This document shows, piece by piece, positions 1 through 64,000 of a stretch of 64,000 nt of DNA. The number at the start of each line of letters is the position of its first letter. Position 1 is the stretch's first letter. A model generated the notes under the pieces. That model saw only the letters and a list, made by a program, of their open reading frames with translations, did no database searches and was not told where the DNA came from. The position numbers and the translations under genes were made by a program. Source of the DNA: Pleurocapsales cyanobacterium LEGE 06147 (GTDB lineage Bacteria; Cyanobacteriota; Cyanobacteriia; Cyanobacteriales; Xenococcaceae); contig JADEWQ010000011.1 of NCBI GenBank assembly GCA_015207585.1, forward strand, positions 1-64,000, given 5' to 3'.

Positions 1-25
1 TACTAACAGACCGAGGGCTTGACCC
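1..25 (+). rRNA. rrl: 23S rRNA, 3' end only (partial)
   Basis: The first ~25 bases contain GACCGAGGGCTTGACC, which resembles the conserved 3' terminus of cyanobacterial 23S rRNA. They lie about 50 bases before a clear 5S gene on the same strand, the normal order in a ribosomal operon. The rest of the 23S gene would be outside the window. The exact 3' end is an estimate. Confidence 0.75.
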
Positions 26-75
26 AAGCCAACCAACTTCGTTTTATGCAGTCTTGAGGGTGCTGTAAGTACCAC

Positions 76-196
76 TGCCTGGTGCTTTGAGCGCAAGGGA
101 ACCACTTCGATTCCATCCCGAACTCGATAGTGAAACTTTGCAGCGGCCAAGATACTACGCGGGTAGCTGCGTGGGAAAATAGCTCAGTGCCAGGCT
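76..196 (+). rRNA. rrf: 5S ribosomal RNA
   Basis: The segment has the 5S layout: GCCTGG at 77-82 pairs with CCAGGC at 190-195 to close helix I. The interior holds the conserved GGAACCAC, CCATCCCGAACTC and GTGAAAC blocks and the AGCTC stretch before the 3' arm. Length is about 120 nt, as expected. It follows the 23S 3' end and precedes a terminator. Confidence 0.93.
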
Positions 197-209
197 CCAT
201 CTTTCTCTT

Positions 210-246
210 AAGCCTCTTTTCATTATAGAAAAGAGGTTTATTGCAT
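210..246 (+). terminator. Rho-independent terminator of the rRNA operon
   Basis: CCTCTTTT (213-220) pairs with AAAAGAGG (229-236) across an 8-nt loop. Weaker pairs extend the stem on both sides, and a T-rich tract follows. It sits 14 bases after the 5S gene and is oriented to end the rRNA transcript. Confidence 0.8.
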
Positions 247-344
247 TCCTATATTTCTAGGCAGTTGATATGATTTTAGCCAGAGTTGAATGTGAAAAAG
301 TTAGAGATAAAGAGATAATTTGATTGTGGATATTTGAGCTGTTA

Positions 345-1637
345 ATGAATAGCGAGTCTAACGAGTCTACATTGCTGCAACAAGTCAGAGTTATAAACCC
401 AATTGCAGGTGCTGACCGAATTGCAGATGTCTTAATTAGTGAAGGGAAAATTAAGGCAGTTGACTTTAATATAGCTGAATTTTCTCAAGATACAACTATA
501 ATCAATGGTCAAGGCTTAGTGTTAGGACCGGGGTTAGTAGACCTTTATAGTCATAGTGGAGAACCCGGATATGAGTACAGAGAAACTTTTTCTACTTTTA
601 TAACAGCAGCCGCTGCCGGAGGATTTACTCGTATAGGAATTCTCCCAGATACCGATCCTCCTCTTGATAATCTAGGAACTTTATTATCTTTGCATCAACA
701 AAAGCAAAAGTTGAGCAAAACCATTAAACAATTACCCCACCTTGAATTTTGGGGAGCTATCACGATGGAAATTGAGGGCAAGCGGATGGCACAATTAGCG
801 GAGCTGGCACCAGTAATTGTAGGTTTCGCAGACGGCTATCCCATCAAAAATCTGAGTTTGCTCAGACAAGTGTTGGAATATTTAAAGCCTCTAGGTAAAC
901 CAGTAGCTCTAGCAGTTTCTAATTGCGAACTGAAGGGTAACGGAGTAGTGCGCGAAGGAGTTGCATCGATACGTTATGGTTTATCGGGAAATCCAGGGTT
1001 TTCTGAAACTGTAGCTCTTAGCGCAGTCTTGGAAATAGTAGATGCTATCGGCATACCCGTACATATAATGCGAGTTTCTACTAGTCGCGGGGTCGAACTA
1101 ATTGCCAATGCTAAACAAAGGGGAGTACCAGTGACAGCTAGCACTACTTGGATGCATTTACTCTTTAATACGAACGATTTAAGTAATTATGACCCTAATC
1201 TGCGTCTCGAACCACCATTGGGGAATGAAAATGACATGCTTGCTTTAATTGAGGGAGTTAAACAAGGAATGATAGATGCGATCGCCGTCGATCATACTCC
1301 CTACACTTATGAAGAAAAAACTCAGGCTTTTGCTGAAGCATCTCCAGGGGTAATTGGTTTAGAATTGGCTTTACCTTTATTGTGGCAAAGGTTTGTGGCT
1401 AGTGGCGAATGGTCGGCTGTCAAGTTATGGCAGGCTTTAAGCACCCGTCCTCAACTGTGTTTGGGACAACAACCCACTAGTTGTCTTCCCGGACACAAAG
1501 CGGAATTGACTTTGTTTGACCCTCAAAAAACTTGGATAGTAGAAAAGTCAAATCTTGAGTCTAAAAGTGCCAATACTCCTTGGTGGGGCAAAGAAATTAC
1601 CGGTCGTGCGGTTCAAATTTGGACCGATCGCGACTGA
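345..1637 (+). CDS. Dihydroorotase-like amidohydrolase, metal site degenerate
   Basis: The protein of about 430 residues has the overall plan of the long cyanobacterial dihydroorotase homologues: a PGLVDLYSH..GEPG block near residue 63, an internal block corresponding to HCED, a HIMRVST block and DAIAVDHTPY near the end. Dihydroorotase makes dihydroorotate in pyrimidine synthesis. The zinc-site motif DxHxHxR, however, reads D66-L-Y68-S-H70-S-G72, so the first metal His and the substrate Arg are replaced. HCED is SNCEL, and the His in HI(C)HVST is Arg. Only the late Asp (DHTP) looks intact. I start it at ATG 345 because the family begins LLQQVRVI shortly after; an in-frame TTG at 324 lies upstream. 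It is probably a catalytically weak or inactive paralogue, like the pseudo-dihydroorotases that partner aspartate transcarbamoylase; that role is inference. Confidence 0.85.
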   Translation: MNSESNESTLLQQVRVINPIAGADRIADVLISEGKIKAVDFNIAEFSQDTTIINGQGLVLGPGLVDLYSHSGEPGYEYRETFSTFITAAAAGGFTRIGILPDTDPPLDNLGTLLSLHQQKQKLSKTIKQLPHLEFWGAITMEIEGKRMAQLAELAPVIVGFADGYPIKNLSLLRQVLEYLKPLGKPVALAVSNCELKGNGVVREGVASIRYGLSGNPGFSETVALSAVLEIVDAIGIPVHIMRVSTSRGVELIANAKQRGVPVTASTTWMHLLFNTNDLSNYDPNLRLEPPLGNENDMLALIEGVKQGMIDAIAVDHTPYTYEEKTQAFAEASPGVIGLELALPLLWQRFVASGEWSAVKLWQALSTRPQLCLGQQPTSCLPGHKAELTLFDPQKTWIVEKSNLESKSANTPWWGKEITGRAVQIWTDRD

Positions 1638-1655
1638 CTATACTACCTTCGGTCA

Positions 1656-1780
1656 TTGGGGAGTTTGGGGAATTGGGAATTGGGGAATTGAAGAGAGTTT
1701 TTCCCTATCTCCCTAATCTTCAACTGGCCCCCGACCTCTGTACGGACGTGACCTGTCGCCGCAGGCGCACTAAAGAGTGA
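1656..1780 (+). repeat. Intergenic GGGAATT-type short tandem repeats and GC-rich repeat
   Basis: At 1667-1690 the sequence cycles through GGGAATTG/GGGGAATTG units, the degenerate heptamer-like repeats common between cyanobacterial genes. A GC-rich block (about 1735-1772) contains CTGTCGCCGCAGGCG, an imperfect palindrome. The open frame crossing this region overlaps the pyrC-like gene end and looks like chance. Confidence 0.6.
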
Positions 1781-1926
1781 ATGTCCCAACTTCTGAATTA
1801 GTGTTAGAAGTTTTCACAAATAAATAATTTAGGATTGTTATATGTAAGCAATTTTAAAAAATTGCCGATTACGGTATAACAAGACTTGTACAATGAGGTA
1901 GGTATAGCAGTTGAGACTGGTAATTT

Positions 1927-3231
1927 ATGGTTGCTTCTGAGATCACTTCTCCTTCTCTAATCCAATTAGCTCAAAAAACCCAGCAAGCAGCACGTCAATT
2001 AGGAGTGCTGTTAGAAGATGAGCGCAATCGAGCAATTGAAGCGATCGCAAGTGCCTTAGAAACTTCAACTGCCGAAATTTTAGCTGCTAACGAAGCAGAC
2101 TGCCAAGCTGCCAATGATGACGGTATTTCCCAGGCTTTATATGCGCGACTAAAATTAGGCGAAACTAAACTTCAGGCAGCGATCGCCGGAGTGCGAGATG
2201 TGGGTAAATTAGCCGATCCTCTAGGTGTTCCCCAAATTTACCGCGAACTAGATGAAGGCTTAATCCTCAAGCGAATTACCTGTCCTTTAGGAGTATTGGG
2301 AATTATTTTTGAGGCACGTCCGGAAGCTTTAATTCAAATTACGAGTCTGGCAATTAAATCTGGTAATGGTGTTATTCTCAAAGGAGGAAAAGAAGCAACT
2401 CGTTCCTGTCAAGCTTTGGTCGAGGTAATTCATCAAGCTTTGGTCAAAACTAAAGTTGACCCTGCTGCCGTACAACTCCTCACTACGAGAGAGGAAATTA
2501 AGCAATTACTAGAACTAGATGAATATGTAGACTTAATTATTCCTAGAGGTTCTAATTCTTTCGTGCGCTACGTGCAAGAAAATACTTCCATTCCCGTTCT
2601 CGGACACGCTGACGGCATTTGCCATCTCTATCTCGATCGCGCTGCCAATCTCGACAAGGCAGTAGCCATTACAGTAGATGCCAAAACCCACTATCCAGCA
2701 GCCTGCAACGCAATTGAAACCTTATTGGTGCATCAGGCGATCGCCTCTGAGTTTTTGCCTCAAATAGCCGCAGCCTTGGTAGAACAAAAGGTAGAACTGC
2801 GAGGCGACGAAAGAACTTGCCGGATCGTCGAGGCAATTGCTGCAACAGAAGCTGACTGGAGTAACGAATATAGCGATTTAATTCTTTCGATTAAAATAGT
2901 TGATTCTCTTGAAGAGGCGATCGCTCATATCAATATCTACGGTTCAAAACATACCGATGCCATCGTCACAGAAGATGAAATGGCGGCGACAGCTTTTCTC
3001 GAACGAGTAGATGCAGCGGGAGTATACCACAACTGTTCTACTCGCTTTGCTGACGGTTTCCGTTACGGTTTCGGTGCCGAAGTAGGAATTAGTACTCAAA
3101 AAATGCCGCCTCGCGGACCAGTGGGTTTAGAAGGATTGGTAACTTACAAATATCAACTCGTCGGAAACGGTCACATCGCTGCTACCTACACCGGTACTAA
3201 AGCTAAATCTTTTACTCACAGAGATTTGTAA
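1927..3231 (+). CDS. proA: Gamma-glutamyl phosphate reductase
   Basis: This enzyme reduces L-glutamyl 5-phosphate to glutamate semialdehyde with NADPH, the second step of proline synthesis. The 434-residue length fits ProA. Signatures are the [11 protein letters not shown] segment, [13 protein letters not shown] near residue 150, PRGS followed by [12 protein letters not shown], the catalytic-Cys region [14 protein letters not shown], and the C-terminal SKHTDAIVT and [22 protein letters not shown] blocks. The ATG at 1927 gives the family N-terminus. folB begins 38 bases downstream on the same strand, so the two may be cotranscribed. No proB is in view. Confidence 0.96.
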
Positions 3232-3268
3232 TAGACCAAAAAACAGATTAATTTTTATTAAAAAAAAA

Positions 3269-3622
3269 GTGGATTCAATTCAAATTACTGGAATTCGATG
3301 CTATGGCTATACGGGATATTTACCTGAGGAACAGGTATTGGGACAATGGTTTGAAGTAGATTTAACTTTATGGCTAGATTTAGCACCTGCCGGTCAAAGT
3401 GACAATATAGAAGAAACATTGGATTATAGAGAAGCGATCGCTATTGTCAAACAGCAAATAAAAACAGCTAAGTTTGCTCTCGTAGAAAAATTGACAGCAG
3501 AAATAGCTGAATCGATCTTGCGTTTAAAGAAAGTTCAACAAGTTCGTATTCGGTTATCCAAACTTGCTCCTCCTATCCCTGACTTTGAAGGAAAAATCAC
3601 TATAGATTTGACTAGAAACTAA
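3269..3622 (+). CDS. folB: Dihydroneopterin aldolase
   Basis: FolB converts 7,8-dihydroneopterin to 6-hydroxymethyl-dihydropterin and glycolaldehyde in folate synthesis. The 117-residue protein has the family start DSIQITGIRCYGYTGYLPEEQ, the DYREA segment, FALVEKLTAEIAE with the catalytic Lys near residue 75, and the RIRLSKLAPPIP ending. The start is GTG at 3269, the only one giving the family N-terminus; no strong ribosome binding site precedes it, only an A-rich run. It lies 37 bases after proA. Confidence 0.92.
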   Translation: MDSIQITGIRCYGYTGYLPEEQVLGQWFEVDLTLWLDLAPAGQSDNIEETLDYREAIAIVKQQIKTAKFALVEKLTAEIAESILRLKKVQQVRIRLSKLAPPIPDFEGKITIDLTRN

Positions 3623-3854
3623 TCTGAATTAGTAGCAAAAATGAAATTAAATTTTGCTTGAATACCTCAAATATCTAATTATTTAAATCGGTGTAATTAC
3701 CGAATATTAATAAAAACTAAATTATAATTTTACGCAATTACGACCAAGAAGATCGAGCCTAATATCTGCCAAATTTGTATTAGTGAACTGTAGCTACAGA
3801 ACCAGTTCTTCTACAGCTCGGCAATGCACATATTTTAGTGGAAAATTTTATGTT

Positions 3855-4028
3855 ATGAATAATAAGATTAAAATTTTATTACATCCTTTTTGGCACTATC
3901 TTAATCAGCCTCTTATAGACGAGCGCTCGGTTTGGAATTTAAGATATTTTTTGTATTTCTATCGAGTTCAACTATTACGTCGATGCTGGGATAAAGAATA
4001 TTCTCAAAAAAGTTATCCCCATCACTAA
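3855..4028 (+). CDS. Possible small protein (57 aa), unknown
   Basis: An ATG at 3855 opens a short frame rich in aromatic and basic residues, with a WNLRYFLYFYRVQLLRR stretch that could be an amphipathic helix. An in-frame GTG at 3783 gives a longer version. I do not recognise the family. The frame lies alone in a 645-bp gap between folB and a minus-strand kinase gene and has only a weak ribosome binding site, so it may not be a gene. Confidence 0.25.
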   Translation: MNNKIKILLHPFWHYLNQPLIDERSVWNLRYFLYFYRVQLLRRCWDKEYSQKSYPHH

Positions 4029-4051
4029 ATAGAAATAGCTAATCAAACGTA

Positions 4052-4132
4052 TATAGTTATTCCAAATAATTTCCTCGTAGTATGTCAAACAGGAAATAGC
4101 AAGGCTTACGGTTTCTATTTGGAACGACTATA
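4052..4132. repeat. MITE-like inverted repeat element, 81 bp
   Basis: TATAGTTATTCCAAATA (4052-4068) is matched by TATTTGGAACGACTATA (4116-4132), whose reverse complement differs at two positions out of 17. A second inverted pair, ATTTCCT and AGGAAAT, is nested inside. The element would fold into a long hairpin and encodes nothing. It resembles the small non-autonomous terminal-inverted-repeat elements common in cyanobacteria. The rest of the 3623-4267 gap is AT-rich without other recognisable signals. Confidence 0.65.
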
Positions 4133-4267
4133 AAAACATAATAATTTAGGGATGAACCAATGCAATCACGCTCGCTCATCCCTATTCACCTGTTATTAAT
4201 AATTTTAATTTTCTAATTAGGATAATTATCATTAATAATACATGTATTAACTTTATTTACTGGCACA

Positions 4268-5107
4268 TTACTTTTGCGATCGAGAAGACTTTTGACAAGA
4301 GAGAAGCAAGCGAGTCCGAGGCTCGTCTTTATTTGCTGATGGTAGCTCTAGTATTTCTAAATGTCCTCCCATAGTTTCTAATAAAGTTTGAGAAAGTAGT
4401 AGTTTCATAGCGGGGGATAAGGTAATTTCTTGAATTAATTCTTGAATTTCTTTTTTAGTATTTCTAGATTTTTGCTTGACAGTATTTTGCTGTGGAATAA
4501 GTTCGATTTTATCTTCCGTATCGGCTCGTTCGTTCCAAATTGTAGCAGGACACTGACAATCAATGGCAATCTCAATCCAATCCGAATCTGGTGAGGAAGA
4601 AGCGGTAACAGCGATCTTTCCCTCTTTCATTGCAGAGATGCCGCTGTCGATTAAATTAACAATTAATTGTACTAAACGAGCGCGATCGGCGAGTGCGTAG
4701 AGAGAAGAATCTGGGGGAAGAATGGTAAGCGTCAAGTTGCGATTAGCAGCTTGAAGATGAGTTAAGCTATAAACTTGATTGAAAATATCTGCTAACTGAA
4801 GGGATTGAAGATCTAGCTGATTAGAACCATACTCTGTTTTAGCTACAGAAACAATCTCGTCAATGAGTTGCATCAACTTTAACGCCGATTGATAAGCTTG
4901 AGCAATAAACTCTCTTTCTTCCTCAGGACTTTCACAAAGATTAGACAAAATGAGTTGATGCAAACCAATCAGGCTATTGAGAGGCGATCGCAATTCATGA
5001 GAAGTTCGAGCTAGAAAACCAGCCTTAAATTGACTCATTTGTGCCGCCATTTGATAAGCAAGCTGAGTTTGTTTTAACTCTTCTTTCAGTTGCTCAAATT
5101 CATTCAT
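4268..5107 (-). CDS. Histidine kinase-like protein with degenerate ATPase half
   Basis: The 279-residue protein starts with a short helix, then has a HisKA-type dimerisation domain: FLARTSHELRSPLNSLIG with the phospho-acceptor His at residue 37. An N-box-like segment follows (ADRARLVQLIVNLIDSGISAM, near residue 140), where the usual Asn-Ala pair is Asp-Ser. The glycine-rich ATP-lid boxes (DxGxG, GTGLGL) are absent, so it probably cannot autophosphorylate normally. It has no sensor domain or membrane segment and is likely cytoplasmic. It could receive phosphate from another kinase or be regulatory; that is inference. It stands alone, upstream and downstream genes being over 200 bases away. Its dimerisation segment strongly resembles the C-terminal tail of the ABC exporter ending at 10210. 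Confidence 0.75.
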   Translation of the reverse strand: MNEFEQLKEELKQTQLAYQMAAQMSQFKAGFLARTSHELRSPLNSLIGLHQLILSNLCESPEEEREFIAQAYQSALKLMQLIDEIVSVAKTEYGSNQLDLQSLQLADIFNQVYSLTHLQAANRNLTLTILPPDSSLYALADRARLVQLIVNLIDSGISAMKEGKIAVTASSSPDSDWIEIAIDCQCPATIWNERADTEDKIELIPQQNTVKQKSRNTKKEIQELIQEITLSPAMKLLLSQTLLETMGGHLEILELPSANKDEPRTRLLLSCQKSSRSQK

Positions 5108-5335
5108 AACTTACTGAAAGTAAATAAAGTAAAACTGTTTGCCGATCTTGTTGGAACTAACAAATTTTGTTGCTTTTGTTCTAATTGTATAATTCCCAAG
5201 ATAACTATAAAGCAAGTAATCAAAGACATCATATTTATAACTGTTACAAGTCGGCATAAATAAAATTACTATTGCAGAGCGACGCAACACCTAATAGTAT
5301 AAACTTTTTGCCTGCGTGACTTCCGCGCAGCGGTA

Positions 5336-5986
5336 CTAACCTTGTTCTGCTGTATCAACGTTCTGCCGCCGTGCAACGACGGCAGCTGCGTTGACTTCAT
5401 TAATTTTAATAATTCCTTGCCGTAAAATTTGCCAATCCGTACCCGTCCATTTTGCTACCGTAGAAGGAAGTCCGCTACCAATATACTCTTCCTCACTCAA
5501 CTCTTGTTCGTCAAGGACTAAAACATCCGGAAAAGCTATCTCGATTGCTGACATTTTGACTAGAGGAGCCTGTCCAGATAAATTAGCACTGGTAGTTGCT
5601 AAGGGTCCAGTTTGATGTAAAATTTTTCGGGCAACAGCTAGATTGGGAACGCGAATACCGATAGTATTAGGATCTGTTGGATTCATTTCCCTAGGTACGC
5701 GGTTAGAGGCTGGTAAAACCAATGTTAATGCTCCAGGCCAAAATTTTTGAGTTACTTTTTGCCAAATGGCTAATTCTGCTTCAGTACCAGTAACATAGGG
5801 CAAAAGATCGGCGAAAGATGCACCCATTAAAATGAGAGGTTTAGTGGAAGAACGTTTTTTGATGGTAAAAATTTGTCGTGCAAGTTCCGGTTTAACCGCC
5901 AAAGCTGGTACAGTATCTGTAGGAAAACTGACAACTTTACCGGCAAGTATTCCTGCTATTAGCTCAGTTTGGGAAACTATTGTCAT
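5336..5986 (-). CDS. tsaC: Threonylcarbamoyl-AMP synthase (Sua5/YrdC family)
   Basis: YrdC-domain enzymes make threonylcarbamoyl-AMP from threonine, bicarbonate and ATP for the t6A37 modification of ANN-decoding tRNAs. The 216-residue protein shows VVSFPTDTVPALAV near residue 18, the IKKRSSTKPL nucleotide-binding motif, FWPGALTLVLPA, TIGIRVPN, and PLATTSANLSGQ near residue 130. It begins 6 bases after prmC on the same strand, so the two are almost certainly cotranscribed. It is single-domain, without the Sua5 C-terminal extension. Confidence 0.93.
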   Translation of the reverse strand: MTIVSQTELIAGILAGKVVSFPTDTVPALAVKPELARQIFTIKKRSSTKPLILMGASFADLLPYVTGTEAELAIWQKVTQKFWPGALTLVLPASNRVPREMNPTDPNTIGIRVPNLAVARKILHQTGPLATTSANLSGQAPLVKMSAIEIAFPDVLVLDEQELSEEEYIGSGLPSTVAKWTGTDWQILRQGIIKINEVNAAAVVARRQNVDTAEQG

Positions 5987-5992
5987 TTACTA

Positions 5993-6871
5993 TTAACGGC
6001 GATAGGCAAGGGTAAAACGCTCGATACCTGCCAAGTCAGGCAAAAGTTGAATTTTATGGTAATTTCCTTGATTTTGTAGCATTTGGGTGATTATTGCTCC
6101 CTGTCCTGCCATCATTTCAATTAACCAAATACCTCCAGGACGAAGATATTCGGTGGATACTTCAATTAAGTGACGAATATGCTTTAAACCATCTGTACCC
6201 CCATCGAGAGCTAAGTGGGGTTCATGTCTGACTACTTCTGGCTGTAATTGTTGTATGTCTGCCGTGGGAATATAGGGAGGATTAGCGACCATACCACTAA
6301 CTTTACCCTTCAAGTGTGCCAGAGGACTCCACCAATTACCTTGATAGAAGTGGATTTTTGCTCTTAAACCAAGATTGACGGCATTTTCTCGAGCAACTGC
6401 CAATGCTACTGCACTAACATCTACCCCATGAACTGTTCCCTGAGGAAAATTTTCCGCCAATCCTAGAGCGATCGCGCCGCTACCAGTACCTAAGTCTACC
6501 CAATGTCCCGCTTGTAATTCCTCCCCTACGGCTTGTCTGGCTATGTCAATAATTAATTCGGTTTCCGGACGGGGTATTAAGACAGCAGGGGAAACTTTTA
6601 ACCGAAAGTGCCGCCAAGGAGTTGTACCTGCTAAGTACTGTACTGGTAAGCGTTGCTCAATTCTTTGTTGCCAGAGATCTTTGAGCTGGGAAAAGGATTG
6701 AGTCAAGGGAACTTGCTCTTGGGTTGAGAAAAGCTCTAAGCGAAGAGCGAGACTATCTAATCCCGCTAATTCTCGTAGCAACCAGTCTACTTCTGCTGGC
6801 GATACTTGAGCGGCGATCGCTGCTTGTTTAGCTTGCTCGCGCCATAGATAAAGTTCTCGTCCCGATACCAT
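5993..6871 (-). CDS. prmC: Release factor glutamine methyltransferase
   Basis: PrmC (HemK) methylates the Gln of the GGQ motif in peptide chain release factors 1 and 2, using SAM. The 292-residue protein has the helical N-terminal domain, the PVQYLAGTTPWRHFRLKVSPAVLIPRPETE linker region in pieces, the SAM-binding loop DLGTGSGAIALGLA near residue 125, and the catalytic NPPY motif (VANPPYIPT, near residue 195). It is the middle gene of the minus-strand cluster tic22-prmC-tsaC, with gaps of 12 and 6 bases. Confidence 0.95.
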   Translation of the reverse strand: MVSGRELYLWREQAKQAAIAAQVSPAEVDWLLRELAGLDSLALRLELFSTQEQVPLTQSFSQLKDLWQQRIEQRLPVQYLAGTTPWRHFRLKVSPAVLIPRPETELIIDIARQAVGEELQAGHWVDLGTGSGAIALGLAENFPQGTVHGVDVSAVALAVARENAVNLGLRAKIHFYQGNWWSPLAHLKGKVSGMVANPPYIPTADIQQLQPEVVRHEPHLALDGGTDGLKHIRHLIEVSTEYLRPGGIWLIEMMAGQGAIITQMLQNQGNYHKIQLLPDLAGIERFTLAYRR

Positions 6872-6883
6872 AAACAGTGATTC

Positions 6884-7642
6884 TTATTGCCCTTGTGGCG
6901 TTTGTCCTTCTTGTTGCTCGGTTGAATTTTCTCTAATAAACTGTAATGACTCTGTTGAAGGAACTAAAACTATTTTATTCAGCATTTCATCGTTACTATT
7001 TTGGAGAGTATCGATGACTCCCTCAAGTAAAACAACTTCTATATTCACAGTATCTGCTAGCTCTGGCTTTTGTTGTTTAAATTGACTGACTACATTCTCT
7101 AGTTGCTTTTTCTCAAAGAAAAAGGGAATTACTTGCTGAGAATCTCTTTCTATAGTTAGATAACCATTTTGCTCTCCTCCTTTAGCCACAAACAAAGGAA
7201 CCCCACCTTGATATTGTTGACCATTTTCCGTAAGGATCGTCTTTGCCGAATCTACCTCTTGTTGATCTGGTACATAAGCAAACTCAAGACCATTGTTCTG
7301 ACTTTCGCTTGCTTGAGTTAGCTTATACACTTCCCCCAGAGATACGGGAACTACTTGAACTGTTTGAGCAAGTTCGGGTTTTTCTGTTTGTAGTTTGCTA
7401 ACAAAGTCTTCTGCATCCTGCTGACTAATAAATACTCCTGCTACTTTGGCATTGTTTTCTCCAGATGCTACGAGCGGAGCACCTTGTTCGTCAGCAATAG
7501 TAAAAACTGGCACCGGATTTAATTTTTCTACAATCTGTTCTGCAGGCAAAGCCCAAACTTTTAAATTCTGACTAAACCAAGAACCCAGAAGAGTTGTCCC
7601 GACTATACTTAGGGTTGCACTCCAACGAATTAACGATCTCAT
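6884..7642 (-). CDS. tic22: Tic22-like periplasmic chaperone family protein
   Basis: The 252-residue protein begins with a basic residue-hydrophobic stretch (MRSLIRWSATLSIVGTTLL) that looks like a signal peptide with a probable cut after WALPA. The mature part holds the Tic22 repeats: VPVFTIADEQGAPLVAS, AGVFISQQDAEDFVSKL and a second copy VPLFVAKGG..PFFFEKKQLENVVSQF. In cyanobacteria Tic22 is a thylakoid-lumen/periplasmic protein linked to outer-membrane biogenesis. The C-terminus ends in a Gln-rich tail. It is the first gene of the cluster with prmC and tsaC. Confidence 0.85.
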   Translation of the reverse strand: MRSLIRWSATLSIVGTTLLGSWFSQNLKVWALPAEQIVEKLNPVPVFTIADEQGAPLVASGENNAKVAGVFISQQDAEDFVSKLQTEKPELAQTVQVVPVSLGEVYKLTQASESQNNGLEFAYVPDQQEVDSAKTILTENGQQYQGGVPLFVAKGGEQNGYLTIERDSQQVIPFFFEKKQLENVVSQFKQQKPELADTVNIEVVLLEGVIDTLQNSNDEMLNKIVLVPSTESLQFIRENSTEQQEGQTPQGQ

Positions 7643-8161
7643 AATAAATTTCCTCGCGCAACTAAACGTGATTTCTTTATTGTGTTAACAAAATCGTAAT
7701 TTTTTCGACAAGATGAGAATCGTAAATAATTAATAATTTGATAATAATCTTGAATGAACTTTATCTGCGGTTGCCATCTAACTTCAGTAGCGAAGGAAAG
7801 CATCGACACCTTTTTGGTTTACTTTTTTTAACTATTGGGAATAAGCTAATGTTTCCTTTTACTCACTCTAAATTTATCTCCTCAATAATTTCATTCTTAC
7901 GCTTACTCTCAGTTAAAAAGCTCCTTTGCCTAGGATAGCGTATTTACATTTGTGCTTGGGGTATTACTAATTACTAATCCGAGGAAGCAATAAAGTGTAA
8001 GTATAACAACACATTAAATTTAGTTTTGTCTTGAAAAGGCGGGACTCATAAGCTGCAGCCCGTTTTCAAAACAAATAAATTACATTTTTATTGCATTGAT
8101 TTACCTTTTCTTTACAAAATCACCATAAATTGAAAAAATTGTAAACAAGACAATAATTATC
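7643..8161. other. Intergenic region with inverted repeat (519 bp)
   Basis: This gap separates divergent tic22 (minus) and the Crp/Fnr gene (plus). It holds an inverted repeat: TTTGTCTTGAAAA (8025-8037) against TTTTCAAAACAAA (8063-8075), 12 of 13 positions pairing, about 90 bases before the regulator start. The region after it is very AT-rich. A frame at 7738-7938 has no ribosome binding site or recognisable protein and I do not call it. Confidence 0.5.
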
Positions 8162-8725
8162 ATGATTACACTGATGCTGAAAACCTCGGCAAATGGCAAG
8201 AGGCTATATACCTTCAGCGCACGAGAGACTATGCCATTAGAGCCAGACTTTTTTTGGCTCATTAAACAAGGTATAGTTAAAACTTGTACCTGGAACGAAC
8301 AAGGAACAATAATTACTCTTGGTTATTGGGGTTCAGAAGATGTTGTAGGTCAGCCTCTGTCTTTGGTCAATCCTTATCAGGTCGAATGTCTTACTGTGGT
8401 AGAAGCAGACTGCATTCCTTTACATCAGTGTGATTGGTTAGCAGATTCTATTCGTCGTCACATCCAACAAACAGAAGAATTACTTTGTATTATCCGCTCG
8501 GAACGGATGTATTATCGTTTGCTCAAAATTTTAATTTGGCTAGCTCAAAAATTTGGACGCGAGGTCGAACATGGTAAATTAATAGACGTGCCTCTTACCC
8601 ATCAGGAGTTAGCAGACGCGATCGGCACGACTAGAGTAACGGTAACTAAGCTGATTAATCGACTCGAACAAGAAGGCGTTATTTGCCGCCCTCGTCGTAA
8701 CTTAATTGTTTTGCAGGAAAGTTAG
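8162..8725 (+). CDS. Crp/Fnr family transcriptional regulator
   Basis: The 187-residue protein has a shortened cyclic-nucleotide-binding-like beta domain (GIVKTCTWNEQGTIITLGYWGSEDVVGQPL), a long dimerisation helix (residues ~97-130), and a C-terminal winged helix with LTHQELADAIGTTRVTVTKLINRLEQEG, the Crp/Fnr recognition-helix layout. It has no Cys cluster of Fnr. The effector is unknown; the N-terminal domain lacks the arginine/glutamate pocket I would expect for cAMP binding. It resembles the small cyanobacterial Crp/Fnr group that includes NtcA but is shorter. It is a single-gene unit with an inverted repeat upstream (8025-8075). Confidence 0.87.
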   Translation: MITLMLKTSANGKRLYTFSARETMPLEPDFFWLIKQGIVKTCTWNEQGTIITLGYWGSEDVVGQPLSLVNPYQVECLTVVEADCIPLHQCDWLADSIRRHIQQTEELLCIIRSERMYYRLLKILIWLAQKFGREVEHGKLIDVPLTHQELADAIGTTRVTVTKLINRLEQEGVICRPRRNLIVLQES

Positions 8726-8837
8726 GAATTCTTTTGGTTCGATCGTAATTGGCGATCACTTTAATTACTAAATTACTAAAACATTTAAACAGATTTTCCT
8801 GAACAGGACTTACGCAGGAAAGAAGAGTAAAGTCGAG

Positions 8838-10037
8838 CTACGCAGCCATAGTCGGTCTAAAGGCTGGATCGACATGCTCCAAAATTTTTTGAATCCGATT
8901 TTCCCAGGAAAACTGCTTAACAAAATCTATGCTGACCGGAAAGTTCGATGCTGATTCAGCAGTCGTCTGTAAAACATTTCGTAAGCAACTTGCTAGCGCG
9001 GCGGGTCGATCGGGATCGCACCAGGCAGCAATCGCCTCCGTCCCCTCAAAGCTGCGCAAGGATTGGATTCGAGTGGCAATAATTGGTGTACCCGAGGCCA
9101 TGTAGTCGAACAACTTTAACGGGGAGGTAAATTTAGCCGCTTCTCCCGAGCAATGGGGATGTAATAGAACATCAGCAGCTTGCAGTAAACTAGATAAAGC
9201 TCGTTGGGGTAAAAAACCTAACAGCTCAACATTATCTAGCTGCTTCTCCGCGATACGCTGCTGGTAGAGTTGCCGCTGAGCTTCGGGTCCACCTGCCAAA
9301 GCAAAGCTCACATCAGGGAAATCACCTGCGATTTCTAAAATTTGGTCGATCCCTTTGAAGGAGTAAAGAGCTCCTCCATAGACGGCTAACTTACGCCGAT
9401 TATGCCTTAGGAGAAGCTGGTCTCTCCATTCCTGGGCTGCCTGGGGCTGGCGTTCGAGAAACAAAGCGTTGTAGCCGTTAGGAACCACAACAATCTTTTC
9501 TATTGGCATGCCGTTATTAACCATGGAGTCTCTGACAGAATCGATAACTGTGACCGCTACCTGTAATAACGGACTATTGACAATGTCCGGTTCGTAGCGT
9601 TTTGAATTGTGGTGATGACATTCATAAATTGTGGGAATACCCTTGTTAATAGCTGCCTTAACAAAATTCCAATCTCGGGTGTGAACCAATTGAGTTCGGG
9701 AGGATATGTGAAGCGGCCAGTAATACTTGCAGGTGATTGTACTTGAATTTGTATATTTGTTGGGAAAGCGATCGATAGGCCACGGCATTGCCAAGGTTAA
9801 GATCTGCAGGCGATCTCGTATATTGTAAAAGTTAACAAAGGTTTGGTCAGGTCTTCGCGGTCGGAAAGGCAAAAACCAATTGATTGGATTGTACGCAGAA
9901 CGACGTCGGTCGAGAAAAGAGAGCACTACTGAATAGCCTAAATTGGCAGCAGCATTCGCACATTGAACAATCTGAATCAAATGGGCATCAGATTTAGGCA
10001 GACTATCTCTAACAAAAAAAAAGTAGTACTTACTCAT
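8838..10037 (-). CDS. GT4-type glycosyltransferase
   Basis: This is a GT-B fold glycosyltransferase of family GT4. Its N-terminal half starts MSKYYFFFVRDSLPKSD with an acceptor-domain Rossmann layout. The C-terminal donor domain has VVVPNGYN, KLAVYGGALYSFKGIDQILE, LLGFLPQRALSSLLQAADVLLHPH and the EAAKFTSPLKLFDYMASGTPIIAT nucleotide-sugar motif. I start it at ATG 10037; a longer frame opens at 10109 but its extra residues look non-coding. It is the last gene of a minus-strand cluster with an ABC exporter and another GT4 enzyme. Together these suggest assembly and export of a polysaccharide or glycolipid. Sugar and acceptor are unknown. Confidence 0.88.
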   Translation of the reverse strand: MSKYYFFFVRDSLPKSDAHLIQIVQCANAAANLGYSVVLSFLDRRRSAYNPINWFLPFRPRRPDQTFVNFYNIRDRLQILTLAMPWPIDRFPNKYTNSSTITCKYYWPLHISSRTQLVHTRDWNFVKAAINKGIPTIYECHHHNSKRYEPDIVNSPLLQVAVTVIDSVRDSMVNNGMPIEKIVVVPNGYNALFLERQPQAAQEWRDQLLLRHNRRKLAVYGGALYSFKGIDQILEIAGDFPDVSFALAGGPEAQRQLYQQRIAEKQLDNVELLGFLPQRALSSLLQAADVLLHPHCSGEAAKFTSPLKLFDYMASGTPIIATRIQSLRSFEGTEAIAAWCDPDRPAALASCLRNVLQTTAESASNFPVSIDFVKQFSWENRIQKILEHVDPAFRPTMAA

Positions 10038-10209
10038 AAAAATGGGAAAATTTAGTTTAATATGTAGAAGTAAAATAGGTTTTGAGAAGTTTTGGTGCGC
10101 TGGCTTCACCAGATCCGCAAGCGGATCGCTATGTAATTAATTTTGCCTAGTTACTTAGCTTTTATGTCACCCTGTCAGGGAGCAATAATAATTGCTCATA
10201 CATTTAACC

Positions 10210-12249
10210 TTATTTGCATTTTTGTAAGGCTCGAGCTTCATAATTTTTAAGAGTATTGAGTAAATTTTTTGCTGATTGATATGATTCTTCAACTAGTTTG
10301 TAGTGTTCTTTAGGATTATCAACTAATCCTTCAGTAACTAACCACAAAGAACCAAGCAGTGAATTAAGACTATTACGAATTTCATAGGAAAAATTAGTGG
10401 CAAATTGGTTAAAATTTAGAGAGATTTCTTGAGATATTTGATTTAGTTTAGCCTCAGTTTTTTTCTGAAATTGCAGGGCATATAAGCGAGCATAATAACC
10501 ATTTTTTGCTAATAATTCTTCGTGGTTACCTATTTCGACGATCTTGCCTCGATCCAACACCACGATTTGGTATGCTTTTTGGATAGTAGATAATCTATGG
10601 GCGATCACTAAAGTAGTGCGATCGCGACTTAGTTCTTCAATCGCCTCTTGCACTAATCTTTCTGAAACAGTATCTAGCGCGCTAGTAGCTTCATCTAAAA
10701 TGAGAATATCTGGATTGCGCAACAGGGCACGAGCGATCGCGATTCTCTGTCGCTGTCCTCCAGAAAGCATCACGCCGCGATCGCCAATTTCTGTATTCAA
10801 TCCCTGTGATAACTGCGTAATAAATTCATGAGCGTTTGCTCTTTTAGCGGCGGCGACGATCTCTTCTTCAGTTACTTCTGGCATTCCATAAGCAATGTTA
10901 TAACGTATGGAATTGTTAAACAGAAAAGTATCTTGACTCACTACCCCCATAGTTTGCCGTAGACTTCTGAGATCGTATTCTCGTAAATCTACGCCATCAA
11001 TAGTTATACGTCCATTAGTAGGGTCATAAAATCTTGGTAGTAAATCGGCAATTGTGGATTTGCCTGCTCCGGAAGCACCCACTAAAGCAATTGTTCTCCC
11101 TTTAGGAATCCATAAATTTATTTCCTTGAGAATGATTTTGTCATGACCTGGATAAGAAAAGCTTACTTTTTCAAAACTAATACCTTGAGTTAATTGCGTT
11201 AATCGTTTATTTCCCGTACTTAAAAACAGTTTATTATCACGGCGTAAAAAATCTGCCACTATTTCCACACTAGGGATATTATTAGCAAATTGAGTACGGG
11301 CATTATTTAATTGACCGATAAATGGCAAGAGGCGAAACAAAATAACTAAGTATGTTAATAAAATTGGAGCAAATTCTTGTATTTGTTGTGTAAATAAATA
11401 ACGTCCTAGCAAGATTAAAAATAAGATTGCGATAATACCCGATATTTCATTAAGTGGTCCAATGATTGCAGAAATTGACAGTGACTGTAGTTGAGCTTTT
11501 TCTCGTTGTTTAATTAGTTGTTTAATTTGTTCGTATTCATACTTTTCATTACTTACAGTTTGGATTAAACGAATTCCCAGGATCAGTTCCATTATTCCGC
11601 GGGAATATTGTCTAGATTTTTCTGCTAATTCTCCACCTAGTTTTCGCGAATAATTCACAAAAAATTGATTCAAAGAAACAACTATTCCTAATAGGATTGT
11701 GGTTATGATAGTAAGCTGCCAAGAAATCAAAAGCAAAAAGTAAATAAAAGTCAAAATAGTAATAGAATTAATTAAGATTCCAGTTCCATTTCTAATGGCA
11801 GCAGCAGTTTTTTCAACTTCAAGATTAATGCGATTAATAATATCGCCTATTTGATTTTTTACATAAAAATCCATTCCCACTTCTAACAGTAGAGTTAATC
11901 CCTCTAATCTCAAGCGATTAACTAAATATTTAGAATAGTAATTGCCGAGCATAATACTAGTGTAATTAGTAGCGTTTTTTAGAAAAATGGCTAAAATAAT
12001 AGCTCCAATCATGACAATAAGCTTTTGTTCTCCTTGAAAAGATTCAAACAAAGAGAAAATTGGTTTAAGAATTGTCAATTGTTCTGATATATTATCTTCA
12101 GAATTTCCTAAAAAAACTACTACAATTGGTACAATTAAAGCAGTACTAACTCCATTAAAAATAGCCCCACTAAAACTAAAAATAATTATTAAGAAAAACA
12201 ATAAAGGTCTTTCTTTTACTATGTTTAATAAAAATTTATTAGAAGACAT
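10210..12249 (-). CDS. HepA-like ABC exporter with kinase-like C-terminal tail
   Basis: The 679-residue protein fuses a six-helix ABC transmembrane domain (residues ~15-325) to an ATPase domain: Walker A GASGAGKST near 393, Q-loop VVSQDTFLF, signature LSGGQRQRIAIARALL, Walker B ILILDEATSALD and the H-loop AHRLS. This is a homodimeric half-transporter exporter of the MsbA/HepA type, probably moving a lipid-linked glycan or glycolipid across the inner membrane. After the normal end (near residue 590) it carries about 85 extra residues resembling a histidine-kinase dimerisation helix pair (NFSYEIRNSLNSLLG) with Tyr622 where the phospho-His would be. It lies 16 bases from the upstream GT4 gene. 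Confidence 0.9.
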   Translation of the reverse strand: MSSNKFLLNIVKERPLLFFLIIIFSFSGAIFNGVSTALIVPIVVVFLGNSEDNISEQLTILKPIFSLFESFQGEQKLIVMIGAIILAIFLKNATNYTSIMLGNYYSKYLVNRLRLEGLTLLLEVGMDFYVKNQIGDIINRINLEVEKTAAAIRNGTGILINSITILTFIYFLLLISWQLTIITTILLGIVVSLNQFFVNYSRKLGGELAEKSRQYSRGIMELILGIRLIQTVSNEKYEYEQIKQLIKQREKAQLQSLSISAIIGPLNEISGIIAILFLILLGRYLFTQQIQEFAPILLTYLVILFRLLPFIGQLNNARTQFANNIPSVEIVADFLRRDNKLFLSTGNKRLTQLTQGISFEKVSFSYPGHDKIILKEINLWIPKGRTIALVGASGAGKSTIADLLPRFYDPTNGRITIDGVDLREYDLRSLRQTMGVVSQDTFLFNNSIRYNIAYGMPEVTEEEIVAAAKRANAHEFITQLSQGLNTEIGDRGVMLSGGQRQRIAIARALLRNPDILILDEATSALDTVSERLVQEAIEELSRDRTTLVIAHRLSTIQKAYQIVVLDRGKIVEIGNHEELLAKNGYYARLYALQFQKKTEAKLNQISQEISLNFNQFATNFSYEIRNSLNSLLGSLWLVTEGLVDNPKEHYKLVEESYQSAKNLLNTLKNYEARALQKCK

Positions 12250-12265
12250 GATCGATAATTAAGAA

Positions 12266-13477
12266 TTAAATAGAAGATTCAGTAAAATTAGTAATTATTT
12301 GGAAAAGAGTTTGCACCATGACATTAAGACTATAGTGTTCAATACATCTTTGTCTGGCAGCTATTCCCTTAGTATTGGCAGCATTTAAGTCGGCAAAAAT
12401 TAATTCAATGGTGCTAGCTATTTGTTCTGGAGAACTGGGTTCTACTAAATAACCCGTATCAGCTAAGATTTGAGGAATATCACCAACACGAGTGGCTAAA
12501 ATTGGTTTTGCCATGGCCATCCCGTCAGTTAATTTGAGGGGAAATTGAGCTTGGGCTGCAGGAGTGTTTCGTTGCGGAACGACCACTACATGAGCAGCAG
12601 AGACTACTTCTGGCATCAGATATGCTGGAGAGCGAGGAAGTTGAATAATCCATCTGCTCCACTTTTCCTGGAGTTGGCGATCGTAGTCATCGTAAGGACT
12701 TCCACCGACGATCGCCAGCCGCAAGTCGTCTCGATCTAGTCGATCTAAAGCAATCAAAACATCTTCTACTCCTTTGTAAGGTCGCGGTGCACCGGGAAAC
12801 ATTAAAATTTTGTAGTCAGCCAAGCCATATTTGACACGACTTGCTTGGGAGTTGTATTTGGCTGGATCGAAAAGAGAGGTATCTTTACCATTGGGAATAT
12901 AAATGCCGCCAAATCGTCGCTGCAAAAATTGATTGTGGATGGTAACTGCATCTGCTTGAAAAGATAAACCTTCAATCCACTTGAGATATAAAGGGTGATC
13001 GGGATGTCTTAAGGCTCCCTCTGATTTGAGAAGATCGCGGGCAAGTTGTTTTAAGCTAGGACGATACTGCCATTGTTCCCCACCGTGCCAACTCATTTCC
13101 CAATCATCAATATCTAAAATCAGGGGACGACGACTCAGACACTTTTTCAGAAGGGCAATCCCAAAACTGCTGGGCTTAAGCTTAACTGCATAAATAATAT
13201 CTCCGTCGATTCTGCTAATAAGTTGAGATGCCGCCCGCAAAAATCCTGAATGATACTGACAGGGAAAAGAAATAATGGGAAATTCAGGAGTAGCGATCGC
13301 GCAAGCCTCTTCACCAAAAGCAATTCCTAGCATTTCCACTTGGTAGTTAAGTATCCTTAAAGCTTGAGCTAAAAGAAACGGACGAACTGCACCTCCCCAT
13401 CTACCAGCACCACTACTAGATAAATCGCTAACTACCAGAGAAACTTTGAGTTGTTGCTCGTTTGCTTGCTTAATCAA
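12266..13477 (-). CDS. GT4-type glycosyltransferase
   Basis: The 403-residue protein has the GT-B layout. Its N-terminus contains the GAGRWGGAVRPFLLAQAL loop, and the donor domain has IPNGKDTSLFDP, ILMFPGAPRPYKGVEDVLIAL, LAIVGGSPYDDYDRQLQ, VVPQRNTPAAQAQFPLKLTDGMAMAKPILAT and VGDIPQILADTGYLVEP. It is the first gene of the minus-strand polysaccharide-type cluster; the ABC exporter follows after 16 bases. The DIDDWEM segment near residue 125 may hold substrate-binding acids. The donor sugar cannot be deduced. Confidence 0.88.
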   Translation of the reverse strand: MIKQANEQQLKVSLVVSDLSSSGAGRWGGAVRPFLLAQALRILNYQVEMLGIAFGEEACAIATPEFPIISFPCQYHSGFLRAASQLISRIDGDIIYAVKLKPSSFGIALLKKCLSRRPLILDIDDWEMSWHGGEQWQYRPSLKQLARDLLKSEGALRHPDHPLYLKWIEGLSFQADAVTIHNQFLQRRFGGIYIPNGKDTSLFDPAKYNSQASRVKYGLADYKILMFPGAPRPYKGVEDVLIALDRLDRDDLRLAIVGGSPYDDYDRQLQEKWSRWIIQLPRSPAYLMPEVVSAAHVVVVPQRNTPAAQAQFPLKLTDGMAMAKPILATRVGDIPQILADTGYLVEPSSPEQIASTIELIFADLNAANTKGIAARQRCIEHYSLNVMVQTLFQIITNFTESSI

Positions 13478-13672
13478 GATTTCAATCTCACCATTAAGTG
13501 ACTCAGTGACGTTTCAGAGTGAAGCTGATACGTGTTGGTAACTTGCCCTAACAGAATTAAATAGAGTGAATTGAATCATCGAGAGGGTAAGTCATTTTTA
13601 TTGTTCCCAATTTTTGATTTTTAATTGTCACTTGTCGAAAAATTCAAAATTTGAAGTTTTTGAAAGAAATAA

Positions 13673-13999
13673 ATGGTGACTCTTAGTTGTCGCCTAGAAA
13701 GGGGCTGCGTGCGGAATTTACGAGGTCGCGTCTGCAGAATTTATTTCCGCTTCAGAATGGTTGTCGTTGCCCACGAAGATAGACTGGCAAGGTTTGGCTT
13801 TGACCTCTTTAAATGGTTGTGCGAACAAAACAGGTGTGAACTCGTGGTTCTCAATGACACAAACCTCAGCCCAGAGCAAGAAATGGTTGAAGACCTACTC
13901 GCAATCGTTAACTACTTCAGTAGCAGACTCTACGGACTCAGAAAAGACAAGACTCAAATCGAAGAAGATACGAGTTTACCCAGAGGCAGAACTAAATAA
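13673..13999 (+). pseudogene. IS607-type serine recombinase TnpA remnant
   Basis: The C-terminal ~85 residues match the IS607 TnpA family: VVVAHEDRLARFGFDLFKWLCEQ, ELVVLNDTNLSPEQEMVEDLLAIVNYFSSRLYGLRKDK. The N-terminal MerR-like helix-turn-helix and the serine catalytic region are missing; the ~28 codons before the match do not resemble the family. It is therefore a 5'-truncated remnant. Its 3' end overlaps the tnpB remnant in another frame, as is usual for these elements. Confidence 0.8.
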
Positions 14000-14450
14000 A
14001 GAATGGCGGAAATGGCTTGCGGGTTGTAGATTTTGTTTTAACAGAGCCATTGACTTCCAACGTAAGGCCCAAAAGAGGATCGGTAAATTACAACTCCGCA
14101 ATCTTGTAATGCAGTCTGATTTACCTACTTGGGTTAAGGAAGTACCTTGCCACATAAGGCAGAATGCTATCTTTGATGCCCACTTAGCTTTCACCGCCAG
14201 CCGGAAACAAGGAACCAACAAATCTGAAGCTGGTAAGTTTCGTAAATGCACCAAATGTGGACAAATCCACCGTACATTAGGTGGAAATAAGAAATTCAAA
14301 TGTCCTCATTGTGGTTATGAAATCGACAGAGATTTCAATGGCGCTTTCGGAATTTTTCTGAAGGCTTTGAAGGATACTTCCTTTGTCTCCTATATAAAAG
14401 ACATTGCTATCGTCACATTGTCCGAGATTGTTAAAGATAATGTCGCGTAA
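13854..14450 (+). pseudogene. TnpB remnant with large internal deletion
   Basis: The reading frame joins a TnpB N-terminus (KIRVYPEAELNKEWRKWLAGCRFCFNRAIDFQRKA in pieces, then VPCHIRQNAIFDAHLAFTASR) directly to the C-terminal zinc ribbon CTKCG..CPHCGYEIDRDFNGAFGIFLKAL. About 200 or more central residues of a normal ~400-residue TnpB are gone, including RuvC-I and RuvC-II with their catalytic Asp and Glu. Only the RuvC-III Asp (DRDFNG) and the four zinc Cys remain, so it cannot act as an RNA-guided nuclease. The start is uncertain because the N-terminus overlaps the tnpA remnant. treY ends 18 bases after its stop. Confidence 0.8.
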
Positions 14451-14468
14451 ATGTATCAGTAAAAACAT

Positions 14469-17312
14469 CTATGAATCTGCTTTAGTTGCGTTGTTATCGC
14501 TTACTAGAAGAGCAACGGGGAAATGTTGCAAAGCTTGAGCGATCGCAATAGTATCGCTATCGGCAATTACTTGAGGGGTAATGGCATCTTTCCAATTGGC
14601 TCGCAATCCTTGAGGGATCGTGATGCGAGTATCTGCCCACACTTTTTCCCCTAAAGGAAATGCATCTGGTTCTACTAAGCTAGTGAGGAAGCAAGGAGCA
14701 ATAGCGATCGCTGTAGTTTGCCGATAATGTCTGGCAAAAGCCACAATGTGGTCTTGATATTCGCCGACAACATCTAGAGGAATGTAAGCGCCTTGATGAA
14801 AAAGATCTAAATCCTTATTTCTTGCTTCAAGTACTCTGGCAATTAAGAACAGCTTGATACGTCCATCTCGGCTGTTGTCGAGCAAGTCGACCATCGTACC
14901 GGAGATATCTGTTTTAGTTTGCTGCTTGATATCTTGCAAATAAGACCATCGTCGCTCGAAGTCAACGGGACGACGATTATCGGGATCGACTAAACTCAAA
15001 TCCCAAAGCTCGCTTCCTTGGTAAAAGTCTGGCACGCCAGGAGCTACCATTTTCAAAAGGGTCTGGGAAAGAGAATTAAACATCCCGTAGTAAGCGATCC
15101 ACTGCTGGAAGGAACGCAATTTTTCTAAAAATAGATTATCTTCAGACGGCTGCAGAATTTGCTCGACAAAAGCAACAAAACCATCCTCATAATCACTATC
15201 CGGTCTGAGCCAAGCGGTGTGAACTTTTGCCTCTCTTACTGCTTTAATAACGTAGTCTTTGATGCGATCGACAAACTGGGGGTATTCCTCCTCAGTAAAA
15301 GGAAAAGCACCTACTAAAGTCTGATACAAAAAGTATTCGTCATTAGCATCGGGGATAATACGACCATTGATATCCGTTTTATAAGTGCGATTCAGTTCGC
15401 TCCAAGTCCTCACCTGAGTTTCCCATTCATCGGGAATTTCAGAAAGGACATTGATTCTTGCCCTAACATCTTCACTGCGTTTGGTATCGTGGGTAGAAGA
15501 TGCGTTCATGGCATGGGGCCAGCGGTCTTGACCCTTTTGATTGAAGTTGTGAAAAACGGAAATCGGAACGCCAAATAGACCTGGAGTGCCGCCCACTTCA
15601 TTTAACGATAGCAGTCTATTGTAAACGTATAGAGCTGTATCCTCGACACCTTTAGCCATAAGAGGACCAGTAAACTGTTGGAGCCTCATGACAAAATGAA
15701 GCCACAGGGCTTTATCCTCCTCTTTGAGCGATTCTTCCTCTTCTAATAGCAAGATCTTCTCTAGGAAATTCAACTCATTAATCAGCTTAGGAAGTTTTGT
15801 TTTAGCTTTTTGAATGACATCTTCTATGCAGATGCGATCGCCTTCATTAATTCCTTCGCGATCGATATAAGTGCGATAAACTGGAAATTGCACTAAAACT
15901 TCCAGAATTGTTTTCCTTAAACCGTTGAGAGTAAAGTCTCTTCCATATCTATATTTACCAGCAATTTTCTTAAAAAGATTGGCTAAATTTTCAACATCTC
16001 CTGCTAAATTTTGATCGGCAATCAATCTTTTTTTCTCGGCAACAATTTCTTCGTAGTCAAAATCTTTGCCAATAAATTTACAATAAATTTCATTGAAGCG
16101 ACGGTAATTTTCTCCTTGAGAAAAACAAAAAAGACTATTGAGACAATTTAAAAAATCATAGCCAGAAGTTCCTTGAATCGGCCAGTCACTGGGTATTTCT
16201 TCATACCGAGAAAAATAATCTCTTTCTAACTCGACAATTTTTTCGGTCACGATATAAAAATCCCCGACTTTTTCACGCAGCTTTGTTAAATATGCAGTGG
16301 GATCGTACAGTCCATCAATATGGTCAATTCTCAGACCAGTAAATTTGCCTGACTCTACTAGTTTGACAATTAAATCGTGAGTTTTTTCAAAAACTCTAGC
16401 ATCTTCGGCTCGCAGGCAAATCAATTCATTTACAGTAAAAAATCGCCGATAGTTAAGTTCTTCTGCCCCTACTTTCCAAAAAGATAAGCGAAAAAATTGT
16501 TCGGACAGTAAATTTTCCAATAGATCGAAACTTTCCGAATTGCCTGATTCTCCATTAAAAATCCGAATATTTTGGTCGATAAACTCTTTAATTTCCGGTT
16601 TATCTTGATATAATTCCCACAAAAGTCCTTTAACAAAATTCGCCTGGTCTTCTCTCTGTTTGCCTGAGGTTTCTGAAGGAATACTTTTTAAAATATAAAG
16701 AATACCTAATAACTTAATAAAATCTGGGTTGTCTCGTCCTAGTGACTTAGTTAGCCTTTCCAAATCGTATGTAATTAAACTAGCATAGGAATCTATTCGT
16801 AGGGGAATTTTCAAGCCATAATAATTAACGCTTAAAACAGATTCCTCATATTTAAGTTGAATTTCTCCATTTTCCAAACACTGACCATAAAAATCCCCTA
16901 GCATTGGTGTGAGTACTTTTCCTTTGATATCTTCATAGGGATGTTCCCAATCGATGTCAAAATAGTCGAAATATTCTGAATCAGGACCATTTTCTAGAAC
17001 ATCCATTAAAAATTGGTTTTGGCTGTCATATGCCATGTGATTGGGGACAATATCTTGCAGCCATCCCATCTCCCGCTGTTGTAATTCATTGATTAGCTGG
17101 TCAAATGCTTCCTCAGAGCCAAGCTCGGGATTCAGTTGATTGGGGTCGACGACATCATAACCGTGAGTACTTCCTTCTCTAGCTTTAAAAATAGGCGAAG
17201 CATAGAGATCGGAAATGCCTAATTCAGCTAAGTATGGCACGATCTTTCTCGCTGCTTCAAACCCAAAAGCAGAATTGAACTGAATCCGATAAGTAGCGGC
17301 TGGAATACGCAT
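14469..17312 (-). CDS. treY: Malto-oligosyltrehalose synthase
   Basis: TreY converts the reducing end of malto-oligosaccharides to a trehalose unit in the TreY-TreZ pathway. The 947-residue protein has the GH13_26 layout: N-terminal MRIPAATYRIQFNSAFGF, YASPIFKAREGSTHGYDVVDP, the VPNHMAYD motif, GLRIDHIDGLYDP with the nucleophile Asp, FYIVTEKI with the general acid Glu, GTSGYDFLN, and the late NASSTHDTKRSEDVRARI and PGVPDFYQGSELW blocks. Length is normal. No treZ or treH lies next to it; ccaA is upstream. Trehalose is a desiccation protectant in cyanobacteria, so the substrate is presumably glycogen-derived glucan. Confidence 0.95.
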   Translation of the reverse strand: MRIPAATYRIQFNSAFGFEAARKIVPYLAELGISDLYASPIFKAREGSTHGYDVVDPNQLNPELGSEEAFDQLINELQQREMGWLQDIVPNHMAYDSQNQFLMDVLENGPDSEYFDYFDIDWEHPYEDIKGKVLTPMLGDFYGQCLENGEIQLKYEESVLSVNYYGLKIPLRIDSYASLITYDLERLTKSLGRDNPDFIKLLGILYILKSIPSETSGKQREDQANFVKGLLWELYQDKPEIKEFIDQNIRIFNGESGNSESFDLLENLLSEQFFRLSFWKVGAEELNYRRFFTVNELICLRAEDARVFEKTHDLIVKLVESGKFTGLRIDHIDGLYDPTAYLTKLREKVGDFYIVTEKIVELERDYFSRYEEIPSDWPIQGTSGYDFLNCLNSLFCFSQGENYRRFNEIYCKFIGKDFDYEEIVAEKKRLIADQNLAGDVENLANLFKKIAGKYRYGRDFTLNGLRKTILEVLVQFPVYRTYIDREGINEGDRICIEDVIQKAKTKLPKLINELNFLEKILLLEEEESLKEEDKALWLHFVMRLQQFTGPLMAKGVEDTALYVYNRLLSLNEVGGTPGLFGVPISVFHNFNQKGQDRWPHAMNASSTHDTKRSEDVRARINVLSEIPDEWETQVRTWSELNRTYKTDINGRIIPDANDEYFLYQTLVGAFPFTEEEYPQFVDRIKDYVIKAVREAKVHTAWLRPDSDYEDGFVAFVEQILQPSEDNLFLEKLRSFQQWIAYYGMFNSLSQTLLKMVAPGVPDFYQGSELWDLSLVDPDNRRPVDFERRWSYLQDIKQQTKTDISGTMVDLLDNSRDGRIKLFLIARVLEARNKDLDLFHQGAYIPLDVVGEYQDHIVAFARHYRQTTAIAIAPCFLTSLVEPDAFPLGEKVWADTRITIPQGLRANWKDAITPQVIADSDTIAIAQALQHFPVALLVSDNNATKADS

Positions 17313-17385
17313 AATGAAGACCCCATTTTTGAATGTTATTTGATTTTCACTAACTAATGGAAGGATAAAAGTTTTTATAATTTAA

Positions 17386-18357
17386 TTAATTCTCTCGCGA
17401 GTAGATTTTTCTAGCCCAAAGCTGTATCGGTTCAGAAAATCTGTAGTGGTAGCCTCGTAGTTCACTAACACTCATCCCTAGTTGACGAGCTTCTTCAAAT
17501 AATTCCCGGAGCGATCGCATTGCCTTTTCAGCATCCATCGATGACTGAGGAGTAATCGCTAGTAAAGCTTCAAGTTGTGCTCTAATTGGGTCTGTCGACT
17601 CTGAGGATAGCCACTGGTTTGCATTTTCCTGGGAAGATTGTCTCTCGATTCTCAATAGTTTGCAAGCAACTGGGGGAGCATTAGTATTGACATATTGACT
17701 ATTTTGGGAGTCGTTTGAGGTTGCGGTATCTAGTATTTGACTTTGGGGAGAGACATAGGTGTGAGTTGCTTCATCGTAAGCCAAAACTTCTCCTGTCTCG
17801 ATATGATAAATCCAACCGTAGATGCGCAGTTTACCTCGATGCAGTTTAGCTTGTACTACTGGATAGGTTTTGAGGTTGTCAATTTGAATCAAAACGTTTT
17901 CAGCTACCATAATCTCGAGTAACTCTTCGCTTTCATAGTTTGAATAGTTTTCTTGTACGAGACGGCGAGCCGATTCTGCATGTTTTAACCAGTCATATAC
18001 TAAAGGCATGTCCGCCTGTAATTTATTGAGCTTGAGCAATCCTTTCATTGCTCCACAATGAGAATGTCCACAGACCACAATTTGTTCGATTCCTAGGGCA
18101 TGAATAGCGTATTCGATAGTTCCTCCTTCGCCCCCGTTAGCTGCTCTATAGGGAGGAATGATATTGCCCGCGTTCCGAATGACAAACAGTTCCCCTACAT
18201 CAGCTTGAGTAATGAGATTTGGATCTATCCGAGAATCAGAACAGGTAATAAAGAGGACTCGGGGTTTCTGACCGTGAGAAAGTTGCGCCAGGAGTTGTTG
18301 GTGGGAGGTAACATAAGTATCTCGAAATTTATGCAGACCGCGAATTAGCTTCTTCAC
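17386..18357 (-). CDS. ccaA: Beta-carbonic anhydrase, carboxysomal type
   Basis: It interconverts CO2 and bicarbonate; CcaA sits inside beta-carboxysomes. The 323-residue protein carries zinc ligands Cys39 with the Asp41/Arg43 dyad (TCSDSRIDPN), and His98/Cys101 (CGHSHCGAMKG). LFVIRNAGNIIPPYRAANGGEG and ETGEVLAYDEATHTYVSPQSQ match CcaA of Synechocystis closely as I recall it. A poorly conserved linker (about residues 205-275) precedes a C-terminal helical tail, EKAMRSLRELFEEARQLG. C-terminal extensions in this family bind CcmM; whether this one does is inference. No ccm genes are nearby, which is usual for ccaA. Confidence 0.9.
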   Translation of the reverse strand: MKKLIRGLHKFRDTYVTSHQQLLAQLSHGQKPRVLFITCSDSRIDPNLITQADVGELFVIRNAGNIIPPYRAANGGEGGTIEYAIHALGIEQIVVCGHSHCGAMKGLLKLNKLQADMPLVYDWLKHAESARRLVQENYSNYESEELLEIMVAENVLIQIDNLKTYPVVQAKLHRGKLRIYGWIYHIETGEVLAYDEATHTYVSPQSQILDTATSNDSQNSQYVNTNAPPVACKLLRIERQSSQENANQWLSSESTDPIRAQLEALLAITPQSSMDAEKAMRSLRELFEEARQLGMSVSELRGYHYRFSEPIQLWARKIYSREN

Positions 18358-18544
18358 TATGGTTTGTCTTTATTTAAGTAGGGGACGATTGAATAATATT
18401 TCTCTTTATCAATTTTAAATTTAACTTGATGTCAGAACAATTCCCTATCCGTCTTACGGTGAAAATGAATTTTGACCGCGTAATCTCAAAAGCTGAGTAG
18501 TATTGGCTAAAGTTCGCCTTCCACAATTTTCTGGCGCGTGGGTT

Positions 18545-18931
18545 TTACAGTTGCCAGCCCAAAAATCCGGCAATCTGACTTGCTAAAGTAAGTGTATCGA
18601 AGGGCTTGGTAATTACTCCCCGAACTCCTGCAGCATAAAATCGACGGCGATCGGCAGCTTGAGCTTTTGCAGTTAAGAAAATTACAGGAATTTGATTAAT
18701 TTTAGGATTGGCTTGTAATTTTTTTAAGGTGACCAAACCATCCATATCCGGCATCATCACATCCAGGAGAATTGCATCGGGCTGTTCGGTTTCGGCAATA
18801 TAGATACCTTCTTGACCAGAAGAGGCGGTTAGTAACTGCCAGTCTGCTTCTAGTTGTAGACTGAGTCTAGCTAGTGCCTGAATATCCTCTTCGTCATCTA
18901 TAAAAAGAATGCGCTTAGCAATCACGCTCAC
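18545..18931 (-). CDS. Single-domain response regulator (CheY-like)
   Basis: The 128-residue protein is only a receiver domain: acidic pocket IDDEED at residues 11-16, phospho-acceptor Asp57 in ILLDVMMPDMDG, the switch Thr in FLTAKA, and Lys in ITKPFD. It has no output domain. It lies immediately downstream of the 1596-residue sensor kinase gene on the same strand, with a gap of about 195 bases, so it is a likely phosphate acceptor of that kinase; that pairing is inference. Confidence 0.92.
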   Translation of the reverse strand: MSVIAKRILFIDDEEDIQALARLSLQLEADWQLLTASSGQEGIYIAETEQPDAILLDVMMPDMDGLVTLKKLQANPKINQIPVIFLTAKAQAADRRRFYAAGVRGVITKPFDTLTLASQIAGFLGWQL

Positions 18932-19126
18932 GATTTTACTACCCTCCTAAAAGGCATTGCTGAATAATTGTATGATTTTGGCTGACACGGTGACGCGGTG
19001 ACACGGAGAAAATAAATTTCTTTTGATAACTGATTCATACCCGAATTAGGCTAAATTTAAGTTTGCATGACTAATTAAGGCTAGAATTGGTTGGTTTTCT
19101 GTAACTTATACCTAGCGATCGCTAGG

Positions 19127-22100
19127 TTATTCCTTCTTTTTTTTGATTGCTGGCAGAGTAAAGTAAAAAGTAGTGCCTTCGCCTACAGTACTTTCAGCCC
19201 AAATGCGACCTTCATGCTGCTGTACAATTTTGCGGCAAATCGCCAGACCCAAACCCGTACCTCCCATTTTGCGAGAGTTAGAACCATCTACCTGTTGAAA
19301 GCGTTCAAAAATAGTTTCTAGTTTATCTGCCGGAATGCCTCGTCCTTGGTCTTTAATTTGAAAGAGAATTTCATCTTTCAAACTTTCGACTTTGAGCCAA
19401 ACCTTACTTTGAGGAGGAGAAAATTTAATGGCATTGCTCAGTAAATTGGTTAAGGTTTGAATAATGTGATCGCAATCAGCCCATAACTGAAGCGAGGAGA
19501 GAGCTTTGCTTTCTTTTTCTTCAATACACAGGGTAATTTCATTCTGGTGAGCCATTCTCTCGATGGTGGCTGTTGCTTGCTCGATTAGTTCTATTGGCTT
19601 ACAGAGTTGTTTTTCCATCATTACTTTGCCCGATTCGAGCCGTTCGAGATCGAGGACATCATTAATTAAGCGGACTAAGCGATCAGTATTTTTTAAGGCA
19701 ATTGCTACCATTTCCCGCCCCGATTGAGAGAGATTGCCGAGGCGGTCTGCCGATAGAAGTCGTAGAACGCCATGAATTGAGGTTAGCGGCGTGCGCATTT
19801 CGTGACTGGCAACAGAAACAAATTCACTCTTCATTTGCTCTACTACTTTGCGATCGCTAATATCACTAATCATGGCAAAGAAACCCTTTACCTCACTTTC
19901 TCCTTCAAGATTGGGTATAAAACTAGCACTGACCCAGCGATAACTTTTTTGTTTGTCGGGCAATTCTACTTCAAAGGTAACTGACTGACCGGAGAGTGCT
20001 AATTCGACATAGGGACAGATTTTTTGATAAGCTGCTCTACCTATTACATCCCTAAGAAAAAGTCCATCGATTTGAGTACAAGAAAGTCCAAACCAATCCT
20101 CATGGGCTTGATTATTGAAACGATATCGCTGCTGGGCATCTATATAGGCAATGAGAATAGGTAAAGCATTAGTAATCAGACGCAATTGTTCTTCGCGACG
20201 GCGCAGTTCCTCTTCTGCTAGCTTACGTTCGGTGATATCTTTAAGCATTACCGTAAAAATTAATCCCTGTCGGGACTGTAGTTTAGAAATCGAGGCTTCG
20301 GCAGGAAATTGTTGACCGTTTTTACGCAGACCGACAACCTCACTATTACGATCTCCCATTCGACGAGATAAACTGGGAAAGTTGCCAAAATCGCGGATGT
20401 GTTGACGATGAATGGAGCGAAAGGCTTCTGGCAGCAACATATCTAAAGCTTGTCCCAAAACTTCGTTGCTGCGGTAACCAAAAATTTTTTCCGCACCCTG
20501 ATTAAATATTTGGATGCGTTGATTTTCATCAATGGAAATTACCGCTTCGTCAGCAGTATCTAAAATTCCTGCTAGTTTTTGCTCACTTTCTCGAAGGGCT
20601 TGTGCTGTGAGTTGACGCTCCCTAATTTCTTGCTGTAGCTGTTGGTTGGCTGCTGTTAGTTCGGCAGTGCGTTCGGTAACTAGTTCTTCTAGGTGATTGA
20701 GTAGTTGAGCTTGAGATAGAGCCACGCTAATTTGGTCTGCTAATTGCTGCAATAGTTCGATTTCCCAGTCTTGCCACTGCCTGGGACTACTGCACTGGTG
20801 AACGATTAACAAACCTTTAAGGCAATCCTGGCTGAGAATGGGCACTACCAGCTTAGCTCTGATGGCAAACTGTTTTAGTAAAATTATCACCTCTGGCTCA
20901 ATTTGGAATCGAGCTAGATCGGCGATCGCTAAAATCTGTCCCTGACGATACTGTTCTAAATAATTACCTTGCAGGAGAGGATCGGCCATCTCCCAACCCA
21001 GCATGGAAGGAAAGCCAGGAAGTACGGCTTCGCTAAGGGGTATAACCGTACCATTAGGCTGAAGTTTTACAATTAAGACGCGATCGCAAGCCAGCAGATT
21101 TTGCACCTCTGTCACTGTCGTTTGCAGAATTTCTTCTAGTCGCAGGGACTTACGAATCTTGCGGGTTACTTCTGCCAGCAACTGTGCCTGTCGATGCTGA
21201 CGCTCTAACTTATCTTGGGCTTTGCGTTGTTCTGTAATATTTATCCCCGTAGCAATGACATACTCGACCTTGCCTTCAGAATCGAGTAAAGCCGTATTCG
21301 ACCAAGAAATCAGGTGGCGATCGCCATTTTTACTAACCCAGTAATTTTCATAAGTATCAGGAAATTGCCCTGCTAACAGCCGTTGATAAACAGCTTTGAC
21401 CACTTCTTTCTCTTCCTCAACCAGCAAAAAGTCCCACAAACATTTCCCTCTAACTTCGGCAAAGCAATAGCCACTGATTTGTTCGCAAGTTCGATTGAAG
21501 CTAACCATGCGTCCGTGGCGATCGCTTACCACGATCAATGCGCCAACAGTATTTAAAACAGCGGCATTAAAATCTCGCTCTCGCTTCAGTGCTTGTTCTG
21601 CCTGCTTGCGTTCCGCTTCGCGGTGTTTTGCAGCGGTAATATCTTTGGCAATGCCAGCACGACGATAAATTTCTCTCCTCTCATTCACAATAGGAAAGCC
21701 GCGATCCCAAATCCAGCGCACCGAACCGTCGGGTCGCACGATCCGATACTCTACATCAAAGCAAGCCGTGGGATTTTCTTTTAGTGCCAAAAGCATCTGT
21801 TGGTAGTCTTCAGGATGAATCGTTTCTAAAAAAAGTTTGGGATTGGCATATAAACTTTGGCAACTGCGTCCCCAAATCCGCTCGTAAGCAGGACTGACAT
21901 AGAGAATTTTTTGTTTATCGGCATCGCTCATCCAGAAAACGTCATCGATATTTTCTGTCAGTTGCCGGAATTTCTCTTCGCTCTGTTCACGAGCTTTGTG
22001 GGCTCGCAATGCCATGATACCGTAAGTCAAATCGTCAGCAAGTTCTGACAGTAACTGAACTTCGGTCGGATCGAAGGCATCGGCTCGGGCAGAATAAAGG

Positions 22101-23917
22101 TTGAGCACGCCAAAAACTCGATCATTTGTAATTAAAGGCAAAGCAATTGAAGCGGCATAGCCCCGTTGCCGAGCTTGTTCGCGCCAGAGTTCATAATCGG
22201 AGTTGACCCAAATATCTTGAAACACACAGGGTTGAGCAGTTCTGACAGCAACTCCCGTAGAACCTTTTTCCCGTTCTGTATCTGTCCGAGTAAGGTTTAA
22301 GGTTGCTAAATAACCATTTTCTAATCCTGCTTTGGCAACTGGAATTATGCTTTTAGACTCATCGTGTTCGACAAATCCTACCCATGCCATCCGGTAGCCG
22401 CCAACAGTAACCAGAATTTGACAGATATTATTCAATAGATCCGTTTCGGTGGAAGCTCTTACTAACGCCTGATTGCAATTACTTAGAGTTTTCAAGGCGC
22501 GGTTGACCCGACGGAATTCTTCATTAGCTCGTAATAGTTGTGCCGTCTTTAAATCAACTCTTTGCTCTAAAATATTATTGGTCTGTTGGAGAGCTGCCTC
22601 TATTCGTGTTTTTTCGGCAATTTCAGTATGTAATTGTTGATTAATTTGCCTCAGTTCAACTGTCTGTCGCTCTAAAACTTGCTGTAGTTGTTCTAGTTCC
22701 CCCAGCATTTCTACCGGATCGAGAACGCGCAGCAGACTAGTTTGAGACACGATTCCCATCAATTTCCCTCCTTCGTCAGTAACTACTAAACGTCGGACAC
22801 GATGTTGTTGCATTTTTTGCTGGGCACTCCAGAGAGAATCTTGAGGCATGAGGGGTAACAATGGAGTACTCATGACAGTTTCTGCCTTAGTTTGAGCTAA
22901 ATTTAGCCCTAAAGACTGAAATTGGACAATATCTCTTTCTGTAACAATGCCAATAGGTGTTAGTCTTTCTTTGTCAGATGAATGAAGGGACGTACCAACC
23001 GAGGGATTTTGTTTCGGTTTTCTACGGGGAGCATCTCTTGGCTCGAAGCGTTTTTCAAGAGGGCTAAATAAATTCCCAAGGGGCTGTTGCTGAAATTTAC
23101 GATCTTCTCGCACGCCGCCGGAGCTTTCATCCTGCGGAACGAGAAGTTCGGAGCTCGAACATCCCGCTCCGCAGGACTCCCCTTGTAAGTCCCGTTCCGA
23201 ACTTGGTTCGGGCGACGAGCCCTCCGCCTGAGATGTTTTTGGCGGGGTCGACCCTTTACAAATCACCACGCAACTGACTTGATGTTCGGTCATCAGTTGA
23301 GCTAAATGAAGCACCGAAGCATGAGGTGGAGCGTGAATTACCTCTTCATGCATCACGTCTATTACACGCCTCAACTGGAGAAAATTAAGAGGTTTGAGGG
23401 CTTGACGAATACTGTTAAGTGTAATTACTCCCAGCAATCTTTGTCGCTCATCTAAAATGGGTAGGTGACGAATGCGATGCTGATGAAGGTAAGACAGAAC
23501 AAAAAAAACGTCTTGCAACTGAGACTGCGCTAGAGTAATAACTGGTTGGGTCATTACATCAGCAATTGTCGCTTCTGTCACGTTGACTCCCGAGGCTACC
23601 AATTTTACTAAATCTCGCTCGGTAAAGATGCCTACAAGACGCTCTTGGCTCATTACTAAGGCGTAACTAGATGGTCTGGCTACGATCGATTGCTCGTCTG
23701 TCGGGAGATAAAAGTTAGTCTGGTCGATGGAATCGCGCGCACCGCGCAGTGTTTCAGCGTGTCCGCCGAGCTCGTACAAACTACAATTACGCCCCCGTGT
23801 CCGACTCATTTGGTCTAGGGCTTCTGACAGCGGAGTATCCGGGCTGACAATCAGAGGATAGCAGTCTAAAACTTCCTCTAGATTAAATGAATAAATTGGT
23901 AGCCTTTGCTGCTGCAT
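19127..23917 (-). CDS. CBS-GAF-PAS multidomain sensor histidine kinase
   Basis: The 1596-residue protein has four CBS motifs (about 15-175 and 185-400), a coiled coil (about 402-475), a GAF domain (about 485-640), two PAS domains (about 648-900), a second GAF (about 920-1075), a second coiled coil, two more PAS domains (about 1105-1350), then HisKA with His1372 (ASHEMRTPLTS) and a complete HATPase (NLLSNAIKFS, KDQGRGIP, GGTGLGLAI). No membrane segment is seen, so it is a soluble sensor. CBS pairs often bind adenine nucleotides. The HATPase boxes are intact, so it should be active. It is flanked by a lone receiver and, beyond two small genes, a multidomain response regulator. CBS motifs 1 and 4 carry low-complexity insertions (see separate entry). 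Confidence 0.92.
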   Translation of the reverse strand: MQQQRLPIYSFNLEEVLDCYPLIVSPDTPLSEALDQMSRTRGRNCSLYELGGHAETLRGARDSIDQTNFYLPTDEQSIVARPSSYALVMSQERLVGIFTERDLVKLVASGVNVTEATIADVMTQPVITLAQSQLQDVFFVLSYLHQHRIRHLPILDERQRLLGVITLNSIRQALKPLNFLQLRRVIDVMHEEVIHAPPHASVLHLAQLMTEHQVSCVVICKGSTPPKTSQAEGSSPEPSSERDLQGESCGAGCSSSELLVPQDESSGGVREDRKFQQQPLGNLFSPLEKRFEPRDAPRRKPKQNPSVGTSLHSSDKERLTPIGIVTERDIVQFQSLGLNLAQTKAETVMSTPLLPLMPQDSLWSAQQKMQQHRVRRLVVTDEGGKLMGIVSQTSLLRVLDPVEMLGELEQLQQVLERQTVELRQINQQLHTEIAEKTRIEAALQQTNNILEQRVDLKTAQLLRANEEFRRVNRALKTLSNCNQALVRASTETDLLNNICQILVTVGGYRMAWVGFVEHDESKSIIPVAKAGLENGYLATLNLTRTDTEREKGSTGVAVRTAQPCVFQDIWVNSDYELWREQARQRGYAASIALPLITNDRVFGVLNLYSARADAFDPTEVQLLSELADDLTYGIMALRAHKAREQSEEKFRQLTENIDDVFWMSDADKQKILYVSPAYERIWGRSCQSLYANPKLFLETIHPEDYQQMLLALKENPTACFDVEYRIVRPDGSVRWIWDRGFPIVNERREIYRRAGIAKDITAAKHREAERKQAEQALKRERDFNAAVLNTVGALIVVSDRHGRMVSFNRTCEQISGYCFAEVRGKCLWDFLLVEEEKEVVKAVYQRLLAGQFPDTYENYWVSKNGDRHLISWSNTALLDSEGKVEYVIATGINITEQRKAQDKLERQHRQAQLLAEVTRKIRKSLRLEEILQTTVTEVQNLLACDRVLIVKLQPNGTVIPLSEAVLPGFPSMLGWEMADPLLQGNYLEQYRQGQILAIADLARFQIEPEVIILLKQFAIRAKLVVPILSQDCLKGLLIVHQCSSPRQWQDWEIELLQQLADQISVALSQAQLLNHLEELVTERTAELTAANQQLQQEIRERQLTAQALRESEQKLAGILDTADEAVISIDENQRIQIFNQGAEKIFGYRSNEVLGQALDMLLPEAFRSIHRQHIRDFGNFPSLSRRMGDRNSEVVGLRKNGQQFPAEASISKLQSRQGLIFTVMLKDITERKLAEEELRRREEQLRLITNALPILIAYIDAQQRYRFNNQAHEDWFGLSCTQIDGLFLRDVIGRAAYQKICPYVELALSGQSVTFEVELPDKQKSYRWVSASFIPNLEGESEVKGFFAMISDISDRKVVEQMKSEFVSVASHEMRTPLTSIHGVLRLLSADRLGNLSQSGREMVAIALKNTDRLVRLINDVLDLERLESGKVMMEKQLCKPIELIEQATATIERMAHQNEITLCIEEKESKALSSLQLWADCDHIIQTLTNLLSNAIKFSPPQSKVWLKVESLKDEILFQIKDQGRGIPADKLETIFERFQQVDGSNSRKMGGTGLGLAICRKIVQQHEGRIWAESTVGEGTTFYFTLPAIKKKKE
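22964..23254 (-). repeat. Palindromic repeat insertion inside a CBS coding region
   Basis: Residues about 222-318 of the sensor kinase interrupt a CBS domain between CVVICKG and LTPIGIVTERD. The encoded stretch is rich in Ser, Pro, Gly and Arg and unlike CBS sequence. The DNA is unusually GC-rich and palindromic: CCTGCGGA (23131-23138) pairs with TCCGCAGG (23168-23175), GTTCGGAGCTCGAAC sits between them, and CCGAACTTGGTTCGG follows. The reading frame is kept through the insert. Confidence 0.6.
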
Positions 23918-24182
23918 AATGAATTTTGGGAGTTGTGGGGGAAAGCATCCTACTTGAGAGTGCTAACTTTTTTCGTCAAAATGGTTGCTTTGTTTGGTTG
24001 GAAGATTATTGTTAACTTTACCTCGAAGCCTAACAACCTTGATGGCTAGTGAGCAAAATTAAATCGCGATTGCCCTCTGTTTTAAGTTTAAATTATTCCT
24101 CTTAATTGCTCGTCTCTTCACAAGTTCCTCAAATTTTTGACCTATTTTTAAATTCAAGTTGCCTCAAACTTTAACTAAAAAA

Positions 24183-24380
24183 ATGTCGAAGAAGTCTAAA
24201 ATTCGAGAGCAATTAATTAGCTTCTTGCACTCAGAGTTGGCTGTTCCTGATGATTCTATTACCTTCGCCAGCAAAAACGGTGAACAAGACCCAAATATTT
24301 TGTCCGTAATTCTTTGGCAGTACGGACTGCTAACTTTGGAACAGCTCGAACAAGTATTTAATTGGTTAGAAACAGCTTAG
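24183..24380 (+). CDS. DUF2949 family small protein
   Basis: The protein of about 65 residues matches the cyanobacterial DUF2949 pattern: REQLISFLHSELAVP, then EQDPNILSVILWQYGLLTLEQLEQVFNWLE. It is all helical, with no Cys or membrane segment; function is unknown. I prefer ATG 24183; an in-frame TTG at 24159 would add eight residues. It starts divergently from the sensor kinase (gap ~265 bases) and precedes another small gene on the same strand by 63 bases. Confidence 0.85.
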   Translation: MSKKSKIREQLISFLHSELAVPDDSITFASKNGEQDPNILSVILWQYGLLTLEQLEQVFNWLETA

Positions 24381-24443
24381 TTTAAGGTCGAACTAGTGAG
24401 GCAAGATTTGTTATTGTCACCCAGATAAGCGACTTAGCGTTCG

Positions 24444-24896
24444 ATGGCAGTTCTTCTCGATGCGTTAAATGTTGTAGTTGTTACTCCTCTTAAAATGGAA
24501 GTTGATATGGAATATCTCTATTATCTAGCCAATGCTAGCCTTACCCTAAGAATTGTCGAGTATTTACACGCTCATCCTCAAATTCCTTTGGATTTTATTT
24601 CGGTTATTAATTTAATTGATGGTTGGGTAGTTAGAATTAAAATGAAATATCCCCTTCCACTCCAGCGAGAAGGAGACTTCCGGGCTTATTTAAATGAATT
24701 GGGCTTTTACTACCAACCTCCAAAACGGATAGCGATCGCCCTTCACGATCTAGAAGCAGGACAATCTCCAACTAAAGTGATGGAACGTTATCAAGTGGTA
24801 GTAGTTTCCCACGGAAACCCAGAACAAGAGGAAATCGAAGCATTTCGAGAACAATTTATTGAAAGATTAGGATACTGTCCGCAACACATGGTATGA
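24444..24896 (+). CDS. Conserved-looking hypothetical protein (150 aa)
   Basis: I do not recognise the family. The 150-residue protein looks globular: a helical first half (YLYYLANASLTLRIVEYLHAHPQI), a hydrophobic stretch, a PPKRIAIALHDLEAGQSPTKVMERYQVVVVSHG middle and an amphipathic EQEEIEAFREQFIERLGYCP end. No signal peptide or clear membrane helix. The start is uncertain: ATG 24444 has no good ribosome binding site, and ATGs at 24495 and 24507 are alternatives. Codon use looks like the neighbours. It follows the DUF2949 gene by 63 bases, and both lie between two signalling genes on the other strand. Confidence 0.65.
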   Translation: MAVLLDALNVVVVTPLKMEVDMEYLYYLANASLTLRIVEYLHAHPQIPLDFISVINLIDGWVVRIKMKYPLPLQREGDFRAYLNELGFYYQPPKRIAIALHDLEAGQSPTKVMERYQVVVVSHGNPEQEEIEAFREQFIERLGYCPQHMV

Positions 24897-24939
24897 GCGA
24901 GACCTAGAGTTGTAGAGGCAGAGCGGCTAATAAACAGTA

Positions 24940-26763
24940 TTACTTGATACTGCGTATCCGTTCTAAGCGATTGAGGATGCGATTGGCTAACTCTGCCCCT
25001 ACCACGGGTTTACTGATAAAATCATCGGCACCCAGGGCAAATGCTTGATGCTGGGTTTTTTCATCCTGGTGAACCGTTAGAAATAATACTGGTAATCGCT
25101 GCCATTGAGGATCGCTGCGGAGTACCTGACAAAGTTCCATCCCACTTACTTCCGGCATTTCCACATCCAGTACCAATAAATTGGGATTGACTTTTGCTAA
25201 AACACTCCAAAACTGCTTTGGATTGTCAAGAGTGGTAAGTTGGAATCCCCAAGGTTGAAGGGCTATTTTGGTCGCGGCAAGAAGCTGGGGGTCATCATCG
25301 ACAATAAGAATCTTAGCTCTAGAACCAGAACCCTCTAACAGATCGCTGACCGATTCTATTGCTTGGACAGGGGTAACCGGATACTGTAGTACTAGGTTGC
25401 CTCCTTGACGAACTACTTGAAGACGGTCGTTAAAATCTCCTCCTTCCATAACTACCACCATGGGGAGAGAAGGCATCCGAGCGTGAATTTCTCTTAACAG
25501 TACCAAGCTTTCCTCATTTGGAAAAGAAGTTTTTAGCAAAGCGATCGCTGGAAGTTCCCGCGTGAGCAACTCTCTCACTGATGAAAGAGTAGATGCGATC
25601 GCCGTTCGCAAATTCCAGTTCCCTGCCTCTTGCGCTAGCTGTCGAGCCCATTGCTCATCCCGAGTCCCAATTAACAATAAGGGTTTTTCACTCAATTGTG
25701 AACCACAGTTGTGCTCCGGAGATTTATTTTTTATTTCTGAGTGTAGAACGTTAACTATTTCATCTAATTGTCTAGCTTGCTCTTGAGTCAAAGGCAATTC
25801 AGCTTCTAGTAACTGTTCGACTTCTCGCGCTATCTTTGACCCTTCAGAAAAACCAAAACTACCTAAAGAACCTGCTAGCTTGTGTGCTGTAGCTTTAGCT
25901 TGCTGTTGAAGCTTTTCATTAGATTGCTGTTCTTTAAGAGCGACAACCGCCTTGCTCAAGATAGCCAATCTTTCTTCCATTACCTGCTTGAAATTTTCCC
26001 AAGCTTCTGCAACTGCAACGTTATGTTTTGCTTTGGTCGTTTTTTTGGCTCTTGATATGGCTTTAGCAGTTTTTGCAGGGGATTGAGAGGCGAAAGATTT
26101 TAGACGGTAGCCTATACCATAAACTGTCTCGATTATATTCGCCGGAGCACCTGCTTGCTTTAGTTTTTGGCGCAATCCTTTGATGTGGGTTCTAACTGCA
26201 TCTTCTCCTGGAGGATCTTCAAAAGACCACAAATTCTCGATAATCGCCCCAGCACTGTAAACGTGTTTCGGGTTACGCAGAAATAATTCTAGAAGAGCAT
26301 ATTCCTTAGGGGTTAGATGTAAAGGCTGCTCTTGGTAAGTAACGTTACAGGTGTTAGAGTCTAAGCTTAAATTTTCCCATTGCAGTATGGGGGGTAAGGT
26401 ACGAGATTCTCTCCGCAGGAGGGCACGAATGCGAGCGGTTAGCTCCGCAAAGTCAAAGGGCTTAACCACATAGTCATCGGCACCAGCATTAAGTCCCCTC
26501 ACCTTATCAATACTCCTATCCCTTGCAGTCAGGAGAAGAATAGGCATCTGATAACCCTCCGAACGCAGTCTTTGACAAAGACTGACACCGTCAAGCTTGG
26601 GGAGCATGACATCAAGCACGATTAAGTCATAGGTAAAAAGCGAGACGTACTCCCACGCAGCTTCGCCGTCAATAGCAATATCAACTGCATAGTGTTGTTC
26701 GATTAAATTATTGGCGAGAGCTTCCATCAAAGGCTCATCGTCATCGACTAATAAAATTCTCAT
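24940..26763 (-). CDS. Multidomain response regulator: REC-OmpR DNA-binding-HPt-pseudoREC-REC
   Basis: The 607-residue protein starts with a receiver (Asp51 in LIVLDVMLPKLDG) and an OmpR/PhoB winged helix (about 128-225: HLTPKEYALLELFLRNP, DAVRTHIKGLRQKL, ETVYGIGYRL). A basic Lys/Ala-rich linker (about 228-250) leads to an HPt-like helical bundle with His294 (ATAHKLAGSLGSFGF). A receiver-like domain follows (about 360-478) in which the phosphorylated Asp is Lys411 (IALLKTSFP), then an intact receiver (about 484-600, Asp533 in LLVLDVEMPEVSG). It can thus bind DNA and both receive and relay phosphate. A sensor kinase and a lone receiver are encoded nearby on the same strand. A tandem 11-bp repeat lies 158-179 bases upstream of its start. 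Confidence 0.9.
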   Translation of the reverse strand: MRILLVDDDEPLMEALANNLIEQHYAVDIAIDGEAAWEYVSLFTYDLIVLDVMLPKLDGVSLCQRLRSEGYQMPILLLTARDRSIDKVRGLNAGADDYVVKPFDFAELTARIRALLRRESRTLPPILQWENLSLDSNTCNVTYQEQPLHLTPKEYALLELFLRNPKHVYSAGAIIENLWSFEDPPGEDAVRTHIKGLRQKLKQAGAPANIIETVYGIGYRLKSFASQSPAKTAKAISRAKKTTKAKHNVAVAEAWENFKQVMEERLAILSKAVVALKEQQSNEKLQQQAKATAHKLAGSLGSFGFSEGSKIAREVEQLLEAELPLTQEQARQLDEIVNVLHSEIKNKSPEHNCGSQLSEKPLLLIGTRDEQWARQLAQEAGNWNLRTAIASTLSSVRELLTRELPAIALLKTSFPNEESLVLLREIHARMPSLPMVVVMEGGDFNDRLQVVRQGGNLVLQYPVTPVQAIESVSDLLEGSGSRAKILIVDDDPQLLAATKIALQPWGFQLTTLDNPKQFWSVLAKVNPNLLVLDVEMPEVSGMELCQVLRSDPQWQRLPVLFLTVHQDEKTQHQAFALGADDFISKPVVGAELANRILNRLERIRSIK

Positions 26764-26920
26764 GGGAGCTGTTCTAGCTACTCTAAGGGTGAGTATAATA
26801 CCAAATCAAATTTAGGTGACGAAGATTGCAGTAAACACAATCATGAAAATCTCTTGTTACGATTGATTAATAGGCAATCGAGATTGTTTGAGATTGCTAT
26901 TTTGGTCTTCAGACTAGACT

Positions 26921-26942
26921 TTCAGTTCTGATTCAGTTCTGA
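26921..26942. promoter_or_regulatory. Tandem 11-bp direct repeat, candidate regulator site
   Basis: TTCAGTTCTGA occurs twice in exact tandem (26921-26931 and 26932-26942), a spacing of one helical turn. It lies in the 384-bp divergent region between the OmpR-type regulator gene (start 26763, minus) and the hsp20 gene (start 27148, plus). OmpR-family regulators typically bind tandem direct repeats with about 11-bp period. That this is an operator is inference. The rest of the gap is AT-rich. Confidence 0.4.
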
Positions 26943-27101
26943 AAATTTTTGTCCCCTCCTTTAATTCTACAAACTCACAAATTGATAAAATATAGGTAGA
27001 TGTGAAGTAAAGTTTTCTTCATCGCTAACGCTCACTCTCAAACTGCTCAGTTTAAAATATTGGCAGTTGAGTAGTTGAGAAAAATTAATCGATCTTCTTT
27101 G

Positions 27102-27143
27102 CCTAAATCCTCTAATAAAAAAGATTTGAACATCGGAGGGAGG
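27102..27143 (+). promoter_or_regulatory. Possible RNA thermometer over the hsp20 ribosome binding site
   Basis: The strong ribosome binding site GGAGGGAGG (27135-27143) just before the hsp20 ATG can pair with upstream bases: CCT (27102-27104) with AGG (27141-27143), and TCCTC (27108-27112) with GAGGG (27136-27140), leaving a three-base bulge. A single hairpin with an asymmetric loop masking the site is the design of the Synechocystis hsp17 thermometer. A competing small hairpin AAATC/GATTT (27105-27127) also exists. Pairing was judged by eye. Confidence 0.4.
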
Positions 27144-27147
27144 TACT

Positions 27148-27630
27148 ATGGCTATCACTCGTTGGGAACCTTTCCAAGAAATTGAAAGATGGGAACCTTT
27201 CCGTTGGGAACCTTTCCGCGACATAGAAACCTTACAACGGCAGATGAATCGTTTGTTCGATCGCCTGATGCCGAGTGGCAATGGAGAACGTCGCGCACTT
27301 GCTTTTATGCCTTCAGCAGAAATGGAAGAAACGGCGGATGAATTTCATCTCAAACTAGAAGTTCCAGGGCTGGAACCCAAAGACATTAATATCCAAGTCA
27401 CGGAAAATTCCGTTTCCATCAGTGGCGAACGCAAAGAAGAAACTCGTACCGAAGAAAAGGGTATGTTCCGTTCTGAATTCCACTATGGCAGATTTGAAAG
27501 GGTTATTCCTCTACCAGCCCACATTCAAAGCGATAAAGTGAAAGCCGAATACAGAAACGGCATCCTTAATCTTACCTTACCCAAAGTTGAAGAAGAAAAG
27601 CGCAAAGCTGTCAAAATTGAAGTAGTCTGA
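27148..27630 (+). CDS. hspA: Small heat-shock protein Hsp20 (Hsp17 type)
   Basis: This ATP-independent chaperone holds unfolding proteins and stabilises membranes under heat and light stress. The 160-residue protein has an alpha-crystallin domain (about 50-150: AEMEETADEFHLKLEVPGLEPKDI in parts, SVSISGERKEE, FHYGRFERVIPLP, VKAEYRNGILNLTLPK) and a short IEV-type tail. The N-terminus has three RWEPF units where related proteins have one. The start ATG 27148 follows an excellent ribosome binding site GGAGGGAGG, which may be masked by upstream pairing. A terminator follows the gene. Confidence 0.95.
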   Translation: MAITRWEPFQEIERWEPFRWEPFRDIETLQRQMNRLFDRLMPSGNGERRALAFMPSAEMEETADEFHLKLEVPGLEPKDINIQVTENSVSISGERKEETRTEEKGMFRSEFHYGRFERVIPLPAHIQSDKVKAEYRNGILNLTLPKVEEEKRKAVKIEVV

Positions 27631-27693
27631 CATTTTTCTTCCAAGAGAAAACCAGTTGGCTTATTGCAACGATTGAGGTAAGGAATTGTAAGG

Positions 27694-27738
27694 GAAATGG
27701 GAGAAGAAAGTAATTTCTTCTCCCATTTCTCTGTATTT
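27694..27738 (+). terminator. Rho-independent terminator after hspA
   Basis: AAATGGGAGAAGAAA (27695-27709) pairs perfectly with TTTCTTCTCCCATTT (27714-27728) around a GTAA loop, followed by a T-rich tract with TTTTTT. It is 65 bases after the hspA stop and oriented with it. Confidence 0.88.
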
Positions 27739-27885
27739 GTTTTTTCTTCTAAGGATAGGAAAGATAGTCGTCCGTCGCTTTCCGTATAGGGAGGAAAACC
27801 GTAACTTACACTACCTTGACGGTATTTACAAATTTTTGTTACATTAATTCATACTTAGAAATAAAACTTATAGGAGATAGGTAAG

Positions 27886-28119
27886 ATTACTATTCTTCTC
27901 ATAGCCGTATTTATAATTGGTTGGGCTGCTGCCGCTATTTTGGGAACTCAAGCTTATTTTCTCGGCGAACAAACCAAACCCATTCACGAACGTAACTTAA
28001 AATCTCAATCATTTGAACAATTAGCAAAAGCCATTACTGGCAAAGAAACTAATCACGCTGAAAGAATTCCCGCTTACGCAATGGACACTTATGCTAGTCA
28101 AACTCTTCCCAACGGATAA
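27886..28119 (+). CDS. psb35: Psb35-like photosystem II assembly protein, apparent ATT start
   Basis: The frame encodes about 77 residues: a hydrophobic N-terminal helix (ILLIAVFIIGWAAAAILG), then TQAYFLGEQTKPIHERN, SQSFEQLAKAITGKE and RIPAYAMDTYASQTLPNG. This pattern matches, from memory, the small one-helix thylakoid protein Psb35 (Ssl2148 in Synechocystis), linked to PSII assembly and high-light-inducible proteins. There is no ATG, GTG or TTG before residue 19, inside the membrane helix. A ribosome binding site GGAG (27873-27876) sits nine bases before ATT at 27886, so ATT is the likely start. Alternatively the original ATG mutated to AAG at 27883. The rest of the frame is clean. It lies between hspA and ho1. 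Confidence 0.72.
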   Translation: MTILLIAVFIIGWAAAAILGTQAYFLGEQTKPIHERNLKSQSFEQLAKAITGKETNHAERIPAYAMDTYASQTLPNG

Positions 28120-28124
28120 TATCG

Positions 28125-28235
28125 CAGGAGTCAGGGGTCAGTTATCAGTTATCAGGCAAAAATCAGAAGTCAGGAGTCAGAAAGACCTTCGGTAGTCGCT
28201 ATGGACCCTTCGGGAGCGCGTACAGAAGTATGATT
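28125..28235 (+). repeat. Degenerate GTCAG-type short repeats and GC-rich palindrome
   Basis: From 28128 the sequence cycles through AGTCAGG/GTCAGTTATCAG units, typical degenerate heptamer repeats. A block with CCTTCGG..CCCTTCGGGAGCGCG follows (28182-28221). It is non-coding and lies in the 3' region between the psb35-like gene and a terminator. Confidence 0.55.
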
Positions 28236-28383
28236 CTTAAGCTGCAATGATTTGAGCTATTCATTCAAGAGACAAGGTAGACCACAGGGGAAAAGGAAGC
28301 TCCCTTGTTCTCCTTGTCTTCTCTTCTCTCTTGTCTTTCTTTGGGTGTGTCCTAATATTTTTGACTACTGCTATAAATAGCAG

Positions 28384-28449
28384 ACAACCCCAAAAGCTAG
28401 ACAACGATTTTTAACAACCGCAACCTAGCTTTTAGGGTTGTTTTTTTTA
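28384..28449 (+). terminator. Rho-independent terminator between psb35-like gene and ho1
   Basis: ACAACCC(C)AAAAGCTAG (from 28384) pairs with CTAGCTTTT(A)GGGTTGT (ending 28441), and eight T follow on the plus strand. The T-run is on the plus-strand side only, so it ends the transcript of the psb35-like gene, not of the convergent ho1 gene. Confidence 0.8.
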
Positions 28450-28496
28450 TATAATTTGTGAAAAGTTAGATTGCCCGAGCGAGAAATGGCAGTGAC

Positions 28497-29216
28497 TTAT
28501 TGTTCGGCAGTAGCCAATTCTGTACTACCGGAAACACGACGGCGAGTAAGAGTATTAAACAACATTTGACCAATAGCTTTGATCAAATTTCCTTCCAATT
28601 CTTTGAACATATTCATATTCATGCCAAAAGCCGCGTTTGCTTCATCGACAATTCTTTCGGCTGTTTTTTGGTCGATAGGCAATTCATTCATCCGTTGACG
28701 GTATTCGTTTTTAAAGGCTTTTTCGTCGGTAATATCTTCAAATTCATAAAAAGCTGTACCTTGACCATCGGCGAGATTCATCGCTCTTTGGGAGATTTTT
28801 TTGAGAATTTGTCCTCCCGATAAATCTCCCAGATAGCGAGTATAGGAATGAGCAACCAGCAATTCCGGTTGAGAATCAGCCACTTGTTGAATACGTTCTA
28901 CATAGGCTTTACCCGCTTCGGATAAAGTAACCTCTTCCCGCCAGTTAGAACCGTAGTAAAAATACAAATCTTGTTCTAAACTTTGTTTTCGATTTAACTC
29001 GGGAAAATAAATTTTGGAGACAACAGGATGGTCTTGAAGTTTTTCCATTTCCTCTTCCATCGCCGAATAGACAAAGTAGAGGTTAGCAACCAATTTGCGA
29101 TAAGATTTTTTTTCAACTACGCCTTTAAGAAAGCATTTAACAAAGCCTACATTTTCTGCCATGGTATGGGATTTTTTTGTTCCCTCGCGCAACATCGTGG
29201 CTAAATTTACACTCAT
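28497..29216 (-). CDS. ho1: Heme oxygenase (HO1 type)
   Basis: It cleaves heme to biliverdin IX-alpha, CO and iron using ferredoxin; biliverdin feeds phycocyanobilin synthesis. The 239-residue protein has proximal His17 in LREGTKKSHTMAENVGFVK, the YFVYSAMEEEM segment, the SYTRYLGDLSGGQIL distal helix with the flexible glycines, and ADGQGTAFYEF. Length is normal for cyanobacterial HO1. It is divergent from rpaA across a 650-bp gap and convergent with the psb35-like gene. No pcyA or second copy is in the window. Confidence 0.97.
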   Translation of the reverse strand: MSVNLATMLREGTKKSHTMAENVGFVKCFLKGVVEKKSYRKLVANLYFVYSAMEEEMEKLQDHPVVSKIYFPELNRKQSLEQDLYFYYGSNWREEVTLSEAGKAYVERIQQVADSQPELLVAHSYTRYLGDLSGGQILKKISQRAMNLADGQGTAFYEFEDITDEKAFKNEYRQRMNELPIDQKTAERIVDEANAAFGMNMNMFKELEGNLIKAIGQMLFNTLTRRRVSGSTELATAEQ

Positions 29217-29867
29217 GCTAAATTTCCTGCTTTTACGGTTTACTATGGGTGTATTAATCTTTACAAAAAAGGAAAAATCTGCCTAATTGGGTAGATTAAA
29301 CTGATTTAATGAGAATTTTCATTAAGAATTCTTACAAGAAGAGGCGGGGAAAATTAATAAAACACGATTTTACGGCTTTAAGAGCCTGGTGATTCGTCAA
29401 TCCCTAAATGTTAAATTTGTTTTACATTTATTTATTCCCGATTCATAAAATTGTCTACTGCTTTAGCAAACCTGTTTAGTCAAAATTAGCAAATATTTAC
29501 GTTCTCCTCTACGGCATCATTCCGAACCGAGCGAGACTGGAAAAGGGAGTTTGCTTAGTAGGCTATGCTCTAGGGGAATATTGGCATCCGAATCTAAATG
29601 TAAATAAATTTAAACTCTCACCTTTGTGAGTTATCGCAGATAAGCTTGCCGAATGGACTTTATCTATGAAGATTATCTTTAATTAAAATTTAAATAAAGT
29701 TCTGAGCTTATATCTATTTACTAAATTAATCATCGAATCGATCAATGTTAGTCAACAGATACCAATATAATTAAAATTCGTGCTTATAATCAGTACAGGA
29801 TTCTTTATTTATCCAAAAACTTCTTATCCTAAATTTACAATCTAATAAAAACTATAATTAGGGAGTG
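29217..29867. other. Large divergent intergenic region between ho1 and rpaA
   Basis: About 650 bases without a convincing gene. It should contain the promoters of both ho1 and rpaA and possibly a long rpaA leader. It is AT-rich, with the central part (about 29500-29600) slightly more GC-rich. I see no clear paired regulator sites or strong hairpins. Confidence 0.5.
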
Positions 29868-30608
29868 ATGCCTCGAATACTTGTAATTGACGACGATCCC
29901 ACAATCTCCGAATTAGTCGCAATCAATTTAGAAATGGCTGGCTATGATGTCAATCAAGCAGAAGACGGCATCAAAGGACAAGCTCTAGCCGTACAGCTGC
30001 AGCCAGACCTGATCCTGCTAGACTTAATGCTACCTAAAGTTGATGGTTTTACTGTTTGTCAACGATTGCGTCGAGACGAGCGCACTTCCGATATTCCGAT
30101 TTTGATGTTGACTGCTTTAGGTCAAACCCAAGACAAAGTAGAGGGATTTAACGCTGGTGCCGACGATTATTTGACTAAACCCTTTGAAGTAGAAGAAATG
30201 TTGGCAAGGGTAAGAGCTTTGCTAAGACGAACAGACCGGATTCCTCAGGCAGCTAAACACTCAGAAATTCTTAACTATGGTCCTTTAACTCTGATTCCCG
30301 AGCGATTTGAGGCAATTTGGTTTGAGAAAACGGTCAAGTTAACTCACTTGGAATTCGAATTACTACATTGTCTTTTACAACGTCACGGACAAACTGTCGC
30401 TCCTAGTGAAATCCTTAAGGAGGTATGGGGATACGATCCCGATGATGATATCGAAACTATCCGCGTTCACATTCGACATCTGAGAACCAAGTTAGAGCCA
30501 GATCCTCGCCATCCTCGTTATATTAAAACCGTATATGGTGCAGGTTACTGCTTAGAATTGCCTAGCAACGACCAAGCCATGACAAACACCGACCAAGCGG
30601 CAGTTTAG
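29868..30608 (+). CDS. rpaA: Circadian output response regulator RpaA
   Basis: RpaA is the OmpR-family factor that carries KaiABC timing from the kinase SasA to global transcription. The receiver holds Asp52 ([30 protein letters not shown] in parts), [15 protein letters not shown] and a [22 protein letters not shown] linker. The winged helix shows [44 protein letters not shown] and [13 protein letters not shown]. These match RpaA, not its paralogue RpaB, as I recall both. ATG 29868 directly follows a GTG at 29865; the GGGAG before them serves as ribosome binding site. The C-terminus ends in a short polar tail. Confidence 0.93.
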
Positions 30609-30876
30609 ATACATTGGGAATTAGTTCAAACAACCAAAAGCTAAAAATGCTATCTTGAAGTAAAATACCTGATTATACCATTACCTTAATGTTAGACAAG
30701 GAAAAAACAGGTAACTAGGGCTTAGTTTTAGTATTTGGAATGAGTCCATGCAGTTGGCGATCGCTAGAAACAAAAATACACCAATAGCAGACAAGATGGT
30801 TGAGTTAAGCAACACTCACCTCAATTGCGGTTAGCAAATTATTTACCAAGGCTTTTGCTTTAAACAAATATAATAT

Positions 30877-31053
30877 ATGGGCAAAAAAGCAAAAATCAAA
30901 AAAAGACGAAAAGAATCTTCAAAAACTTCCGAATCGAATAACAAGTATGAGTCGACTCAATTTGTAAAGCAACTAACGAAATTGGGATATCAATTAGAGC
31001 AGATTGAGCGATCGCCGGAAGTCCCGGCAGAGAGAACCGAACCCCAGTTGTAA
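30877..31053 (+). CDS. Small basic protein (58 aa), probably conserved in cyanobacteria
   Basis: ATG 30877 opens 58 codons: a very Lys/Arg-rich start (MGKKAKIKKRRKESSK), then TQFVKQLTKLGYQLEQIERSPEVP and ERTEPQL. The second half (QFVKQL..GYQLEQI.RSPE.P..R.EPQ) resembles, from memory, short conserved cyanobacterial proteins of unknown role. The N-terminus could bind nucleic acid; that is inference. It follows rpaA by 268 bases on the same strand, and the ribosome binding site is weak. Confidence 0.6.
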   Translation: MGKKAKIKKRRKESSKTSESNNKYESTQFVKQLTKLGYQLEQIERSPEVPAERTEPQL

Positions 31054-31147
31054 TCTTAGGCAATAGATTACTGGTGCAGACTCTGTTAATTAGATAAATA
31101 AAGAAAAAATTTTAAAACTTAGTCTTAATCTACATCAGTATTAATAG

Positions 31148-31218
31148 CTATAGCAGTCCTTATTTGTGAAAACTTCTAAATCCCAACACCTAGAATAACT
31201 CAAATAAAATTGCTATAG
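31148..31218. repeat. Small repeat element with CTATAGCA inverted ends
   Basis: CTATAGCA (31148-31155) is mirrored by TGCTATAG (31211-31218), bounding 71 bases. Inside, TTATTTGTGAAAACTTCTAA (31160-31179) recurs exactly on the opposite strand at 1804-1823 upstream of proA. This points to a dispersed, non-coding repeat family. It lies just past the 3' end of the membrane-protein gene at 31224. Confidence 0.55.
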
Positions 31219-31223
31219 ATGGA

Positions 31224-31532
31224 CTATCTTACTCTAGCTTCATCTGATTTGCGATGTTTGTAGGCTATATACAGGCTTGCTAGTTCTCGTCTTTTGTTAG
31301 TTGACAATTGTTGATATCTAGAGAGTTTTCTTATTAGTTCGACACAAGAAAGAGGAAGAACTATTGGCCAAAATAAAGGTGCAATTAGTAAAACTAACCA
31401 AGATAATAAATGAGTTTTTGGTGTAGTGGTATCGAGCAAAAAAAGAACAAACCAAAGACAAAAAACTATTAAGGAAATTACTAAATATAAAGTAGGTAGT
31501 GTTTGTAGCATCCCATTTACTTTTAGTTTCAA
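31224..31532 (-). CDS. Small two-helix membrane protein, unknown
   Basis: The 102-residue protein has two hydrophobic segments: TLYLVISLIVFCLWFVLFLL (about 14-33) and SWLVLLIAPLFWPIVLPLS (about 44-62), then a basic, helical, soluble tail (RKLSRYQQLSTNKRRELASLYIAYKH). I do not recognise the family, but the layout looks real. The start may instead be the internal Met at residue 8 (31511). It stands alone on the minus strand between the rpaA region and coaX. Confidence 0.6.
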   Translation of the reverse strand: MKLKVNGMLQTLPTLYLVISLIVFCLWFVLFLLDTTTPKTHLLSWLVLLIAPLFWPIVLPLSCVELIRKLSRYQQLSTNKRRELASLYIAYKHRKSDEARVR

Positions 31533-31882
31533 AGCATTGAAGAAAGTTAATATTCTTAGTGATAAGCTTAGTTTTATTATCAGCTAGTCAGGCGAAAAAA
31601 CTATTAGTACAATTACTTAAATTTATATAAATCTTTTAATAAGATATTTTTTTATGCAAGCTCTTATCAAGATAATTAATTTGAAACAAGCAATAAAATA
31701 GATAAAAACTTAAAACCAAAATAATCAATTTATATTTTGTTAAGTTTCTTGAGAAATAAATGAATGGGTGTAAATAAATATAAATCAAGATGAATTGTTG
31801 AGTTTTAGGTAGATGTTGTCTATTATTTATAGCGAAGCGAAAGAAAGCCTCGTCGTTTCACAAGGTCTTTTCCACCGATCTC
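31533..31882. other. AT-rich intergenic region, 350 bp
   Basis: No gene, RNA or terminator could be recognised. The sequence is strongly AT-rich and ends with a slightly GC-richer stretch (about 31832-31890) just past the coaX stop. It may hold the promoter of the minus-strand membrane-protein gene at its left edge. Confidence 0.4.
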
Positions 31883-32698
31883 CTATCTTGTTTTTACTGA
31901 CTGAAAATAGACTAATTTCATACCAAAAAAAATTAAATTGGTATCGATAATTGTTTTTGGGGCTATTTGGGGAAACTGAATTTGTAGATATTGCCAAAGT
32001 AATTCGGAATCACCCCCAGTAAAAAGAATATTACTATAAGGAAACTGTCGCTCCCAATCAGTAATAAAACTCCATATACTAGCTAAGATTGTATAAATAA
32101 CTCCACTTTCAATTGCTTGGGACGTATCTAAAGCCCAACGAGGAGGTAAGGATTGAGGCAAATATACTTCTGGTAAAGCTGCCGTTTGACCCGAAAGGGA
32201 TTGAAGGTGCAATCTCAAACCCGGTGCGATCGCCCCACCAACTAATTGCTGGCGATCGCTAATACCTGTAAAGGTTAAGGCAGTACCCGCATCAATGACC
32301 AGGGAGGGAACACCATAAATATTAGATGCACCCCAGATAGCTAGGGCACGGTCTATACCCAGTGTAGGATAAATACCTTCTAGAGGTATGTCAGCTAAAG
32401 TGATTTGTTTGAGAGGGGAATAAGATTGCCAAAAAGCTGTTTGTCGTGGCACGACTGAAGCCAGGCATAAAGGTAGTTCCCAAAGCTCGTTTTCCCTTAA
32501 ACGATCGGGTAATATTTCTCGGGGGAATTTACCTTCTACTATTGGTTGAGTCAAATGTTGGCTGTGCCAAGTTAATAGCAAAAATTCACCTTTAAACCAA
32601 GCCCAATGCAATCTAGAATTACCGATCGCTAGGCATAACCAGTCTTGAGACTCTAGCTTGCTAATTGCTCGCTCGGAGGGCATTTTATTAATATTCAT
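31883..32698 (-). CDS. coaX: Type III pantothenate kinase
   Basis: CoaX phosphorylates pantothenate, the first step of coenzyme A synthesis. The 271-residue protein has the ASKHA-fold signatures of type III: an N-terminal LCLAIGNSRLHWAWF phosphate loop (the usual DxGN has become AIGN), GIDRALAIWGA, VIDAGTALTFTGI with the catalytic Asp, GGAIAPGLRLHLQSLS, and ILFTGGDSELL. The protein starts at ATG 32698 and is divergent from flv3. The N-terminal Asp of the phosphate-binding loop appears replaced by Ala, which is also seen in some cyanobacterial members. Confidence 0.9.
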   Translation of the reverse strand: MNINKMPSERAISKLESQDWLCLAIGNSRLHWAWFKGEFLLLTWHSQHLTQPIVEGKFPREILPDRLRENELWELPLCLASVVPRQTAFWQSYSPLKQITLADIPLEGIYPTLGIDRALAIWGASNIYGVPSLVIDAGTALTFTGISDRQQLVGGAIAPGLRLHLQSLSGQTAALPEVYLPQSLPPRWALDTSQAIESGVIYTILASIWSFITDWERQFPYSNILFTGGDSELLWQYLQIQFPQIAPKTIIDTNLIFFGMKLVYFQSVKTR

Positions 32699-32808
32699 TC
32701 AGATATTCTTGACACTTCAATAAATTTTTTTGATTAAGTCTTTACTAAACAGACGTGTAACAATAAAGAAAAATAAACGCAGATAAAAAACCGTAAAGGA
32801 GAGAAAAG

Positions 32809-34536
32809 ATGGTCGCAACACCTCCCCAAATCCAAAAGCGGTTAACCATACAAACCGCCCAAATTGCCCCAGATACTACAACCATCCGTTCTCTCGATTG
32901 GGATCGCGATCGCTTTGATATTGAATTTGGATTGCAAAACGGAACGACTTACAATTCATATATAATTTGCGGTGAGAAAACCGCTTTAGTCGATACTTCT
33001 CACGAAAAATTTCGCCAGTTATATCTCAATACCCTTACAGATTTAATCGCTCCTCAAGAAATAGACTATATAATTATCAGCCATACCGAACCAGATCACA
33101 GTGGCTTAGTCAAAGATGTTCTGCAATTAGCCCCTCAAGCAGTGGTGGTAGGAGCAAAAGTAGCCATCAAGTTTTTAGAAGATTTAGTTCATCGACCCTT
33201 TGAGCGACAATTAGTCAAAAATGGGGATACTTTAGATCTAGGAAAGGGTCATGTTATTGAATTTGTTAATGCTCCCAACCTCCATTGGCCCGATACTATT
33301 TTTAGTTACGATCGCGGTACGGAAGTCCTCTTTACCTGCGATGCGTTTGGCATGCATTATTGCTCAGATCTTACCTTTGATGAAGACTTAGGAGCAATCG
33401 AGCATGATTATCGCTTTTATTATGAATGTTTGATGGCTCCCAATGCTCGTTCCGTTCTTTCTGCTATGAAAAGGATGGAGAAATTAGGTGCAATTAATAC
33501 TGTAGCTAATGGTCACGGACCGCTGCTACGCTACAACCTTAATGAACTATTAGACCGCTACCGCAACTGGAGTCAAGCCCAAACCAAAGCAGAAAAAATC
33601 GTTGCCGTTTGTTACGTTTCAGACTACGGCTATAGCGATCGTCTCTCTCAAGCTATTGCCAGAGGTATTACCAAAACTGGAGTGGCAGTAGAAATGGTCG
33701 ATCTGCGCTCGGCAGAAAATACTGAGGTACAGGAATTAATCGGTCGCGCGGCGGGTATTGTTATCGGTATGCCTCCTCTGGCTGGCAGTAATCTTAAGGA
33801 AATAACTGCTAATATCGGCACTATTTTAGCGGCAGCTAAGGAAAAACAAATCATCGGTATGTATGAATCTTATGGCGGTGATGATGAACCTATCGACCCG
33901 CTTTTGACTAAATTTCGAGATGTAGGGTTAAAAAAGGCTTTTCCTTCCATTCGCATTAAAGACACTCCCCAGGAAGCAACTTATCAACTATGTGAAGAAG
34001 CAGGAACGGATTTGGGACAACTATTAACCCGCGACAAGTTGGTTAAGCAAATGAAGTCTCTCGATACCGATCTTGACAAAGCGATGGGACGGATCGGCGG
34101 AGGACTTTATATTATTACTGCTACTAAAGGAGATATCAGTAGTGCCATGCTAGCTTCTTGGGTTTCTCAAGCTAGCTTTGAACCCCCAGGTTTAACTATT
34201 GCCGTTGCTAAAGATCGGGCGATCGAGTCTTTGATGCAAGTAGGCAATCGCTTCGTTTTGAATGTTTTGGAGGAAGGAAAATACCAAAACCTGATGAAGC
34301 ATTTTCTCAAAAGGTTTAAACCAGGTGCCGATCGCTTTGCAGGAGTAAAGACACAAACCGCCTCTAATGGTTCGCCGATTCTGACCGAAGCTTTAGCCTA
34401 TTTAGAATGCGAAGTAGTTAGCAGGATGGAATGCAGCGACCATTGGATTGTCTACAGTAAAGTAACCACAGGTCGAGTATCTAATCCCGATGCCCTAACG
34501 GCAGTGCATCATCGTAAGGTAGGCAATCATTATTAA
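32809..34536 (+). CDS. flv3: Flavodiiron protein Flv3
   Basis: Flv3 works with Flv1 to reduce O2 to water using photosystem I electrons without releasing superoxide. The 575-residue protein has the three-domain cyanobacterial plan: metallo-beta-lactamase diiron domain (about 35-270), flavodoxin (about 270-410) and C-terminal flavin reductase (about 430-575). The canonical ligands are present: His92, Glu94, Asp96 and His97 (SHTEPDH), a later Asp (LFTCDAFGMHY) and NGHGPLLRY. SLDWDRDRFDIEFGLQNGTTYNSY matches Flv3 more closely than Flv4. A good GGAG ribosome binding site precedes ATG 32809. flv1 follows after 108 bases. Confidence 0.92.
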   Translation: MVATPPQIQKRLTIQTAQIAPDTTTIRSLDWDRDRFDIEFGLQNGTTYNSYIICGEKTALVDTSHEKFRQLYLNTLTDLIAPQEIDYIIISHTEPDHSGLVKDVLQLAPQAVVVGAKVAIKFLEDLVHRPFERQLVKNGDTLDLGKGHVIEFVNAPNLHWPDTIFSYDRGTEVLFTCDAFGMHYCSDLTFDEDLGAIEHDYRFYYECLMAPNARSVLSAMKRMEKLGAINTVANGHGPLLRYNLNELLDRYRNWSQAQTKAEKIVAVCYVSDYGYSDRLSQAIARGITKTGVAVEMVDLRSAENTEVQELIGRAAGIVIGMPPLAGSNLKEITANIGTILAAAKEKQIIGMYESYGGDDEPIDPLLTKFRDVGLKKAFPSIRIKDTPQEATYQLCEEAGTDLGQLLTRDKLVKQMKSLDTDLDKAMGRIGGGLYIITATKGDISSAMLASWVSQASFEPPGLTIAVAKDRAIESLMQVGNRFVLNVLEEGKYQNLMKHFLKRFKPGADRFAGVKTQTASNGSPILTEALAYLECEVVSRMECSDHWIVYSKVTTGRVSNPDALTAVHHRKVGNHY

Positions 34537-34644
34537 TTAAAAGCCTAGGGTGGGCAATGCCCACTCTTAAATACCAAAACCATATACTGTTTACGTAATT
34601 AAATTAATAAATCATAAAATTTCTCGATTTAAATATTTAAAATT

Positions 34645-36372
34645 ATGCCAATCGATCGACCCAGAGACGTTCAAGTTTTTCCCGTCGCTACCGATACGAG
34701 AGTATTGCGATCGCGCACCTGGGATAGACTCAAGTTTGAAATTGAATACGCCCTTCAAAAAGGAACGACAGCCAATTCTTATTTAATTGAAGGAGATAAA
34801 ATCGCTTTACTAGATCCGCCCGGAGAATCCTTTACCGAGATTTTCCTGACTGCCTTAAAAGAAAGGATAGAACCTAAAACAATCGATTATGTCATTCTCG
34901 GACATATAAATCCCAATCGCGCTGTCACTATCGAAGCTTTGCTAGAAATTGCTCCTCAAATTACTTTTGTAACCTCCAATCCAGGGGCAATTTCTCTGCG
35001 GAAAATACTAGAAGCACCAGAATTAAAAATTACAGTCGTTAAAGGAGAAGAAACTCTCGATCTGGGTCGAGGTCATCTTTTAGAATTTATTCCTACTACC
35101 AATCCTCGCTATCCCGATCAACTCTGCACCTACGACTCAAAAACTCAAGTCTTATATACAGATAAACTTTTTGGTGCCCATGTCTGCGGCGATCAGGTTT
35201 TTGACGAAGGCTGGACAGTTTATAACGAAGACCGCCGTTATTACTTCGATTGTCTGATGGCACCCCATGCCCGTCAAGTAGCTGTTGCCCTAGAAAAAAT
35301 TAGTGACAAACCAGCAAGAATCTATGCTACGGGTCACGGTCCCCTGGTACGCTATAGTCTTAAAGAATTAATCGCCCAATATAAAGAATGGACGAAACAA
35401 CAAAGCAACCAGGAACTTAGTGTTGCTTTAATTTATGCTTCAGCATATGGAAATACAGCTACAATCGCCCAAGCCATAGCCAGAGGTATTACTAAAGCAG
35501 GAGTCGGTGTCGAATCAATCAATGCTGAATTTGCCGAACCAGAGGAAATTAAGACAGCAGTTCAACAAGCAGCAGGTTTTATAATGGGGTCCCCCACTTT
35601 AGGGGGTCACGCACCTACTCAAATCCAAACAGCTATGGGTATTGTCCTGGCCAACACTGATAAAACTAAACTAGCTGGCGTGTTTGGTTCTTACGGGTGG
35701 AGTGGTGAAGCCATTGACTTGCTAGAAAATAAATTCCGCAACGCTGGTTATAATTTTGGTTTTGAACCCATCCGTGTTAAATTCAAACCCACCGATGCCA
35801 TTATCAAAACCTGCGAAGAGACGGGGACAGACTTCGCTCAAGCTTTAAAAAAAGCCAAGCGTGTCCGCAAAGCCAAACAAACTGGCAGCACTTCAGAAAC
35901 TGCACGGACAGAACAGGCTTTGGGCAGAATTATTGGTTCTCTGTGCGTAGTTACTACCAAACAAGAAGAGTTAGCAGGGGCAATGTTAGCTTCCTGGGTG
36001 TCACAGGCTACTTTTAATCCCCCTGGTTTAACTGTCGCAGTAGCTAAAGAAAGAGCGATCGAATCTCTCTTGCATACAGGCAGTAAGTTTGTCCTCAATA
36101 TCCTCCAAGAAGGTAAACATATTGGTTTAATGAAGCATTTTCTTAAACCCTTTGCCCCAGGAGAAGACCGCTTTGTTGATGTATCTACTGAAGAAGCCCA
36201 AAATGGTTGTCCGATCCTTACCGATGCTCTTGCCTATTTAGAATGTCAAATCGATAATCGCATCGAGTGTGGCGATCACTGGTTAGTTTATGCCATAGCC
36301 GAAAGAGGTAAGCTTTTGCAGTCAGAAGGGGTGACTGCAGTCCATCATCGTAAGTCAGGCAGTCATTATTAG
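34645..36372 (+). CDS. flv1: Flavodiiron protein Flv1 (non-canonical diiron site)
   Basis: It has the same 575-residue, three-domain plan as the upstream gene: lactamase-like (about 30-265), flavodoxin (about 265-400), flavin reductase (about 430-575). The diiron motif HxExDH reads GHINPNR, so most first-sphere acids and the second His are replaced by neutral or basic residues. This is typical of Flv1/Flv2 subunits. The N-terminus (RDVQVFPVATDTRVLRSRTW) and RYYFDCLMAPHARQVAVALEKISD match Flv1. Flv1 acts as heterodimer with Flv3. The absence of an sll0218-like gene between the pair argues against Flv4/Flv2. Confidence 0.9.
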   Translation: MPIDRPRDVQVFPVATDTRVLRSRTWDRLKFEIEYALQKGTTANSYLIEGDKIALLDPPGESFTEIFLTALKERIEPKTIDYVILGHINPNRAVTIEALLEIAPQITFVTSNPGAISLRKILEAPELKITVVKGEETLDLGRGHLLEFIPTTNPRYPDQLCTYDSKTQVLYTDKLFGAHVCGDQVFDEGWTVYNEDRRYYFDCLMAPHARQVAVALEKISDKPARIYATGHGPLVRYSLKELIAQYKEWTKQQSNQELSVALIYASAYGNTATIAQAIARGITKAGVGVESINAEFAEPEEIKTAVQQAAGFIMGSPTLGGHAPTQIQTAMGIVLANTDKTKLAGVFGSYGWSGEAIDLLENKFRNAGYNFGFEPIRVKFKPTDAIIKTCEETGTDFAQALKKAKRVRKAKQTGSTSETARTEQALGRIIGSLCVVTTKQEELAGAMLASWVSQATFNPPGLTVAVAKERAIESLLHTGSKFVLNILQEGKHIGLMKHFLKPFAPGEDRFVDVSTEEAQNGCPILTDALAYLECQIDNRIECGDHWLVYAIAERGKLLQSEGVTAVHHRKSGSHY

Positions 36373-36449
36373 AAAATCAACAAATAACTACAAGAGGGTA
36401 AAAATTCTTTTAGTTGAAGTCTTTCTTCTTATTGAGATATGGCGATCGC

Positions 36450-37025
36450 ATGGAATATTTATCGGTTCTCGAACAAGCTGCCAATTCCTTTTTAACTAAC
36501 TCTGATTTACCTAGTCCTGCAGTAGTAGTAGATGCTTTATTAGTAGCAGAAAGACAAGGACGCAAAACCAAAAGTTATGGTTCTTTTGAACAACTAATTG
36601 GTACTTGGCAATTATGTTTAATTACTGGCACGAGGAAAACAAGACAAAAAGCTGGAATTGTGCTAGGAGCAGGTAGATATATTCCCAAATTTATTCAGAT
36701 TAAACTTACTTATTTTTTGACTCAAGAAAAAGAGCGAGTAAATAATTGCATTGTATGTGGTGGTCTAACTCTATCTTTAACCGGACCAGTTAAATTTTTA
36801 CCCCAAAAGAATCTTTTGGCATTTGATTTCACCCAAATGAGAATTAAAATCTTTGGTTTAAAACTTTATCAAGGTTACATCAGATCGGGAAAATTAAGAG
36901 AACAAAAATTTGAGCAAGAAAAGATCAATCAACAAGCTTTTTTTGCTTATTTTTTAATCGAAGAGCAAATTATAGCTGCCAGAGGAAGAGGTGGTGGTTT
37001 AGCGTTGTGGGACCGTCTTAATTAA
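36450..37025 (+). CDS. Conserved-looking protein downstream of flv1, unknown
   Basis: The ~191-residue protein has LIGTWQLCLITGTRKTRQKAG, a run of alternating hydrophobic beta-like segments (TLSLTGPVKFLPQKNLLAFDF, IKIFGLKLYQGYIRSG) and a glycine-rich ending AARGRGGGLALWDRL. This layout, with an N-terminal helix, GxW strand and C-terminal GRGG-L strand, is reminiscent of the plastid lipid-associated/fibrillin (lipocalin-like) fold, but I cannot confirm it. I start at ATG 36450; TTG 36414 is in frame upstream. It follows flv1 by about 77 bases on the same strand, so it may be cotranscribed. Confidence 0.7.
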   Translation: MEYLSVLEQAANSFLTNSDLPSPAVVVDALLVAERQGRKTKSYGSFEQLIGTWQLCLITGTRKTRQKAGIVLGAGRYIPKFIQIKLTYFLTQEKERVNNCIVCGGLTLSLTGPVKFLPQKNLLAFDFTQMRIKIFGLKLYQGYIRSGKLREQKFEQEKINQQAFFAYFLIEEQIIAARGRGGGLALWDRLN

Positions 37026-37219
37026 TAAGCTGTATAGGCAAAATTGCATCGTTGCCGCGCAATTATGTCATCAACAGCTCTTCAATGGAAACATCAGGCT
37101 GTAATTGTCCTTTATACAAGCTACCGTTTTCCTTTGCTGAAACCGCTCTAAGGAAAGAGTATAGGCGCGTTCATTTACTGACTGATTGAGATGGTAATGA
37201 TTGGGTAGATGTATTACTC

Positions 37220-37301
37220 ATTAAGTTCAAGTTCTCCTTCAGAAATCCCAGCAGTTTCCTACACAAAAGTGTGGAAACCTGGAGAATTAAATGAACTTAA
37301 T
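37220..37301 (+). other. Nested hairpin, candidate structured RNA or 3' element
   Basis: Outer arms ATTAAGTTC (37220-37228) and GAACTTAAT (37293-37301) enclose TTCTCC/GGAGAA, and an inner hairpin GTTTCC-T-ACAC (37254-37264) / GTGT-GGAAAC (37269-37278) with an AAAA loop. It lies in the 362-bp gap where the 36450 gene and moeA converge. It lacks a T-run, so it is not a classic terminator. The rest of the gap shows nothing recognisable. Confidence 0.5.
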
Positions 37302-37387
37302 AAGACTACAATTTAAACATTAAGTCTGAGTTATATTTAGTTTAATTCAAGCCTATTTCTACTTTTTTAAAAAACTGCAACCACAAA

Positions 37388-38617
37388 TTAACTTACTTGC
37401 ATTACGACTACTTCTTCCCCAACAGCAATACTAGTTTGACCTACAGGAATTACTGCTAAACCATTCGTTTGTGAGAGATTAATTAAATTACCAGAACTAT
37501 GACTACCACTAGGTAAGGCAAATTCATAAACCCCATCAACTAAAGATAATTTACCCCAAAGATAGGTTTCTCTTTTACCTCCCGATCGCAATTCATTACG
37601 ACTACGAGCTTTAATAAATATTGGTTGCCAATTATCTTTTAATCCCGATAATTTTTTCAAAGCAGGCTGCACAAAACGCCAGCAACTAACTAAAGCAGAA
37701 ACAGGATTACCTGGAATACCAAAATACAAGCAATTATTCTGAAATTTAGCAACCGTAAGCGGTTTTCCTGGTTTAATAGCAACAGAACTAATGGGAATTT
37801 CTCCTCCCAACTCTGCTAAGATTTGTTCGACATAGTCATAGTCTCCTACTGAAACACCACCAGTAGATAAAACTAGATCGGCTGATTTAATTGCCGAGGC
37901 GATCACGGTTTTTAACTGTTGGCGATCGTCTGGAATGATTCCTAGTTTAATCGGAATACCTCCGTTACTAGTAACAAAACTAGCTAAGGCATACTGATTA
38001 GAATCCACTATTTGCCCTGGTTTTAACGGTTGTTCTGGCGAAACTAACTCATCTCCAGTAGATAAAATTGCTACTCTTGGACGACGATAAACTGTTAGTT
38101 CGGTACATTGAGCCATAGCTAACACGGCAATATCGGCAGCCTCGAGCATAATACCCGGTTGTAACATCGGCGTACCTGCTCGATAAAAAGAACCCCGATA
38201 TCTTACAAATTCTCCTAGTTGAGGAGATGATAAAATTTTTACGCGATTTGCTTCTCGTTGCGTATTTTCCTGAATAATTATAGTATCTGCACCTTCTGGC
38301 ATCATCGCCCCAGTAAAAATACGGGCAGCTTGTCCTAATTGAATTGTCTTTTTCGGTTGGCAACCAGCAGGAATTTCTTCTACTATCTCTAAAATTACTG
38401 GATTATTAATAGTACAGTCTTTAACATCCTCGTAACGTACGGCATAACCATCCATTGCGGAATTATCCCAGTGAGGAAAATCTAGTCGACTGGTAATCGG
38501 CGTTGCCAAGATCCGGTTATTAGCCATATCTAAACCAACTATTTCCGTATCTTGTTGAGGATTTAAAGGCTGGACTAAATCTAAAACGATCGATTCTGCT
38601 CGTGCAACTGGAAGCAT
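37388..38617 (-). CDS. moeA: Molybdopterin molybdenumtransferase
   Basis: MoeA inserts molybdate into adenylated molybdopterin to make molybdenum cofactor, needed for nitrate reductase. The 409-residue protein shows the family landmarks: PHWDNSAMDGYAVR near residue 47, the GAMMPEGADTIIIQE block near 105, RVAILSTGDELV near 175, GQIVDSNQYAL, LVLSTGGVSVGDYDYV near 250, IKPGKPLTVAKF and YFGIPGNPVSALVSC near 300. Length is normal. No other moa genes are nearby. Confidence 0.95.
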   Translation of the reverse strand: MLPVARAESIVLDLVQPLNPQQDTEIVGLDMANNRILATPITSRLDFPHWDNSAMDGYAVRYEDVKDCTINNPVILEIVEEIPAGCQPKKTIQLGQAARIFTGAMMPEGADTIIIQENTQREANRVKILSSPQLGEFVRYRGSFYRAGTPMLQPGIMLEAADIAVLAMAQCTELTVYRRPRVAILSTGDELVSPEQPLKPGQIVDSNQYALASFVTSNGGIPIKLGIIPDDRQQLKTVIASAIKSADLVLSTGGVSVGDYDYVEQILAELGGEIPISSVAIKPGKPLTVAKFQNNCLYFGIPGNPVSALVSCWRFVQPALKKLSGLKDNWQPIFIKARSRNELRSGGKRETYLWGKLSLVDGVYEFALPSGSHSSGNLINLSQTNGLAVIPVGQTSIAVGEEVVVMQVS

Positions 38618-38673
38618 AGTTTGTCCTTTGTCTTTTGTTATTTGTCCTTTGTATCAATTCCCAATCACCTATT

Positions 38674-38698
38674 ACCAATGACCAATGACCAATGACCA
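38674..38698 (+). repeat. ACCAATG heptamer tandem repeat
   Basis: Three full copies of ACCAATG plus a partial fourth lie between moeA and the RDD gene, preceded by related CCAATCACC units. These are the short tandemly repeated repetitive sequences common in cyanobacteria. They have no CRISPR-like spacers. Confidence 0.75.
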
Positions 38699-38808
38699 AA
38701 TCATCTTCTGCATTGTTTGTAGATAAGTTAGGCTGGAAGCATAAAAAACAAACACTAGACACTACCTCCAAATCCCAATAAATTATTGCCCTTGGCTGCA
38801 ATCCAACC

Positions 38809-39336
38809 ATGTATAATGATGAACTAGATTACATACGCTTTCCTAGAGTACCAATCGAGCGGCGAGCGGGAGCATTTCTAATTGATTTTGTGACTATTTG
38901 GCTATTTAGTTCTTTTTTTGGCTCCGTGCAGTGGCTTGTTTTTCTGTTGGCTTGGCTGGCAATGCGAGTATTTCTGGCAGAAAGAAATAAAGGTCAAAGT
39001 TTAGGTCGTTGGGCTTTGGACCTCAAAGTAATCGATCCGCGCTTTAATAAAATTCCCGACCTCGTGACTTTGAGTAAACGAGAAGGAATTGTCGGCTTTG
39101 CTGCTATGTTAGCAATGTTTGGCTTAAACCTCAATTTCTCCAATGCTCTCTCAATGATAGTACTGGTGAGTCCTTTAGTAGTAGATTGCGGACTAGCTTT
39201 GACTGATGAAGAATTTAATCGAGCATTTCACGATCGTATAGCTGAAACTATTGTCGTTCAAACTCAGCGGGGTTTTTCTCTAGATTTGAGACTAAAAAAA
39301 TTAGTTGCTCAATTGCGTCGCAATATGCAAAAATAA
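38809..39336 (+). CDS. RDD family membrane protein
   Basis: The 175-residue protein begins with the RDD-family pattern (RFPRVPIERRAGAFLIDFVTIW), in which Arg and Asp flank the first membrane helix. Further hydrophobic segments cover about 30-55, 100-120 and 125-140. GQSLGRWALDLKVID is the second RDD landmark. The basic C-terminal tail (LRLKKLVAQLRRNMQK) is probably cytoplasmic. Function is unknown; some RDD proteins are Na+/H+ antiporters. The gene precedes rpmG by 53 bases. Confidence 0.85.
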   Translation: MYNDELDYIRFPRVPIERRAGAFLIDFVTIWLFSSFFGSVQWLVFLLAWLAMRVFLAERNKGQSLGRWALDLKVIDPRFNKIPDLVTLSKREGIVGFAAMLAMFGLNLNFSNALSMIVLVSPLVVDCGLALTDEEFNRAFHDRIAETIVVQTQRGFSLDLRLKKLVAQLRRNMQK

Positions 39337-39389
39337 GAATTTGCGCGAAAAAATATGAATGAATAAATTAAGTTACTAAGCTAAAAACT

Positions 39390-39584
39390 ATGGCAAGTAA
39401 AAAGGGTGTCCGTCTTATTATTACTTTGGAATGCACCGAATGTCGCAGTAATTCCGATAAGCGATCGCCTGGGGTGTCCCGTTATACAACTACCAAAAAT
39501 CGTCGTAACACCACTGGACGATTAGAGCTGAAAAAGTTTTGTTCCTACTGTAACAGGCATACAGTTCACAAAGAAATTAAATAA
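39390..39584 (+). CDS. rpmG: 50S ribosomal protein L33
   Basis: The 64-residue protein starts [18 protein letters not shown] and ends [14 protein letters not shown]. It keeps both CxxC pairs, so it is the zinc-binding form of L33. [14 protein letters not shown] is the conserved centre. It is followed by rpsR after 61 bases, the usual cyanobacterial order. Confidence 0.97.
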
Positions 39585-39645
39585 AATAATTTTCTGGTTC
39601 ACGACTTCATTAAAAAGCAAAAAGAAGGTTAAATAACTGCAAATT

Positions 39646-39861
39646 ATGGCATACTATCGCAAACGTCTTTCTCCCATTAAACCTAGCGACCCTATCGACT
39701 ATAAGGATGTAGAGTTATTGCGTAAATTCATGACTGAAAGAGGAAAACTTTTACCTCGGCGCATTACGGGACTAACCGCTAAACAACAAAGAGATTTAAC
39801 CGAAGCAGTCAAAAAAGCTAGAATTTTGGCTTTACTACCTTTTATTAACACAGAAGCATAA
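39646..39861 (+). CDS. rpsR: 30S ribosomal protein S18
   Basis: The 71-residue protein shows the S18 pattern: [45 protein letters not shown] in pieces, then ILALLPF. S18 binds 16S rRNA on the platform with S6. It sits between rpmG and an RNase II family gene, all on the plus strand. Confidence 0.97.
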
Positions 39862-39963
39862 AAGTATTCCGAAAATTTTTTTGATGCTAACTAAAGCAGA
39901 TCGAGTAAGCAAGCAGGTAGACTAAATATGGAGTAGTTAGCTAAACGTAAAAGCGCAAAGCTG

Positions 39964-41979
39964 GTGGAAAAAGGAACGCTGATCGAATTTAGAGTACAAG
40001 GAGAGCGTCGTCTTGCAGTTGCCGAACGTCCAGAAGGAAAAAAGGATTGGCTGGTTGTAGATGAGGGGGGACAAACCCATAAAATTCGTCCCCAAAGAGT
40101 CGAGTATAAGATAGATGGCGGTCCTTATCAGCCTTCCGATATCCCCAGTTTTATTAAGGAAGTACAGACTTATATCGATCCGGCAAGCTTAGAAGTAGCT
40201 TGGGAAATACTGGTAGAAGAGGGAGAAGCGGTCACTCCCAACCAAATGGCAGAACTGTTATTTTCCGAGCAAAGTCCACCTCTATGCTACGCCGCTCATA
40301 CTCTTCTCAGTCAAGATAAAATCTACTTCAAAAAAAAAGGTGATGCTTACGAGCCTCGTCCAGTCAGCCAAGTAGAGGAAATTAGACATCAACTAGAAGT
40401 AGAAGAGCAAAAAAATCGCGAAAAAGAGCAATTTTTAACCCATCTCCAACAAGCCTTAGCCGGAGACAAGGTAGAGTGGACTGACAGCGATCGCGTGCGT
40501 TTAGAAGCTCTCGAAAAGCAAGTATTACAACCAGAAAATAACTCTCGTCCAGCACAAGAAATTCTGGCGACAGTAGGAAGAGCAACAGATGCTCAAGCAG
40601 CTTTTGAATTACTAGTAGACATAGGTTGGTGGAGTAAACATGAAAACTTGTTTCTGCGCCGTAGTTCCTATCCCGTTAACTTTCCTAAAAAGGTGCTTGA
40701 AGTGGCGCAATTTCGGCGAGAATCGCTGCCCCCCGATCCCGACAACCGTCTCGACTTGACTCATCTGAAGGTGTATACCATCGATGACGAAACGACAGAA
40801 GAAATTGATGATGGTTTGAGTATTGAATACCTAGGCGAAGGGCGATCGCCGAGACTTTGGATACACATTGCCGATCCTACTCGTCTAGTTGCTCCTGGAG
40901 ACGAACTAGATTTAGAAGCACGTCGCCGTAGTACCAGCCTCTATTTGCCTACAGGCATGATTTCTATGTTTCCTTCGGAACTAGCCACCGACCCGATGAG
41001 TTTGGTTCAAGGTCGAGTGTGCCCGGCTCTCAGTTTTAGCGTCATCCTTGACGAAACGGGAGCAGTTAAAGAGTATGGGATTAAACCTACTCTAATTAAG
41101 CCTACCTACCGTCTTACCTACGACGATGTAGATGAGATGCTTCATTTAGGAGTGAGAGCAGAACCAGAAATTGCCGAACTAGCTAAATGGGCAAAAATGC
41201 GACAGGAATGGCGCAAAGCACGCGGCTCGATTTATATTCAAATGCCAGAATCTTCAATCAAGGTCAAAGACGATGAAGAAATTATCATCGAATTACTTTA
41301 TGAGTCTGTTTCTCGTCAATTAGTAGCGGAAATGATGATTTTGGCAGGAGAAGTAGCGGGAAGTTATGGCAAAGAACATAATTTACCCTTGCCCTTTCGC
41401 GGACAACCACAGCCAGAACTTCCCAAAGAGGAAGAACTTTTGCAACTACCAGCAGGTCCCGTACGTTTTTGCGCTTTGCGCCGCTGTATGCCTCGCAGCG
41501 AAATCGGTATTACCCCCTCGCGCCATGCAAGTCTGGGTTTAGATAATTACATTCAGGTGACATCTCCCATTCGTCGCTACACGGACTTATTGGCTCATTT
41601 TCAGCTCAAAGCTCATCTGCGAGGAGAAGACCTACCTTTTTCGGGAGAAAAACTCCAAGAAATCCTCTTCAGTGTCACTACTTCGGCTTATGAAGCAACT
41701 TTAATCGAACGTCAGACAAATCGCTACTGGAGTCTAGAGTATCTTAGGCGCAATGCCGATTGCATTTGGCGCGTATTAGTATTGCGTTGGTTGAGAGAAG
41801 ATGATAACCTAGCTTTGATTTTACTAGAGGATTTAGGTTTAGAATTGGCACATCGCTTTGAGCGTCCGGTTGCTTTGGGCGATCGCTTAGAATTACAAGT
41901 AACTCGTGCCGATCCTCATCGAGACGAAATCCGCTTCCGTGAAATCAATTCATTGGAAATTCAGTCAACCTTTATTTAA
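39964..41979 (+). CDS. zam: RNase II/RNB family exoribonuclease (Zam-like)
   Basis: It is a 3'-to-5' exoribonuclease of the RNB family. The 671-residue protein has an N-terminal RNA-binding region (about 1-170), then the RNB catalytic core: YTIDDETTEEIDDGLSIE near 270, with the magnesium-binding Asp cluster, LWIHIADPTRLV, RRRSTSLYLPTGMISMFP, and YIQVTSPIRRYTDLLAHFQ near 530. A C-terminal beta domain closes the protein. The Synechocystis homologue zam is linked to acetazolamide resistance. The start is GTG at 39964. It follows rpsR by about 100 bases and precedes a small gene by 42. Confidence 0.9.
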   Translation: MEKGTLIEFRVQGERRLAVAERPEGKKDWLVVDEGGQTHKIRPQRVEYKIDGGPYQPSDIPSFIKEVQTYIDPASLEVAWEILVEEGEAVTPNQMAELLFSEQSPPLCYAAHTLLSQDKIYFKKKGDAYEPRPVSQVEEIRHQLEVEEQKNREKEQFLTHLQQALAGDKVEWTDSDRVRLEALEKQVLQPENNSRPAQEILATVGRATDAQAAFELLVDIGWWSKHENLFLRRSSYPVNFPKKVLEVAQFRRESLPPDPDNRLDLTHLKVYTIDDETTEEIDDGLSIEYLGEGRSPRLWIHIADPTRLVAPGDELDLEARRRSTSLYLPTGMISMFPSELATDPMSLVQGRVCPALSFSVILDETGAVKEYGIKPTLIKPTYRLTYDDVDEMLHLGVRAEPEIAELAKWAKMRQEWRKARGSIYIQMPESSIKVKDDEEIIIELLYESVSRQLVAEMMILAGEVAGSYGKEHNLPLPFRGQPQPELPKEEELLQLPAGPVRFCALRRCMPRSEIGITPSRHASLGLDNYIQVTSPIRRYTDLLAHFQLKAHLRGEDLPFSGEKLQEILFSVTTSAYEATLIERQTNRYWSLEYLRRNADCIWRVLVLRWLREDDNLALILLEDLGLELAHRFERPVALGDRLELQVTRADPHRDEIRFREINSLEIQSTFI

Positions 41980-42021
41980 GCTAAAAGTCAAAACTCAAAA
42001 TTAGCTAATTACTTACTTAGA

Positions 42022-42423
42022 GTGAAACCAAAATCGCTCGACTCACAGTCTCAATTCCAACCTCGGCAGCTTGTCTGCCTAGAACACGATCGCACTTTTC
42101 TATACGGCGAGGTAATTGAGGTTATTTCTAACCGACAACTTTGCTGGGTAAGACCTCTAATGCTAGCAATTATGTCCGAAAATATTGAGGGTTTATCGAG
42201 TTATTGGCAATTAGAAACCCAGATCGATTTGCGTTCAGGAGCCGATTTGATTTTACCACTAAATTTATTTCGACTCGCTTTAGATACGGAAATTATTCCT
42301 TTACTCGTTCGACTCGAAAATTTACATAACTCCTCAGAAACTGAATTAATAGCTCGTCAACATCTCCATCGTTTCATCGAGCAAATTTGCCAATCTCATC
42401 GAGAAATATTTCAAAATTCTTAA
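42022..42423 (+). CDS. Conserved-looking hypothetical protein (133 aa)
   Basis: The protein begins FQPRQLVCLEHDRTFLYGEVIEVISNRQLCWVRPLML, a compact beta-strand pattern like a small beta-barrel, and ends in a helical tail (ARQHLHRFIEQICQSHREIF). The middle has DLRSGADLILPLNLFRLALDTEIIPL. I recall similar cyanobacterial proteins of unknown function but cannot name a family. The start is GTG at 42022, 42 bases after the exoribonuclease gene, so the two are probably cotranscribed. Confidence 0.7.
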   Translation: MKPKSLDSQSQFQPRQLVCLEHDRTFLYGEVIEVISNRQLCWVRPLMLAIMSENIEGLSSYWQLETQIDLRSGADLILPLNLFRLALDTEIIPLLVRLENLHNSSETELIARQHLHRFIEQICQSHREIFQNS

Positions 42424-43139
42424 TTTTTTCTTGCTTTTGACAAAGTATTAAGCATGCAACAGTGTTTGGGAACCTGAAAGAGACCTTCTATACGGACAAG
42501 CCCCAATGCTTTCCGCACATTCTGCACCTTTTTAAGGCGGAGTACCTCTGACTTCTACATAGCGGTATTAGTTATTGTGGCATCAGTTTGCCTAAAATAC
42601 AAAAGCTCTCTTTTCCTTTGAGCGAAAACAAAAATTCGATTATAAGCTATAGTTGTGTTTTCTAATCTCTGTCTTTAGCTAGTTATTTACTCTATTCTTT
42701 ACCTTTATCTTTTAGAGTACGTAGATAGTTTTAAAGTCTAGTAGCTAAATTGTGACTTCAGTTACAACTTATTTTAAGGGTGATTATCATAATAATCATT
42801 ACTTAAGTATAAGCACTTTTAGGTTTATATATTTTAAACAAAAAATCAGTACTAGTGCTGAAATAAATCTACGGCAAATTGTTTATAACCATAATGACTC
42901 TAAAAAAATCTTGATGAACTTGATTAAAAGTTTTTGTCTAACAACTAAATGTCAGGAAGAGTACATTTAATTAGAGAGGATTACGAATATACAAAAGAAC
43001 TTCAAAATAAGTTCATATTTGTATCAAGATTTGATAAAATCCACGTTCGAGAGTAGATCTCAGTTAAATTACGGATTATCCTCTATGACATAAGAGTCAA
43101 ATAAAAATGTTTTAAGTAGTATAAAGTAGGTATAAAAAT
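42424..43139. other. Intergenic region of 716 bp
   Basis: No convincing gene is present. A GC-richer patch (about 42480-42560) differs from the AT-rich remainder and may be a relic of an inserted sequence. A 72-codon frame at 42752-42970 starts with GTG, lacks a ribosome binding site and has no recognisable protein. The right end should hold the promoter of the STAS gene. Confidence 0.4.
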
Positions 43140-43481
43140 ATGAGCAGTAAAACGTTATATCCTGAAATAACTATTTTTAAAGTACGAGGATATGTAAGTG
43201 CTGCTAATGCAACTCAATTTTTAGAACAGTTAACTACAGCAATCAAAACCGAAACTAACTCAATTCTACTAGTAGATATGAAAGAAGTAGAATTTATGGA
43301 CAGTGCTGGGTTAATGGCTATGATTAAGGGTTTTCGCCTGGCACAAAGTTTAAATAAGCGTCTCAGTATTTGTTCGGTAAATCCGTCAGTGCGAATGGTT
43401 TTTGAGTTAACCCAATTAGATGAAGTCTTCGAGATTTTTGAAAATCGCGATGCTTTTGAAGCTGCCTTAGCAGTGAATTAA
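43140..43481 (+). CDS. STAS domain anti-sigma factor antagonist
   Basis: The 113-residue protein is a single STAS domain: ITIFKVRGYVSAANATQFLEQL, ILLVDMKEVEFMDSAGLMAMIKGF, with the phosphorylatable Ser in DSAG, and a C-terminal VFELTQLDEVFEIFENRDAF helix. Such proteins bind anti-sigma kinases in partner-switching cascades. No kinase or PP2C phosphatase is encoded next to it. It is a single-gene unit on the plus strand. Confidence 0.9.
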   Translation: MSSKTLYPEITIFKVRGYVSAANATQFLEQLTTAIKTETNSILLVDMKEVEFMDSAGLMAMIKGFRLAQSLNKRLSICSVNPSVRMVFELTQLDEVFEIFENRDAFEAALAVN

Positions 43482-43615
43482 TTGCTGAATTAAAATTAAT
43501 TAAATTAAAAAATAACCAGGCTAGAAGCTAATAATCGAGCAAACTGCAAAAAACTAGCAACGTCCGCTATATTAAAAGGGCTGAGACTATTGCCCGATTA
43601 AGCAGAGGAGGGTTC

Positions 43616-46243
43616 GTGACGTTGGCAATCGACCAAATTATTACTTCTAACATCGTCAAACCAGCTCGTTATCTAGGTAACGAATTGGGAGCCAAACACA
43701 AACCCTGGAAAGATGCTCGAGTACGCTGGGTACTAACTTATCCAGAGATATATGAAGTAGGTGCATCGAACTTGGGGCATATAATTCTTTACAACATTCT
43801 TAATGCCCAACCGAGGCAATTGTGTGATCGCGCCTACTTACCCGCACCGGATTTAGCCACTACACTGCGTTCTACTAATACTCCTCTTTTTGCTCTCGAG
43901 TCTCGTCGTCCTCTCCAAGATTTTGATATCCTGGGCTTTAGTCTCAGTTACGAACTGGGAGCAACCAACATTCTGGAAATGCTAGATTTAGCTGGCATTC
44001 CCCTCACCTGGCAAGAGAGAAAAAACGGCAACTATCCCTTAATTTTTGCTGGTGGGCAAACAGCTACCTCCAATCCCGAACCCTATGCCGACTTCTTTGA
44101 TTTTGTGGCGTTGGGAGATGGAGAAGAACTTTTGCCAGAAATTGGCTTAGTTTTAGAAGAAGGGAAAAGTGCTGGGCTAAATAAAGAAGAACTTTTACTA
44201 GACTTAGCTCAAGTACCGGGGGTTTATGTGCTTCGCTTCTACGATATGGCAGAAGATGGTTCGGTTTATCCCAATCGTTCGGACGTTCCCAAGCGAATTT
44301 TACGCAGAGTAGCCACCCCTATACCAGCTTATTCAATTGGCTTAGTTCCCTACATCGAAACAGTTCACGATCGCTTAACGGTAGAAATTAGAAGAGGTTG
44401 TACTCGCGGTTGTCGTTTTTGTCAGCCAGGAATGTTAACTCGTCCCGCTACCGATGTCGAACCGGAACAAGTAGTAGAAGCGATTGAAAAGGGAATGCGG
44501 GCAACTGGCTATAACGAGTTTTCTCTATTGTCTTTGAGTTGCTCTGACTATCTCGCCTTGCCTGCTGTAGGAATGGAGATCAAAAACCGTCTCAAAGATG
44601 AGAACATTTCTCTATCTTTACCCAGTCAACGGGTAGATCGCTTTGACGAAAATATTGCCAAAATTATCGGCGGTACGCGGCAGTCTGGCTTAACTTTTGC
44701 GCCGGAAGCGGGAACCCAACGCATGCGAGACGTAATTAATAAGGGACTGACTAACGAAGAGTTACTCAGAGGTATTAAAACTGCCGTCAAGCAAGGATGG
44801 AATAAGGTTAAGCTTTACTTTATGATCGGCTTGCCTGGAGAGACAGATGTAGATGTTATAGGCATTGCCGAAACCGTTCGCTGGTTGCGTCAAGAATGCC
44901 GCCCTATAAATAAAAAACGTCTCAACTTTAACATTACTATTTCTAATTTTACCCCCAAACCCCATACTCCCTTCCAATGGCATTCCGTGTCTACCGCAGA
45001 ATTTAAACGCAAGCAAGAATTGCTGCGTCAAGAGTTTAGACCCATGAAAGGGGTAAAAGTAAATTACACTGATGTCCGCATCTCCGCCATGGAAGATTTT
45101 GTCGGTAGAGGCGATCGCCGTCTTGCCTCTGTAGTTCGTCGCGCTTGGGAACTGGGAGCAGGTATGGATTCTTGGTGGGAAAGCTTAGACAAAGCCTTTG
45201 CTGCTTGGGAGAAAGCGATCGCCCAAGCGGGTTTGATCTGGAAATACCGCCAAGTAGAAAATGGAGAGTGGAATGTATTTGATAAATCGGTAGGGGCGAA
45301 TGGTCATTTACCCGTACAAGAGTCAGAATTATTACAAGATAAACTTAATGCGCCCCTACCTTGGGATCATTTAAATACCGGAATCGATAAGGAATGGCTC
45401 AAAGCCGATCTGCAAAGAGCATTAGAAGCAGCTACCGTACCCGACTGTGCTTTTGATGGTTGTTCTCATTGCGGGGTTTGTGGTATCGATTTCGGTCATA
45501 ATATTGTCATTCCACCACCGTCAATACCTTCATTTGCCGGACATTTTCGACCCAATCAAGATAGAGAACAAAGAATCAGGGTTTGGTTTGGCAAACAAGG
45601 GAAGATGTCCTTAGTCAGCCACCTCGATTTAGTCCGTTTGTTCGATCGCGCCATACGTCGTGCTGCTTTACCTATTTCTTTTACTGGAGGATATCATCCC
45701 GGTCCAAAAATTTCCATTGCCAATGCTTTATCTTTGGGTGCGACTAGTAGTGGAGAGATCGTCGATTTTGAATTGACTCAAGAGATGTCCGTAGAAGAAT
45801 TCCGCGAACGACTGGTTTCTCAGTTACCCGCTGACATTCCCGTTTACCGAGTAGAAGAAGTAGATGTAAAATCCCCTGCGGCTACTCGTCTATTAGAAAA
45901 AGCCGAGTATTTAATTACTGTAGGCACATCTGATGAGAGAAGTGTAGATCGTTGGCAACAGTGGATTGAAGCAATTAATAATAGTCAAGAAATTTGGTCG
46001 GAAAAAACAACCAAGTCAGGGAAAAAGCAAACGATCGATTTGCGCGATCGCTTATTCAATCTAACTATGGAATCTGCAACCGATCTGCCAAGCAATTCAG
46101 CAATACTGCGTTATATTGGCAGTTGCCGTAACGATGGTACAAAGTTATCGCCAGAGCAAATCGTTTCTATGCTCGAACAAGTCGCGCAGCAAGAGTTTCA
46201 ATTACTCAAAGTCCATCGCCAGCAGTTAATGCTTATCGAATAA
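43616..46243 (+). CDS. Radical SAM protein of the TIGR03960 type fused to DUF2344
   Basis: The 875-residue protein has an N-terminal B12-binding-like region (about 30-200: EVGASNLGHIILYNIL, ILGFSLSYELGATNIL), a radical SAM core with the Fe4S4 motif CTRGCRFC near residue 262, and LTFAPEAGTQRMRDVINKGLT. A cysteine-rich link (CAFDGCSHCGVCG near 615) leads to a C-terminal DUF2344 domain (about 655-870: QRIRVWFGKQGKMSLVSHLDLVRLFDRAIRRAALP in parts). In many bacteria both parts lie next to RNase E/G genes; here no such gene is adjacent. The substrate is unknown. The GTG start at 43616 has a strong ribosome binding site GAGGAGGG. Confidence 0.9.
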   Translation: MTLAIDQIITSNIVKPARYLGNELGAKHKPWKDARVRWVLTYPEIYEVGASNLGHIILYNILNAQPRQLCDRAYLPAPDLATTLRSTNTPLFALESRRPLQDFDILGFSLSYELGATNILEMLDLAGIPLTWQERKNGNYPLIFAGGQTATSNPEPYADFFDFVALGDGEELLPEIGLVLEEGKSAGLNKEELLLDLAQVPGVYVLRFYDMAEDGSVYPNRSDVPKRILRRVATPIPAYSIGLVPYIETVHDRLTVEIRRGCTRGCRFCQPGMLTRPATDVEPEQVVEAIEKGMRATGYNEFSLLSLSCSDYLALPAVGMEIKNRLKDENISLSLPSQRVDRFDENIAKIIGGTRQSGLTFAPEAGTQRMRDVINKGLTNEELLRGIKTAVKQGWNKVKLYFMIGLPGETDVDVIGIAETVRWLRQECRPINKKRLNFNITISNFTPKPHTPFQWHSVSTAEFKRKQELLRQEFRPMKGVKVNYTDVRISAMEDFVGRGDRRLASVVRRAWELGAGMDSWWESLDKAFAAWEKAIAQAGLIWKYRQVENGEWNVFDKSVGANGHLPVQESELLQDKLNAPLPWDHLNTGIDKEWLKADLQRALEAATVPDCAFDGCSHCGVCGIDFGHNIVIPPPSIPSFAGHFRPNQDREQRIRVWFGKQGKMSLVSHLDLVRLFDRAIRRAALPISFTGGYHPGPKISIANALSLGATSSGEIVDFELTQEMSVEEFRERLVSQLPADIPVYRVEEVDVKSPAATRLLEKAEYLITVGTSDERSVDRWQQWIEAINNSQEIWSEKTTKSGKKQTIDLRDRLFNLTMESATDLPSNSAILRYIGSCRNDGTKLSPEQIVSMLEQVAQQEFQLLKVHRQQLMLIE

Positions 46244-46300
46244 ATTGTAAAATTTTTGTTTCTTGTTAAGATTTTTCCTAATAATAGTTCAAAATTCACA

Positions 46301-46328
46301 GTAGGGACGTAGCATGCTACGTCCCTAC
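46301..46328. repeat. Perfect 28-bp palindrome between convergent genes
   Basis: GTAGGGACGTAGCA followed directly by its exact reverse complement TGCTACGTCCCTAC. It has 14-bp arms and no loop. It lies between the radical SAM gene and der, which converge, five bases before the der stop. Short T-rich tracts lie nearby. It is a known type of cyanobacterial dispersed palindrome and may help end both transcripts. Confidence 0.85.
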
Positions 46329-46333
46329 AAATA

Positions 46334-47692
46334 TTAAACCCGAGTTGCCCGGTTAGCACTATTTCTCTCCACATCGCGAACTTTTTTGCCGCGCCAAACA
46401 ATACGGATGGGCGTACCCTTAAAACCTAATTGTTCGCGGAATTGACGATCTATGTAACGGCGATAGTTATCGTTAAAACGTTGCGGGTCGTTCACAAACA
46501 AAGCGATAGTAGGTGGTTGAGAACTAACTTGGGTACCGTAGTAAATTTTGCCTTGTTTTCCCTGACGGTTCGTAGGAGGAGAATGCCAGGTAATAGCTTC
46601 TTGCAAGACTTCGTTAATAACCGCAGTACTGACGCGACGGCGATGTCCTTCTGCTGCGGTATCCACCAGATCGAGAATTTTATCCACGCGCTTACCAGTT
46701 GCGGCACTGATGAAAATCGTGTCTGCCCAATCCATGAAATAAAAGCGGTCTTGAATTATCTTTTGATATTGATAAATGGTATAGGAATCTTTTTCTACCG
46801 CATCCCATTTATTGACCACAATAATTGCTGCCCTACCTTCATCAATGATACGTCCCGCTAGTTTTAAATCTTGGTCGGTAATGCCATCGAGAACATCAAT
46901 AACGAACAAAACTATATCAGCACGAGAAATCGCCTTAAAGGCACGGTTGATGCTAAAAAATTCTGCCCCGTAATTAACATTTTTCTTACGACGAATCCCT
47001 GCCGTATCGATCAAACGATAAGTTTTACCATTTCTTTCTACTACCGTATCGATCGCATCTCTAGTCGTACCGGAAACCGGACTGACGATCGCCCTTTGTT
47101 CTCCAGTCAGGGCATTGAGAAGGCTAGACTTACCGACGTTAGGACGACCGATAATCGCTACTTTAGTTTCTTCTATCTCGGGAAGAGAATCAACAGGCGG
47201 TAAATAAGTAATTAATTGGTCGAGTAATTCTCCCGTTCCGCTACCGTGAATAGCAGAGATCGGGTAGGGTTCGCCCAAACCCAGTTCCCAAAATTGGGCA
47301 GCTTGAATCGTTCCCTGTTCGACGGATTCGCATTTATTTACGGCTAGAAGAACGGGTACGGATTGTTGTCGCAACCAATCAGCAATTTCGCGATCGCTTG
47401 CCGTCGGGCCTGTTTGTCCGTCAACGACAAAAATAGCCACAGAAGATTCTTGCAAGGCTGTCATTACCTGTTGCCGAATCAAGGGCAAAAATTCTGTATC
47501 GTCGTCAAATACTAGTCCTCCAGTATCGACAACTTGAAAATCGCGGTCTTGCCAGAAAGCCGGGCGATAGGTACGGTCTCTAGTTATACCTGGTTTATCG
47601 TAGACAATGGCTTGTCGATCGCCTGCCAGGCGATTGACCAAGGTCGATTTACCGACGTTAGGTCGTCCGATAATAGCAACAATAGGAAGCAT
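46334..47692 (-). CDS. der: Ribosome assembly GTPase Der
   Basis: Der (EngA) is a tandem GTPase that helps assemble the 50S subunit. The 452-residue protein has two G domains: G1 [12 protein letters not shown] at residue 8 with DTGG, and NKCE; then [12 protein letters not shown] near 183 with [19 protein letters not shown] and NKWD. A C-terminal KH-like domain (about 350-440: [46 protein letters not shown]) follows. It is a single-gene unit on the minus strand, convergent with the radical SAM gene. Confidence 0.97.
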
Positions 47693-47857
47693 GGGAATTA
47701 AAAATTAAAAAGTAAAAGTTAAAAAAATAGAAAGGTTTCTTTTGTTATCTTAGCTATTTCTCATCAATTATTTTCTTGTTTCAGAAGATTACTGATGGTG
47801 CATAAAATAGCCCGTAAAAAAGCAATAGCATTTCTAAGGTGAATTTATACTTTGTAT

Positions 47858-48583
47858 TTATTTAAGAAGAATCGCTATATACTGTCGCACTGTATGAGCA
47901 AAACCCATTTCTAAAGCTTCGGCTGTCAAGGCATGACCGATAGATACTTCTAGGATATTAGGAATAGTACAAAACTTCGCTAGATTAGCGAGATTTAAAT
48001 CGTGTCCCGCATTAACTCCCAAACCCAATTCTTGAGATTTTTCAGCTGCTTGAGCAAACTGCTGCCAAGTAGCTTCTAGATTGTGATTTTCGCGAAATGC
48101 GGTAGCATAGGGTTCGGTATAGAGTTCAATTCGCTCTGCACCAGTGGCAGGAACAAGACAAATTTGTTCGATATCTGCATCCATAAATAAACTGACTCGA
48201 CAACCAAGACTTTGCAATTCTTGAATAATTGGCAGTAAACGCTCGTGATTTTGGGTTAAATCCCAACCACTATCAGAAGTAAAGGTATCGGGAGTATCGG
48301 GAACTAGAGTACACTGAGTTGGTTTAACTCGGCGTACAATTTCCATAAAAGAAGATTCTAAGGGATTGCCTTCAATATTGAATTCTACAGAACTTACTAC
48401 TTCTGCCAAATCATAAACATCACTTGGTCTAATATGTCTTTGATCGGGACGAGGATGAACTGTGATGCCGTTAGCACCAGCCTCAATACATATTTTTGCC
48501 ATCTTGGTAATACTAGGAATACCAATATTCCGAGTATTTCTGAGTAAAGCAACTTTATTTAAATTGACGCTAAGTTTGGTCAT
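47858..48583 (-). CDS. pdxJ: Pyridoxine 5'-phosphate synthase
   Basis: PdxJ condenses 1-deoxyxylulose 5-phosphate and 3-amino-2-oxopropyl phosphate to pyridoxine 5'-phosphate (DXP-dependent B6 route). The 241-residue TIM barrel shows SVNLNKVALLRNTRNIGIPS, GANGITVHPRPDQRHIRPSDV near residue 35, FNIEGNP, CTLVPD, RVSLFMDAD, RIELYTEPYA, LGLGVNAGHDLN, and the phosphate-binding EVSIGHALTAEALEMG. Length is normal. Confidence 0.96.
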   Translation of the reverse strand: MTKLSVNLNKVALLRNTRNIGIPSITKMAKICIEAGANGITVHPRPDQRHIRPSDVYDLAEVVSSVEFNIEGNPLESSFMEIVRRVKPTQCTLVPDTPDTFTSDSGWDLTQNHERLLPIIQELQSLGCRVSLFMDADIEQICLVPATGAERIELYTEPYATAFRENHNLEATWQQFAQAAEKSQELGLGVNAGHDLNLANLAKFCTIPNILEVSIGHALTAEALEMGFAHTVRQYIAILLK

Positions 48584-48639
48584 AATACTGATTACTAATT
48601 TTAAAATGAGGATTACCAGAATTAAATTTGTCAGAAGAT

Positions 48640-48783
48640 ATGCTTAGTATAGGTTGGCTAAGAGGTTACTATCGTTGCTTCTTAGCTAAGAATTGGCAGG
48701 AATATTTATTAGGAAATACTAATCGAGTAGTCTGGAAAAAATTTAGTCAGAAAGATTCAGTGGATTATTTGTATGAGAGATAG
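48640..48783 (+). CDS. Possible small protein (47 aa), unknown
   Basis: ATG 48640 opens 47 codons, MLSIGWLRGYYRCFLAKNWQ onwards, rich in aromatic and basic residues. I recognise no family. It lies just upstream of the toxin-antitoxin pair on the same strand; the ribosome binding site is weak. It may be a relic or chance frame. Confidence 0.25.
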   Translation: MLSIGWLRGYYRCFLAKNWQEYLLGNTNRVVWKKFSQKDSVDYLYER

Positions 48784-48855
48784 ATTAATCCTCGAATAAA
48801 CCAATTACAAGCTAAGTTAAAATTATCTTTTACATTTATAAGAGCAAAATAAAAC

Positions 48856-49065
48856 ATGAATAATTCAGTTAATATAGATGAAACCAGAATTAAAGCTTTA
48901 TTCAAAGAAGCTCTTGTTGAAGTAATAGAAGAAAACCAAGAGTTAGTAAGTTCTCTTTTGATAGACGCTTTAGAAGATATTGGGTTAGCTCGCGCTATTG
49001 AAGAAGGAGAGGCAAGTAAAACTGTAAGCCGAGATGAAGTCTTCAAAGTATTGAGTGGAGAATAG
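48856..49065 (+). CDS. Antitoxin-like protein of a type II module
   Basis: The 69-residue acidic, all-helical protein has a KALFKEALVEVIEENQELVSSLLIDALEDIGLARAIEEGEASKTVSRDEVFKVL pattern in parts, typical of small cyanobacterial antitoxins paired with RelE/ParE toxins. Its stop TAG overlaps the toxin GTG by one base, so the two are translationally coupled. It presumably neutralises the toxin and represses the operon; that is inferred from context. Confidence 0.78.
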   Translation: MNNSVNIDETRIKALFKEALVEVIEENQELVSSLLIDALEDIGLARAIEEGEASKTVSRDEVFKVLSGE

Positions 49066-49337
49066 TGAAAACAGAATTTAAGGATAGTTTTCTCAAAGAT
49101 ATTTACTCTATTAAAGACAAAGAATTACTCTCTCGTCTAGAACAATTTATTATTGTGTTAGAAACGGTAAATGATTTGAGCCAAATACCTAATCTCAAGA
49201 AACTTAAAGGACAAAAGAATAAATTGTATTACCGTTCGAGAATTGGTAACTATCGTGTTGGACTAATAATTAAACAAGATACTGTAGTTTTTGTTCGTTT
49301 TCTTAACCGCAAAGAAATTTATCGTTATTTCCCATAG
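49065..49337 (+). CDS. RelE/ParE superfamily toxin
   Basis: The 90-residue protein fits the RelE/ParE fold: DSFLKDIYSIKDKELLSRLEQFI helices, then the beta core IPNLKKLKGQKNKLYYRSRIGNYRVGLIIKQDTVVFVRFLNRKEIYRYFP in pieces, with LKKLKG..YRSRIGNYRVG as the family signature. Such toxins cleave ribosome-bound mRNA (RelE) or poison gyrase (ParE); which applies cannot be read from sequence. GTG start at 49065 overlaps the antitoxin stop. Confidence 0.85.
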   Translation: MKTEFKDSFLKDIYSIKDKELLSRLEQFIIVLETVNDLSQIPNLKKLKGQKNKLYYRSRIGNYRVGLIIKQDTVVFVRFLNRKEIYRYFP

Positions 49338-49411
49338 CGCGACTTTAATTTCAATCTGCGATCTCGTAGGGATCTGGCGAAGACAGGTCATCTAAAATTC
49401 TTAACTAACTA

Positions 49412-49516
49412 ATAGACCTCTTGCATAAGTCGATAACTCATCTATTTCATCTGTGTTTATCTGTGTTTATCTGTGGTTTTTATTCAAACCTTTGATTTAT
49501 GCAAGAGATCTAATGA
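49412..49516. repeat. MITE-like element with 20-bp inverted ends
   Basis: The left end ATAGACCTCTTGCATAAGTC (from 49412) and the right end, GATTTATGCAAGAGATCTAA (about 49493-49512), pair with about three mismatches in 20. The ~65-base interior contains ATCTGTGTTT repeated nearly three times and encodes nothing. Similar CTCTTGCATAAG ends are common in cyanobacterial small elements. It lies between the first toxin-antitoxin pair and an antitoxin stub. Confidence 0.65.
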
Positions 49517-49557
49517 AGTAAAATTAGATCGGATCGCTCTTATAAATAGGCATATCT

Positions 49558-49614
49558 ATGACTAAACTACTTCAACAAGCTATTGCCGAACTAAAAAAAC
49601 TGCCCGTAGAATAA
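49558..49614 (+). pseudogene. Truncated antitoxin gene stub
   Basis: ATG 49558 begins MTKLLQQAIAELKKLPVE and then stops. This is the typical opening of a common cyanobacterial antitoxin family, which normally continues with an E-rich segment for 60 or more residues. A GC-rich palindromic stretch (GCGCTCACG..GCTGAGCGC, about 49622-49652) follows the stop. The rest of the gene and any partner toxin are missing. Confidence 0.6.
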
Positions 49615-49683
49615 CAAAATGCGCTCACGAAGTGCCAGCGCAAGCTGAGCGCCAAATCAAAAATTAAGAGAGCTAGACATTAA

Positions 49684-49986
49684 ATGAGATTTGAAATCCT
49701 TACGCCTCTTGATTTTACTGTTAGAACCTCTGAAAGTTACTGGCAATGTCTAATTATCAAACATCCCGATATTGAAAACTTAGAAGAGTTGGTTAAACAA
49801 ACTCTGGCATCACCAGATGAAGTTCGCCGTAGTAGTCGGGATTCTGATGTATTTTTATTTTATCTAACTAGAAATGAAAAACGCTGGGTCGTGGCAGTTG
49901 CCCGACGATTAAATGGAAATGGTTTTTTAATTACTGCTTATCAAACTGACGCAATCAAAGAGGGAGAAATTATATGGCACAAGTAA
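49684..49986 (+). CDS. DUF4258-like protein, probable toxin partner
   Basis: The 100-residue protein has SYWQCLIIKHPDIENLEELVKQTLASPDEVRRSSRDSDVFLFYL in pieces, then RWVVAVARRLNGNGFLITAYQTDAIKEGE. The HPDI..VK.TL..PDEVR..S.D..V.LFY pattern matches a common family of small cyanobacterial proteins placed by me near DUF4258, often found beside DUF2283 genes. Its end overlaps the next gene by 13 bases. The pair behaves like a toxin-antitoxin module in layout; activity is not established. Confidence 0.72.
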   Translation: MRFEILTPLDFTVRTSESYWQCLIIKHPDIENLEELVKQTLASPDEVRRSSRDSDVFLFYLTRNEKRWVVAVARRLNGNGFLITAYQTDAIKEGEIIWHK

Positions 49987-50201
49987 AAGTTTTTTATGAA
50001 CCAGAAACAGAATTGTTAACAGTGTTTTGGCAGCCTCCTAGAAAAGAACAAATTAGTACTGAACTTGGAGATGGTGTGATTTTGATTAAAGATTCTCTGA
50101 CAGGTGAGCCAATTGGAGTAGAAATTCTCTCTTATCACCCTGGAGACGATCGCTTTGATAGTGTAAGTGTGGAAATGAGTTCCTTAAGCTCGGTAGAGTG
50201 A
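49974..50201 (+). CDS. DUF2283 family protein, probable antitoxin partner
   Basis: The 75-residue protein fits DUF2283: VKVFYEPETELLTVFW, then ELGDGVILIKDSLTGEPIGVEILSYHP. It overlaps the upstream DUF4258-like gene by 13 bases in a different frame, so the two are coupled. DUF2283 genes are often paired with small toxin-like genes such as DUF4258. The C-terminus is Ser-rich and looks variable. Confidence 0.8.
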   Translation: MAQVKVFYEPETELLTVFWQPPRKEQISTELGDGVILIKDSLTGEPIGVEILSYHPGDDRFDSVSVEMSSLSSVE

Positions 50202-50253
50202 TTCTTGTCGTCTGCTTTTTTCAAGAGTTTAATGTCTGTTTTTATCGACAGGT

Positions 50254-50310
50254 CAAAGCGATCCCGCTTGCGGGTGCTGCCGCACCGCGCAGTGCCTCGC
50301 CAAAGGCGAG
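50254..50310. repeat. GC-rich palindromic repeat, two-copy family
   Basis: GCGATCCCGCTTGCGGG, then TGCTGCCGCACCGCGCAGTG and CCTCGCCAAAGGCGAG make a run of small palindromes. TGCGGGTGCTGCCGCACCGC recurs at 56238-56257. CGCACCGCGCAGTG also occurs at about 23738-23751 inside the sensor kinase gene. Confidence 0.7.
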
Positions 50311-50312
50311 AC

Positions 50313-50390
50313 CGCATTAGAGAATAATTACAACAAATGGGAATTACTTTAATCGATCACCTTAATGGTGAAACCAGTATTGTTCATTGA
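50313..50390 (+). pseudogene. cysS C-terminal fragment (copy 1)
   Basis: Reading from CGC 50313 gives RIRE-stop-LQQMGITLIDHLNGETSIVH-stop. This resembles the last residues of cysteinyl-tRNA synthetase, whose end in E. coli reads DRLNEMGIVLEDGPQGT. One internal stop (TAA at 50325) breaks it. The fragment follows a GC-rich repeat that probably marks the break point. The next 207 bases to 50597 hold no gene. Confidence 0.6.
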
Positions 50391-50597
50391 GATAATCAAA
50401 CTACTGTGTGAAATTTAGCTGCGGAAATTTAACTGCGGTCTGCTTCGCAGCAGCCGAAGGCGATCGAGTTTATTTCTATAAAGATAAAAAAAATTTTTAA
50501 CGTTGCGGTTGAGCGACTGCAAACAGCCTTTGTATCTACACTGAAATCTCTCATCAGTCCGCTCAAACTAGATTGTTAGTCCTGATGGAACAAGCAC

Positions 50598-50855
50598 TTA
50601 ATTTAAAAGAGCTTCATATTCGTCATGAGTACCAATCCAGAACCAATAATAGTTTTTCCCCTTCTTCAAAGCTAATGCTCGATAACCATCGCTGATACGT
50701 GCAGACCAGAGATTTTTACCTACCTTCTTAAAGTGTAAGGAAGGATGCAGTGGATTTTCTTGCCAAAGCTGATACGCTTTTTGAGCTCGATCTTTCACTT
50801 CTGGGGTTAACTTTGCATACGCCTCCCAAAAATTAGGTGTTGTGAAGGACTTCAT
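50598..50855 (-). CDS. RelE-family toxin
   Basis: The 85-residue protein has FWEAYAKLTPEVKDRAQKAYQLWQENPLHPSLHFKKVGKNLWSARI in parts, then SDGYRALALKKGKNYYWFWIGTHDEYEALL. The HPSL.FKK..K..WSARI..GYRAL......WFWIG.HDEYE pattern is a known RelE/ParE-superfamily toxin group that is abundant in cyanobacteria. It overlaps the antitoxin gene by 23 bases and is read second. Confidence 0.85.
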   Translation of the reverse strand: MKSFTTPNFWEAYAKLTPEVKDRAQKAYQLWQENPLHPSLHFKKVGKNLWSARISDGYRALALKKGKNYYWFWIGTHDEYEALLN

Positions 50856-51054
50856 CCAGACTTTTCACTCTGTTAGCTGCAATATCTGCCTCTGTCTCAG
50901 CAATTAGCTTGTCTAGCTTACCTGATACTAAGTCAGCTTCAATTTGTCGATCCCACATCTCATCTAAATACTCTTGCAACCAAACTGAGAGTTGACGAAC
51001 ATCGCCTTCAGGCAATTGTTTAATCGCTGCTTCAATTTCTGGCAAAGTAATCAT
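50833..51054 (-). CDS. Antitoxin partner of the RelE-family toxin
   Basis: The 73-residue helical protein (TLPEIEAAIKQLPEGDVRQLSVWLQEYLDEMWDRQIEADL in parts, then SGKLDKLIAETEADIAANRVKSLDEV) matches the antitoxins usually placed before this toxin group. The N-terminal IEAAI..L...D...L..WL half resembles the stub at 49558. It is upstream of the toxin and overlaps it by 23 bases. Confidence 0.82.
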   Translation of the reverse strand: MITLPEIEAAIKQLPEGDVRQLSVWLQEYLDEMWDRQIEADLVSGKLDKLIAETEADIAANRVKSLDEVLHNT

Positions 51055-51143
51055 AGCAAAAAAACGCGCTTTAGATTGACTCTATAGTATCGCGATCGGG
51101 CTTAAATCTGTCTCCAATATCAAGTTCGGTTGAGTAGTTACAT

Positions 51144-51195
51144 TAGTTGCTCGAATTGTTCTGGAGTTACTCCAAATCCTCTAGTAATAGAGAAT
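51144..51195 (-). pseudogene. Uma2 5'-end fragment
   Basis: On the minus strand this reads TRGFGVTPEQFEQL followed by a stop. The DNA from about 51144 to 51184 is nearly identical to the starts of both intact Uma2 genes (53295 and 54112), which encode RGFRVTPEQFEQLAYAEQ. Only this segment is present. It adjoins the truncated protease-like fragment. Confidence 0.7.
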
Positions 51196-51203
51196 TACTT
51201 TAA

Positions 51204-51287
51204 TCAGGTTATTTTGGGTGAACCAATACGTCCCACTGCAACTTTGATGATGGCTTCACAATTGTTATTGACTACACCAAATATCAT
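51204..51287 (-). pseudogene. Truncated aspartyl-protease-like fragment
   Basis: An ATG at 51287 overlaps the upstream stop as ATGA and opens only 27 codons (MIFGVVNNNCEAIIKVAVGR onwards). The start resembles clan AA retropepsin-like proteins that often follow the 91-residue family upstream, in which MI.G.V...EA.I...V is the first strand pair. The frame then ends and passes into a Uma2 gene fragment, so the gene is probably truncated. Confidence 0.45.
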
Positions 51288-51559
51288 ACGGACTTCTTCA
51301 GACTGCGGCTGCCGAAACGGAAGACTGCTCGATGTCCAATCCGAATCACCCAGGGCTGTGCATCGGATTCACGTTCATAAAGCCGATCGACTGCTTCCAT
51401 CGGTGTATCAGCTACTTCAAAAGCACCTGTTTCAATATCAATCGCTACAATCTTGCCATGATTGCTTTCTTCGACTTGTTGGCGCACTTGAGATTCATAA
51501 ATCTCATTGCCACGTCGAGCAAACTCTTCTTTGCTGTAGCGGGGTTGTCGAACTGCCAT
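51284..51559 (-). CDS. Conserved small protein (91 aa), antitoxin-like context
   Basis: The protein reads RQPRYSKEEFARRGNEIYESQVRQQVEESNHGKIVAIDIETGAFEVAD in pieces, then TPMEAVDRLYER and VIRIGHRAVFRFGSRSL. I recognise it as a widespread cyanobacterial family of unknown function, often upstream of an aspartyl-protease-like gene. Here that partner is truncated. It lies on the minus strand among toxin-antitoxin genes. Confidence 0.75.
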   Translation of the reverse strand: MAVRQPRYSKEEFARRGNEIYESQVRQQVEESNHGKIVAIDIETGAFEVADTPMEAVDRLYERESDAQPWVIRIGHRAVFRFGSRSLKKSV

Positions 51560-51671
51560 AGGCTTGACCTCGTTTTAACTGTACCCTTTCATTTTAATCT
51601 GGGCGATCGGCTTGGCTGTCTTCCAGAGAATCGCTAGATCTTAGACGGCATATCGGATGATCAAACTCAAC

Positions 51672-52328
51672 TCATCCAGAATCACGGCTCCCCTCAAGAC
51701 TGTCTTGGGACCGTTCTACTTGGTTGCGTAAGAGAGCGATGGACAGCACCACAACCCAGAGCATATAGGCGTAGATATTGATACGCTCCGTCACCCCCAT
51801 CCAAGGTGTGGGTAGATTTGCCTCAAGCCGGGAAGCGTCCAAACCTGCCAACGTGCCACCCACGACGAGGAGCAGGATTGTCGCGATCGAATAGAGGCGG
51901 AAGTACTTACCGAATGCCGTAGCTCCGGACCCAATGGCAAGCAGCATGAAGAGAACACCCACCATCGAGAGAATTGCATGCATGGTATCGGTCAGCGTTC
52001 CCTCGACCCCACGCAGATGCATCGGGAAAAATAGAGTCGCCACCAAGCCAAGAACTTCTTTGCCAATCAGCCCGACCGCCGTGAGGCGCAAAGCTCGCTT
52101 GCGACCAGCCGATATCCAAACACCCCATCCGAATGCGTACACTAGCACGCTATATATGATAAAAAGCGGAACGACGAGCGGTGTGGTCGGAGCGTCGATA
52201 GCGATCAGTTCGCTAACGGTTTGAGAGGTGGAACTGTAGCCCTCCCATTGCATAGGTGCAAGTACGACGGTGGCGACATAAAGCAACGAAGAGAGAATAC
52301 CGCAGACGAGCAAGATCTTTCGTCCCAT
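51672..52328 (-). CDS. DUF998 family membrane protein, atypical composition
   Basis: The 218-residue protein has about six hydrophobic helices (near 5-25, 50-72, 82-102, 112-135, 143-162, 185-205). The WEGYSSTSQTVSELIAIDAPTTPLV loop after helix 1 and the MHAILSMVGVLFMLLAIG segment fit DUF998. Function is unknown. The gene is visibly richer in G and C than its neighbours and has no HIP1 octamer, which suggests acquisition from another bacterium. The strand start is ATG 52328 after a GAGGTGAAGG ribosome binding site. Confidence 0.8.
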   Translation of the reverse strand: MGRKILLVCGILSSLLYVATVVLAPMQWEGYSSTSQTVSELIAIDAPTTPLVVPLFIIYSVLVYAFGWGVWISAGRKRALRLTAVGLIGKEVLGLVATLFFPMHLRGVEGTLTDTMHAILSMVGVLFMLLAIGSGATAFGKYFRLYSIATILLLVVGGTLAGLDASRLEANLPTPWMGVTERINIYAYMLWVVVLSIALLRNQVERSQDSLEGSRDSG

Positions 52329-52713
52329 CCTTCACCTCCTGAACAGGTTTTGGCTTCGGGTTTCTCGATAGCGTGCGTATTGTGTGAGCGCGTCACCATC
52401 GGTCACTATGATTCTTCTAAGTGTAGCTAACCTTGCTATGTCCGTCTAACTATTTATTAGACGGAAACTTTCTGGATATCCACCCTGTATGGGATAAATT
52501 TGAGAAATTTTCTGTATATCTACCTTATGAGGTGTCAGAAGTCCTTTCGATTCTTGAAAGTCAAATGTAAATAGCGCGATCGCATTCCTCGACCCAAGCG
52601 AGAAGCTCGCTTCGCTACGCTAGCGCAATTTTTTTTTCGAGCGGATGACCATTGTGTTCGAGGTTAAACAAATTCTGTACTTGTAGGAATTTTGCCGACA
52701 TGGCTCTCCAGAA
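52329..52713. other. Intergenic region with hairpin and direct repeats
   Basis: CCGTCTAA (52442-52449) and TTAGACGG (52455-52463, with an offset of one) form a short hairpin. TTTCTGGATATCCACC (from 52469) is repeated as TTTCTGTATATCTACC (from 52509) about 40 bases later. A GC-rich AAGCGAGAAGCTCGCTTCGCTACGC palindrome block (in two parts, about 52597-52625) follows. No gene is recognised. Confidence 0.5.
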
Positions 52714-53295
52714 TCAAAGAATCTCACTTAAATCTAAAATAAATCCAGGTAAGACATTTTCTCCTGATAGAGTTTGAGGATTATTTAAGATCTCTACTTG
52801 CTGCCCGGATCGATATATTTCTACTGTTTTCGCTGATGGCTCGATTAACCAACCAAGTTTAACACAATTATCTAAATACTCTTGCATCTTTGCCTGTAAG
52901 TCTTCATATCGCTGATTTTTCAAATCGCTAGGACTTACTAGCTCGATAACAAAATCAGGAGCGATGGGAGGAAAACCTTGCTTTTCTTCTAGGGTTAATG
53001 CATTCCAGCGTTCTAATTTAATCCAACTAACATCTGGACTTCTTCTTGCTCCATTAGGTAAAACAAACATTGTAGAAGAATCAAATGCTTCTCCTGTACC
53101 GTCTCGATCTGTCCAAATTCCTATTTGCTGTATTAGACGACGATTCTTTCTTCCTGCTTCACCTCCAGTCGGACTCATGACAATCAATTCTCCATCTTTA
53201 GTTAATTCCAATCGTGCTAGCTGTTCGGCGTATGCTAGTTGCTCGAATTGTTCTGGAGTTACTCGAAATCCTTCAGGAATAGAGATCGCTTCCAT
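52714..53295 (-). CDS. Uma2 family putative nuclease (copy A)
   Basis: The 193-residue protein is a PD-(D/E)XK-fold Uma2 family member: LELTKDGELIVMSPTGG, RRSPDVSWIKLERW (Asp), PDFVIELVSPSDL (Glu), and KMQEYLDNCVKLGWLIEP, then VEIYRSGQQVEIL. These genes are massively expanded in cyanobacteria; function is unknown. It is nearly identical to the gene at 53531 except about residues 48-80, where the two differ strongly. A Cys replaces Gly in DNGVKLGW of the other copy. Confidence 0.88.
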   Translation of the reverse strand: MEAISIPEGFRVTPEQFEQLAYAEQLARLELTKDGELIVMSPTGGEAGRKNRRLIQQIGIWTDRDGTGEAFDSSTMFVLPNGARRSPDVSWIKLERWNALTLEEKQGFPPIAPDFVIELVSPSDLKNQRYEDLQAKMQEYLDNCVKLGWLIEPSAKTVEIYRSGQQVEILNNPQTLSGENVLPGFILDLSEIL

Positions 53296-53342
53296 TTTTC
53301 TCTTTTTTAACTGATGTTTTTGATTCTTATTTTAAAGTTTTT

Positions 53343-53517
53343 GATAAAGCAGAAATTCAAAGATTGATTCAACAACGCTCGGGAAGCCAGAAAAGCAAAA
53401 AATATGCCCAAAGCGAGAGGTTCGCTTCGCGATCGCCTTGGAGAACGAGAACAATTACAACAAATGGAAATCACTTTAATCGATCGCCCTAATGGTGAAA
53501 CCAGTATCGTGCATTGA
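53343..53517 (+). pseudogene. cysS C-terminal fragment (copy 2, disrupted)
   Basis: Starting at GAT 53343 the plus strand encodes DKAEIQRLIQQRSGSQKSKK then YAQSE. In another frame after 53447 it encodes EQLQQMEITLIDRPNGETSI and VH before a stop. This matches the end of cysteinyl-tRNA synthetase (E. coli AEIEALIQQRLDARKAKDW and onwards). A palindromic GGTTCGCTTCGCGATCGCC block (about 53417-53440) sits at the break and shifts the frame. It is divergent from the adjacent Uma2 gene. Confidence 0.7.
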
Positions 53518-53530
53518 GATAAATTAAGAC

Positions 53531-54112
53531 TCAAAGAATCTCAGTTAAATCTAAAATAAATCCAGGTAAAATATCTTCTCCTGATAAAATTTGAGGATTA
53601 TTTAAAATCTCTACTTGCTGCCCGGATCGATATATTTCTACTGTTTTCGCTGATGGCTCGATTAACCAACCAAGTTTTACGCCATTATCTAAATACTCTT
53701 GCATCTTTGCCTGTAAGTCTTCATATCGCTGATTTTGTAAATCGCTAGTACTTACTAACTCGATAACAAAATCAGGAGCAAGAGGAGGAAATCCATCTTG
53801 TTGCGCTTGAGTTAGTTGATTCCACCGCTCTAGTTTAATCCAACTAACATCGGGACTTCTTCTCGCGCCATTGGGTAAAACAAAAATTGTAGAAGAATCA
53901 AAAGCTTTTCCTAATTTTGTCTGACGATTCCAAATTCCCAAATCTAAATATAGATTAAAGTTCTTTCCTCCTGCTGTTCCTCCAGTGGGACTCATTATAA
54001 TTAATTCTCCATCTTTAGTTAACTCCAATCGTGCTAGCTGTTCGGCGTATGCTAGTTGCTCGAATTGTTCTGGAGTTACTCGAAATCCTCTAGGAATAGA
54101 GATCGCTTCCAT
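53531..54112 (-). CDS. Uma2 family putative nuclease (copy B)
   Basis: The 193-residue protein shares the PD-(D/E)XK elements of copy A: RRSPDVSWIKLERW, PDFVIELVSTSDL, KMQEYLDNGVKLGWLIEP. The segment around residues 48-80 (TAGGKNFNLYLDLGIWNRQT) differs from copy A. Both the coding region and about 120 bases upstream are duplicated, so this is a tandem segmental duplication of Uma2 plus a cysS fragment. It ends 13 bases after cysS fragment copy 2. Confidence 0.88.
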   Translation of the reverse strand: MEAISIPRGFRVTPEQFEQLAYAEQLARLELTKDGELIIMSPTGGTAGGKNFNLYLDLGIWNRQTKLGKAFDSSTIFVLPNGARRSPDVSWIKLERWNQLTQAQQDGFPPLAPDFVIELVSTSDLQNQRYEDLQAKMQEYLDNGVKLGWLIEPSAKTVEIYRSGQQVEILNNPQILSGEDILPGFILDLTEIL

Positions 54113-54159
54113 TTTTCTCTTTTTTAACTGATGTTTTTGATTCTTATTTTAAAGTTTTT

Positions 54160-54245
54160 GATAAAGCAGAAATTCAAAGATTGATTCAACAACGCTCGGG
54201 AAGCCAGAAAAGCAAAAAATATGCCCAAAGCGAGACCGCATTAAA
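54160..54245 (+). pseudogene. cysS C-terminal fragment (copy 3, truncated)
   Basis: From GAT 54160 the sequence repeats copy 2 exactly (DKAEIQRLIQQRSGSQKSKK, YAQSE), then diverges after GCGAGACCGCATTAAAGAAC. It lacks the ITLID ending. It lies upstream of Uma2 copy B exactly as copy 2 lies upstream of copy A, and precedes the recN stop by about 55 bases. Confidence 0.65.
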
Positions 54246-54300
54246 GAACAATTACTGCAAGCAATTAGAACTACCTATTGGGGCAAAGTAATCGGTAAAG

Positions 54301-56082
54301 TTACTGCGTCCCATTTTCTCCTTTACCTTCTGCCTTCTGTCTTTTACTTGCTGCCTTAGCTAAAAGAGATTCGGCAAAAGCGATCGCTTCTTCGGCAGAA
54401 TGTCCGCCAGTAAGTTGGGCTAGTTCTTCCCTACGCAACAGACGATTGTTTAAGAGTTTGACTCTGACTACCGTGCGAATATCGGGTAGGTGAGAATCCC
54501 CATTAGAATTTGCTTGTTGGGATGTCTCTTCTATAATTGTTTTCTCGACGCAAAAGTGGTTATCTGCCATCGCCGCCACTAAGGGTTGGTGAGTGACGCA
54601 GAGAACTTGATGTTGCTGACCCAGTTGTTGCAGTTTTTCAGCGATCGCCTGTGCTACTTTACCGGATACTCCCGCATCGATTTCGTCAAAGATCAAGGTA
54701 TTGGAGTTAGGTTGGGATTGGGAAAAACAAGCTTTCAAAGCTAATAAAAAGCGACTCATCTCTCCCCCAGAAGCAATTTCTGCTAGGGGTTGTAATTTTT
54801 CTCCGGCATTGGGACTGATATAAAATTCTACCCGATCCGACCCGGTAGCCGTTCCCAGACAAGGAGTGAGCCTACATTCAAATACTACCTTATCCATGGC
54901 TAGGGGTTTGAGTTCTTTAACTAACTGACTGGCTAGCTTGGTTGCGGCTTGTTGCCTCAGTCCGGTTAGGCGATCGCAGGCACGGTCGAAACTAGTTAGG
55001 GCTGCTTTATATTCTTGTTCGAGAACTTCAATCGATTGACCGCTATCGGTCAGTTCGGCTAGTTCTTGTTGTAGATTTTGTCTATAGGCGATCGCTTCTG
55101 CCAGAGTAGGACCGTATTTGCGACAAATTCCCTTAAGTAGCCTAATTCTCTCTTCTACCTCGGTTAAACGTTCCGGATCTGCTTCTAATCTTTCCCCGTA
55201 GCTATTAATTTGTTGTCCTGCCTCTACTACTTGCGTCAATGCGGACTGTAATATTTCCAAAATTGATTCTAGTTCGCGGTCGTACTCGACCATATCGATC
55301 AGACTAGATTCTGCTTGTCCCAAGATATCGGCAGCGGCTGGTGCTTCTGTATCGCTTTGATAGAGGAGTTGATACACCTGATAACTCAGTTGTTGCAATT
55401 CAACTACGTGTAAGAGGCGATCGCGTTCTTGTTCTAATTGTTCGAGTTCGTCTGATTCGATTAATTTTGCTTCGGTTAATTCTTTTAATTGATATTCGAG
55501 TAAATCTTGTCTTTGCAGTCGTTCTCGTTCGGAATGACGGCGTTTTTCTAAAGTTTTTTTAGTTTGTTGGCAAATTCCATAAGCAGTGGTTACTTTTTCC
55601 CGTTGCTGCAAGAGAGATTTACCGCCGTACGAGTCGAGTAATTCCCGTTGTTTTTCTGGAATCATTAGCTGTACGGTTTGCCCTTGGGCAGTAATTTCTA
55701 CTAGGCGATCGCGCAGATCGGCAATTAGCTGTCGATTGACTAATAATCCATTAACCCGACAGCGGGTTCTCAAGCTACTATTGCCAATGGCAATTTCCCG
55801 ACTACAAACGAGATAATCTTCATCTAAGGGTTCGAGCGCTCGTTCTTTGAGCCACTGCATCAAGGTTGCATCTGCATCGAAAGTAGCTTCAACTATTGCC
55901 CGTTGGCTACCAGTGCGAATCAGGCGACTGCTAGCTTTTCCTCCCAAAGCCACATCAATCGCATCGAGAATAATCGATTTACCCGCCCCAGTCTCTCCCG
56001 TTAGTACGTTCAAACCGCTACCAACATCGAGTTCGAGGCGATCGATTAAAGCAAAGTTTTCAATTCTTAAAGAAACGAGCAT
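54301..56082 (-). CDS. recN: DNA repair protein RecN
   Basis: RecN is an SMC-like ATPase acting in double-strand break repair. The 593-residue protein has the N-terminal Walker A (NVLTGETGAGKSIILDAI near residue 28), a long coiled coil (about 155-385), a central linker and the C-terminal signature IASGGEMSRFLLALK with Walker B LIFDEIDAGVSG and VLCVTHQP. Length is normal for RecN. The C-terminal tail is polar (KAASKRQKAEGKGENG). Start ATG 56082. It is a single-gene unit on the minus strand. Confidence 0.96.
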   Translation of the reverse strand: MLVSLRIENFALIDRLELDVGSGLNVLTGETGAGKSIILDAIDVALGGKASSRLIRTGSQRAIVEATFDADATLMQWLKERALEPLDEDYLVCSREIAIGNSSLRTRCRVNGLLVNRQLIADLRDRLVEITAQGQTVQLMIPEKQRELLDSYGGKSLLQQREKVTTAYGICQQTKKTLEKRRHSERERLQRQDLLEYQLKELTEAKLIESDELEQLEQERDRLLHVVELQQLSYQVYQLLYQSDTEAPAAADILGQAESSLIDMVEYDRELESILEILQSALTQVVEAGQQINSYGERLEADPERLTEVEERIRLLKGICRKYGPTLAEAIAYRQNLQQELAELTDSGQSIEVLEQEYKAALTSFDRACDRLTGLRQQAATKLASQLVKELKPLAMDKVVFECRLTPCLGTATGSDRVEFYISPNAGEKLQPLAEIASGGEMSRFLLALKACFSQSQPNSNTLIFDEIDAGVSGKVAQAIAEKLQQLGQQHQVLCVTHQPLVAAMADNHFCVEKTIIEETSQQANSNGDSHLPDIRTVVRVKLLNNRLLRREELAQLTGGHSAEEAIAFAESLLAKAASKRQKAEGKGENGTQ

Positions 56083-56223
56083 TGAGAAACAACTTAATTA
56101 AGTTATGCCAAAGTTTATTATTTGAATTATTCGTAAACCGAATCTATCAAGAAGTGTAGCGAAAGGCAGTGGCGATCGTAACCGTAAGAGATAGTATTTA
56201 ATGTTATGGTGAGTTGAGTTTAA

Positions 56224-56262
56224 GGCGATCCCGCGAATGCGGGTGCTGCCGCACCGCCTTTC
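56224..56262. repeat. GC-rich palindromic repeat, second copy
   Basis: GGCGATCCCGCGAATGCGGG, then TGCTGCCGCACCGC. The 20-base TGCGGGTGCTGCCGCACCGC is identical to the repeat at 50268-50287. It lies in the 274-bp gap between recN and a glycosyltransferase gene and is strongly self-complementary. Confidence 0.7.
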
Positions 56263-56356
56263 GTCAAAATACTTAGTGTCTTAGTGGTAAGAAAGTTAAA
56301 CCACAAAAGCTGCACTGAAGCCAAAACACAAGAAAAACGCCGTTCATGATGGTTAC

Positions 56357-57403
56357 TTAGAGTGACTCTAGCGATTGCGCCAACTTTTCAACATATTGTT
56401 CAATCTTATGGCGTTTTAGAACAAGCTGATAAGCCTTTTGAGCACGAGCTTCAGCTTCTTTGGGATTGTTTAATAAATGTAAGATCGCCTCTTGCAATCC
56501 CAGATTATCTCCAGGTTCTACGGTAATTATTGCATCAGAGAGATAGTCAGCAAGTCCTTCTGTACGGATAGCAACAATAGGTCGCCTACAAGCCATTGCT
56601 TCCAGTAAAGCTGTTGCCCCAGCAGCATAGATATTTTTCCTAACACTGATCGCGACCACGTCAGCATCGCGGTAAAGCTGAACCAGTTCTGACCATTTAT
56701 AAAACCGACGGGACATATTAGCGGGGATTTTCTTTGGGAATGCTTGCTTTATTACAGATGTAAACGAAGAAAATCCACTGATCTTTACATCGACATCCAA
56801 GTTTTCGGTTGCGGCGGCGAGAAGGCGGTAGTCTCGTTTCTCCAAGCCTACACTCGCAATTACAGGTCTTGTCTTATTAGGTGAAGGAGAACCTGGCGAA
56901 AAAAAATTACAGTCTATTGGATGCCAAAAAAAAAGTACTCGGGAATCTGGAAGATTTAAATAGCGGCGAAGGAAATTAAGCTGAGGTCGAGAATTAACTA
57001 TGAATAGGTCAATTCGCTCTGCCAAGTGAAATAATTTTAGAGCGACACGTCCCCGAGGTCGGTCAATATTGTGAAAAAACACAGCGATTTTGGGTCGATC
57101 TTGTTTGGCACCGCAGAGAGTAGCTACGGGAATTCCTATATCTTCACCCGTGCAAAAAATAAGATCGTCTCGACCGAGTTGAGAAGCTAAAACACTAGCA
57201 AATGACCAACTTTTCGGGTCACCTGCGATTTTAGAACGAAGCTTATCCAGGGAAGAGACAGGATAAGATTCTGGCATTTTAAAAGTAGCTCCCAGTCTCT
57301 GACGGAGCATCTCGATATCGAATCGAGGTCTTTGGTGAATTTGAGTTTCTCGACTAATAGACTCTAGATCGATTAGTTTTTTTAGAGGAATATGATATCG
57401 CAA
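56357..57403 (-). CDS. GT4-like glycosyltransferase
   Basis: The 348-residue protein has a GT-B layout with the donor domain signatures PVIASVGLEKRDYRLLAAA near residue 180, LVQLYRDADVVAISV, ATALLEAMACRRPIVAIRTEGLADYLSD and the ending HKIEQYVEKLAQSL. The N-terminal part has DLIFCTGEDIGIPVATL and FFHNIDRPRGRVALKLF. It is shorter than the two GT4 enzymes near 8-13 kb and stands alone. Substrates are unknown. Confidence 0.82.
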   Translation of the reverse strand: MRYHIPLKKLIDLESISRETQIHQRPRFDIEMLRQRLGATFKMPESYPVSSLDKLRSKIAGDPKSWSFASVLASQLGRDDLIFCTGEDIGIPVATLCGAKQDRPKIAVFFHNIDRPRGRVALKLFHLAERIDLFIVNSRPQLNFLRRYLNLPDSRVLFFWHPIDCNFFSPGSPSPNKTRPVIASVGLEKRDYRLLAAATENLDVDVKISGFSSFTSVIKQAFPKKIPANMSRRFYKWSELVQLYRDADVVAISVRKNIYAAGATALLEAMACRRPIVAIRTEGLADYLSDAIITVEPGDNLGLQEAILHLLNNPKEAEARAQKAYQLVLKRHKIEQYVEKLAQSLESL

Positions 57404-57438
57404 TTTAATCTCCTAACTTTTCAGCCAAGTTAATTGAC

Positions 57439-57567
57439 GAAGGAGGTGATAGCTAGATGAAGTCTGTTTAGTAACTACTATTTATAGAATTAAAAAGTGC
57501 AGAACTAGATGTCGATGCGTTAGTCGACCAAATGTCTTCTGCTATGAGTAAACTGCGGTGCATCTAA
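57439..57567 (+). pseudogene. Possible decayed gene with perfect ribosome binding site
   Basis: GAAGGAGGTGAT (57439-57450) is a full match to the 16S anti-Shine-Dalgarno complement, and ATG follows at 57457. The frame reads MKSV, stop, stop, then LLFIELKSAELDVDALVDQ onwards to a stop at 57565, all in one frame. The later part looks like protein. I cannot name the family. It may be a gene start broken by nonsense changes. Confidence 0.35.
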
Positions 57568-57576
57568 ATAAATTTA

Positions 57577-58023
57577 ATGGGAAAATTAAAAATGTCATCG
57601 ACCTTATATGACACCGATTACAACCAATGGATCGAACAGACAGCACAACAATTACGAGAACGTAAGTTCGATTGTGTAGACTGGGACAATTTAATTGAAG
57701 AGATAGAGGACATGGGAAAAAGTCAGAGACGAGCCTTAGAAAGTCTTCTAACTCGTCTTTTAGAACATCTTCTCAAGTTGTCCTATTGGAGAGAAGAAAA
57801 AGAGCGATCGGGCAATCACTGGGCTTCTGAAATTGTCAATTTTCGTTATCAAATCCATAAGCGATTAGAGGAATCTCCCAGTTTAAACCCGAAGATGGAA
57901 TCAATTTATGCTGAAGTTTTTCCTGTTGCCCTTAAATCAGTATCCAAGCTATTTTTGCTTCCGTCTGATGCTCGTATTTCTTTAAAACAAGCCTTGGATG
58001 ATGACTGGTTTCCCGAGTCATAA
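57577..58023 (+). CDS. DUF29 family protein
   Basis: The 148-residue protein fits DUF29: YDTDYNQWIEQTAQQLRERKFDCVDWDNLIEEIEDMGKSQRRALES in pieces, LLTRLLEHLLKLSYW, and the ending LPSDARISLKQALDDDWFP. DUF29 proteins are abundant and of unknown function in cyanobacteria. The frame starts at ATG 57577, but ATG 57592 (MSSTLYDTDYNQW) may be the true start. It precedes the RND permease gene by 80 bases. Confidence 0.88.
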   Translation: MGKLKMSSTLYDTDYNQWIEQTAQQLRERKFDCVDWDNLIEEIEDMGKSQRRALESLLTRLLEHLLKLSYWREEKERSGNHWASEIVNFRYQIHKRLEESPSLNPKMESIYAEVFPVALKSVSKLFLLPSDARISLKQALDDDWFPES

Positions 58024-58103
58024 GTTTAAGATGAGGTTGGCGATGAAATAGAGTAGACTGTTGCGAATTATAGAAAAGTTTTGTCAAGCAGACTTGAGAG
58101 CCA

Positions 58104-60812
58104 ATGTTTTTGAGAGAGCGTTTTAATCTTTCCCAATTAGCAATTAAATATTCGCGTTTAACCCTATTTTTCTGGCTAGCTGTAGCGATCGCTGGACTTT
58201 TGGCTTTCTCTTCTCTCAAATATTCTCTGTTTCCCAACATTACTTTTCCTGTAGTAATTGTCAATGCTCGCGCCTCTCTCGAAACAGTTCTCGACACCGA
58301 AGCGCAACTGACTCAACCGATTGAAGAATCGCTTCAATCTTTGGTGGGACTCAGAGAATTTTCTTCTTCAACCTATTCAGGACAAACCATTGTCAAACTT
58401 TTGTTTAGGGTGGGATCCGATCTAGAAGACTCTACCGAACGGGTAAAAGCCTCTTTAACGCAACTATCTCTTCCTCAAAATGCCAGCTTGAAAGTACATC
58501 CCTTCAACCTCAACGAGTCTACCGCTATTAGTTATGCCATTAAAAGCGATGCTCGGTCTCTTCCAGAGTTAAGTCAAATAGCTCAAGAGCAAATTATTCC
58601 AGCTATTGCTCGACTATCGGGCGTTCTCAGAGTAGATTTGTTGGGGAATACTTCGTCTGCAGACAGGGAAAATGGAAAATTGCCCAGCACCAATCCTGCC
58701 ACTCTAGTCCGCTTCAATGGTGAAAACGTCCTGGCTTTTCAGGTAATTAAGCGCGGCGATGCCAATACTTTAGAAGTAGTCAGTCGGGTAGAAGAAGCAG
58801 TGCAACAATTGCGAGCCAAACTACCCGATGTGCAATTAGTCTTGGCAGAAACCCAAGCAGACTATATTCGAGAGACAACCCAAGCCACTATAGAAGCACT
58901 AATTGGAGCAATTATTTTAGCTATTTTGGTTGTTTTTCCCTTTTTGCGCAACTGGCGGGCAACTTTAATTACGGCAGTAGCTATTCCGATTTCTTTGTTA
59001 GGAACATTTATCGTCATGGCAATAGGGGGGTTTAATCTCGAAACCCTGACTTTACTTGCTTTAGCCTTAGTGGTTGGTATCATCATTGATGATGCCATTG
59101 TCGAAGTAGAAAACATCGCCCGACATATCGAAGCAGGACAAACTCCTCGTCAAGCTGCTTTGACAGCTACTCGGGAAATTGGTCTAACGGTTTCTGTCAC
59201 GACTCTAACTATCGTGGCAGTATTTTTGCCTATCGCGTTGATGGGAGGCACCTTAGGACAGTTCTTTCGTCCTTTTGGTTTGACGGTTTCGGCTGCTGTT
59301 TTAACCTCTCTGTTGGTTGCTCGTACCTTATCTCCCGTACTTGCCATACGTTTGCTCAAGTCTAAAAAAAACGGAGAAACCCAAGAAAGGGACAGAAGAC
59401 TTCCTTCAGCAAATGCTCGTTATCAGAACCTATTTCTTAATGGCTATCGCCATTTGCTTAACTGGTCATTAAATCATCGCCCAATTGTCATTGCCATAGC
59501 TACAGCCAGTTTTGTGGCGGGAATTGCCTTGATTCCTTTTATTCCTCAAGGATTTATTCCTCAATTAGATCGAGGAGAATTTAACATTGTCTACACTACT
59601 CCTCTACCTAATTTAGCCGGGCGATTTGAGGCAAGCAGTCCTACCGAAGACACAAATTCTGAGCAACCTCCTGCTGATGAAGAACAAGGACAATTTAATT
59701 GGATTAGACAAATCGCTCAATCTCCCACCAACATATTATTGCGGAGAACTCGTCAAGTAGGGGAACAATTGGAAGCTGAGGTTTTGGCTATTCCAGAGGT
59801 AGAATCTGTCTATACAATCGCCGGAGTAAGAGGTGAACCCAATAGGGGGAAGCTTTACGTCAAACTCAAAGACCAACGTCAGTTAAGTACAGAACAAGTG
59901 CAAGAGAAAGTTCGTAACACTTTACCTCAACTGGCTGGGGTTACTACTAGTGTAGAAGATATCCTTTTTGTAGAAACTGGGGATGATACTCCTTTAAAGA
60001 TAGCTTTAGTAGGAGATGATTTAACAGATCTTCGAGATGCAGCAATTAAACTAAAAACGCAGGTGGAACGATTACCTGGATTGGTCGATCTCAAACTGAC
60101 AGGCGATGATTGGGAAACAGCAGCGATCGAGCGTCTCAAAGGTCAGCGGACAATATATTTAAGTGCTAACCTTTCTCCCGGTCAAGCTTTGGGCAATGCC
60201 ACCGAACAAGTAGTAGCGATCGCTCAGTCAATCTTACCCGATAATATTACTCTCAAGCTGCAAGGGGATTCGGCACGAGTGGGCAACATTATTGGAGAGT
60301 TTGGAGTCACTCTACTGCTAGCAGTTATTTGTATGCTGATCGTTATCTTTTTACCTTTTGGTCGATGGTTAGAACCGATGGTGGTAGGTTTATGTCTTCC
60401 CTTATCTATTGTCGGGGTAACTTTAGCTCTTTTGTTGACCCAAAACGAATTTGGCATGATTTCCCTGATCGGACTAATTTTCTTGCTGGGTTTGCTGGAT
60501 AAAAATGCTATTTTACTAATGGATTATGCCAATCAGTTGCGTCAATCTGGCTTTAATTATAAGGAGGCAATTCTCGAAGCGGGGGTAGTGCGTCTGCGAC
60601 CAATTTTGATGACTACTGCCTCTACTATTTTAGGAATGCTGCCTATTGCTCTGGGCATTGGTGCGGGAGCGGAGTTACGTCAGCCAATGGCAGTGGCAAT
60701 AATCGGCGGATTATTTACTTCTTCCTTGTTGAGCTTAATTGTGGTTCCGGTAATTTATACTTTGCTGGAAGAATGGTGGTCTAAGGTATTCAGGGGAGGA
60801 AAACCTAGTTAA
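58104..60812 (+). CDS. RND-family efflux permease (HAE1-like), short form
   Basis: The 902-residue protein has the AcrB-type plan: helix 1 at about 20-40, porter domain 1, helices 2-6 (from IEALIGAIILAILVVFPFL near residue 265 with the GIIIDDAIVEVENI proton-relay motif near 325), a second porter region, and helices 8-12 near the C-terminus (LIGLIFLLGLLDKNAILLMDYANQLRQSG in parts). It is about 130 residues shorter than classical HAE1 pumps, so porter loops are reduced; a polar low-complexity insert (SSPTEDTNSEQPPADEEQGQ) lies near residue 515. No membrane-fusion adaptor or TolC gene is adjacent. The MFS gene follows after 17 bases. Confidence 0.88.
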   Translation: MFLRERFNLSQLAIKYSRLTLFFWLAVAIAGLLAFSSLKYSLFPNITFPVVIVNARASLETVLDTEAQLTQPIEESLQSLVGLREFSSSTYSGQTIVKLLFRVGSDLEDSTERVKASLTQLSLPQNASLKVHPFNLNESTAISYAIKSDARSLPELSQIAQEQIIPAIARLSGVLRVDLLGNTSSADRENGKLPSTNPATLVRFNGENVLAFQVIKRGDANTLEVVSRVEEAVQQLRAKLPDVQLVLAETQADYIRETTQATIEALIGAIILAILVVFPFLRNWRATLITAVAIPISLLGTFIVMAIGGFNLETLTLLALALVVGIIIDDAIVEVENIARHIEAGQTPRQAALTATREIGLTVSVTTLTIVAVFLPIALMGGTLGQFFRPFGLTVSAAVLTSLLVARTLSPVLAIRLLKSKKNGETQERDRRLPSANARYQNLFLNGYRHLLNWSLNHRPIVIAIATASFVAGIALIPFIPQGFIPQLDRGEFNIVYTTPLPNLAGRFEASSPTEDTNSEQPPADEEQGQFNWIRQIAQSPTNILLRRTRQVGEQLEAEVLAIPEVESVYTIAGVRGEPNRGKLYVKLKDQRQLSTEQVQEKVRNTLPQLAGVTTSVEDILFVETGDDTPLKIALVGDDLTDLRDAAIKLKTQVERLPGLVDLKLTGDDWETAAIERLKGQRTIYLSANLSPGQALGNATEQVVAIAQSILPDNITLKLQGDSARVGNIIGEFGVTLLLAVICMLIVIFLPFGRWLEPMVVGLCLPLSIVGVTLALLLTQNEFGMISLIGLIFLLGLLDKNAILLMDYANQLRQSGFNYKEAILEAGVVRLRPILMTTASTILGMLPIALGIGAGAELRQPMAVAIIGGLFTSSLLSLIVVPVIYTLLEEWWSKVFRGGKPS

Positions 60813-60829
60813 TAAATAATAATTAATAT

Positions 60830-62476
60830 ATGAACCGCGAAAAGCTTAATTTTACTACTAAACTTGCTTATGGTGCTGGCGACCTCGGTCCGGCCATTAC
60901 AGCTAATATTTTAGTTTTTTTCCTGCTTTATTTTTTTACTAATGTAGCGGGTTTACCTGCTGGTTTGGCTGGTAGTATTTTAGCCATTGGCAAGATTGGA
61001 GATGCAATTAACGATCCCATTGTAGGTATTCTGAGCGATCGCACTCGTACTCGTTGGGGTCGTCGTATTCCCTGGATGCTGTTCGGCATTATTCCTTTTG
61101 GCGTTTTTTTCTTCTTGCAATGGATTGTCCCTCGCTTCAGCGACAATGATGCAATTAATAATTGGTGGTTGTTTGGCTATTATGTTTGGATTGCGATTCT
61201 CTTTAATATTGCCTATACAACAGTAAATTTACCTTATACTGCGATGACACCAGAGTTAACTAGAGATTATAACGAAAGTACTAATCTCAACAGCTTTCGT
61301 TTTGCTTTTTCCATTGGTGGCAGTATTCTCTCTTTAGTTTTGGCAGGATTTATTTTTGCTGCTTATCCTAACAATCCGATTCAGCAATATTGGGTTTTAG
61401 GTTTGGTTTGTAGCTTAATCTCAATTATTGCTTTATTATGGTGTACTTTGCGTATCCAGGAAAGAGGAGCACAACCGCTCTTAAATCGCCAGCAGCAAAA
61501 AAGACTTGGCTTGGTGTTGATAGGAATTGGTATTTTAGCGATCGCTTACGGATTATTGCTCTTAATTCCCGTAACCGCAGGCTGGTTGGGAGGAGGAGAA
61601 ACTAACCTTCCCAGTGTTCTTGCCATTCTACTCGGATTAGAGATTGCTGTATTCGGCATCACTTTAGTCAAGAACAAAACTGAACCCCATCTGTGCGATC
61701 GCCAAGCAGTCTTAGATCGTTCTACGGCTAATAGTATTCCTACTATTCCCCTCCTTCAACAACTCAAAATTGCTTTTTCTAACCGACCTTTTTTATACAT
61801 TATTGGTATTTACCTTTGTTCTTGGTTAGCCGTTCAACTAACTGCTTCTATTTTGATTTACTTCGTAGTCAGTTGGATGGGATTGAGCGAGCAAGCATTT
61901 ACTCTAGTGGCGATCGCCGTTCAGGGTACGGCTTTAGTGATGTTGTTTTTCTGGAAAGTTGTCAGTGAAAAATTGGGAAAAAAGGCGGTTTATTTTTTAG
62001 GAACGGTTATTTGGATTATCGCTCAGGGAGGACTATTTTTATTGCAACCCAATCAAATTGGTTTAATGTATTTTTTAGCCGTAATGGCTGGTGTTGGCGT
62101 ATCTGTAGCTTATCTAATTCCCTGGTCGATGATACCCGATGCGATCGAATTAGACGAACTCAATACGGGTCAGCGCAGAGAAGGTATTTTTTACAGTTTT
62201 ATGGTACTGTTGCAAAAGTTTGGTCTGGCTCTGGCATTGCTTATAGTCGGTTATGCTTTAGAATTAGCAGGATTTATCGAGCAAACCCCTGGTGAAGCCA
62301 TACCAGTTCAACCAGAGAGTGCTTTACTGGCGATTCGTATTGCTGTCGGACCGTTACCAACGGTCGTGTTAATTGTTGGTTTAATCCTAGCTTATTTTTA
62401 TCCTATCACCCGTGAAGTTCACGCCGAAATCCGCTTGAAGTTGCAAGAAAGAAAAACAAATGCCAACGCACACTAG
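60830..62476 (+). CDS. MFS carrier of the GPH (MelB-like) family
   Basis: The 548-residue protein begins TTKLAYGAGDLGPAITANILVFFLLYFFTNVAGL in pieces and has the GPH signatures KIGDAINDPIVGILSDRTRTRWGRRIPWML near residue 50 and the Asn-Asp pair of helix 2. It has about 12 membrane helices, plus an inserted hydrophobic pair in the central loop (about residues 222-280). GPH carriers move sugars or glycosides with Na+ or H+. The end has LIPWSMIPDAIELDELNTGQRREGIFYSF. It starts 17 bases after the RND gene, so the two are cotranscribed. Confidence 0.9.
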   Translation: MNREKLNFTTKLAYGAGDLGPAITANILVFFLLYFFTNVAGLPAGLAGSILAIGKIGDAINDPIVGILSDRTRTRWGRRIPWMLFGIIPFGVFFFLQWIVPRFSDNDAINNWWLFGYYVWIAILFNIAYTTVNLPYTAMTPELTRDYNESTNLNSFRFAFSIGGSILSLVLAGFIFAAYPNNPIQQYWVLGLVCSLISIIALLWCTLRIQERGAQPLLNRQQQKRLGLVLIGIGILAIAYGLLLLIPVTAGWLGGGETNLPSVLAILLGLEIAVFGITLVKNKTEPHLCDRQAVLDRSTANSIPTIPLLQQLKIAFSNRPFLYIIGIYLCSWLAVQLTASILIYFVVSWMGLSEQAFTLVAIAVQGTALVMLFFWKVVSEKLGKKAVYFLGTVIWIIAQGGLFLLQPNQIGLMYFLAVMAGVGVSVAYLIPWSMIPDAIELDELNTGQRREGIFYSFMVLLQKFGLALALLIVGYALELAGFIEQTPGEAIPVQPESALLAIRIAVGPLPTVVLIVGLILAYFYPITREVHAEIRLKLQERKTNANAH

Positions 62477-62557
62477 AAATAGGTAAGTAGGTCGGCACAA
62501 ATAAAGCTAACTGGCGAAGGTCGTCATTTGTCCTTTGTACTAATGACTAAAGACGGG

Positions 62558-62590
62558 AAATCCCCCGCAACAACAGAGGGGGATGAGCTT
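62558..62590. terminator. Hairpin between convergent MFS and pilT genes
   Basis: ATCCCCC (62560-62566) pairs with GGGGGAT (62578-62584) across an 11-base loop, five GC pairs long, between the two stop codons. No T-run follows on either strand, so it may act as a weak bidirectional terminator or an mRNA 3'-end stabiliser. Confidence 0.5.
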
Positions 62591-62594
62591 AATG

Positions 62595-63833
62595 TTAAAA
62601 TCTGCCTCGCAGCATCATTGCCAACTCATTGGGTGTCGGCGATCTTTCTAAAGCAGTTTCTTCAGTAATTTTTCCATCCTCGTAAAGTCTGAAGAGAGAT
62701 TGATTGGTTGTAATCATACCGTCAAACTCTCCATCTTGCATCAGCCCATGAATTTCCTCATATTTGCCCTGTCGAATGTAATCTTTAATAGTTTCCGTAT
62801 TCACCAGAATATCGTGATAGGCGGCTCTTTTCCCATCGGTCGTCCGGGATAACCCTTGAGCAATGATTGCCACGAGAGATTCGGCGATCGTTACCCGCAT
62901 GGCATCTTGTTCTTCTGCACTGTAGAGGGTTAAAATCCGCTCGATCGTCTTAATCGCACTATTAGTATGCAATGTTCCCATCACTAGGTGTCCGGTTTGG
63001 GCTGCTTTAAGAGCCGTATTGACTGTTTCGCGATCGCGCATCTCTCCCACCAAAATTACATCCGGGTCTTCGCGCAAGGCAGCTTTTAAGGCATTGTCAA
63101 ACTTGAGGGTATTGATACCTACTTCTCTCTGCTTGATCAGAGATTTGCGACTTTTGTGAACGAATTCAATCGGATCTTCGATGGTAACGATATGTTTTGC
63201 ATGTTCGGTATTGATATAATCTACCATCGCTGCCATGGTGGTCGATTTTCCCGAACCCGTCGGTCCCGTCACTAAAATGAGACCTTTATGAGCGTCGGAA
63301 ATATTCCGAAATACTGGCGGCAATCCCAATTCGTCGATAGTGAGAATTTTCAAGGGAATCAAACGCATGACGAGTGCCGGACCCGTTAGGGTATCAAAAA
63401 TATTAATCCGCACCCGCGCAAAATCATACTGGGTTGCCCCATCGAATTCTAATTCTTGCTGAAATCGCTTAACTTCTTCTTCAGAAAGAATTTCGTACAA
63501 CCAACTCAGAAAAGTGTTGTAGTCGGTTTTAGGGTAGTTAGTTATCGTCATCTCACCGCGATCGCGCATGCGCGGCACTTCTCCTACTCCCAAGTGAAGA
63601 TCGGAATATCCCGATTCAAATGCCTTGCGAATCATATACTCGAGCGAAGGCTGACCAGATGAACGTTGGGGACGATTAGAAGTTTCTTGAAGACCAGCTT
63701 TTGGTGGTGTATCTTTGTCAATCTGCGTTTCTTGTCTTCTCTGAGTATCTTTTATCGTTTGTTCTGACTTTTTCTCTCCTAACTTACCGTTACGAAGTGG
63801 TGGTGGCGGTGGTAAGGGCATTGATGGCGACAT
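62595..63833 (-). CDS. PilT-type pilus retraction ATPase (PilT2-like)
   Basis: PilT-type hexameric ATPases power type IV pilus retraction and, in cyanobacteria, phototactic motility. The 412-residue protein has the family core: SDLHLGVGEVPRMRDRGEM near residue 78, the Walker A LVTGPTGSGKSTTMAAMVDYIN near 190, Asp box TIEDPIEFVHKS, Walker B DPDVILVGEMRDRETVNTAL and HLVMGTLHTNSA. The Arg/Pro-rich N-terminal extension (about 65 residues with PLPPPPPLRNG) is longer than in PilT1, so I think of the PilT2 paralogue. The C-terminal AIRLIREG-type helix is replaced by SPTPNELAMMLRGRF. Confidence 0.88.
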   Translation of the reverse strand: MSPSMPLPPPPPLRNGKLGEKKSEQTIKDTQRRQETQIDKDTPPKAGLQETSNRPQRSSGQPSLEYMIRKAFESGYSDLHLGVGEVPRMRDRGEMTITNYPKTDYNTFLSWLYEILSEEEVKRFQQELEFDGATQYDFARVRINIFDTLTGPALVMRLIPLKILTIDELGLPPVFRNISDAHKGLILVTGPTGSGKSTTMAAMVDYINTEHAKHIVTIEDPIEFVHKSRKSLIKQREVGINTLKFDNALKAALREDPDVILVGEMRDRETVNTALKAAQTGHLVMGTLHTNSAIKTIERILTLYSAEEQDAMRVTIAESLVAIIAQGLSRTTDGKRAAYHDILVNTETIKDYIRQGKYEEIHGLMQDGEFDGMITTNQSLFRLYEDGKITEETALERSPTPNELAMMLRGRF

Positions 63834-64000
63834 TTTAATCCTAATTTTTGCTTGTTATGGTTATTTTTCTTTTCATATTGTGCCCAAACCTACGAATGTT
63901 TTTAACTTTAGTGAATAGTCATTTTTGTTATTTTTTGTAGTCTGAAGAAATCGAGTAAATTAATTGCTGGCAGTTGCTAATTAATATTGATGGCTATAAT

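Follow-up and report, generated by a model that had tools for sequence, protein, structure and literature searches.

Does a small membrane protein gene that has no ATG, GTG or TTG at its 5′-end start at AUU, or is the missing start codon a sign of sequence error or of gene decay? The question is raised by the Pleurocapsales cyanobacterium LEGE 06147, in the window, the whole 64,000-nucleotide stretch analyzed here (contig JADEWQ010000011.1, positions 1 to 64,000).

A psb35-related frame and its locus

On the + strand, a frame of 81 codons is open from an in-frame TAG stop (27871–27873) to TAA (28117–28119). Its translation opens with E I G K I T I L L I A V F I I G W and ends with P N G. As the preliminary description had stated, no ATG, GTG or TTG precedes the membrane helix in the frame 27874–28119; the first canonical codon, TTG 27940, is located within the helix. 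The Shine-Dalgarno site followed by ATT was also found as described: AGGAG (27872–27876), a 9-base spacer and ATT (27886–27888), from which 77 codons can be read. The span first given, 27873–28119, holds for the frame, but not for its listed start, since position 27873 falls within the Shine-Dalgarno site and, at the same time, within the stop codon before the gene. A standard ORF call at this locus yields only a 59-aa fragment starting at TTG 27940, so the truncation expected of gene callers does occur. The features referred to below are as follows.

27886–28119, + strand: psb35-related gene (NF047380) of 77 codons and a TAA stop, in which ATT replaces the start ATG (ORF, homologue and profile searches)
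27886–27888, + strand: ATT in the place of the conserved start codon (codon −19, counted from the GTQ motif), with a putative G-to-T change at 27888 (homologue alignment, tree)
27872–27876, + strand: Shine-Dalgarno site AGGAG (duplex energy equal to the homologue median)
27871–27873, + strand: in-frame stop TAG, the limit for any upstream start (sequence)
27889–27960, + strand: codons of a single hydrophobic helix, TILLIAVFIIGWAAAAILGTQAYF (translation, sequence inspection)
27940–28119, + strand: 59-aa TTG ORF expected from a standard caller, beginning within the helix (ORF list; this TTG is a start in no relative)
27838–27845, + strand: GTTACATT, first half of a putative HLR1-like (RpaB-type) site, found family-wide upstream of the psb35-related gene (leader alignment)
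27848–27855, + strand: TTCATACT, putative degenerate second HLR1 half, mostly TTTACATA in relatives (leader alignment)
27872–27899, + strand: possible hairpin, with AGGAG paired with UCUUCU and AUU at the loop; not significant, z = −1.49 (fold prediction)
28497–29216, − strand: heme oxygenase (HO1), convergent neighbour, which also adjoins the gene in most family members (ORF list, locus comparison)

The frame matched the NCBIfam model NF047380, "photosystem II protein, Psb35-related", over positions 2–75 of 75 with 136.1 bits (curated cut-off 80, E = 3.6e-40), and a tblastn search of 60 relatives found orthologues in 43, with 52–76% identity in nearly all cases; the frame is therefore not a chance one. 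No Pfam family matched the protein, no significant relative was found among solved structures, and Rfam gave no match above its gathering score at the locus. The protein shares with NF047380 the full-length match, one N-terminal helix, the GTQAYF.GEQ.KPIHERN motif and the HO1 neighbour, and all 30 residues that are invariant in 21 relatives are kept. It differs in its start codon: every other readable member examined has ATG at the helix N-terminus, where the window gene has ATT. Membership stands nonetheless, because the ATG is a trait of the gene start, outside the protein model.

True Psb35 (NF047378), the CP47-module assembly factor, is a different matter. The window protein resembles that model weakly and over the helix alone (residues 4–26), scoring 12 bits against a cut-off of 40, and two separate genes elsewhere in the same genome (contigs C233 and C217) score well above this cut-off. 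The earlier identification was thus right in recognizing a small conserved gene for a photosystem II-type one-helix membrane protein, but the name psb35 has to give way to psb35-related. From the NF047380 match, the orthologues and the HO1 adjacency, the window gene is a genuine, single-copy positional orthologue of the cyanobacterial psb35-related gene.

Other features were noted around the gene. A strong inverted repeat at 27691–27732, with 19-nt arms of 95% complementarity and a loop of 4 nt, lies between the Hsp20 and psb35-related genes and is probably the Hsp20 terminator. Short direct repeats, TCAGTTATCAG and GTCAGGAGTCAG, of a type common between cyanobacterial genes, follow the gene at 28130–28180. 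Just past HO1, an OmpR-type response regulator (29865–30608, + strand), whose frame opens GTG-ATG, presumably resembles the circadian regulator RpaA.

The position and rarity of the lost start

Homologues aligned on the GTQAYF motif gave 95 distinct places, made up of the window, one place that is N-masked at its 5′-end and 93 readable ones. All 93 readable homologues have ATG, at codon −18, −19, −20 or −21. Four genera of the window's own family (g8, g3, g4 and g6) start at −19, exactly at ATT 27886, and in this register ITILLIAVF of the window aligns with MTTLLIAVF or MLTILVSVF. Genera g2 and g5 start at −18. If the helix is taken to contain an insertion of one codon, ATG-ACT-ATT of the near genus g2 also lines up with the window's ATT-ACT-ATT. 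In a tree of HO1 and infC, the window genome branches near the family base, between g2/g5 and the −19 group; support for this placement is moderate. With ATG in all readable homologues and ATG in register with ATT, the simplest history would be a single G-to-T change at 27888, turning an ancestral ATG into ATT. Relatives with an ATG at a clearly different position, the outcome that would have spoken against the preliminary description, were not seen; ATT 27886 lies exactly at the conserved start position.

Two other origins were weighed. A change of ATG to AAG at 27883, the alternative suggested at the outset, was rejected, because codon −20, to which it corresponds, serves as the start in none of the window's family members. 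Loss of an ATG at −18, the g2/g5 register, was considered since g2 reads ATT-ATG-ACT-ATT, and was dropped because ITILLIAVF fits −19 and the g2 ATG-ACT-ATT aligns once the helix insertion is allowed.

An order-wide scan of 391 genomes found the motif, regardless of start, in 173 of them, and in 16 places neither codon −19 nor codon −18 ended in G. Thirteen of the 16 have ATG at −20, −21 or −23. At two others, L111 (genome G129) and L120 (G223), the N-terminus of the helix is replaced by unrelated sequence with an in-frame stop nearby, and these copies are apparently 5′-broken psb35-related genes. The window gene is the only otherwise intact one without a canonical start. Its ATT is shared by no relative among the 391 genomes, which include no further member of its genus or species.

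Start codons were also compared between 0.95 Mb of the window genome and 1.2 Mb of the relative G001. Among the 113 orthologues covered, no other lost start was found (two apparent losses proved false on inspection), and the 0.95 Mb held only two frameshift-like cases. The absence of another lost start shows that there is no general relaxation of start codons in this genome; the lost start is a one-off. Published reconstructions cover 61,358 ancestral AUG starts, of which only 1 turned into AUU (Belinky et al., PMC5622118).

The infC gene of the window genome was tried as an AUU control and set aside, as it starts with GTG. In infC of the window genome and its relatives (L127, G000:C243:12162–12662, − strand, and L158–L182), this GTG is conserved, and an ACG invariant in the relatives lies two codons upstream (ACG-CCT-GTG-AGA/ATA); the window genome alone reads AAG-CCT-GTG. 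The ACG is probably not the infC start: in another cyanobacterium (L339), a stop codon precedes this position, which makes GTG the likely one.

Explanations for the ATT

The coding part of the gene looks normal. Its median pN/pS is 0.26 (family range 0.18–0.32), identity to the consensus at codon positions 1, 2 and 3 is 56, 67 and 38 of 73, protein distance relative to HO1 lies within the family range with no rate acceleration, and HO1 synteny is retained. Together with the invariant residues, the pN/pS, codon-position and HO1-relative values indicate that the coding part was alive, and under normal constraint, until very recently. The gene is dispensable, however, because it has no match in 17 of the 60 relatives, including the near-complete same-family members G012 and G013.

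The leader gives a mixed picture. The duplex energy of AGGAG, −7.3 kcal/mol, equals the median of 91 homologues, and comparison with the homologues revealed no stronger, compensating Shine-Dalgarno site. Around the start, the RNA is predicted to fold, if anything, more tightly than in relatives (−10.2 vs. a median of −5.4 kcal/mol), which disfavours initiation, although the fold is not significant against shuffled sequences. About 35–60 bases before the psb35-related start, nearly all family members (leaders L002–L028) carry a conserved GTTACATT-NN-TTTACATA. This element fits a putative RpaB-type HLR1 high-light site (for motif context see PMC6331805). In the window, the first half is intact, but the second half departs from the consensus KTTACAWW at three positions, which makes it the poorest match in the family. 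The window leader departs from relatives at several other positions too. In Moorena (L037, L041 and L046) and at L013, psb35-related genes were observed in two or three tandem copies with similar leaders. The more general result may be that the putative HLR1-type element and the fixed place beside HO1 link the psb35-related family to high-light regulation.

Our favoured explanation, held tentatively and at a little short of an even chance, is that the ATT is real and that the gene is still translated weakly from AUU 27886. The weights attached to this and to the competing explanations rest on rough base rates, not on measurement. Here a single G-to-T change at 27888 would have converted the ancestral ATG into ATT, leaving the Shine-Dalgarno site, the frame, the helix and all invariant residues intact. 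The initiator tRNA would read AUU at 27886 under AGGAG, giving fMet, and the product would be a normal 77-residue one-helix thylakoid protein at a reduced level. The comparisons above show the family, the orthology, the place of the missing ATG, the intact coding constraint and the uniqueness of the case, whereas the correctness of the base, the use of AUU and the lowered expression are inferred. Provided that the T at 27888 is correct, AUU under AGGAG is the only reading predicted to give the full helix with a workable spacing. Several findings weigh against weak translation from AUU: AUG-to-AUU switches are very rare, no stronger Shine-Dalgarno site compensates, the predicted fold is tighter, the second HLR1 half is the most degraded in the family, and the gene is dispensable.

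A one-base sequencing or assembly error at 27888, with the true gene beginning with an ordinary ATG, is possible, if on balance unlikely. The genome is a draft of 244 contigs, none of the 93 other readable homologues has such a start, and a single substitution would explain everything in a gene that is otherwise normal; from general consensus error rates, we roughly estimate that ∼0.02–0.2 start codons per genome would be hit in this way. However, substitution errors in a consensus are rare, the sampled 0.95 Mb yielded just the two frameshift-like cases and, in its 113 orthologues, not one further lost start, and the leader differs from relatives at several other positions, so that the region has diverged anyway. 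If the change is real, it may alternatively have effectively silenced the gene, leaving a pseudogene too young to have gathered stops and frameshifts. We consider this less probable again. It would accord with a dispensable gene, unmatched in G012 and G013 among others, with the replaced 5′-ends in G129 and G223, with the eroded second HLR1 half and with a hairpin that may bury AGGAG. Against it, the frame is open, the invariant residues are kept, pN/pS is not raised and no acceleration is seen, so silencing would have to be very recent; moreover, neither the Shine-Dalgarno site nor the first half of HLR1 is damaged.

Translation from elsewhere is very improbable. TTG 27940 is the first canonical start and the choice of an automatic caller, but it lies inside the helix and serves as a start in no relative. 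The near-cognate codons fare no better: ATA 27877 directly abuts AGGAG (0 bases), which excludes it, ATT 27892 is poorly placed with a spacing of 15 bases, and the family start is at 27886.

Under the favoured explanation, weak translation from AUU 27886, the start would depend on IF3, as start-codon proofreading in general implies. It is improbable that selection has kept AUU as an intrinsic brake, a weak and IF3-sensitive start by which the amount of a photosystem II accessory protein is held down. To our knowledge, such a gene would be the first AUU-initiated photosynthesis gene in cyanobacteria, and a literature search found no natural AUU start for cyanobacteria or photosynthesis genes.

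Comparison with known AUU starts

AUU starts are already known from infC and pcnB of E. coli, where they are shown experimentally according to the work cited in PMC1780047, and from cvfC1 of S. aureus, where expression from non-canonical starts reached roughly 10% of the AUG level (PMC13009471). From these starts, and from the level of about a tenth of AUG in cvfC1, a weak but non-zero dose of normal protein would be expected of the window gene. Because AUU starts are known, this one is confined to a single genome and an error is possible, its novelty and interest are modest. If it is real, gene callers would truncate such genes inside the membrane helix; should it be an error or a null allele, the locus still provides a useful annotation warning.

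As in infC, pcnB and cvfC1, the window gene has ATT (AUU) at the conserved start position behind a properly spaced Shine-Dalgarno site. The AUU of cvfC1 is conserved across staphylococci and follows a strong extended Shine-Dalgarno site (PMC13009471), whereas the candidate AUU start of the window gene occurs in one genome only, with no counterpart among the 391 of the order, and follows an ordinary site. Should the base prove real and AUU be in use, the psb35-related gene of LEGE 06147 would be a lineage-specific addition to the very few natural AUU starts on record.
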